From a virus: a stretch of DNA of 27,385 nucleotides. Location of the stretch: the IMG/VR virus record IMGVR_UViG_3300030110_001689, positions 1 through 27,385 of that record. One strand, written 5' to 3'. Made by a program: the position numbers and the translations under genes. The notes under the pieces are model-generated. The model was given only the letters and a program-made list of their open reading frames with translations, did not search any database and had not been told where the DNA came from. Below are positions 1-27,385 of the stretch, piece after piece (the first letter of the stretch is position 1; the number at the start of each line of letters is the position of its first letter).

Positions 1-405
1 TTCTCACACTTACAAGATACAACTACAATACAATTCATTTCTAGAAAAAATGGAGCTGGTGTATCTTTTGATATGTTAGATTCTGCCGGTGGAAGTGCTT
101 TCACTATGTTAGATTCTACTATTGCTACACAGACAGCTACAGTACAAGCAATCCCAGCTAACTCAGTTAGATTAGGTTTTGCTTATCAACCAGCTGGAAG
201 TGAAGTAGGCGTTACTGCAAATCAATTTAAATTGTACCTAAACGGTAATCCGGTTGGAGTACAAGCAGCTACGACTGTACCTGATGATATTGCATTAGAA
301 CTAAATATTATGGGTGCACACAAAGGTACAAATGCTAATCATTTAGTATGTGACTACTTTAATACGTTCCAATCTAGAGTGGCTGGAACTGGCGTAAGCG
401 CGTAA
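1..405 (+). CDS. Virion structural protein, C-terminal part (5' end outside window)
   Basis: The frame is open from the first base to a TAA at 403-405, so this is the last 134 codons of a longer gene. The C-terminus (around KLYLNGNPVG and a late CDYFNTFQSRV) alternates beta-strand-like stretches in the way of LamG/concanavalin-like jelly rolls seen in marine phage capsid-associated proteins. No catalytic motif is visible. It precedes a strong hairpin terminator, which in podoviruses often follows an abundantly made head protein, so a major capsid, decoration or head-fibre protein are all possible. The first in-frame ATG inside the window is at 73, but the reading frame upstream of it continues the same kind of protein, so 73 is not the real start. 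Assignment as a virion protein is inferred from context; the exact role is unknown. Confidence 0.55.
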   Translation, partial: FSHLQDTTTIQFISRKNGAGVSFDMLDSAGGSAFTMLDSTIATQTATVQAIPANSVRLGFAYQPAGSEVGVTANQFKLYLNGNPVGVQAATTVPDDIALELNIMGAHKGTNANHLVCDYFNTFQSRVAGTGVSA

Positions 406-416
406 TATAAATAATT

Positions 417-441
417 AAAGTGCTCCTTCGGGAGCACTTTT
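417..441 (+). terminator. Rho-independent-type hairpin with UUCG tetraloop
   Basis: A perfect 10-bp stem (417-426 with 431-440) closes a TTCG loop. The 3' arm ends in a run of T. It lies 12 bases after the stop of the preceding gene and just before the Shine-Dalgarno AAGGAG (444-449) of the next one. The UUCG tetraloop with a C-G closing pair is the classic extra-stable loop. The T tract is only about four bases, so it may attenuate transcription or protect the 3' end of an mRNA rather than stop transcription completely. Confidence 0.8.
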
Positions 442-456
442 ATAAGGAGAAACATT

Positions 457-786
457 ATGGCATTAGGCGGCGGTGGATCATTTTCAAGTGATCAAACAAC
501 ATTACAAAAAGATACTGGTACTATAACTTTGTTGAGAGCGGGTAGAGCTAGAGTTACTTCTATTCAAGGTAGAGGTGAAGCAGGTTCTGTTTTACTTTTA
601 CATGACTCAGCTACAACAGGTGGAGCTGCAGCAGGTAATTTAATGGCAACATTTAAATACGACACTGAAGGACTAGCAGTATTTGTTCCGGGTTCTGGAA
701 TTTTATTTAAAGATGGAATTTGTGCAACATTATCACAAACAACAGGATCTGACGGAAGCGCTACACTAACTATCACAGGAGCGTAA
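457..786 (+). CDS. Small head/connector-region structural protein, unknown role
   Basis: 109 residues, ATG at 457 preceded by a good AAGGAG at 8-base spacing. After a Gly-rich opening (MALGGGGSF) the protein is made of short beta-strand-like segments (VTSIQGRGEAGSVLLLHDS, then FVPGSGILFKDGICATL and TLTITG). This pattern resembles small virion proteins I know from marine phages that lie between capsid and adaptor genes and show a similar 'GSV.h.D' and 'PG.GI.F..G' layout. There is no signal peptide, membrane segment or catalytic motif. It follows the terminator hairpin and is one base upstream of the adaptor-like gene, so it belongs to the head-completion operon. A decoration or head-tail joining protein is the best guess. 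Confidence 0.6.
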   Translation: MALGGGGSFSSDQTTLQKDTGTITLLRAGRARVTSIQGRGEAGSVLLLHDSATTGGAAAGNLMATFKYDTEGLAVFVPGSGILFKDGICATLSQTTGSDGSATLTITGA

Positions 787-787
787 C

Positions 788-1522
788 ATGGCGAACACTA
801 CTTCGGGTTCTTATGTTTTTGATAAGAACTTTCAGATAGATGAAATAATTGAAGAAGCATACGAAAGAATAGGTATGCAAGGTGTTTCTGGTTATCAATT
901 AAGAACAGCCAGAAGATCTTTAAATATCATGTTTCAAGAGTGGTCCAACAGAGGACTGCACTATTGGGAAGTAGCAAATAATTCAATAACTTTAGTAGAT
1001 GGCCAATCTGAATATATCATGTACCGATCAACCGGTGATGGTACTTCAGACGCCACTGCTGTATATGGTGTTGATGATGTTTTAGAAGCTGTGTACAGAA
1101 ACTCTTCTAACGCTGATTCACCATTAACAAAAATAAGCAGATCTCAATATTCTGCTTTTTCAAACAAAACTGATAAAGGAACTCCGACTCAATATTGGGT
1201 TCAAAGATTTATAGATAGAACTACTATCACTTTATATCTAACACCAGGTGCTTCTCAAGCAGGAAACACTATCAATTATTATTACGTAAGAAGAATTCAA
1301 GATGTTGGGGACGCTTACACTAACGCTGCAGACGTACCATACAGATTTGTTCCTTGTATGGCTTCAGGTTTAGCTTTTTATTTAGCACAAAAATATAACC
1401 CACAAGCTGCTCAACAAATGAAATTATATTATGAAGATGAATTACAAAGAGCACTTTCAGAAGATGGCTCACCAGTAAGTACATATATTAGTCCGAAAGT
1501 ATACTATCCGGAGATTGGTTAA
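788..1522 (+). CDS. Head-to-tail adaptor/P22 gp4-like protein
   Basis: 244 residues. The helical N-terminus (IDEIIEEAYERIG, then RTARRSLNIMFQEWSNRG) followed by a beta-rich middle (KGTPTQYWVQRF, TITLYLTPG) and a helical end (AQKYNPQAAQQMKLYYEDEL) is the layout of podovirus adaptor proteins that dock on the portal ring (P22 gp4/SU10 adaptor type). It has the same general shape as the protein at 2354-3085, which also carries a 'G.P.YY' segment followed by a 'PTP' strand. The start follows the previous stop by one base, and the stop overlaps the next ATG (TAATG). Role: ring between portal and tail nozzle, closing the packaged head. The family is inferred from shape and context, without an alignment. 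Confidence 0.65.
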   Translation: MANTTSGSYVFDKNFQIDEIIEEAYERIGMQGVSGYQLRTARRSLNIMFQEWSNRGLHYWEVANNSITLVDGQSEYIMYRSTGDGTSDATAVYGVDDVLEAVYRNSSNADSPLTKISRSQYSAFSNKTDKGTPTQYWVQRFIDRTTITLYLTPGASQAGNTINYYYVRRIQDVGDAYTNAADVPYRFVPCMASGLAFYLAQKYNPQAAQQMKLYYEDELQRALSEDGSPVSTYISPKVYYPEIG

Positions 1523-2352
1523 TGGGTAATTTTGCTTCAGGTAAACACGCATACATGATCTCAGACCGATCAGGTCTAAGATATCCATATAGAGAAATGG
1601 TGCAAGAATGGAATGGTGCATGGGTGCATACTTCAGAGTATGAGCCTAAACAACCACAATTACAACCTAGACCAACAACTGCTGATCCACAAGCTTTACA
1701 ACATGCAAGACCAGCAAGAGAAGCATTACCAACTTCCTCTGTTTTAAGAACAGATCCTTTTACAACAATAGCTGCATCAACTGTAGTAAATGTTCAAACA
1801 TCAGACGATATAATTCTTGATGATACAAATCCGTTTCAAACAGATGATGCTATAAGATTTTATGAGGTTAAATCTCCAGTTGGAGGCGTATCTGTAGACA
1901 GGCTTCAAATGGGAACTACTTTAAATGGAAATATTTCTGCGTCCGCTACTACTATAACTTTAACAGATGCAACTAATTTTCCAACTAGCGGTTTTATTGT
2001 AATAGAAAAAATCGATGAAGATTCTAGCTCTTCAACCTTTGGAGAGTATCAGGATGAAACAATTCAATACACAGGTAAAGCAGGAAACGATTTAACCGGA
2101 TGTACTCGAGGAACATCATCACCAACTTATGGAAGAACTTATCCCAAAACTGTTGCAACCACTCATGATTCAGGTGCAAAAGTTTTTGGATCATATAAGA
2201 TAACAAGACAAATAAAAAGCGCAACTAACGATGCCGGCTCATCACAAAACTATAGCAATAGTTTTACTTTTGATTTAGCTGCTGTTGCATCTAGTGCAGA
2301 AACTGGAGGAGGATTTTTTGTGTTTGCAGGACCTGTAAACCAAAGAGCATAA
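1522..2352 (+). CDS. Virion protein with N-terminal DRSG/EWNG region and an FPxSG beta domain
   Basis: 276 residues, start overlapping the previous stop as TAATG. Residues 1-65 contain DRSGLRYPYREMVQEWNGAW and a Pro/Gln-rich KQPQLQPRP segment. This block recurs in marine podovirus head-tail regions, often as a separate small protein. Residues about 134-225 form a beta domain with the order TITLTDATNFPTSGFIVIE, then DETIQYTGK, then LTGCTRG and a late HDSGAKV. The same module appears in the nozzle-like protein at 13595-15781. No catalytic residues are evident. Its position between two adaptor-like genes points to a head-tail junction or neck-appendage role. The module is known to me as a recurrent phage virion domain; the specific function is not. 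Confidence 0.6.
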   Translation: MGNFASGKHAYMISDRSGLRYPYREMVQEWNGAWVHTSEYEPKQPQLQPRPTTADPQALQHARPAREALPTSSVLRTDPFTTIAASTVVNVQTSDDIILDDTNPFQTDDAIRFYEVKSPVGGVSVDRLQMGTTLNGNISASATTITLTDATNFPTSGFIVIEKIDEDSSSSTFGEYQDETIQYTGKAGNDLTGCTRGTSSPTYGRTYPKTVATTHDSGAKVFGSYKITRQIKSATNDAGSSQNYSNSFTFDLAAVASSAETGGGFFVFAGPVNQRA

Positions 2353-2353
2353 T

Positions 2354-3085
2354 ATGTCAGGAATTAGTTACACTACATTAGTTACACAAATTAGAAGTTA
2401 CACGGAAGTAGACTCCAATGTTTTAACAACAGATGTTTTAGAAAATTTAATTTTAAACGCACAACAAAGAATATTTTTAGATATTCCAATGGACTCTGAT
2501 AGATTTGCATCACAAGGAACTTTTGTTGCAGATGATAATACTATTAATGTTCCTGCAGGGGCATTTTTTGTAAGGGGTATTGAAGTATTTAATTCTACAG
2601 CCAATACAAATGGTGCTGGTCAATGGCTAGAGAAAAAAGATCAGACATATATTTCAGAATACGTAGGAAAACTAACAGGACCAGAAGGCTCTCAAACGGG
2701 TCAAGACGTAACAGGTCTGCCTAAATACTACGCTATGTTTGGTGGATCTACTGGGTTAAGTACGACTACATCTGGAGGTATCTATGTGGCACCTACACCA
2801 GATGCTAATTACCTATTTAATATATACTATAATAAAATGCCTGCTACACTAGAATCTAGTAATCAAACCAACTATGTCAGCCTGCATTTCCCTCAAGGGC
2901 TTCTATATGCTTGTTTGGTTGAGGCATATGGATTTTTAAAAGGTCCAATGGATATGTTGACATTATATGAAAATAAATATAAACAAGAGGTACAGAAGTT
3001 TGCGGGAGCGCAAATTGGTAGACGAAGAAGAGACGACTACACTGATGGAACAATCAGAATACCAGTCAAATCTCCGTCTCCGTAA
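2354..3085 (+). CDS. SU10-type head-tail adaptor protein
   Basis: 243 residues. The opening TLVTQIRSYTEVDSNVLTTD followed by NLILNAQQRIFLDIPMDSDR is the hallmark of the SU10-type adaptor family: two helices that bind the portal clip. Then come INVPAGAFFVRGIEVF and the conserved TGLPKYYAMFGG, followed by a strand around YVAPTPDANYLFNIYY. The C-terminus is helical and ends in a very basic patch (GRRRRDD). Expected role: dodecameric ring joining portal and nozzle in a short-tailed virion. It starts two bases after the previous stop. With the gene at 788-1522 this makes two adaptor-like proteins, which may be diverged paralogues forming successive rings. Confidence 0.7.
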   Translation: MSGISYTTLVTQIRSYTEVDSNVLTTDVLENLILNAQQRIFLDIPMDSDRFASQGTFVADDNTINVPAGAFFVRGIEVFNSTANTNGAGQWLEKKDQTYISEYVGKLTGPEGSQTGQDVTGLPKYYAMFGGSTGLSTTTSGGIYVAPTPDANYLFNIYYNKMPATLESSNQTNYVSLHFPQGLLYACLVEAYGFLKGPMDMLTLYENKYKQEVQKFAGAQIGRRRRDDYTDGTIRIPVKSPSP

Positions 3086-3100
3086 TAAGGAGAAAACACT

Positions 3101-3550
3101 ATGGCGATATCATCAGCAATATGTTCAAGCTTTAAGCAAGAACTACTACAAGGTAAACACAGTTTAGATACTTCTGGAAACGGAGGAGACACTTTTAAAC
3201 TTGCAATGTACACTAGTTCAGCATCTTTGGGAGCTACTACAACTGCTTATTCAACATCACAAGAAATTTCAGGAAGTGGATACAGTGCTGGTGGAACTGC
3301 TCTGACAAATACTGGAGTTGGTCTAAATTCAACTACTGCGTTCACTGATTTTTCTGATATAAGTTTTACTAGTGCTTCATTCACAGCTAACGGTTGTTTA
3401 ATTTACAACACGACTACAGCTGGAGGATCTGGTACTACAAACGCAGTTTGTGTAATAGCTTTCGGAGGAGACAAAACAGTTTCTTCAGGAACTTTTACAA
3501 TTCAGTTTCCAACTAACGATTCTAGCTCAGCTATCATAAGACTGACGTAA
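3101..3550 (+). CDS. Conserved small phage structural protein
   Basis: 149 residues, ATG preceded by AAGGAG at 3087-3092. The sequence opens with a helix (SSFKQELLQGKHSL) and then DTFKLAMYTSSASLGATTTA, with later GYSAGGTALTNTGV and DISFTSASFTANGCLIYN and a C-terminal TFTIQFPTNDSSSAIIRL. I recognise this as a common family in phages of marine and other Proteobacteria ('K.AlYTSSA.LgA.T.AY', 'sASFTA.GaLIYN'), usually annotated only as a structural or tail protein. It is a beta-rich protein with no enzyme motif. It sits directly upstream of the fibre module, so a tail-appendage or head-decoration role is likely. Confidence 0.65.
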   Translation: MAISSAICSSFKQELLQGKHSLDTSGNGGDTFKLAMYTSSASLGATTTAYSTSQEISGSGYSAGGTALTNTGVGLNSTTAFTDFSDISFTSASFTANGCLIYNTTTAGGSGTTNAVCVIAFGGDKTVSSGTFTIQFPTNDSSSAIIRLT

Positions 3551-3565
3551 GGAGATAATTCCTTA
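3548..3565 (+). promoter_or_regulatory. Hairpin overlapping the Shine-Dalgarno and AUG of the 3565 gene
   Basis: TAAGGA (3548-3553) pairs with TCCTTA (3560-3565) around a six-base loop GATAAT. The left arm contains most of the AAGGAG Shine-Dalgarno (3549-3554) and the right arm reaches the A of the start codon. The element also overlaps the stop of the upstream gene, so ribosomes finishing that gene would melt it and couple translation. The complementarity is seen directly; a regulatory effect is inferred and the stem is short. Confidence 0.4.
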
Positions 3566-4887
3566 TGGCGGACCAAACGTACACAGTAACGGTCGCATCC
3601 GGGACGTTATATATTTCTGGTGGCACTGGAAATGTATATTATCTTAATGGTGCACGTGACATGGCCCTTGAATGGGTTGAAGGTGGCACGTTACGTTTTG
3701 ATCAAAGCGATGCTTCAAATAATAACCACCCTTTATTATTTACTACTAACACTGGCGATCCTAATAGTAATATTATTTCAGCTGGTGTTACATATTATTT
3801 AGATGGTGCCAGCAACGAATCCACTTACAGAAACACTACAAATTTTAACGCAGCAACTACAAGATACGTAGAAATAGCACCTGCGTCTTCAACTGATTTT
3901 TATTATTATTGTTATGTTCACGGCATCGGAATGGGTGGTGCTATTGACGTTACTCAAAATACCTGGGGAGCAGGATTATGGGGTGAGAACCAATATGGAT
4001 CTCAAAACCACGTAGATATTTTACCAAGTAGTTTAACCATTGCATCAAGTTTAGCGGATCTTTCTGCTTTCTCTGAAAACGGTTGGGGTAGAGATGCTTG
4101 GGGTGAAGAACCATGGGGAGATAGTTTTGATCCTATTGTTGCTCTTCCAACACTAACAAATATGTCAGCTGTGTTGGGCACTTTAGATTATGCTCAATCT
4201 GAAAACGGTTGGGGTAGAGATACTTGGGGATCAAACCAGTGGGGCACAGATGAATCTGGCGCAATATTAACTGGACTTGAAATGAATATGTCTCAAGGTC
4301 CAGAAGGATGGGGCGAGTCTGCATGGGGAGATAACCAATGGGGTGGTGAATTAGTTATATCACCTGCAAGTATTATTGCAGTTTCTGGTCAATCAATTAC
4401 TTCAGCACAAGGAAGCACTACACAAGAATTTGACATGATCTTTGGAATCACTGGAGTTTCTTCAGGAGTTGCAATAGGAACTTTAAGTATAAATGATGGT
4501 TCAGATCATCAACAAGGTCTAGGTAGTGTAACAATAGGATCTGCTGTTGGTTCTCTTGGCAATAAACAAACTTATGAAATAAGCGGAGTCTCAATGGGAT
4601 CTGCTGTTGGTACTCCACAAGTTGATGACACTTTAATTGTAAATCCTAGTGGAGTTACTATGGGATCCGCGGTTGGATCTACAACTGTAGATCAAATGAA
4701 AGTAGGATTAACTGGAGTATCTGCTCCATTTAGCGTTGGTTCTACCACTGTTGATGATATTACAGTAGGCTTGACAGGAATCAATTTAACTAGTAATTTA
4801 GGAACCGTAGGCTTTGGTGCGTTGGCGTATAAAGATATTGACATAACATCTACGACATCGTATACAGACATAACGCATGCAGCGTAA
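3565..4887 (+). CDS. Tail appendage protein with cupredoxin-like N-terminus and Trp-Gly repeats
   Basis: 440 residues. Residues 1-130 read like a cupredoxin (plastocyanin-like) beta sandwich: after GGTLRFDQSDASNNNHPL comes His55, and the C-terminal strand YYYYCYVHGIGMGG gives Cys116, His119 and Met123. This is the order and approximate spacing of type-1 copper ligands (H...C-x2-H-x3-M). Residues about 132-262 hold four copies of a three-WG repeat (e.g. ENGWGRDAWGEEPWGDS). The remainder is a degenerate repeat around GVSMGSAVGTPQVDD, GVTMGSAVGSTTVDQ and GVSAPFSVGSTTVDD. The layout suggests an elongated appendage with an N-terminal attachment domain. I have seen similar domains in marine phage structural proteins with a YYYC..H..MGG signature. 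Copper binding is not established. Translation may be affected by the hairpin at 3548-3565. Confidence 0.6.
   Translation: MADQTYTVTVASGTLYISGGTGNVYYLNGARDMALEWVEGGTLRFDQSDASNNNHPLLFTTNTGDPNSNIISAGVTYYLDGASNESTYRNTTNFNAATTRYVEIAPASSTDFYYYCYVHGIGMGGAIDVTQNTWGAGLWGENQYGSQNHVDILPSSLTIASSLADLSAFSENGWGRDAWGEEPWGDSFDPIVALPTLTNMSAVLGTLDYAQSENGWGRDTWGSNQWGTDESGAILTGLEMNMSQGPEGWGESAWGDNQWGGELVISPASIIAVSGQSITSAQGSTTQEFDMIFGITGVSSGVAIGTLSINDGSDHQQGLGSVTIGSAVGSLGNKQTYEISGVSMGSAVGTPQVDDTLIVNPSGVTMGSAVGSTTVDQMKVGLTGVSAPFSVGSTTVDDITVGLTGINLTSNLGTVGFGALAYKDIDITSTTSYTDITHAA
3958..4350 (+). repeat. Four tandem-like Trp-Gly coding repeats
   Basis: Four units, each with up to three Trp-Gly pairs spaced about five residues apart (TWGAGLWGENQYG; ENGWGRDAWGEEPWG; ENGWGRDTWGSNQWG; PEGWGESAWGDNQWG), are separated by 26-33 residues of ordinary sequence. 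Two units are nearly identical as DNA: 4072-4103 and 4198-4229 match over 32 bases with one difference. This points to recent duplication or gene conversion inside the appendage gene. Confidence 0.75.
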
Positions 4888-4900
4888 ATAGGAGTTTTTT

Positions 4901-6118
4901 ATGGCATCAACATATACACCTCTCGGCGTAGAGAAAATGGCAACCGGTGAAAATGCCGGAACTTGGGGAACAAAAACAAATACTAATTTAGAAATCATCG
5001 AGCAACTTGCCGGTGGATATGCATCACAAGCAGTCAGTGGAACAGGGGATACAGCTTTAGCTGTTTCTGATGGAGCTACTGGAGCATCAATGGCTCACAG
5101 AGTTATCGAATTAACTGGAACTATTACAGGAAACATTACTGTATCAATTCCTTTAGATGCACAACAATTATATGTTATTAAAAACACAACTTCAGGTGCC
5201 TACACTGTAGAATTTCAATACACAAGTGGTTCAGGTACTAGTGTTACTTGGGCTGCTACAGACAAAGGAACAAAATTACTTTATGCAAAAGCAGATGATG
5301 GGACTAACCCTAACATCGTAGATGTCGGTTTTTCTCAAATCACTGGAACTGAAACATTAACAAACAAAACTTTATCATCACCAAAAATCGATACCGGTTT
5401 ATTTGATACAAACGGAAATGAATCTATTTTATTTACTGCCACAGGTTCAGCGATTAATGAAATCACTGTAACAAATGCAGCAGCTTCAGGAGATCCTAAA
5501 ATATCTGCAACAGGTGGTGACACAAACATAGATTTAAATTTAGCTGCAAAAGGAACTGGAGTTGTCCAATCAAATGGAACAGCAATGTTAGTTGCTGGTA
5601 AACAAACTATATGGGTTCCTGCTACAGCAATGTATGCAACAACTACAAATGGATGTGCGGACATCGATCAAACAGAATTAACAGCTGGTCAACCAGAACT
5701 TAAAACATTAGATTTCGATCCTTCTTCTGATGAGAATGCGCAATTTACTATTGCATTCCCTAAAGCGTGGGATCCATCACAACTTATAATGTATCAAGTT
5801 TTTTGGACAGCTAACTCAACAAATACAGGTAACTGTATTTGGAATTTAAAAGGCGTGGCAATAGCAAACGATGATGCGATTGATGCAGCGTTTGGAACTG
5901 CAATAGCGATAACTGATGCTCATAGCGGAACAGCTAATGACCTAAATGTTACTGCTCAAAGTAGTTCAGTAACTATAGCTGGATCACCGGCAGCTGATGA
6001 AGATGTGTTTTTTAACATTTCAAGAGATGCAAATGACGGTTCTGATACGTTTACAGGTGACGCTAAATTACTAGGAATCAAATTATTCTTTGCTACTAAT
6101 CTGCCTAACGACGCATAA
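4901..6118 (+). CDS. Tail fibre protein
   Basis: 405 residues, with TAGGAG (4889-4894) ahead of the ATG. The N-terminus TYTPLGVEKMATGENAGTWG followed by TKTNTNLEIIEQLAGG is a well-known opening of marine podovirus tail fibre proteins. A GTETLTNKTLSSPKIDTG segment near residues 150-168 is the common phage-fibre 'TLTNKTL' linker motif, followed by a repeat-like beta region (SINEITVTNAAASGDPKISA). The C-terminal about 180 residues (from the KQTIWVPATAMYA stretch) look like a globular domain, probably the distal or receptor-facing end. The next gene encodes a glycine-rich adhesin-like fibre, so this is the fibre module. Fibre identity is confident; the receptor is unknown. Confidence 0.75.
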   Translation: MASTYTPLGVEKMATGENAGTWGTKTNTNLEIIEQLAGGYASQAVSGTGDTALAVSDGATGASMAHRVIELTGTITGNITVSIPLDAQQLYVIKNTTSGAYTVEFQYTSGSGTSVTWAATDKGTKLLYAKADDGTNPNIVDVGFSQITGTETLTNKTLSSPKIDTGLFDTNGNESILFTATGSAINEITVTNAAASGDPKISATGGDTNIDLNLAAKGTGVVQSNGTAMLVAGKQTIWVPATAMYATTTNGCADIDQTELTAGQPELKTLDFDPSSDENAQFTIAFPKAWDPSQLIMYQVFWTANSTNTGNCIWNLKGVAIANDDAIDAAFGTAIAITDAHSGTANDLNVTAQSSSVTIAGSPAADEDVFFNISRDANDGSDTFTGDAKLLGIKLFFATNLPNDA

Positions 6119-6130
6119 TAGGAGGACGTA

Positions 6131-7033
6131 GTGTCAAACTTTGGATATAGAGTATTAGGTTTCGGAGCCGGCGGTAGAACTGTAACCCCTTACGTATCAG
6201 CAACTGGCGGAAATACCACATTAACAGACGGTAACTTTAAGATTCACGTTTTTACAGGCGATGGTACTTTAACTGTTGCTAACGAAGGAACACCTTTAGG
6301 TTCAAATTCAGTAGAATATTTTGTTATTGCAGGTGGTGGCCCAGGTGGTGGAAAATACCGTGGAGCAGGCGCAGGAGGCGGAGGCTGGAGAACAAACTAT
6401 CCAAGTCCAGCTACAGGCGGCCTTGCAATAGGATTTCAAGCATACCCTGTACAAGTTGGTGCAGGTGGTGGATCACCTCCAAACAGAGGATCAGCAGCGA
6501 CACCTTCAATTTTTAGTACGATCACTTCTACAAGAGGTGGAGGACACGGCCAACCTGGAGGATCAGGAGGCGGAACTAACGGAACATCTGGACAAGGCTC
6601 TGGAAACGCAGGTGGATTCTCTCCACCAGAAGGAAACCCAGGAGGAAACTCTACGGGTGGATGTTCGCCGGGAGCAGGCGGCGGAGGCGGAGCGAATAGC
6701 CCAGGAACTAACGGATCACCTGGATTTACTACACCAGCAGGAAGTGGTGGAAACGGATCAGGTATTTCAACATCATTTTTTGGACCGGGAGCACCGAGTT
6801 ACGGAACACCCGGACCATCGGGTTCAGAGAGATATTTTTCTGGCGGTGGCGCAGGAGGAACTTATTCCCCAGGCTCACCAGGGTCAGGAGGATACGGTGG
6901 TGGAGCCCAAACAAACAGTCCTTCTCCAGCTAATTCTGGAGGCGGTGGCGGAGGTGGAAACACTGGCGCAGGTTGTTGTTCACCGGGATTAGGAGGATCA
7001 GGATTTGTAGCGATTAGATACAAGTTCCAATAA
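6131..7033 (+). CDS. Glycine-rich fibre/adhesin-like protein
   Basis: 300 residues. It starts with GTG at 6131 behind a strong AGGAGG. Residues 1-70 are beta-like (GNFKIHVFTGDGTLTVANEG, then VEYFVIAGGGPGGG), the standard entry to the glycine-rich domain found in many marine phage fibres. Residues 75-285 are dominated by Gly, Ser, Pro and Asn, with runs up to seven Gly. The chain ends in GGSGFVAIRYKFQ, the usual C-terminal strand of that domain. Such sequences can form polyglycine-II bundles, as in the gp38 adhesins of T-even-like phages. There are eleven X-Pro-Gly triplets (GPG, QPG, NPG, TPG and several SPG) and three Cys in CSPG contexts (GGCSPG, CCSPG). Role inferred: distal adhesin or fibre domain. 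It lies two small steps upstream of the oxygenase block, making it a candidate substrate. Confidence 0.7.
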   Translation: MSNFGYRVLGFGAGGRTVTPYVSATGGNTTLTDGNFKIHVFTGDGTLTVANEGTPLGSNSVEYFVIAGGGPGGGKYRGAGAGGGGWRTNYPSPATGGLAIGFQAYPVQVGAGGGSPPNRGSAATPSIFSTITSTRGGGHGQPGGSGGGTNGTSGQGSGNAGGFSPPEGNPGGNSTGGCSPGAGGGGGANSPGTNGSPGFTTPAGSGGNGSGISTSFFGPGAPSYGTPGPSGSERYFSGGGAGGTYSPGSPGSGGYGGGAQTNSPSPANSGGGGGGGNTGAGCCSPGLGGSGFVAIRYKFQ

Positions 7034-7037
7034 TATT

Positions 7038-7505
7038 ATGGCACACTTTGCAAAATTAGATGAAAACAACGTTGTACTTTCTGTTCATTCAGTAGGTGAT
7101 GAACACCTTATGAAAAATGGAGAAGAGAATGAAGAAGTTGGTATTAACTTTTTAAAAAACGTACACGGTTGGGAAAATTGGAAACAAACTTCATACCACA
7201 CAAGAAGAGGAAGATATTTAAATCATGATGGATCAGTTGCATCTGATCAAAGTAAGATGTTAAGATATAATTATGCAACCCCTGGATCTACATATGATCC
7301 AGTAAAAAATGCGTTTATATTACCCAGAGCTAGAAATGACGACGGGGTAGTATTTGACAGTTGGACAATAAACGAAACTACAATGGATTGGGAAGCACCA
7401 ACTCCAGAACCTTCAAGCCAAACTAATGGCGTAGATGATTTTTATCATTGGAATGAAGGAACTCAATCATGGGACAAAGAGGTTATTTGGCGGGAAGGAA
7501 TGTAA
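7038..7505 (+). CDS. Small fibre-module protein of the MAHFAKLDENN family
   Basis: 155 residues, beginning four bases after the fibre stop with no clear Shine-Dalgarno. The opening MAHFAKLDENNVVLSVHSVG, then GINFLKNVHGWENWKQTSYH, a GSTYDPVKNAFILPRA segment, and SWTINETTMDWEAPTPEP are the diagnostic blocks of a small protein that is very widespread in marine phages. It is usually found next to fibre genes and annotated only as hypothetical. The C-terminus here is Trp-rich. Possible roles are a fibre tip, an appendage subunit or a fibre-assembly chaperone; none is demonstrated by the sequence. It is the last gene before the oxygenase block. Confidence 0.6.
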   Translation: MAHFAKLDENNVVLSVHSVGDEHLMKNGEENEEVGINFLKNVHGWENWKQTSYHTRRGRYLNHDGSVASDQSKMLRYNYATPGSTYDPVKNAFILPRARNDDGVVFDSWTINETTMDWEAPTPEPSSQTNGVDDFYHWNEGTQSWDKEVIWREGM

Positions 7506-7519
7506 TACACTAAGTTCCT

Positions 7520-8062
7520 ATGAAAGAAGTACAGCTATCTAAACAATTTATTCTACACGGAAAACTACCCTTATCATTATCTAAAGTTAATTTTGAAAAT
7601 GTTTATGACTATATAAGTTGGAACATTCAAGATCTACATGAGCGAAAATTAAATAGATTTAAAGACGCTCACGTGCCTCTATCACAAGATATTATTTGGA
7701 TATTAGATTACGCTGAAGCAAAATATCAATTAAAAACAGGTAAGACGTTAAGAAGAAAAACCCATGATGTTATGGTTCATTGGAAAAATGAAGGATCTAT
7801 AAAACGACATCATTTAGATTATGCTGATTTAAAAAACAGTCCAGATATTGTTATGCTTTATTTTATAGATAGTGATGACAATGATATGATAATAGAGTAT
7901 GATAACAACCGTAAGAAAGGGGTGTATTGGAATATGCCGATAGAAAGCAACAAGTATGTAATGTTTAATTCTAATCTAGAGTATTATCTTTTACCCAATA
8001 AATCAGATGACCAAAGAATAGTTTTAAGAGTTACTTATGAAGAAACAACACCGCATTGTTAA
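7520..8062 (+). CDS. Degenerate 2OG-Fe(II) oxygenase-like protein (array member 1)
   Basis: 180 residues. The second half fits a double-stranded beta-helix: KTHDVMVHWKNEGSIKRHHL then His98-Leu-Asp100 (HxD), a strand VMLYFIDSDDNDMIIEY, then YVMFNSNLEYYLLPN and a final strand QRIVLRVTY with Arg166. In canonical relatives the 'SxLxHxVxPN' position holds the distal iron-binding His. Here it is Tyr155/Tyr156, so the facial triad is incomplete. A nearby His could substitute, or the protein may be inactive. It is the first gene of the array, and its last 26 bases overlap the next gene in another frame. The fold assignment is inferred from pattern only and is the least certain of the array together with the member at 11049. 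Confidence 0.5.
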   Translation: MKEVQLSKQFILHGKLPLSLSKVNFENVYDYISWNIQDLHERKLNRFKDAHVPLSQDIIWILDYAEAKYQLKTGKTLRRKTHDVMVHWKNEGSIKRHHLDYADLKNSPDIVMLYFIDSDDNDMIIEYDNNRKKGVYWNMPIESNKYVMFNSNLEYYLLPNKSDDQRIVLRVTYEETTPHC

Positions 8063-8519
8063 TAATTTTTTATCTAGAGTCGATCTAGAAAGAATGTTGC
8101 AAGATGTAAAGTTAAACTTTGAAAACAATGTTCATGAGGATGAGTTGAAGTCAGGATTACAGACTTATTCTAATTTGCATATTGTTAATAGAGGTGAGCA
8201 TTGGAAAAATTTTTTTAATAAATTAAATATAGAAATGAAAAAGTTTAATAAAAAACATATTCATAAATGTTGGGGTTTAAAGATTGATAGAAAACAAGAT
8301 CCTCATTATCATAGACATGGTAACTTTGTGACTAGTGTTTATTATCTTCAAAACGAGGACCCTAGTTTAGGCACGCACCTAAAAGATGAGGACACAGTAA
8401 TACCAGGACGTGAGAATTCTATTGCAATATTTGATGGCGACATCTTACACGATGCAGTTTTTCCAGAGAATAAATTAAAACAACCTAGATATACTTTAAT
8501 TACAGATTACTACGAATGA
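8037..8519 (+). CDS. 2OG-Fe(II) oxygenase-like protein, HxH type (array member 2)
   Basis: 160 residues. The core motif DPHYHRHGNFVTSVYYLQ gives His92-Arg-His94 leading into the typical 'SVYYL' strand. The distal part is SIAIFDGDILHDAV with His138, and the last strand PRYTLITDYYE carries Arg151 as the candidate 2-oxoglutarate-binding residue. Placement of a His where most dioxygenases have Asp is the pattern of the phage/bacterial group around PF13759 as I remember it. The short N-terminal part (residues 1-75) is helical, Lys/Asn-rich and has no recognisable motif. The gene overlaps the previous one by 26 bases and the next by ATGA. Substrate unknown. Confidence 0.65.
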   Translation: MKKQHRIVNNFLSRVDLERMLQDVKLNFENNVHEDELKSGLQTYSNLHIVNRGEHWKNFFNKLNIEMKKFNKKHIHKCWGLKIDRKQDPHYHRHGNFVTSVYYLQNEDPSLGTHLKDEDTVIPGRENSIAIFDGDILHDAVFPENKLKQPRYTLITDYYE

Positions 8520-9145
8520 ATTTAAAAAATACATATTGGTATTTTCAAAGTGCCTTATCTCCTAAATTTTGTGATGAACTTATTGAACACGGTAACATGC
8601 AAAAAGAACAAAGAGGTATAACAGGTAAGTTTAAAGATAAGGAAGCTTTAGTAGGTGCTGATCTTAAAGATTTAAAAAAGAAAAGAGATTCTAACATTGC
8701 TTGGTTAAATGACCAATGGATCTATAAAGAAATACTCCCTTATGTAAAAATGGCTAATGAAAATTCAGGTTGGAATTTTCAATTCGATGTTACCGAATCT
8801 TTTCAATTTACTAAATACAAATTAAATCAATACTATGGCTGGCATTGTGACTCTTGGGATATACCCTACCATAAACCAGACGATTTAAACTTACACAATA
8901 AAATAAGAAAACTATCTGTTACATGTAGTTTATCTGATCCTAAAGATTATGAAGGCGGAGAACTAGAGTTTGCTAAAAATAACAACGAACCCGGAAAGAA
9001 AATTGAAACAGGTGTATGCTCAGAAATATTGCCTCGAGGCTCTATTGTAGTGTTTCCATCTTTTATGTGGCACAGAGTAAAAAAAGTTACGAAAGGAACT
9101 AGATATAGTTTAGTGGCTTGGACTTGTGGTAAACCTTATCACTAG
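8516..9145 (+). CDS. PKHD-type 2OG-Fe(II) hydroxylase (array member 3)
   Basis: 209 residues and the most canonical member. The N-terminus LSPKFCDELIEHGN is the usual helical entry of prolyl-4-hydroxylase-like (P4Hc/PKHD) proteins. The active site reads KYKLNQYYGWHCDSW (His110, Asp112), a strand RKLSVTCSLSDPKDYEGGEL with the characteristic 'YEGGEL' turn, then PRGSIVVFPSFMWHRV (distal His186) and TRYSLVAWTCGKPYH with Arg196 for 2-oxoglutarate. All expected ligands are present, so catalytic activity is likely: hydroxylation coupled to decarboxylation of 2-oxoglutarate to succinate, with Fe(II) and O2. Relatives are common in T4-like cyanophages. The natural substrate is unknown. It starts in ATGA overlap with the previous gene. 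Confidence 0.85.
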   Translation: MNLKNTYWYFQSALSPKFCDELIEHGNMQKEQRGITGKFKDKEALVGADLKDLKKKRDSNIAWLNDQWIYKEILPYVKMANENSGWNFQFDVTESFQFTKYKLNQYYGWHCDSWDIPYHKPDDLNLHNKIRKLSVTCSLSDPKDYEGGELEFAKNNNEPGKKIETGVCSEILPRGSIVVFPSFMWHRVKKVTKGTRYSLVAWTCGKPYH

Positions 9146-9176
9146 ACAAATACTATAGATAAGATATATATGAATT

Positions 9177-9830
9177 ATGAAAGATAGTATAAGAGAAGAA
9201 AGTTATTTTGCATCACCTGTGTGGCTAGACTATAGACCTGAGTGGGTCAATACTTTAAATAAAGCAGGTAACATTCATATTAAAAATGCGAGAGCAAAAA
9301 ATAAAGACTTGATTAAAGATACAAAAGACTTCGGACTTATTCATCATTCTGATGAATTGCAATCAGACCCTAATTTTAAAACTTTGTTAGATTACATAGT
9401 AGACAAAAGCTGGCATTTTTTAGATAGTCAAGGATACAACATAGAAAACTATATTCCTGTAGTAACGGATTTTTGGTTACAAGAATTTTCTAAAAATGGT
9501 GGATCTCATCAACATACACATGTTCATCCTAATAGTCATGTATCAGGTTTTTATTTTTTAAAATCTTCAGCTGCAACTGCACAACCTGTTTTCTTTGATC
9601 CACGGCCATCAGCTGCAATGGCAAAGCTACCAGTTAAAATAAATAAAGATATAAACTCATCTAACATACAGGTTTCTCATCAATGTAATCCAGGTGCTTT
9701 GATGTTCTTTAATAGTTATCTACCGCACGCTTTTACAGTTGATCAAGGCAAAGAACCTTTTAGGTTTGTACATTTTAACATTCAAGCAGTACACAAAGAT
9801 TTAATACAAGGAACGGCACCAACAATATGA
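9177..9830 (+). CDS. 2OG-Fe(II) oxygenase, TIGR02466/PF13759-like, HxH type (array member 4)
   Basis: 217 residues. The beginning (SYFASPVWLDYRPEWVNTLN) matches the 'F.sPvw' opening of the PF13759/TIGR02466 group. The central motif NGGSHQHTHVHPNSHVSGFY gives His115-Val-His117 followed by the VSGFYFLK strand and VFFDPRP. The distal segment is GALMFFNSYLPHAFTVDQG with His184, and EPFRFVHFNI supplies Arg196. This complete arrangement suggests an active enzyme, although the HxH set means three His rather than the common 2-His-1-carboxylate triad. It is the only array gene separated from its predecessor by a noticeable gap (31 A+T-rich bases). It ends in ATGA overlap with the next gene. Confidence 0.8.
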   Translation: MKDSIREESYFASPVWLDYRPEWVNTLNKAGNIHIKNARAKNKDLIKDTKDFGLIHHSDELQSDPNFKTLLDYIVDKSWHFLDSQGYNIENYIPVVTDFWLQEFSKNGGSHQHTHVHPNSHVSGFYFLKSSAATAQPVFFDPRPSAAMAKLPVKINKDINSSNIQVSHQCNPGALMFFNSYLPHAFTVDQGKEPFRFVHFNIQAVHKDLIQGTAPTI

Positions 9831-10462
9831 GTTTTAAGAAAAAGAAATACGAAGTAATCAAACAAGCTATTAGTCCTGAACTAGCTCAGTTCTGTTATAA
9901 TTATATATTATTAAAAAGAGATGTAGCTCACACTATGTTTAAAAGTCAATACATATCCCCATTCGAAGAAGCCTTTGGAGTTTGGGAAAAGGTTACTCAA
10001 CAGGTTCCGGATACTTATGCTCATTATGCTGACATAGCGATGGAGACACTACTACTTAAACTACACCCACTTATGGAAAAGAAAACAGGAATGAATCTTT
10101 TTGAAAACTATTCTTATGTCAGAGTTTATAAAAAAGGTGATGTTTTAAAAAGACACAAAGATAGATTTAGTTGTGAGATATCTACGACGTTAAATTTAGG
10201 TGGAGACCCATGGCCTATTTATCTAGAACCATCTGGTAGACATGGTTTAAAGGGAACTAAGATAAATTTAAAACCTGGAGATATGTTGATATACAGAGGA
10301 GAAGACCTAGAGCATTGGAGAGAATCATTTACTGGAGAAAAATGCGCACAAGTTTTTTTACATTATAATAGTGAAGATACAAAAGGATCTGAAAATAATT
10401 TATACGATACAAGACCTCATCCTGGTTTACCTTCATGGTTTAAAAGAAAGAGCTACTGTTAA
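9827..10462 (+). CDS. 2OG-Fe(II) oxygenase-like protein, HxD type (array member 5)
   Basis: 211 residues. The region YVRVYKKGDVLKRHKDRFSC gives His110-Lys-Asp112, followed by EISTTLNLGGDPWPIYLE. It continues with INLKPGDMLIYRGEDLEHWR (distal His163) and KCAQVFLHYN. The 'STTLNL' and 'GD.liYrG..LeHWR' blocks are familiar from a cyanophage/pelagiphage family. At the position where Arg normally binds 2-oxoglutarate the sequence has Lys172-Cys173. Lys can do this job in prolyl 4-hydroxylases, so activity is still plausible. The C-terminal tail LYDTRPHPGLPSWFKRKSYC is long and basic compared with the other members. It shares TAATG with the next gene. Confidence 0.75.
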   Translation: MSFKKKKYEVIKQAISPELAQFCYNYILLKRDVAHTMFKSQYISPFEEAFGVWEKVTQQVPDTYAHYADIAMETLLLKLHPLMEKKTGMNLFENYSYVRVYKKGDVLKRHKDRFSCEISTTLNLGGDPWPIYLEPSGRHGLKGTKINLKPGDMLIYRGEDLEHWRESFTGEKCAQVFLHYNSEDTKGSENNLYDTRPHPGLPSWFKRKSYC

Positions 10463-11052
10463 TGATTACACATGTTGATAACTATTTATTCAGTAAAAAG
10501 ATAGATACCATAGATAATAAAACTTTAACTGAAGATTGTTTAGACATAGAAAAAAAGTTATTACTAACCTTTCCTGTTATTGATAAAAGATTTTATGGCA
10601 CATTATCTACTGCTCATCATTACGAATACAATATGCTAACCTTTCCAGCTAAACAAATTAATAAATTATACTACGAGTTACAAAATATAGTTTCTCCTTA
10701 CTTAGAAGACAGAACATATTATATAAAAAGTTGGTTGAATGTTTTTAGAAAAGGTCAGAAAATAGATTGGCACGATCATTGGCCTTCTAAATTAAAAGTT
10801 TGGCATGGTTTTTATTGTGTGCAAGTAGGTAAAAGTTATACTGAATATAAAATACCTGAAGTAAAAAAAATAATTAAAATAGATAGTGAAGAAGGTTTAA
10901 TTGTATTTGGAAAAAGTGATGGGGACAAGCATAGAAGTTCACCGTGGAGAGAAACTAAACGACATAGAATTACAATTGCTTTTGATATTATACCGATAGA
11001 ATCGATTGAGTCTAAATTACAGGGAAACCATTTTATACCATTTAAGATATGA
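10462..11052 (+). CDS. 2OG-Fe(II) oxygenase-like protein, HxH type (array member 6)
   Basis: 196 residues. KSWLNVFRKGQKIDWHDHWP places His104-Asp-His106 at the proximal site, followed by VWHGFYCVQVG, a strand equivalent to 'SGvYYv'. The distal portion EGLIVFGKSDGDKHRSSPW carries His157, and KRHRITIAFDI provides Arg169. The long N-terminal half (residues 1-85) is helical and unlike its neighbours. The gene is coupled on both sides: TAATG upstream and ATGA downstream. The key residues look intact, so an enzyme is likely. Alternative ligand choices are possible because several extra His lie close by (His115, His168). Confidence 0.65.
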   Translation: MITHVDNYLFSKKIDTIDNKTLTEDCLDIEKKLLLTFPVIDKRFYGTLSTAHHYEYNMLTFPAKQINKLYYELQNIVSPYLEDRTYYIKSWLNVFRKGQKIDWHDHWPSKLKVWHGFYCVQVGKSYTEYKIPEVKKIIKIDSEEGLIVFGKSDGDKHRSSPWRETKRHRITIAFDIIPIESIESKLQGNHFIPFKI

Positions 11053-11513
11053 TAGACGTAGCTGAAATACCTATAAGAGTTTGTAAGTCTGATAAGCTAG
11101 ATAATAAAAAACTAATAGCTGCTTTCAAAGAATACATAGTTGGTGTTCCATCTGGAACAGGTGTTTTAGATTTACCACATTCTGAGATCATCAAATTAAA
11201 CCAAAGCTATTATAAAATTATAAGTTCAATGTTTCCAAAAAATGTAGTGGATAAAACACAGTCGTGGATTGTTACTGAAACAAATAGTGAAACAGGATGG
11301 CACAACAACTTTCAAGAAAAACATAAATCTAAAGTACAGGTATCGGGGATCTGTTATCTTACCGAAACAAAACGTGGAATAGAATTTCAAAACAATTTTT
11401 TTAAAGCCGAAACTATACCCGTGTTAGATCACTGGTATATATGGCCTTCTCAATTAGGACATAGATCAAACGAAATTAAATGGGCTGTAGCAACCAATAC
11501 TATTTTTAAATAA
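11049..11513 (+). CDS. Degenerate 2OG-Fe(II) oxygenase-like protein (array member 7)
   Basis: 154 residues. The pattern of the family is recognisable: SWIVTETNSETGWHNNFQEK, then KVQVSGICYLTETKRGIEFQ, then WYIWPSQLGHRSNEIKWAVA. The proximal motif is His85-Asn-Asn87, so the Asp/His ligand is replaced by Asn. The distal His138 is kept. The last strand reads IKWAVATNTIF, so the 2-oxoglutarate Arg is replaced by Trp145 (Lys144 adjacent). Two substitutions at functional positions suggest an altered or lost catalytic activity; His92 could in principle serve as a ligand. The start ATGATAGACGTA is identical over eleven bases with that of the gene at 12571. Confidence 0.55.
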   Translation: MIDVAEIPIRVCKSDKLDNKKLIAAFKEYIVGVPSGTGVLDLPHSEIIKLNQSYYKIISSMFPKNVVDKTQSWIVTETNSETGWHNNFQEKHKSKVQVSGICYLTETKRGIEFQNNFFKAETIPVLDHWYIWPSQLGHRSNEIKWAVATNTIFK

Positions 11514-11972
11514 ATGTTAGATATAAAAGTAACAACCATAGAACCTGAGTTAAATAAAAAAATTAAAAAAGTTGTGTGTGCAGAAAAACACAAATGGAAA
11601 AAAGATTTAAACAATGTTAAAGCTTTGACATCCGGTTTTAATCCAGACTATACTTTCTTTAATGAACTCTATGATTTTTCATTTAATTATTTAAAAAAGT
11701 ATACGCAGACAAAATTAAATAAGTCTTGGTGGTGGGCAAACTATTACTCTAAAGACCATCACTGTAATCCTCACAACCATGAGCCTGAATTATTATCATG
11801 TATTCTTATTGTAAAGTCCTCTTCTGATAACCCACTTTATTTTATAAATAACGATAAAAAATATTTTATGATAGAAGAAGACGGAATGATAATATTTTTT
11901 GATTCAAGGTATCAACACGGTGTAAAAAAATGTAAGCACAGAAGAATTACATGTGCATTGGATTTTAAATGA
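11514..11972 (+). CDS. 2OG-Fe(II) oxygenase-like protein, HxH type (array member 8)
   Basis: 152 residues, the shortest member. SWWWANYYSKDHHCNPHNHE gives His87-Asn-His89 entering the strand LLSCILIVK. A short beta hairpin (NPLYFINNDKKYFMIEEDG) leads to MIIFFDSRYQHGVKKC with distal His135, and HRRITCALDFK ends the protein with Arg144. The ligand set is complete in the HxH form. The N-terminal 65 residues are very Lys-rich and probably helical. The start immediately follows the previous stop (TAAATG) and the end overlaps the next start (ATGA). Substrate unknown. Confidence 0.65.
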   Translation: MLDIKVTTIEPELNKKIKKVVCAEKHKWKKDLNNVKALTSGFNPDYTFFNELYDFSFNYLKKYTQTKLNKSWWWANYYSKDHHCNPHNHEPELLSCILIVKSSSDNPLYFINNDKKYFMIEEDGMIIFFDSRYQHGVKKCKHRRITCALDFK

Positions 11973-12574
11973 TTGAATACTATCACCCATTCTTTGGACC
12001 ATTTTTAATGCAGACCAAGATAACTAATGAAGAAGTAGCTGCTATAAAAAAGCTATGTGTCAAATCAAAAAAACTTGATTTTAGAAAAAAATTAGCTGGG
12101 GTTATTGAACACGAGTATACTATTAATAGAAAAGAATATCAAAAAATTATAAAAGAATATCTAGATTGCTATAAACATGGTTATCAAAAGTTTCACAATA
12201 ATACTCTTGGACCTTTAACATGCAATTCTGCATGGGTTAATTATATGGTAGCTGGAGAATCTAATCCTCCACATACACATAGTAGCTGTCACTTCTCTAG
12301 TGTTTTATATTTAGATACTCCTCCTGGTCTTATAAAAGAAAATAAAGACTACTTGGGTTCTTCTGAAGGACCTGGTGCTATCATCTTTAGATATGGAGAA
12401 CAGAGAATGCACAACATAACAGAACATGCACACTTACCTGAATCTGGAGATCTGTTTATTTTCCCGTTTAATCTAATGCACTATGTTGTTCCCTTTAAAA
12501 GCAAAGGCGAAAGAATTTCTGTAGCCGCTAATTTTACAACTGATCTGACTCTTTCTAAGGGTGTAATAGAGTGA
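11969..12574 (+). CDS. 2OG-Fe(II) oxygenase, PF13759-like, HxH type (array member 9)
   Basis: 201 residues. NSAWVNYMVAGESNPPHTHS gives His102-Thr-His104, followed by SCHFSSVLYLDTPPG. A longer insert (GSSEGPGAIIFRYGEQRMHN) precedes ESGDLFIFPFNLMHYVVPF with distal His171, and GERISVAANFTTD supplies Arg182. This is a complete and familiar phage oxygenase pattern, and the conserved 'FPf.LmH.V.Pf' block is well kept. The insert has its own His148, which could line the active site. The central motif is closely similar to that of the next gene at both protein and DNA level, so the two are probably a duplicated pair. The last bases overlap the GTG start of the next gene. Confidence 0.8.
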   Translation: MIEYYHPFFGPFLMQTKITNEEVAAIKKLCVKSKKLDFRKKLAGVIEHEYTINRKEYQKIIKEYLDCYKHGYQKFHNNTLGPLTCNSAWVNYMVAGESNPPHTHSSCHFSSVLYLDTPPGLIKENKDYLGSSEGPGAIIFRYGEQRMHNITEHAHLPESGDLFIFPFNLMHYVVPFKSKGERISVAANFTTDLTLSKGVIE

Positions 12575-13068
12575 TAGACGTAAGTCCCTTTAAAGACCAC
12601 TTACTACATAAAAAGAAAGTCTTGGACCTAATTAAAAAAATGCCAGATGTAACTATAAAAGATCATACAGAGTCTTTGACCAAAACAGACTTCTATTTAA
12701 AACCAAATGATACTAGAGAATACTGGGACTATTTCTTTCCTCACTTAGAAACATTTTTATTAAACATGGCTGCTTCTTTAAAAAGCCAATACTACATTAT
12801 ACATAGAGCTTGGTATCAACAGTACTGTAAACAAAACTTTCAAGGTTGGCACAATCATTCTAGCTGTCAGTTTTCTAGTGTGTATTTTTTAGAATTACCC
12901 GATCCTCAAGTAGCAACAGAGTTTGAAGACGGATCTAAAGTAGAGGTAAAAGAAGGAGACATTCTTACTTTCTCATCTCATCTTTACCATAGGTCACCAA
13001 TTAATAATTCTAATAAACGTAAAAGTGTAATAGTATTTAACTCTTCTTTTGAAGGATACATATCATGA
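12571..13068 (+). CDS. 2OG-Fe(II) oxygenase, PF13759-like, HxH type (array member 10)
   Basis: 165 residues, starting with GTG in a GTGA overlap with the previous stop; the next candidate start would break the conserved N-terminal pattern MIDV seen in other members. QNFQGWHNHSSCQFSSVYFL gives His94-Asn-His96. The distal block is EGDILTFSSHLYHRSPINNS with His140, and RKSVIVFNS places Arg150 in the last strand. The insert of the preceding gene is absent. The ligands are complete. The first twelve bases match those of the gene at 11049 apart from the first base, and the core motif resembles the preceding gene. Confidence 0.75.
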   Translation: MIDVSPFKDHLLHKKKVLDLIKKMPDVTIKDHTESLTKTDFYLKPNDTREYWDYFFPHLETFLLNMAASLKSQYYIIHRAWYQQYCKQNFQGWHNHSSCQFSSVYFLELPDPQVATEFEDGSKVEVKEGDILTFSSHLYHRSPINNSNKRKSVIVFNSSFEGYIS

Positions 13069-13544
13069 TAGATATAAAAAGAAGTTTTTTACCAAGAGAA
13101 GAATTAGTAGAATTAAATAAGACAGTATTAGGCAACTTATTTGAATGGTTTATTCAGGGAGTGTATGATGACAACGATACTCATAAACAATTTGTACATA
13201 TATTCTATAAAAATGGTAAACCCTCAAGTCATCATTTTTCTATAATTAAACCGGTTTTAAACCAATTAAATATTGAGAACTTAATAAGGGTTAAATTAAA
13301 CCTATTAACCAAAACATCAAAGATCATAGAGCATGATTATCATAGAGATAATGAGTCCTCTAATGCATTGACTTCTATCTTATATCTTAATACTAATAAT
13401 GGTTATACAAGATTTAAAGATCAGAATGTGAAGTCACAGGCAAATACCTTGCTTACATTTCCAAGTGCTACGTTTCACTCAGGAACAACCTGCACTGACA
13501 AGGACTTTAGATTAGTATTGAATGTAGTTTACGAGGCTTTTTAA
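13065..13544 (+). CDS. 2OG-Fe(II) oxygenase-like protein, HxD type (array member 11)
   Basis: 159 residues. VKLNLLTKTSKIIEHDYHRD gives the classical His93-Arg-Asp95 pair. LTSILYLNTNNGYTRFKDQ follows as the expected strand and turn ('YLN.NnGyT.F'). NTLLTFPSATFHSGTTCTD then carries distal His138, and DFRLVLNVVYEAF ends with Arg149. This is a compact, canonical HxD enzyme like the small dioxygenase-like proteins often found in T4-like cyanophages, where they are annotated as 2OG-Fe(II) oxygenases. It starts in ATGA overlap with the previous gene and its stop lies inside the hairpin at 13534-13548, closing the array. Confidence 0.75.
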   Translation: MIDIKRSFLPREELVELNKTVLGNLFEWFIQGVYDDNDTHKQFVHIFYKNGKPSSHHFSIIKPVLNQLNIENLIRVKLNLLTKTSKIIEHDYHRDNESSNALTSILYLNTNNGYTRFKDQNVKSQANTLLTFPSATFHSGTTCTDKDFRLVLNVVYEAF

Positions 13545-13548
13545 GCCT
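13534..13548 (+). terminator. Small hairpin at the end of the oxygenase array
   Basis: AGGCTT (13534-13539) pairs perfectly with AAGCCT (13543-13548) over a TTT loop, overlapping the stop codon of the last array gene. Only three T follow the stem at once, so it is a weak terminator candidate. It could instead protect the 3' end of the array mRNA. Its position at the only sizeable gap between the array and the next structural gene is the main reason to list it. Confidence 0.35.
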
Positions 13549-13560
13549 TTAAACTATTGA

Positions 13561-13589
13561 TTGATAAAATTAAGCCTTAATAGTATAAG
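13561..13589 (+). promoter_or_regulatory. Sigma70-like promoter upstream of the nozzle gene
   Basis: TTGATA (13561-13566), a 17-base spacer and TATAAG (13584-13589) each match the consensus hexamers at five of six positions. Transcription would begin at about 13596, right at the ATG at 13595, so the message would be leaderless. Alternatively the AAGG inside the -10 region works as a Shine-Dalgarno on read-through transcripts. In A+T-rich DNA such matches can occur by chance. The location after a hairpin makes it more believable. Confidence 0.4.
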
Positions 13590-13594
13590 GATTT

Positions 13595-15781
13595 ATGCTA
13601 CAGAAACTAGGATTTTTACCCGGATTTAACAAACAAGTCACAGAAACTGGGGCCGAAGGCCAATGGTTTGATGGCGATAATGTGCGTTTTAGATACGGAA
13701 CACCTGAAAAAATAGGTGGTTGGCAACAGTTGGGAAGCGATAAACTGACAGGTGCTGGCAGGGCTCTTCATCAATTTGACAATAACGCAGGTATTAAATA
13801 TGCTGCTATAGGCACAAACAAAATTTTATATGTTTACTCTGGGGGTCAGTTCTATGACATACACCCAATTAGAACTACAATTAGTGGGGTAAACTTTTCA
13901 AGTACAAATGGCTCACCAACAGTAAGAATAACTTTTCCAACTCCACATAACTTACAAGATGATGACATTGTCTTGTTTGAAAATGTAAGTGGTATCTCTG
14001 GTTCTGGTTCTGCATTTACAGATGGTAACTTTAATAATTTAAAATACATGGTTGCTTCTGCACCATCAGCAACTGCCATAACTGTTACAATGGGCGGTAA
14101 TGAAGGAGCTAGTCCAATGACTAACGTAGGTAGCGCAGATGCCTTATTGTACTATCGTGTTGGACCTTCTCAACAAGTTGGAGGTTTTGGATGGGGTACT
14201 GGACAATGGTCAGGAACTGTTTCAGGACCAGCTACAACTACTTTGAGCACAGCTTTAACAGATACTGTAACTACAACTATAGTCATCGCTGACTCTACAC
14301 AGTTTCCAGCATCAGGAGAAATTAGAATAGGAACTGAAGATATATCTTACACAAACAATAACACGGCAACAGGGACCTTGAGTGGAGGAAACAGAGGTGT
14401 AAACGGAACCACTAAGGCTACTCACTCAGCTGGAGTTACAGTAACCAACATCTCGGCTTTTGTTGCTTGGGGTGAATCCTCTTCTGATGACGTTACTCTT
14501 GATCCAGGTCTTTGGGTATTAGATAATTTTGGAACTAAACTTATTGCACTAATTTATAATGGTGCATGTTTTGAATGGGACTCTGCTCCTACTAATGCAA
14601 CAGCAATTAGAGCTACCATAATAGCCAATGCACCAACAGCATCTCGTCACGTAATGGTTTCTACACCAGATAGACACTTAGTATTTTTTGGAACTGAAAC
14701 AACAGTGGGCAGCACTGCCAGTCAAGACGATATGTTTATAAGATTCTCAGATCAAGAAAATATTAGCGGCACAAATGCATACACTGTAACTGCAACCAAT
14801 ACTGCAGGAACGCAAAGACTTGCTGATGGCTCTAAAATAATGGGAGCTATTAGAGGTAGGGATGCTATTTACGTTTGGACCGATACCGCATTGTTTCTTA
14901 TGAGATTCGTAGGTCAACCTTTTACATTTGCTTTTGAACAGGTAGGAACTAACTGTGGTCTGTTGGGTAAAAATGCTGCTGTAGAAGTTGACGGTTCTGC
15001 ATATTGGATGTCAGAAAATGGATTCTTTACTTATGATGGTCAGTTAAAATCAATACCATGTTTAGTAGAAGATTTTGTTTATGACGATATAAATACTACA
15101 GCAAGAGATCTTGTTAATGCAGGATTAAATAATTTGTTTGGTGAAGTAACATGGTTCTATTGCACTAATGGATCTAACATAGTTGACAGATCAGTAACAT
15201 ATAATTATCTAGACTCAAAACCACAAAGACCTATTTGGACAACAGGATCTTTAGCTAGAGCAGCCTGGGCTGACTCAGCTGTATTTGGTAGACCACATGC
15301 AACTTCATATGATCCTGATAGTCAAGATTCTTACGATGTTGCAGGAAATACCGATGGTTGCACAATATACTATGAGCACGAAACAGGGACCGATCAAGTA
15401 TTGGCAGGAGGAGCAACAACTGCTATACTTGGAACTATATCTTCAGGTGACTTTGATATTACTCAAAGAGTGGCTAGGGGCGGGCAAATGTCTGTAGGTA
15501 TGCCAGATCTTAGGGGTGATGGTGAATTTATGATGAAAATAAGTAGGTTTTTACCAGACTTTATTTCACAGGTAGGAACCACAACAATAGACTTTACAAC
15601 TAGAGATTTTCCTAATAGTTCTTCTCAAACACAGACCTTTACAACAACGTCGGCAACGACTAAAGTAGATACTCGTGTAAGAGCTAGATCAATTGCGTTG
15701 ACTGTAAAAAATACTTCAACCTCACAAGATTGGAAACTCGGCACATTTAGATTGGATATACAACCGGACGGGAGAAGATAA
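13595..15781 (+). CDS. Tail nozzle / DNA stabilisation protein, P22 gp10-like
   Basis: 728 residues. The opening KLGFLPGFNKQVTETGAEGQ followed by WFDGDNVRFRYGTPEKIGGW is the highly characteristic start of the P22 gp10-like packaged-DNA stabilisation/nozzle family, and the length suits it. Repeated beta-propeller-like segments follow (HVMVSTPDRHLVFFGTE, GRDAIYVWTDTALFLMRF, CGLLGKNAAVEVDGSAYWMS). Residues about 214-283 are an inserted beta module (TTIVIADSTQFPASGEIRIG, DISYTN, GNRGVNGTT, HSAGVTV) shared with the protein at 1522-2352. Expected role: the ring below the adaptor that forms the tail tube or nozzle, keeps DNA in and carries the fibres. It lies directly after the oxygenase block, and its stop is followed immediately by the next ATG. 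Confidence 0.85.
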   Translation: MLQKLGFLPGFNKQVTETGAEGQWFDGDNVRFRYGTPEKIGGWQQLGSDKLTGAGRALHQFDNNAGIKYAAIGTNKILYVYSGGQFYDIHPIRTTISGVNFSSTNGSPTVRITFPTPHNLQDDDIVLFENVSGISGSGSAFTDGNFNNLKYMVASAPSATAITVTMGGNEGASPMTNVGSADALLYYRVGPSQQVGGFGWGTGQWSGTVSGPATTTLSTALTDTVTTTIVIADSTQFPASGEIRIGTEDISYTNNNTATGTLSGGNRGVNGTTKATHSAGVTVTNISAFVAWGESSSDDVTLDPGLWVLDNFGTKLIALIYNGACFEWDSAPTNATAIRATIIANAPTASRHVMVSTPDRHLVFFGTETTVGSTASQDDMFIRFSDQENISGTNAYTVTATNTAGTQRLADGSKIMGAIRGRDAIYVWTDTALFLMRFVGQPFTFAFEQVGTNCGLLGKNAAVEVDGSAYWMSENGFFTYDGQLKSIPCLVEDFVYDDINTTARDLVNAGLNNLFGEVTWFYCTNGSNIVDRSVTYNYLDSKPQRPIWTTGSLARAAWADSAVFGRPHATSYDPDSQDSYDVAGNTDGCTIYYEHETGTDQVLAGGATTAILGTISSGDFDITQRVARGGQMSVGMPDLRGDGEFMMKISRFLPDFISQVGTTTIDFTTRDFPNSSSQTQTFTTTSATTKVDTRVRARSIALTVKNTSTSQDWKLGTFRLDIQPDGRR

Positions 15782-16971
15782 TGCCACCAGATTTTTATAG
15801 CGACAGGGACAAACAGATATACGAACAATATCAATTCATACCTCAACAAAAGTATCTTTCAACTCCGTTTCAATTACCAGAACCACCAGGGGTAGAACCA
15901 CCTGAGTCTGGCAGCGGTATTAGTACACTTCCTGTGTATATGGGAGGAGGAAGTGGTGGTGCACCAGCGGATGTAAAAGACTTATTGTTTGATTATCAAA
16001 ATGCTATTAATAAACGACAAAGATTATTAGAAAACCCAGGTACTTTCGCACAAAAAATTTATGACATGGGTTTTCCAAAACAAAGATCAGTAGAGCAAAT
16101 GATGAGAGATGCTGGAGAATATAATAGAGGTATAATGGCTTCTAGACCTGACTCTCCTCTAAATCAAAAAATTATGGATTACATAAAAGCAAACCCGACT
16201 AAAAAGTTTTCTGTTGATCCAGATTTTGGTGAAATGAGTTTTGGTAAACAATTAAACAAATACACTGATGATGAATTTAGAGAAGCAAACCCAGAGCTAT
16301 TTGTTCAACAAGGTATGTTTGAAGATCCATTGGATGTAAGAACTCAATTACCTTTTGGTGCAACAGGTATTCTTCAAGCAGTGTTACCTGATAGCTATTA
16401 CAGTAAAATGACAATGCCTCAACAAATTTATACACAAAGTCAAATGGGATACACTGGACCAACAATATTCGGAGAAAATAATACTGGATTACCTAAAGAT
16501 GTTTTTGGTAGAAATGTAAGATCTGCTTTTGGTAACTATGCAGAAAAACAACAAAAAGACATAGACAAATTAGATGATTATTTTTCAAGTGATGCCTTTA
16601 GTAAGAAGTATGGTGAAACAGAATTAGTACAAGATGAGTTTGGTAACTTCACTTTTCAAAATCTTATTAACCCTGCACTAGCAGCTAAAGCTAATCAAAT
16701 GAATAAACTAAATTTAACTAGATACAATTATGATAAAAAAGGTTTACAAGAGTTAAAAGGTATTGAAGACCAGACTGGTTTTACAGGTATAATGGAAGCA
16801 GAAAATGTAGGATATACTCCTTATGGAATTACTCAAGGAGTTTCTGATGCTGATTATACTGGAGGCGGTAATATAGATAGAGCTATCGATCAAGCTAGAG
16901 CAAGAAGTGATGCTACTACACCAGATGATTTTGGACAATCAGAAGGTATGGATGATGGTTGGGAGGATTAA
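15781..16971 (+). CDS. Virion-associated protein of unknown function
   Basis: 396 residues, start sharing a base with the previous stop (TAATG). The N-terminus (DFYSDRDKQIYEQYQFIPQQ) is followed by a Pro/Gly-rich linker with GGGSGGAP near residue 60, then a mixed helical region rich in Gln, Lys, Asp and Asn. There is no signal peptide, membrane helix or catalytic motif. The acidic end is SEGMDDGWED. It begins the run of internal/ejection genes after the nozzle, so a tail-tip, plug or internal virion protein is likely. I do not recognise the family with confidence. Confidence 0.5.
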   Translation: MPPDFYSDRDKQIYEQYQFIPQQKYLSTPFQLPEPPGVEPPESGSGISTLPVYMGGGSGGAPADVKDLLFDYQNAINKRQRLLENPGTFAQKIYDMGFPKQRSVEQMMRDAGEYNRGIMASRPDSPLNQKIMDYIKANPTKKFSVDPDFGEMSFGKQLNKYTDDEFREANPELFVQQGMFEDPLDVRTQLPFGATGILQAVLPDSYYSKMTMPQQIYTQSQMGYTGPTIFGENNTGLPKDVFGRNVRSAFGNYAEKQQKDIDKLDDYFSSDAFSKKYGETELVQDEFGNFTFQNLINPALAAKANQMNKLNLTRYNYDKKGLQELKGIEDQTGFTGIMEAENVGYTPYGITQGVSDADYTGGGNIDRAIDQARARSDATTPDDFGQSEGMDDGWED

Positions 16972-17139
16972 ATGGCAAAAATTGTACAATCATTAACAAG
17001 AGCAAGTAGAGAATATGAAGAGAGAACTTTTCAATCTTTAGTTAGAGACTTGGACGGTGTAATAACAAAATTAAATTCATCTTTTCAAGATGAGTTAAAA
17101 CAAGAAATAGAAGCAAGAAGTTTCTTTTTAGATTCATAA
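16972..17139 (+). CDS. 55-residue helical protein, unknown
   Basis: A short ORF exactly fills the space between its neighbours: its ATG follows the previous TAA without a gap, and its own TAATG overlaps the next start. An upstream GGGAGGA (16961-16967), inside the previous gene, is a good Shine-Dalgarno. The product (MAKIVQSLTRASREYEERTF, then a stretch rich in Leu, Asp, Glu and Lys, ending RSFFLDS) is almost entirely predicted helix with heptad-like hydrophobic spacing, so a small coiled coil is likely. It sits in the virion-assembly operon; a scaffold or small internal protein are possibilities. The function is not recognisable. Confidence 0.7.
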   Translation: MAKIVQSLTRASREYEERTFQSLVRDLDGVITKLNSSFQDELKQEIEARSFFLDS

Positions 17140-17492
17140 TGGCTACAGTAAATCAATTTAAATTCTTTGGAATAAATTTAGCTACAACTGTAGAAACAGC
17201 TATGTTTGGAACAAATAGTGCAGGTAGTCAATTACCCACAATAAATGAAACTTACATTGTTAAATCTTTTAGGGTTACAAATAATACAGGCAATACACCA
17301 ACAATAACAATTAAGAATAATGCTTTTAACATAGTAAACACACAGACTTTATCTGCAAATTCTAGCACTGAAATACTTACCCTACCTTTAATCGTAGAGG
17401 GCAGCACAGCTTTAAAAGTTACAATGAGTTCCACAGATTCTGTAACAATAGGTATTAGTTATATGAACATAAACAAGGAGACAATAGACTAA
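17139..17492 (+). CDS. Small beta-rich virion protein, unknown
   Basis: 117 residues, start in TAATG overlap. The sequence (MATVNQFKFFGINLATTVET, then VKSFRVTNNTGNTPTITIKN and a final TALKVTMSSTDSVTIGISYM) alternates polar and hydrophobic residues over nearly the whole length, indicating a single beta-sandwich domain rich in Thr, Asn and Ser. Such proteins in marine phages are usually minor virion or appendage subunits. No enzyme motif or membrane segment is present. Its stop overlaps the next start (TAATG). Confidence 0.55.
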   Translation: MATVNQFKFFGINLATTVETAMFGTNSAGSQLPTINETYIVKSFRVTNNTGNTPTITIKNNAFNIVNTQTLSANSSTEILTLPLIVEGSTALKVTMSSTDSVTIGISYMNINKETID

Positions 17493-17692
17493 TGAAAACA
17501 ACAATCGTAAACGGTCAAGAGGTTCCGGTAATTGAACCAACAAAAGTTACCACAAAAATTAGTAATGTTAAGACTGGAGAGGTCTACGCTTCTGAAGAAG
17601 AATGGAAAGCTAAAAATATACCAGAAACTGACATAAGAAGAGACGTAAACGTGGTAATGCCTAGACTTGATTTGTTCGGAAAAACAAAGTAA
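17492..17692 (+). CDS. 66-residue conserved phage protein, unknown
   Basis: 66 residues, beginning in TAATG overlap with the gene before. The product (MKTTIVNGQEVPVIEPTKVT, then NVKTGEVYASEEEWKAKNIP and VNVVMPRLDLFGKTK) looks like a small folded domain with a beta start and one short helix. The arrangement 'vkTGevYaSEeeW' also appears in other marine phage hypothetical proteins as far as I remember. No function can be assigned. Its place in the internal-protein operon suggests a virion or assembly role. Confidence 0.55.
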   Translation: MKTTIVNGQEVPVIEPTKVTTKISNVKTGEVYASEEEWKAKNIPETDIRRDVNVVMPRLDLFGKTK

Positions 17693-17714
17693 AACGAGGG
17701 ATTGAGGTTAAAAT

Positions 17715-18683
17715 ATGGCAATTTCTAGAATGCAACTACCCAGAGAACTATACGAAAGTGGCGGAATTACGTCATTACAAGACCCTAGACAAGGGTATTT
17801 CTTAGGTAAGTTAGTTAAAAAAATTACTAAACCAATTAAAAAAATAGTTAAATCACCGATAGGTAAGATGGCCCTAGCAGGAGCTGCATTATATGGACTA
17901 GGTGGTGCTAAGTTTTTAGGTGGTCAGGGTATGTTTAGCGGAGGCCAAGGTATGTCTCGTTTTGGAAACTTAATGAATTTATTTAGACCCGCTGCAACAA
18001 ATATCTCAGGCAAAGATGGTATACTTAGTAGTTTGTTTTATGATCCTAAAGGTAAATTTAGTTTAGGTAGAGCAGCCTTAACAGGTTTAGGAACAGCCGG
18101 CATAGTTGCACCATTCTTAATGGGTGGCGAAGATGAGGAAGAAGAAGTTGTAGAGCAACTAGATCCAAACGCAATCAGACAAAGAGCGATGGATTATTAC
18201 AGACAAGGTTATTCACCTAAAGAGTCGGGTTTATTTTTTATGCCAGGCCAACAATTTGTTAACAGAAATTTTTATGCTGCTGGTGGTGGATTAGCCGATG
18301 TGCCTGGTTATGGAACACCTCCAGGAACTAATAAGTTTAACTACCCTAGTGGTGGAGAAACTGTAAGAGTAAAAAAACAAGAAGGTGGTCTCATGGACCT
18401 AGGAGGTCTAGAAAAAGATTACAGAGAAGGTGGTTTCGTACCATTAGGGGCTAAGGAAAGAGCGGACGATGTGCCAGCTAGACTTAGCAAAAATGAATTT
18501 GTATTTACAGCAGACGCTGTAAGAAATGCAGGCGGTGGCGATATAGACAAAGGCGCTGAAGTTATGCAAAACATGATGGACAATTTAGAAGCAGGTGGTA
18601 TGATATCCGAAGATTCTCAAGGTATGAATCCTGCACAAGAAATGTTCGATCAAGCACAAATGATGGAGAGTAGAATAGCATAA
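17715..18683 (+). CDS. Internal virion protein with membrane-like segments and a VPARLS...EFV motif
   Basis: 322 residues; GAGG (17704-17707) is a weak Shine-Dalgarno. After MAISRMQLPRELYESGG come a Lys-rich stretch (KKITKPIKKIVKSP) and two hydrophobic Gly/Ala-rich segments (about 49-69 and 119-138), then an acidic DEEEEVVEQ. Residues 248-276 read ERADDVPARLSKNEFVFTAD then AVRNAGGGD. This resembles the 'DxVPAxLTPGEFVxxxxAVxxxG' segment near the C-terminus of many tape-measure and related tail-interior proteins. The mix of basic, amphipathic and membrane-like parts suits a protein ejected into the cell envelope during DNA delivery. The role is inferred; I recognise the family as frequent in pelagiphage-like genomes. 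Confidence 0.6.
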   Translation: MAISRMQLPRELYESGGITSLQDPRQGYFLGKLVKKITKPIKKIVKSPIGKMALAGAALYGLGGAKFLGGQGMFSGGQGMSRFGNLMNLFRPAATNISGKDGILSSLFYDPKGKFSLGRAALTGLGTAGIVAPFLMGGEDEEEEVVEQLDPNAIRQRAMDYYRQGYSPKESGLFFMPGQQFVNRNFYAAGGGLADVPGYGTPPGTNKFNYPSGGETVRVKKQEGGLMDLGGLEKDYREGGFVPLGAKERADDVPARLSKNEFVFTADAVRNAGGGDIDKGAEVMQNMMDNLEAGGMISEDSQGMNPAQEMFDQAQMMESRIA

Positions 18684-19543
18684 TGGCATTACCAGATTAT
18701 TTAGAAGATACAGCCAAGGATTTTGCCGAACAGGCAACGGCGGCATATAGTGCTCCTATCAACACGGGCATGTTTACCGGTAAACAATTTGTTGCTGGTG
18801 AAGATCCATTACAAACTCAAGCAATTAATTTAGCACAAGCAGGTGTCGGTTCTTACGCACCTTTTTTACAAGCAGCAACAGCAGCAACAGGACAACAAGC
18901 TTCTGATATAGCTGGTTTAAGAAATCTTAGTGGACCACAGGCTTACCAACCTTTCATGTCTCCATATCAAACAGACGTGATAGATGAAACTTTACGACAG
19001 TACGATCAATCAAGAATCGGTGGTAGACAATCAATTCAAGATGCTGCAGTAACAGCTGGAGCTTTTGGTGGTGGTAGAGAAGGAGCATTGTTAGGACAAT
19101 ACGATGCCGATTCACTTGCTAACAGATCGGGGATCAGGGCAGGTTTATTACAACAAGGATTTAATCAAGCACAACAATTAGCTCAAAACCAATTTAATCA
19201 ACAAGGCAACATTGCTCAAATGCAAGGCTCAATGCCAGGGCAGTTTGCAAGTCTTTCTAACTTTGGTAGACAATCAATGGGCCAAGACATTTCAGCTCTT
19301 GGTGGACTTGGTGCACTTAGACAAGGAATGACTCAAGCTCAATTAACTGCAGATCAACAAGCACAAAGAACTGCAGCTTACGAACCATATGGAAGATTAA
19401 ATCAATACCAATCTGCGATAACTGGATTATCTGGAGCAACTCCAGGATTCCAATATCAAGATCAACCTGTAAGTAGTCCATTTACGACTGCACTTCAAAC
19501 AGCTCTTGGTGTAGGTGGATTGTATAATAAAATATTCGGGTAG
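18683..19543 (+). CDS. Internal virion / DNA ejection protein (T7 gp14- or P22 gp7-like)
   Basis: 286 residues, TAATG overlap with the gene before. The protein is Ala/Gln/Gly-rich and helical (LQTQAINLAQAGVGSYAPFL, QAATAATGQQASDI, QGFNQAQQLAQNQFNQQ), with a conserved centre QDAAVTAGAFGGGREGALLG. This 'AFGG.R.' block with flanking Gln-rich helices is typical of podovirus proteins that leave the capsid with the DNA and help form a channel through the envelope. It lies between other internal proteins, and a C-terminal hydrophobic helix (TALQTALGVGGLYNKIFG) might insert in the membrane. Family inferred from pattern and context. Confidence 0.65.
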   Translation: MALPDYLEDTAKDFAEQATAAYSAPINTGMFTGKQFVAGEDPLQTQAINLAQAGVGSYAPFLQAATAATGQQASDIAGLRNLSGPQAYQPFMSPYQTDVIDETLRQYDQSRIGGRQSIQDAAVTAGAFGGGREGALLGQYDADSLANRSGIRAGLLQQGFNQAQQLAQNQFNQQGNIAQMQGSMPGQFASLSNFGRQSMGQDISALGGLGALRQGMTQAQLTADQQAQRTAAYEPYGRLNQYQSAITGLSGATPGFQYQDQPVSSPFTTALQTALGVGGLYNKIFG

Positions 19544-19545
19544 TT

Positions 19546-19758
19546 ATGACTAAAAAAAGTAAAAGAAGTTTAACAAGTAAAGCAATTGGATTTTTAAATC
19601 CTTTAGATTCAGACAAATCTACAATAAGAAAAATAGGAGAGACAGGTTTGCTTTCAGCTGATCTTATATTAAGAGGACTTGGACTATATAAAAAAGGCGG
19701 TCGTGTAGGTTGTGGAGTAGCTAAAAGAGGATTTGGAAAAGCATTGAGGAAGAAATAA
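19546..19758 (+). CDS. Small basic protein with a C-terminal GRVGCGVAKRGFGKA motif
   Basis: 70 residues with a strongly positive charge: Lys/Arg at both ends (MTKKSKRSLTSK; KRGFGKALRKK) and an amphipathic middle (TGLLSADLILRGLGLYKKGG). The C-terminal KGGRVGCGVAKRGFGKAL resembles short basic Gly/Arg endings I know from several internal proteins of pelagiphage-like viruses. The charge suggests contact with packaged DNA or with the membrane. It begins two bases after the previous stop and its end overlaps the next start (TAATG). No function can be stated firmly. Confidence 0.55.
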   Translation: MTKKSKRSLTSKAIGFLNPLDSDKSTIRKIGETGLLSADLILRGLGLYKKGGRVGCGVAKRGFGKALRKK

Positions 19759-21059
19759 TGAGACCACTAAATAGACCTATGTTTAAAATTGGTGGCCCTG
19801 TTAAAGAGGGTATTATGTCTGGCATGCAGGACAGGCCAGGCTACAGTACGGGTAGAATAGTAACAGGTGCACTAAGTCAACTACCTAAAATTAAAAATTT
19901 TTATTCACAAACATTAGTTCCTAAAATTAAAAATATATTTCAAACACCAGCAGGCACAAAAACAGTTACAAAACAAGGACCTACTTTTGAAATGCCAGCA
20001 AAAACTACATATAGTAAAGGCTACAGAGGCACAATACCTGGTAAAAAAATAACACCTGGAACAGGAGAAGTTCCTATATATAAACCTAATATTTTGGGTA
20101 GAGATCCAACAGTTAGATTAGTTGGCGGCGTCTACAAAGCAATTACAGATCCAAGAGTGACTGGTGTAGCTGGTAAAGCAGCTCAATTAGTGTTCTCTCC
20201 AACTGGAGTAGTGACTGGTTTACTTTATGCAAACGGAAGATATTTTAATAAAGACACTGGAGAAGAAGTTCCACCACCACCAAATGCAGATCAACTTTCA
20301 ATAGGAGCGCCGGGAGGAGACTCAACAGGAAACGTTGGACCAGCTGGTATAAAATCAGATGGGACGTATGGAACTGCAGCAGATGCAAAAGCAGCTCTTG
20401 AAAGAAACGTAATTCCAAAAGAAGACCCTCCACTTACAGCAAATGAACAAAGAGAAGCTTTAAAGAAAAAATACTATGACATCATGGAAATAGATAAACT
20501 GACTAAGAGAGCTACAGGAGACGCTTTAATCGCAGCTAGTCAAGATCTAGCTAATTTAAATAGAGAAGGTATTACACTTAAAGAAGGATTAAGATCCGGA
20601 GATTTACAATCTAGATTAATTGCTAGTGCTAGTAAAGCGTTTGATAAACCTGATAAAACTAAAAGTGCTATTGATGCTGCAATACTCAAAGCAGAAATTA
20701 CAAAAGACATTAACAAAGAAAAAGATGCTTTAGCTGCAGAGCTTACACAGAAAAGAATACAAGTAGCAGATAAACAATTAGCTGGAAGTTCTTTTGAAGA
20801 AGTTGTATCAGACGCTACAGTAAAAGGTTTTCCTCCAAAAGGTAAAAGTCTTGCAACTCTTTTCAGAGCTAAGACAGGTTTTGATGCTTCAGTACTAGAT
20901 TCTTCAAAAGTTCCACAAGGTGTAGATGAAGAAGTATATTTACAAGGGGAAGTAGAATCAGCTAGAAAAGATGGTACACCTATTCCTCCAGGCTATTATG
21001 TAATTAGTAGTTCTATATTTATTATTGACGAAGCCGGCAATATATCTAGACGTTTATAG
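19758..21059 (+). CDS. Internal virion protein of the MRPLNRPMFKIGG type
   Basis: 433 residues. The opening MRPLNRPMFKIGGPVKEGIM followed by SGMQDRPGY is a very conserved start of a marine-phage protein family. Then come a basic amphipathic section (ALSQLPKIKNFYSQTLVPKI), a Pro/Gly-rich linker around residues 170-200 (EEVPPPPNADQLSIG) and a long helical part rich in Ala, Lys, Glu and Asp (residues about 225-365). A small domain at the end contains PPGYYVISSSIFIIDEAGN. The position between two ejection-type genes supports an internal virion role. The linker suggests two independently folded halves. The enzymatic potential, if any, is not visible. Confidence 0.6.
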   Translation: MRPLNRPMFKIGGPVKEGIMSGMQDRPGYSTGRIVTGALSQLPKIKNFYSQTLVPKIKNIFQTPAGTKTVTKQGPTFEMPAKTTYSKGYRGTIPGKKITPGTGEVPIYKPNILGRDPTVRLVGGVYKAITDPRVTGVAGKAAQLVFSPTGVVTGLLYANGRYFNKDTGEEVPPPPNADQLSIGAPGGDSTGNVGPAGIKSDGTYGTAADAKAALERNVIPKEDPPLTANEQREALKKKYYDIMEIDKLTKRATGDALIAASQDLANLNREGITLKEGLRSGDLQSRLIASASKAFDKPDKTKSAIDAAILKAEITKDINKEKDALAAELTQKRIQVADKQLAGSSFEEVVSDATVKGFPPKGKSLATLFRAKTGFDASVLDSSKVPQGVDEEVYLQGEVESARKDGTPIPPGYYVISSSIFIIDEAGNISRRL

Positions 21060-21067
21060 GGGGATAA

Positions 21068-24000
21068 ATGGCCTCTGTATTTGACTCTTACAACAGTAAA
21101 AACGATAGTAGAAATAACTCAGTAGGAACTATTGAGTCTGTATTATCTGGTGTTGCATCGGGTTTAATTTCTATACCTAAAGGTTTCTTTTCTTTGGGCG
21201 CAACTCTTATGGATCTTGGAGTAGACCAAGGTAGAGCTGCAAAGGTAGAATCATTTTTTGATGATCTTACAGAATTTGATGAGAAAGCAGAAGCTACAGC
21301 TGCGGGACAAATTACAGAAGCATTAGTTAATATAGGTATACCAGCAGTAAAAGGTTTTAAAGTTGGTGCAGCCATGGCTGACGATGCAATGAGAGCTGCG
21401 AGAGGTGGTAAGTATTTTAAAGCTAACTCATCTGGCCTTAACAATGCAGCTAAAAAAGCTGCGGAATTAAATGCAAAAGGTAAAACAAATAAATTTATAG
21501 CAGGAGCTATTGGTGGTGGTGTAGCAGAAGGTATCTTTGTCGGTGACGTAGATCAAGTGGGTACACTAGGAGATTTAATCGGTGGTCCAACGCAAATTGA
21601 AAGAGGCACTGATGATGATCCTGCAAGAGATCTTTTAAACAGAGTTAAGTTTGGTACAGAAGGAGCTTTGTTTACTGGTGTTATAGGTGGCACCGGTAGT
21701 CTAATAAAAAAACTTACCAATAGAAATCAACAATTAGATGTAGCAAACTCTAAACTAGATGCATTTATAGATAAAATTGCATCGGGGTTCAGGGCAAGAA
21801 GCGGTAAGACTCAAGAGTTCTTTGATATAGAAAGAACATCAATAGGTGAAAGAGCAGCTGATGCTGCGTCTGCCAGAAATATATCCAGAGAATTAGATCA
21901 AAGTATAGATAAAATTTTTAGTCCATACAGGACTATAGCTAATCAAGCAGCTGCTAAAGATAGAAATAAATTATTAACAGAAATTAATGATCTTCTTTTA
22001 TCAGGTAAGGCTGAACTAGATGACCAAGGTGTAGCAACGTTTGGTAAACTAGATGAAGTAAAAAAAGATGCATTAGTAAAAAAATTAAAAGGCCTAAACG
22101 TAGATGATGAAGTTATCACAGACATACTGGGTAACCTATCTAACATGAGAACTAAATGGTCTGACCTGTTCTCTAAGTTAGGAAGATCACTTGGACAAAA
22201 CGAAATACAAGAATTTAAAAAATTATTTGGTAATAAGTTTAAAAATTATCTTGGGTCTACATATGACATATTTCAAAATCAAAGCATACTACCTTGGTTA
22301 AGATACACACCATCAAGACAAGCAATTGATGAAGCAAAAGAAGTTTTTATCGCTAGTGCAAAAGAAGCTGGTGAAGTGATGACTGACCTTCAAGCAGAGC
22401 AGGCTGTATCTAGAGTATTAAAAACAGCTAGACTTCCTAAAGGTATTAGAATGGATAAACCTTCTGATGCTATATTTGAAGTGCCTAACTTTTTTGTAAA
22501 CCGAACTACGTTAGATGAAGTAGTTACTAATAGAGGTTCTGCATTAGTATCAGCAGGTGCTATCAAAGAAGGAGATAGACAGGTATTTGAAAAACTACTT
22601 GGTAAACAAACAAACCCTATGCAGACCATACTTGGTGGCACAGCTAAGTTATCTATGATTACAAGAAGAAACTTATTCTTTGATGACTTAATAAAAAAAT
22701 CAGAAGAACTAAAAGCAGCAGGTAAAACACCTATGTTTGCTAAAAATCAAGATGAAGCTCTTCAATTTTTTGGTGATGATTTTAAACAAATAAGAATTGA
22801 TCAAGCTAAAACATTAAGTGTTGCAGCAAAAGGTGGAAGTGTAAATCCTCTTAATGAATTATATACAACAAGTGCTATGGCAGATGCATTAGAAGGCACG
22901 TCTCTTGGTTTTGATAAAGCTGGCATGTTAGGTCAACTATATCAAAGTTTAGTTTTATATCCAAAGGGTCTATCACAAATAGCAAAAACAATTTTATCAC
23001 CGGTAACACATGTTAGGAACTTTGTAAGTGCTGCTGCATTTGCAACAGCCAATGGTATCATACCTGACGGCACCGCTATTAAAAATGCATATCAAGCATT
23101 ACAAACACCATTAAAAGGTACAAGACAACAAAATGAATTGTATGAAAAACTTTTAAAACTAGGTGTTGTAAACTCCAACGTAAGACTTGGAGATCTAACC
23201 AGGCTGCTTGAAGACGTAAACTTTGGTGAAACAATGACATCAGATAAAGGTTTAAGAATGTTATTAAAGCCATTATCAAAATTAAAATCTGTATCACAAG
23301 ATCTATACACAGCTGAAGATGACTTCTGGAAAATAGCATCATGGGCCATGGAAAAATCTAGACTTGAAAAAAACTTTGAGAAAGTTGGTTTAGTAAGAGG
23401 ACAATTTTTTAAAAGAAATGGACAAGAAGTAAGATTAACAGAAGAGTTTTTAGAAAACGAAGCAGCAGACATAGTCAAAAATAATATACCTAACTATGAT
23501 TATGTTCCTGAATTTATAAAAAGTTTAAGAAAATTACCTATCGGTAACTTTGTATCGTTTCCAGCAGAAATAGCTAGAACAGGTACAAATATTGTAAGAC
23601 GTGCATTAAGAGAGATAAATGAAACAATAGAATTAGCTGATGGAACTGTAGTAAAACCTTTTCAAAACATAGGATACACTAGACTATTCGGGTTTGGATC
23701 TACGGTAGTGGCTGTTCCATATGCAACTGCTGAAGCTTTTGCAGCTATATACGATGTAACAAAAGAAGAGAGAGAAGCTCTACGTAATTTTGTAGCTCCA
23801 TGGTCTAGAAATTCTACTATCCTACCTATTAAAGATGAAAAAGGTAATTTTAAATACGTAGATTTTAGCCATGCTAATGCTTACGATACTCTAACAAGAC
23901 CAATACAAAACGTAATAAATGCTGTGGCTGATGGCAGAACAGATCAAGATGGAATCATGAATGACTTTCTTGTTGGTACGTTTAATGCAATGAAAGAGTT

Positions 24001-24928
24001 TGGTCAGCCATTTGTTTCAGAATCTATATGGTCAGAAGCAGTATTAGATATTGTAGCTAGAGGAGGACGAAGTAGAGAAGGCTTTCAAATTTATAATGAA
24101 CTAGATACAGATGGTGATAAGGCCAGCAAGATAATGGGTCACTTAGTCAAAGCACTTATGCCTTTTTCATATCAACAATTAAAAAGACTTGATCAATCTA
24201 TAAAACCTGTAGATGTTTTAATGCGTGGTAAAAACGCAGAGTTTGACAAGTATGGGGAAACGTTTGAGTTTGGTAATGAGTTTGCAGGTTTGTTTGGCTT
24301 TAGAGCGGTAAATGTAAATCCTGAAAGAACTTTAAAATTTAAAATAGCAGACTACCAAAAAGGAGCTAGAAATGCTAGATCACTTTTTACTAGAGAAACT
24401 TTACGTGGTGGACCAATAGAACCAAGAGAAATTGTAGACGCATATATAAATGCAAACAGAGCCTTGTTTGATGTAAGAAAAGATATGTCAAACAATATAG
24501 ATTTTGCACAGACTTTAGGATTAAATGAAGACACAACTTTAAGTACATTGGGTGAGAGATTATCTAACAGAGACATAGGTTCTTTATTAGAAAATGAGTT
24601 TAGACCTTTTGTTCCGTCAAGAGAAATTAGACAAGCGTTTGAAGAAAATGCTTTAAAGATTGGTGTAGCTAATCCATATGACAGAGCAGATGAAGTTATA
24701 CAAAACTTAGCTGATCAAATGTCAAACGTAAGTTTATCAAACGTATCGTTTCCTATATTTGAAAACCCTTTACTACCTATCATGGAAGACACTCCTGCAA
24801 CACCTACGTCAGTGTTCGGTACAGCAGCACCAAATATAAATATAGTCAACACAAATCAAGGTAACAACAATGCATTTAATAACTTGACAACACAACAGAA
24901 ATTAGATCTACTATTCAACAGGCAATAA
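21068..24928 (+). CDS. Large internal virion / ejection protein
   Basis: 1286 residues; a G run (21060-21063) acts as Shine-Dalgarno. The protein begins with MASVFDSYNSKNDSRNNSVG and amphipathic Gly/Ala segments (VASGLISIPKGFFSLGATLM; IAGAIGGGVAEGIFVGDV). It continues as a mostly helical chain with a conserved-looking centre (YPKGLSQIAKTILSPVTHVR, then NFVSAAAFATANGI, about residues 638-670) and a Pro/Asn-rich end. Its size and location directly before the lysis genes match the largest ejection protein of podoviruses, the counterpart of T7 gp16. I do not see the lytic transglycosylase Glu motif that T7 gp16 has, so peptidoglycan opening may be left to another protein or to a domain I cannot recognise. 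Confidence 0.65.
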   Translation: MASVFDSYNSKNDSRNNSVGTIESVLSGVASGLISIPKGFFSLGATLMDLGVDQGRAAKVESFFDDLTEFDEKAEATAAGQITEALVNIGIPAVKGFKVGAAMADDAMRAARGGKYFKANSSGLNNAAKKAAELNAKGKTNKFIAGAIGGGVAEGIFVGDVDQVGTLGDLIGGPTQIERGTDDDPARDLLNRVKFGTEGALFTGVIGGTGSLIKKLTNRNQQLDVANSKLDAFIDKIASGFRARSGKTQEFFDIERTSIGERAADAASARNISRELDQSIDKIFSPYRTIANQAAAKDRNKLLTEINDLLLSGKAELDDQGVATFGKLDEVKKDALVKKLKGLNVDDEVITDILGNLSNMRTKWSDLFSKLGRSLGQNEIQEFKKLFGNKFKNYLGSTYDIFQNQSILPWLRYTPSRQAIDEAKEVFIASAKEAGEVMTDLQAEQAVSRVLKTARLPKGIRMDKPSDAIFEVPNFFVNRTTLDEVVTNRGSALVSAGAIKEGDRQVFEKLLGKQTNPMQTILGGTAKLSMITRRNLFFDDLIKKSEELKAAGKTPMFAKNQDEALQFFGDDFKQIRIDQAKTLSVAAKGGSVNPLNELYTTSAMADALEGTSLGFDKAGMLGQLYQSLVLYPKGLSQIAKTILSPVTHVRNFVSAAAFATANGIIPDGTAIKNAYQALQTPLKGTRQQNELYEKLLKLGVVNSNVRLGDLTRLLEDVNFGETMTSDKGLRMLLKPLSKLKSVSQDLYTAEDDFWKIASWAMEKSRLEKNFEKVGLVRGQFFKRNGQEVRLTEEFLENEAADIVKNNIPNYDYVPEFIKSLRKLPIGNFVSFPAEIARTGTNIVRRALREINETIELADGTVVKPFQNIGYTRLFGFGSTVVAVPYATAEAFAAIYDVTKEEREALRNFVAPWSRNSTILPIKDEKGNFKYVDFSHANAYDTLTRPIQNVINAVADGRTDQDGIMNDFLVGTFNAMKEFGQPFVSESIWSEAVLDIVARGGRSREGFQIYNELDTDGDKASKIMGHLVKALMPFSYQQLKRLDQSIKPVDVLMRGKNAEFDKYGETFEFGNEFAGLFGFRAVNVNPERTLKFKIADYQKGARNARSLFTRETLRGGPIEPREIVDAYINANRALFDVRKDMSNNIDFAQTLGLNEDTTLSTLGERLSNRDIGSLLENEFRPFVPSREIRQAFEENALKIGVANPYDRADEVIQNLADQMSNVSLSNVSFPIFENPLLPIMEDTPATPTSVFGTAAPNINIVNTNQGNNNAFNNLTTQQKLDLLFNRQ

Positions 24929-24929
24929 C

Positions 24930-25118
24930 ATGGCTAAAAACGCATTACAAAAAATAGAAGATCATGAAAAACTTTGCAGAATAATGCAGAAGCAAACTCA
25001 TGACAAGATACATAAACTCGAACATCAAATTAATCGAGTAGAAAGTATTTTATTAGTGTCTACCGGAGCATTGATCTCAGGTATGGCGTATGTTATATTT
25101 GCTTTAGTAATGAAATAA
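24930..25118 (+). CDS. Holin candidate: coiled coil plus one C-terminal membrane helix
   Basis: 62 residues. The first 38 are a charged helix (EDHEKLCRIMQKQTHDKIHK, then LEHQINRVES) with coiled-coil spacing, followed by one hydrophobic segment (ILLVSTGALISGMAYVIFAL, VMK) ending at the C-terminus. This is the layout of XhlA-type and other small phage holin-like proteins. It lies two bases upstream of the endolysin gene, so a role in releasing or activating the endolysin is likely. An alternative is a spanin component or a membrane-anchored regulator of lysis; there is no lipobox and no signal peptide. Confidence 0.6.
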   Translation: MAKNALQKIEDHEKLCRIMQKQTHDKIHKLEHQINRVESILLVSTGALISGMAYVIFALVMK

Positions 25119-25119
25119 A

Positions 25120-25596
25120 ATGGAACTTTCACGTAACTTCTCCCTTCAGGAGCTTATCAAATCAGACACTGCTATTCGTTTGGATATCAATAACAATCCT
25201 AACTCAGGTCAGATAGAAAAATTAAAAGCATTGTGTGAAAATATTCTACAACCGGTACGTGACCACTTCGGTAGAGTAAAGGTGACTAGCGGATTTCGTT
25301 CAGAACAACTGTGTTTAAAAATAGGTAGCTCGATCAACAGCCAACATGCAAAAGCTGAAGCGGCAGATTTTGAATGTATGGGCACAGACAACGCTGAGCT
25401 AGCTGACTGGATTTATTCAAACTTAGAATTTGATCAATTGATACTTGAGTTTTACACTCCTGGTGAGCCGAACAGTGGCTGGATACATTGCAGCTACACA
25501 TCTGATCAACCTAGAAAACAATTTCTATGGGCTTACAAATCAGAAGGTAAGACTAAATATAAACCCGTAATTGGAAAAGCAAGAGATTTAGTTTAA
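25120..25596 (+). CDS. Endolysin: M15A-type zinc D-Ala-D-Ala carboxypeptidase/endopeptidase
   Basis: 158 residues. The order is NFSLQELIKSDTA (the usual 'F...El..S.tA' start), KVTSGFRSEQLCLKIGS, then SINSQHAKAEAADFEC with zinc ligands His76 and Asp83, and GWIHCSY with the third ligand His123. Glu110 is the likely catalytic base. This is the peptidase M15A fold, common as a phage lysozyme substitute that cuts peptidoglycan cross-links, and also seen as a virion protein. There is no signal peptide, so the enzyme would wait in the cytoplasm for the holin encoded just upstream. Its stop codon overlaps that of the minus-strand small ORF at 25593-25670. Confidence 0.85.
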   Translation: MELSRNFSLQELIKSDTAIRLDINNNPNSGQIEKLKALCENILQPVRDHFGRVKVTSGFRSEQLCLKIGSSINSQHAKAEAADFECMGTDNAELADWIYSNLEFDQLILEFYTPGEPNSGWIHCSYTSDQPRKQFLWAYKSEGKTKYKPVIGKARDLV

Positions 25597-25670
25597 AAAT
25601 ACCAAAGCATACACATAACCAGACTAATCCATAGTCCCATTCTTATAACTACTCCAGGTCTTAAATCCAT
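25593..25670 (-). CDS. 25-residue hydrophobic peptide coupled to the helicase gene
   Basis: On the minus strand an ATG at 25670 opens a 25-codon frame ending with TAA at 25595-25593. The product is MDLRPGVVIRMGLWISLVMC followed by MLWYF: two basic residues in the first ten, then a hydrophobic helix long enough to cross a membrane. A clear AGGAG (25679-25683) lies eight bases ahead of the ATG, inside the end of the helicase gene, and the ATG overlaps the helicase stop region in another frame. This looks like true translational coupling. The stop also overlaps the endolysin stop on the other strand. The function is unknown; a membrane toxin, lysis modulator or superinfection factor are guesses. 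Confidence 0.5.
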   Translation of the reverse strand: MDLRPGVVIRMGLWISLVMCMLWYF

Positions 25671-27094
25671 TCTTTTAACTCCTCTCCCATTATCTGGGTT
25701 GCAATATTAACTTTCTTACGCAAAGCTTTAACTATTCTAGTATCAACAGTCTTCTCACATATTATATCTATGTAAGTCATAGGTCGTGTTTGACCTATAC
25801 GATCTATTCTAGCCTCTGACTGTTGTCTTTTTTCTAGATCATAACCATTAGAATAATATATCATAGTACTAGCCGCCGTAAGAGTAATACCATATCCTCC
25901 AGTTTGTGTAGTTCCTATGAAGAATCTAACAGCAGAGTCTGGATCTTGAAACTTCTTAATATTTTTTTGTCTATCTTCCTGTGGTGTAAGACCGTAATAA
26001 TCAACAAAAGTATCTGGACCAAACTTCTTATGAATAGACTCTATTATTCTATGCACATCTCTTTGAAAGTTAGCCCATATGACAACTTTACCCTCTACTT
26101 CATCTAATAGATCCAACAATTCTGGCAATCTATTTGTTGCAAGCTCATGCATAGTGCCGTCATCAGCTGTAAAATTACCGCAAGTTATCTGTTGTAGTCT
26201 CATTAATTGAGTTAATACTGTAGCTGTAGTCATCATCTTACCATTAAAATTAGCAAGGGCTAGTCTACTCATTTCTTTGTATATTCTCAATTGATCTGGT
26301 GTAAGTGTAACTACACGTTTCATAAACGTTTTCTTTGGTAGATCTAAACACTCATCTTTTAATACACGATAAGAAAACTCTTTTAGTTTTTCTGCCAACT
26401 CATCTAGTCTCTGATAACCTGTAACTATTTGTACTGACCTACCACCAAAGTTTGCTGTTTTCATAACGGCATATCTAGTTCTAAAAGTATAATAAGACTC
26501 ATGGCCTAACAGACCAGGGCTCAGGAATTCACACTGTTTGTATAAATCTAAAGGTGATTTTGTTACAGGAGAACCTGTAAGAATTCTATTGTACTTTGTA
26601 GCCAGCCCTAGTTGACAAATATTTTTAGTACGTTTAGCTTCTGGATTTTTTATAGTAGTAGACTCATCAATTGCCATCATGGCTCTATGAGAGAATAAAA
26701 ATTTCTGTGCAAAGTCCACACCTTTTTGAGTTGATAATGCTTCAACATTCATAATAAGTATATGTAAATCTTCACCTGTTTCAAACAAACTATCTAAAGA
26801 TGCAGTTTGTTTTTTTGTAATTAGCGGTTGCCATAAAACAGTTTTATGTTCTATGTGATCAACTATGTGTGTAGGTATTTCATTTTCATACCAGTTTTTT
26901 ACTACACCTTTGGGCGCCACAATTAGAACACCATTGATCTTACCGTTATCATAAAGCATAGATATATTATCTATTAATACTTTTGATTTACCTGTACCCA
27001 TCTCCATAAAATAAGCAAAGTACGGTCTATCCCACGACATTTCTAACGCTTTAATTTGATGCGCGTAAGGCTTAGTCTTAAATTTATAATTCAT
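25661..27094 (-). CDS. SNF2-family DNA helicase/translocase
   Basis: 477 residues with the start at 27094; the same frame extends to an ATG at 27124, but that codon lies in the -10 element of the likely promoter, and a purine-rich site (AGAAAGAAGA) precedes 27094. Motifs in order: KPYAHQIKALEMSW (Q-like), Walker A MGTGKS at about 32-37, VLIVAPKGVVKNWYENE, the DEAH-like AIDEST at about 140-145, ILTGSPV at about 172, then the second RecA-like domain with VVIWANFQRDVHRI, GTTQTGGYGITLTAAS and motif VI RQQSEARIDRIGQ. All are typical of SNF2-type ATP-driven DNA translocases found in many phage replication regions. Role: replication, recombination or defence countering; not decided by sequence. It converges on the late operon. 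Confidence 0.9.
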   Translation of the reverse strand: MNYKFKTKPYAHQIKALEMSWDRPYFAYFMEMGTGKSKVLIDNISMLYDNGKINGVLIVAPKGVVKNWYENEIPTHIVDHIEHKTVLWQPLITKKQTASLDSLFETGEDLHILIMNVEALSTQKGVDFAQKFLFSHRAMMAIDESTTIKNPEAKRTKNICQLGLATKYNRILTGSPVTKSPLDLYKQCEFLSPGLLGHESYYTFRTRYAVMKTANFGGRSVQIVTGYQRLDELAEKLKEFSYRVLKDECLDLPKKTFMKRVVTLTPDQLRIYKEMSRLALANFNGKMMTTATVLTQLMRLQQITCGNFTADDGTMHELATNRLPELLDLLDEVEGKVVIWANFQRDVHRIIESIHKKFGPDTFVDYYGLTPQEDRQKNIKKFQDPDSAVRFFIGTTQTGGYGITLTAASTMIYYSNGYDLEKRQQSEARIDRIGQTRPMTYIDIICEKTVDTRIVKALRKKVNIATQIMGEELKEWI

Positions 27095-27113
27095 AATTTT
27101 TCTTCTTTCTGTA

Positions 27114-27141
27114 TTGACATCCATATAAACATCTTTATATT
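27114..27141 (+). promoter_or_regulatory. Rightward sigma70-like promoter, interleaved with the leftward one
   Basis: TTGACA (27114-27119) and, after 16 bases, TATATT (27136-27141; five of six). Predicted start at about 27148, two bases before the ATG at 27150, with no Shine-Dalgarno between. The two -35 boxes form an inverted repeat ATTGACA ... TGTCAAT (27113-27119 and 27145-27151), so both promoters occupy the same DNA and cannot be bound by polymerase together. Confidence 0.55.
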
Positions 27142-27150
27142 GTTTGTCAA
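27122..27150 (-). promoter_or_regulatory. Leftward sigma70-like promoter for the helicase gene
   Basis: Reading leftward, a perfect TTGACA (27150-27145) is followed after 17 bases by TATATG (27127-27122, four of six matches including the first TA). Predicted transcription start is about 27115, which leaves a 20-base leader before the ATG at 27094 that includes the purine-rich ribosome site. It overlaps the rightward promoter on the other strand. Confidence 0.55.
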
Positions 27151-27385
27151 TGAAAGAAAGAATAGTTTATTTAGTACAAGACGTACCTGGTACAAAAGCT
27201 GGAACACCTAAAATAAATATTGTGGGTGCTACAGATTATGGAAAAGTTGTTCCGTTGTTACCAGAGCTTTCACAAATAATTTTTTCACCGGGTCCATTAA
27301 TTTTTAAGTTAAGAAAACTTTTAAAAGATTTTCAACCCGATGATTATTTATTATTAACAGGTGATCCTGCTATCATAGGTGTTGC
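27150..27385 (+). CDS. Conserved marine phage protein, N-terminal part (3' end outside window)
   Basis: An ATG at 27150 opens a frame that runs 78 codons to the window edge. The product MKERIVYLVQDVPGTKAGTP then KINIVGATDYGKVVPLLPEL, with IIFSPGPLIFKLRKLLKDF and YLLLTGDPAIIGVA, matches a small protein I recognise from the early/replication part of pelagiphage-like genomes; no function is known to me. The start follows the rightward promoter so closely that the message would be leaderless. It is divergent from the helicase. Confidence 0.75.
   Translation, partial: MKERIVYLVQDVPGTKAGTPKINIVGATDYGKVVPLLPELSQIIFSPGPLIFKLRKLLKDFQPDDYLLLTGDPAIIGV

Follow-up and report, generated by a model that had tools for sequence, protein, structure and literature searches.

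The window analysed here is a stretch of viral DNA of 27,385 nucleotides, and its source virus is an HTVC023P-type pelagiphage, i.e. a virus of SAR11, an abundant ocean bacterium. Positions 7520-13544 of the window are tiled by eleven ORFs on the + strand, designated O1 to O11, each encoding 152-217 aa. Upstream of this array, on the same strand, lie a gene (6131-7033) for a Gly-rich (32%), Pro-containing fibre/adhesin-like protein (PF21722, E 1e-7; phrog_2295), which contains the conserved segments SPPEGNPGG and YSPGSPG, and, between it and the array, a gene (7038-7505) for a 155-aa protein (phrog_7759). On the other flank, also on the + strand, a gene for a core virion structural protein (13595-15781; phrog_3287, 9e-93), named 'stabilization protein' in a relative, marks the module boundary.

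A sequence-only reading of this DNA had described eleven 2OG-Fe(II) oxygenase-like genes in one row, with almost all junctions overlapping by 1-4 bases or abutting. The first statement agrees with sequence profiles, two AlphaFold2 folds and an identical gene order elsewhere. The junctions measure, in order, -26, -4, +31, -4, -1, -4, 0, -4, -4 and -4 bases, so that the second is borne out at 8 of 10. The same eleven genes in the same order were found in two further contigs (L177 and L178), and this speaks against an assembly artefact or a frameshifted fusion. All of its members are under purifying selection, its GC3 equals that of the remaining sequence, and internal promoters and terminators are no more numerous in it than at shuffle level. 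A recent gain from a cellular host was also considered; a scan of genome contigs for O4, by peptide patterns only, gave no relative, which is a weak negative.

Profiles iterated over 170 sequences (the fetched loci plus the window) gather all eleven array ORFs and match no other window ORF of at least 80 aa. PHROG 2OG families, or families linked to them, match 10 of the 11, the PHROG search having returned no family for O7. In Pfam, cut-offs were exceeded by O3, O4, O9 and O10; O8 and O11 fell below them, O1, O2 and O6 gave weak matches (E 0.02-0.06), and O5 and O7 had none. O3 (8516-9145), an HxD-type, PiuC/YbiX-like 2OG-Fe(II) oxygenase, scores 59.4 bits against PF13640 (2OG-FeII_Oxy_3; cut-off 27, E 7e-16) and matches phrog_61 at 5e-38 and PiuC structures at 1.8e-6. 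The HxD-type protein O11 (13065-13544; phrog_274, 3e-41) reaches 24.4 bits with PF13640 (E 5.7e-5), just under the cut-off, and also matches phrog_61 (4e-7). The curated cut-off of PF13759 (2OG-FeII_Oxy_5) is passed by the HxH-type members O4 (9177-9830; E 6.5e-13), O9 (11969-12574; 1.3e-16) and O10 (12571-13068; 2e-8, with phrog_81 at 6e-26), and that of TIGR02466 (62.5 bits) is reached by no member, the best being O4 with 49.3 bits (5e-13). O2 (8037-8519; phrog_274), O6 (10462-11052; phrog_81, 9e-8) and O8 (11514-11972; phrog_81, 4e-18) are assigned as HxH-type proteins of the double-stranded beta-helix (DSBH) fold, and O7 (11049-11513) as a shortened DSBH protein that has lost its metal/2OG site (profile matches 1e-6 to 1e-13). 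For O9 a family profile was needed, because a PDB search with the single sequence gave noise; the profile of its group matches 2RG4 and 3BVC at 2e-16, with the HxH motif, distal His and Arg aligned. In contrast to the array, these PF13759/TIGR02466-like structures are single, uncharacterised bacterial proteins.

O1 (7520-8062; phrog_81, 9e-6) and the HxD-type O5 (9827-10462; phrog_2954) were modelled as the doubtful members, the other nine being assigned by sequence profiles only. Structure prediction had been proposed as a check in the earlier reading, and both AlphaFold2 models are DSBH folds: that of O1 (pLDDT 85.2) is closest to the bacterial proteins just mentioned (VIA Z 16.4 to 2rg4_A), and that of O5 (pLDDT 93.8) finds PHD/P4H folds at Z 15.8. 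The fold of both is that of the prolyl hydroxylases PHD2, P. putida P4H and PBCV-1 vCPH, to which, however, the phage proteins are only 10-19% identical. For O5, a PDB search by sequence returned nothing significant, and fold comparison alone gives relatives. The DSBH fold is common to all eleven members, as predicted by the models for O1 and O5 and by the profiles for the other nine.

An HxD- or HxH-type metal site is kept in nine of the eleven, and its ligands are near-invariant within their families. Invariant residues include H92, H94, H138 and R151 in O2 (7 relatives), H110, D112 and H163 in O5, and H104, H106, H157 and R169 in O6; in O11, H93, D95, H138 and R149 are conserved at 96-100%. 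The Arg that follows the distal His is conserved in O2, O3, O4, O6, O9 and O11, while O8 and O10 have Arg/Lys near the 2OG-binding position, O5 and O7 have none there, and O1 is uncertain. As O5 has no Arg about 10 residues past the distal His, its 2OG binding is only putative. In the family of O1 (50 homologues) no His is conserved, and it appears to be a pseudo-enzyme family. O7 has HNN in place of the metal motif and no Arg, and in its two closest relatives the distal His is replaced by Tyr; the site has been lost in this lineage, yet purifying selection persists (dN/dS 0.12). These sequence features make catalysis by O1 or O7 improbable. The oxygenase signature, or a degenerate form of it, that had been read into every ORF thus stands for nine and fails for these two, and the assignment of the whole set as 2OG oxygenases holds for fold but not for catalysis in O1 and O7.

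Two labels carried in the literature, 'ferrochelatase' for phrog_2954 (O5) and 'DNA endonuclease V' for phrog_274 (O2 and O11), look wrong. The former conflicts with the confident DSBH model and with a Pfam search in which 0 of 71 phrog_2954 members matched a ferrochelatase domain (E 0.1). The latter has no corresponding Pfam match at E up to 1; PF13640/PF13759 are matched instead, and O2 and O11, which conserve an HxD or HxH motif together with the distal His and the Arg, group by sequence with the oxygenases of this set. This corrects a premise of two papers, since the 'ferrochelatase' partner of the oxygenases itself has an oxygenase fold, and heme/iron-insertion arguments consequently need revisiting.

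Shorter arrays of 2-10 genes are common among HTVC023P-type relatives, in which gene order differs, the number of genes ranges from 1 to 11, and O3, O4 and O5 recur together as a near-fixed trio. In pelagiphages of this type, eight non-orthologous 2OG families have been described near 'ferrochelatase' (Wittmers et al. 2022, PMC9599517). The copies there are described as frequently nearby but not adjacent, with a ferrochelatase partner, whereas the present ones form contiguous runs of up to eleven genes and 'ferrochelatase' is one of the array's own members. A run of eleven had been called exceptional, which is true for the sample (next longest, 10 and 9). It had also been thought that such arrays were undescribed, which holds only in part, and a search for arrays of five or more in other marine phages had been suggested; several were found, with multi-gene runs annotated in S-CREM1, HTVC008M and Mosig, all of which eleven exceeds. 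As tandem sets of as many as nine exist in T4-like marine phages, the kind of array is already known and eleven is its extreme. The nine are annotated in the record of cyanophage S-CREM1 (PMC9964418; OP535465), near a collagen-like gene; in this T4-like phage the member set, which includes a JmjC-annotated gene, differs from that of the window, and a tryptophan halogenase is encoded in the vicinity. HTVC008M and Mosig, which are myoviruses with fewer members, have five and six tandem DSBH genes by tail genes, of O3- and O5-types and, in Mosig, also the O11-type. S-SCSM1 (PMC9602691) has many PF13640/PF13759 genes (24 2OG genes), but the ORF numbers given place them in small groups dispersed through its genome.

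It was of interest that similar neighbours recur. Among 50 arrays of at least 3 genes with enough upstream sequence, a Gly-rich ORF lies at most 3.5 kb upstream in 43 and downstream in 3; random anchors placed on these contigs give an upstream figure of 39%. The motif PxxSPx(Q/E)G occurs in 70 of 118 Gly-rich ORFs versus 1 of 938 other ORFs. Array similarity correlates with fibre similarity (r 0.37, p 0.001), and its strongest covariation is with the ~150-aa gene, whose similarity gives r 0.53 (p 0.001). No such correlation is seen for the core gene at the opposite flank (r -0.14). The 'down' and 'upstream of fibre' controls of the fibre covariation carry little weight, as in those regions most pairs have no similarity to compare. 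In T4-like phages, which are unrelated, the array likewise lies by tail-fibre or Gly-rich genes (HTVC008M, Mosig, Sf-FR1, S-SM2 and S-RIM44) and, in S-CREM1, near the collagen-like gene. HTVC027P is an exception: its three DSBH genes run in the opposite direction, and directly upstream there is no Gly-rich gene. The ~150-aa genes of podo- and myophages are only 14-19% identical, which does not support their homology. The placement of arrays directly downstream of Gly-rich fibre genes, with content that co-varies with the fibre side only, is new here.

These data are most readily accommodated, tentatively and at somewhat less than an even chance, by the hypothesis that the array is a swappable module for oxidative tailoring of the tail-tip adhesin, in which non-catalytic paralogues serve as partners. 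The Gly/Pro-rich fibre gene, the 155-aa gene and the DSBH array would be expressed together with virion genes, and the nine metal-site proteins would use Fe(II), O2 and mostly 2-oxoglutarate. Side chains of the adhesin, the proposed substrate, and of its neighbours may be hydroxylated or otherwise oxidised before or during tail assembly, with Pro/Ser of the SPPEGNPGG and YSPGSPG segments as candidate targets. The 155-aa protein could be an adaptor or second substrate, and O1 and O7 heteromer or substrate-presenting subunits. Distinct enzyme sets would pair with distinct adhesins, so that a set would be gained, lost or swapped along with its fibre, as part of a contest over host recognition. 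Among the roles listed earlier (modification of fibre protein, surface glycan, nucleotide or DNA, or host proteins), the first is favoured by the comparative evidence.

Counted for this hypothesis were the upstream Gly-rich placement, the fibre-side covariation, the recurrence in T4-like phages, purifying selection and the predicted nearness of the O5 fold to protein prolyl hydroxylases. So was, as independent support, a survey of hypervariable islands of marine phages, which counts Fe(II) oxygenases with the commonest genes there and tabulates them under host recognition (PMC3909814). Counted against it were the HTVC027P layout, the missing Arg of O5, the possibility that physical linkage by itself yields covariation, and the S-CREM1 virion proteome: its available text (14 proteins) names no DSBH protein and reports no modified residue. 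The available text of the S-CREM1 paper (PMC9964418) counts 10 2OG genes, discusses host metabolism and draws no link of these genes to fibre, and our literature search found no published link of phage 2OG oxygenases to fibre hydroxylation. It is possible, though still more tentative, that in unrelated marine phage families cassettes of DSBH oxygenases and pseudo-oxygenases, exchangeable for one another, tailor a Gly/Pro-rich tail-tip adhesin post-translationally, giving chemical diversity in host recognition beyond sequence variation. If the array does tailor the adhesin, a gene class that is very common in marine phages but very poorly understood would have a concrete role, which would be approachable in cultured HTVC023P on HTCC1062.

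Rather unlikely, in our judgement, is an insertion hotspot, in which the gap between fibre and core genes gathers unrelated oxygenases, each acting on host proteins or metabolites, so that the neighbour is not the substrate. The range of number and order in relatives, the variability of sites beside fibre genes in marine phages (PMC3909814), the inverted set of HTVC027P and the resemblance of O3 to PiuC, a bacterial housekeeping-type hydroxylase, would all fit. Such a hotspot does not, however, explain why nearly all inserted genes share one fold, repeatedly and across unrelated phage families, why content tracks the fibre side rather than the opposite flank, or why O3, O4 and O5 form a near-fixed trio. 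Metabolic auxiliary genes, whose enzymes consume 2-oxoglutarate or shift iron/nitrogen metabolism to aid phage growth, are what has so far been proposed for cyanophages and pelagiphages (PMC3037559, PMC9602691, PMC11561400), and hosts infected by HTVC027P take up more iron (PMC12753301). A 2OG drain, though, requires neither eleven diverged specificities nor pseudo-enzymes, and the partner behind the iron argument is a DSBH protein; this role appears improbable here.

There is similarly little likelihood of stepwise modification of a phage or host glycan, lipid or nucleic acid, such as a surface polysaccharide or DNA hypermodification. Small-molecule DSBH enzymes (SnoN, EctD) are among the O5 fold matches and glycosyltransferase genes lie near by in HTVC023P and HTVC027P, but neither within the array nor immediately next to it was a gene for glycosyl transfer or nucleotide modification identified, and AlkB-type enzymes rank below protein hydroxylases for O1 and are absent from the O5 list, a weak point. 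It is more doubtful again that several members are tail structural or chaperone proteins that retain the jelly-roll with little or no catalysis. Selection on O1 and O7, which lack a metal site, and the embedding of the array among virion genes are consistent with such a function; a purely structural role leaves unexplained the near-invariant metal ligands in nine of the eleven members.

Eleven consecutive oxygenase-like genes had been proposed from the sequence-only reading, and the array was confirmed: eleven close-packed ORFs (O1–O11, in gene order) occupy 7520–13544 of the window on the + strand. They are flanked on one side by a Gly-rich fibre-like gene (6131–7033) and a 155-aa gene (7038–7505), and on the other by a core gene encoding a stabilization-type protein (13595–15781). 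To judge from its core genes, this virus record of 27,385 bases groups with the HTVC023P-type pelagiphages. Its stabilization-type protein is 44–45% identical to those of 023Pt_psg01, HTVC027P and HTVC023P, and O5 shares 62–63% identity with HTVC023P and HTVC033P proteins.

Pfam cut-offs were passed by 4 of the 11 ORFs, the remaining ORFs being weaker and O5 and O7 having no Pfam match. PHROG families connected 10 of the 11 to phage 2-oxoglutarate (2OG) oxygenase groups or to families linked with those groups in this analysis, and iterated profiles gathered all 11 and no other ORF of the window. Because iterated profiles can drift, structures were predicted for O1 and O5, doubtful members with deep alignments. 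The O5 model (pLDDT 93.8) matched prolyl hydroxylases (Foldseek 4e-9; VIA Z 15.8, rmsd 2.5–2.9 over 161–168 residues), and that of O1 (pLDDT 85.2) matched 2rg4_A (Z 16.4, rmsd 4.2 over 168 residues) and PHD2 (Z 14.7, rmsd 3.3 over 155 residues). These models indicate a double-stranded beta-helix (DSBH) fold for O1 and O5; sequence comparisons point to the same fold for the other nine ORFs. An EGLN3-like fold of marine-phage 2OG proteins has been remarked upon in the Phold paper (PMC12774648).

HxD is present in O3, O5 and O11, and HxH in O2, O4, O6, O8, O9 and O10, with a distal His in all nine. In the O9 group, the HxH, His and Arg positions align with those of the bacterial structures 2RG4/3BVC (2e-16). 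Among 50 distinct sequences of the O1 family, Tyr, Asp, Arg and Trp are conserved and no His is. In related contigs, O7 is about 170–176 aa, mostly with HxH, His and Arg. The metal site has been lost in the eleven-gene lineage (window 11049–11513; contigs L177, 7177–7641, and L178, 8479–8943), where O7 is 154 aa, carries HNN and lacks the Arg. About 22 residues are missing from it, among them a CC...C...H stretch that relatives retain; in L177 and L178 Tyr replaces the distal His. Despite this loss, O7 is still under purifying selection: the copies in the window and L177 differ by 14 non-synonymous and 25 synonymous changes (dN/dS 0.12; Fisher p 3e-10). Values of dN/dS for other array members against relatives were 0.03–0.24.

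Homologues of O5 (window 9827–10462; also L007, L010, L170, L171, L173 and L174), in phrog_2954 and its relatives, are deposited as 'ferrochelatase', a label already carried into published ecological interpretation. The family has an invariant HxD and His, and by the O5 model phrog_2954 is a protein of the oxygenase (DSBH) fold. Wittmers et al. (PMC9599517) described eight non-orthologous 2OG families that were often nearby yet not adjacent and had a ferrochelatase as partner; here, in contrast, adjacency is tight and the supposed partner is itself a DSBH protein. A seasonal study treats phrog_61 and phrog_2954 as separate functions (PMC11561400). Members of phrog_274, labelled 'DNA endonuclease V', match 2OG oxygenase families (window 8037–8519 and 13065–13544) and here carry HxH or HxD, a distal His and Arg.

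A Gly-rich fibre gene lies upstream of the array in 43 of 50 cases (random anchors, 39%), and a Gly-rich gene lies downstream in 3 of 50. The motif PxxSPx(Q/E)G was found in 70 of 118 Gly-rich proteins versus 1 of 938 elsewhere; the matching window segment, SPPEGNPGG, is invariant across six aligned sequences. A short PPVSPPQGNPGG-like segment is kept in otherwise glycine-rich fibre proteins of many loci, including that at 6131–7033. Pairwise array similarity correlated with that of the fibre (r 0.37, p 0.001) and of the ~150-aa gene (r 0.53, p 0.001), and showed no such relation to the core gene that follows the array (r −0.14), which spans a narrower range.

This covariation is consistent with a module with boundaries; it cannot tell a functional tie from joint transfer through linkage. 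The explanation preferred here, possible rather than probable, is adhesin tailoring: the fibre gene, the 155-aa gene and the array would form a single exchangeable unit, whose DSBH proteins would oxidise adhesin residues. In its favour are the module boundaries, the way the placement recurs in phages that are not related, the conservation of Pro-containing segments and a fold resembling that of protein hydroxylases; the chemistry, the substrate acted on and the part played by the two pseudo-enzymes are what we infer. Its chief competitor is a hotspot for insertion beside the fibre genes, gathering oxygenases whose targets are unrelated. No paper linking phage 2OG oxygenases to fibre modification was found in the literature search; earlier work on islands in marine phages tabulated Fe(II) oxygenases under host recognition, in a section that gives no mechanism (PMC3909814). 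What the analysis most usefully yields is the corrected annotations, the pseudo-enzymes kept under selection, and an adhesin-tailoring hypothesis that can be put to the test.

Arrays of this kind were already known; the size of this one is extreme. Runs of 1 to 11 genes were seen among the fetched contigs, a sample of fragments biased by retrieval through similarity to window genes; the longest below that of the window were 10 (L020/L092, one contig), 9 (L013, L034, L036 and L095) and then 8. A second scan yielded two more contigs with all eleven genes (L177 and L178). Among T4-like phages, HTVC008M has five annotated oxygenase genes in a row, Mosig an array of six, S-SM2 an array of four, S-RIM44 four dispersed among hypothetical genes, and S-CREM1 nine annotated in a row, 7 of which were recovered by our profiles. 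The 24 such genes of S-SCSM1 (PMC9602691) and the 10 of S-CREM1 (PMC9964418) have been described as auxiliary metabolic genes.

A gene for a tryptophan halogenase occurs near the oxygenase array of T4-like marine phages, also beside tail genes (L170, 1296–2690; L173, 3415–5016; L175, 1306–2910; L176, 1903–5014). HTVC027P (L009, 12295–13956) has three oxygenase-fold genes in the same place on the opposite strand. The O3 counterpart in L012 is a truncated ORF of 135 aa. O6 (10462–11052) shares just 59% identity with the corresponding protein of L012, L013 and L020, in a comparison where O1, O4 and O5 reach 91–95%; the window version is common to L177 and L178 (92%), a pattern that looks like an allele swap through recombination.
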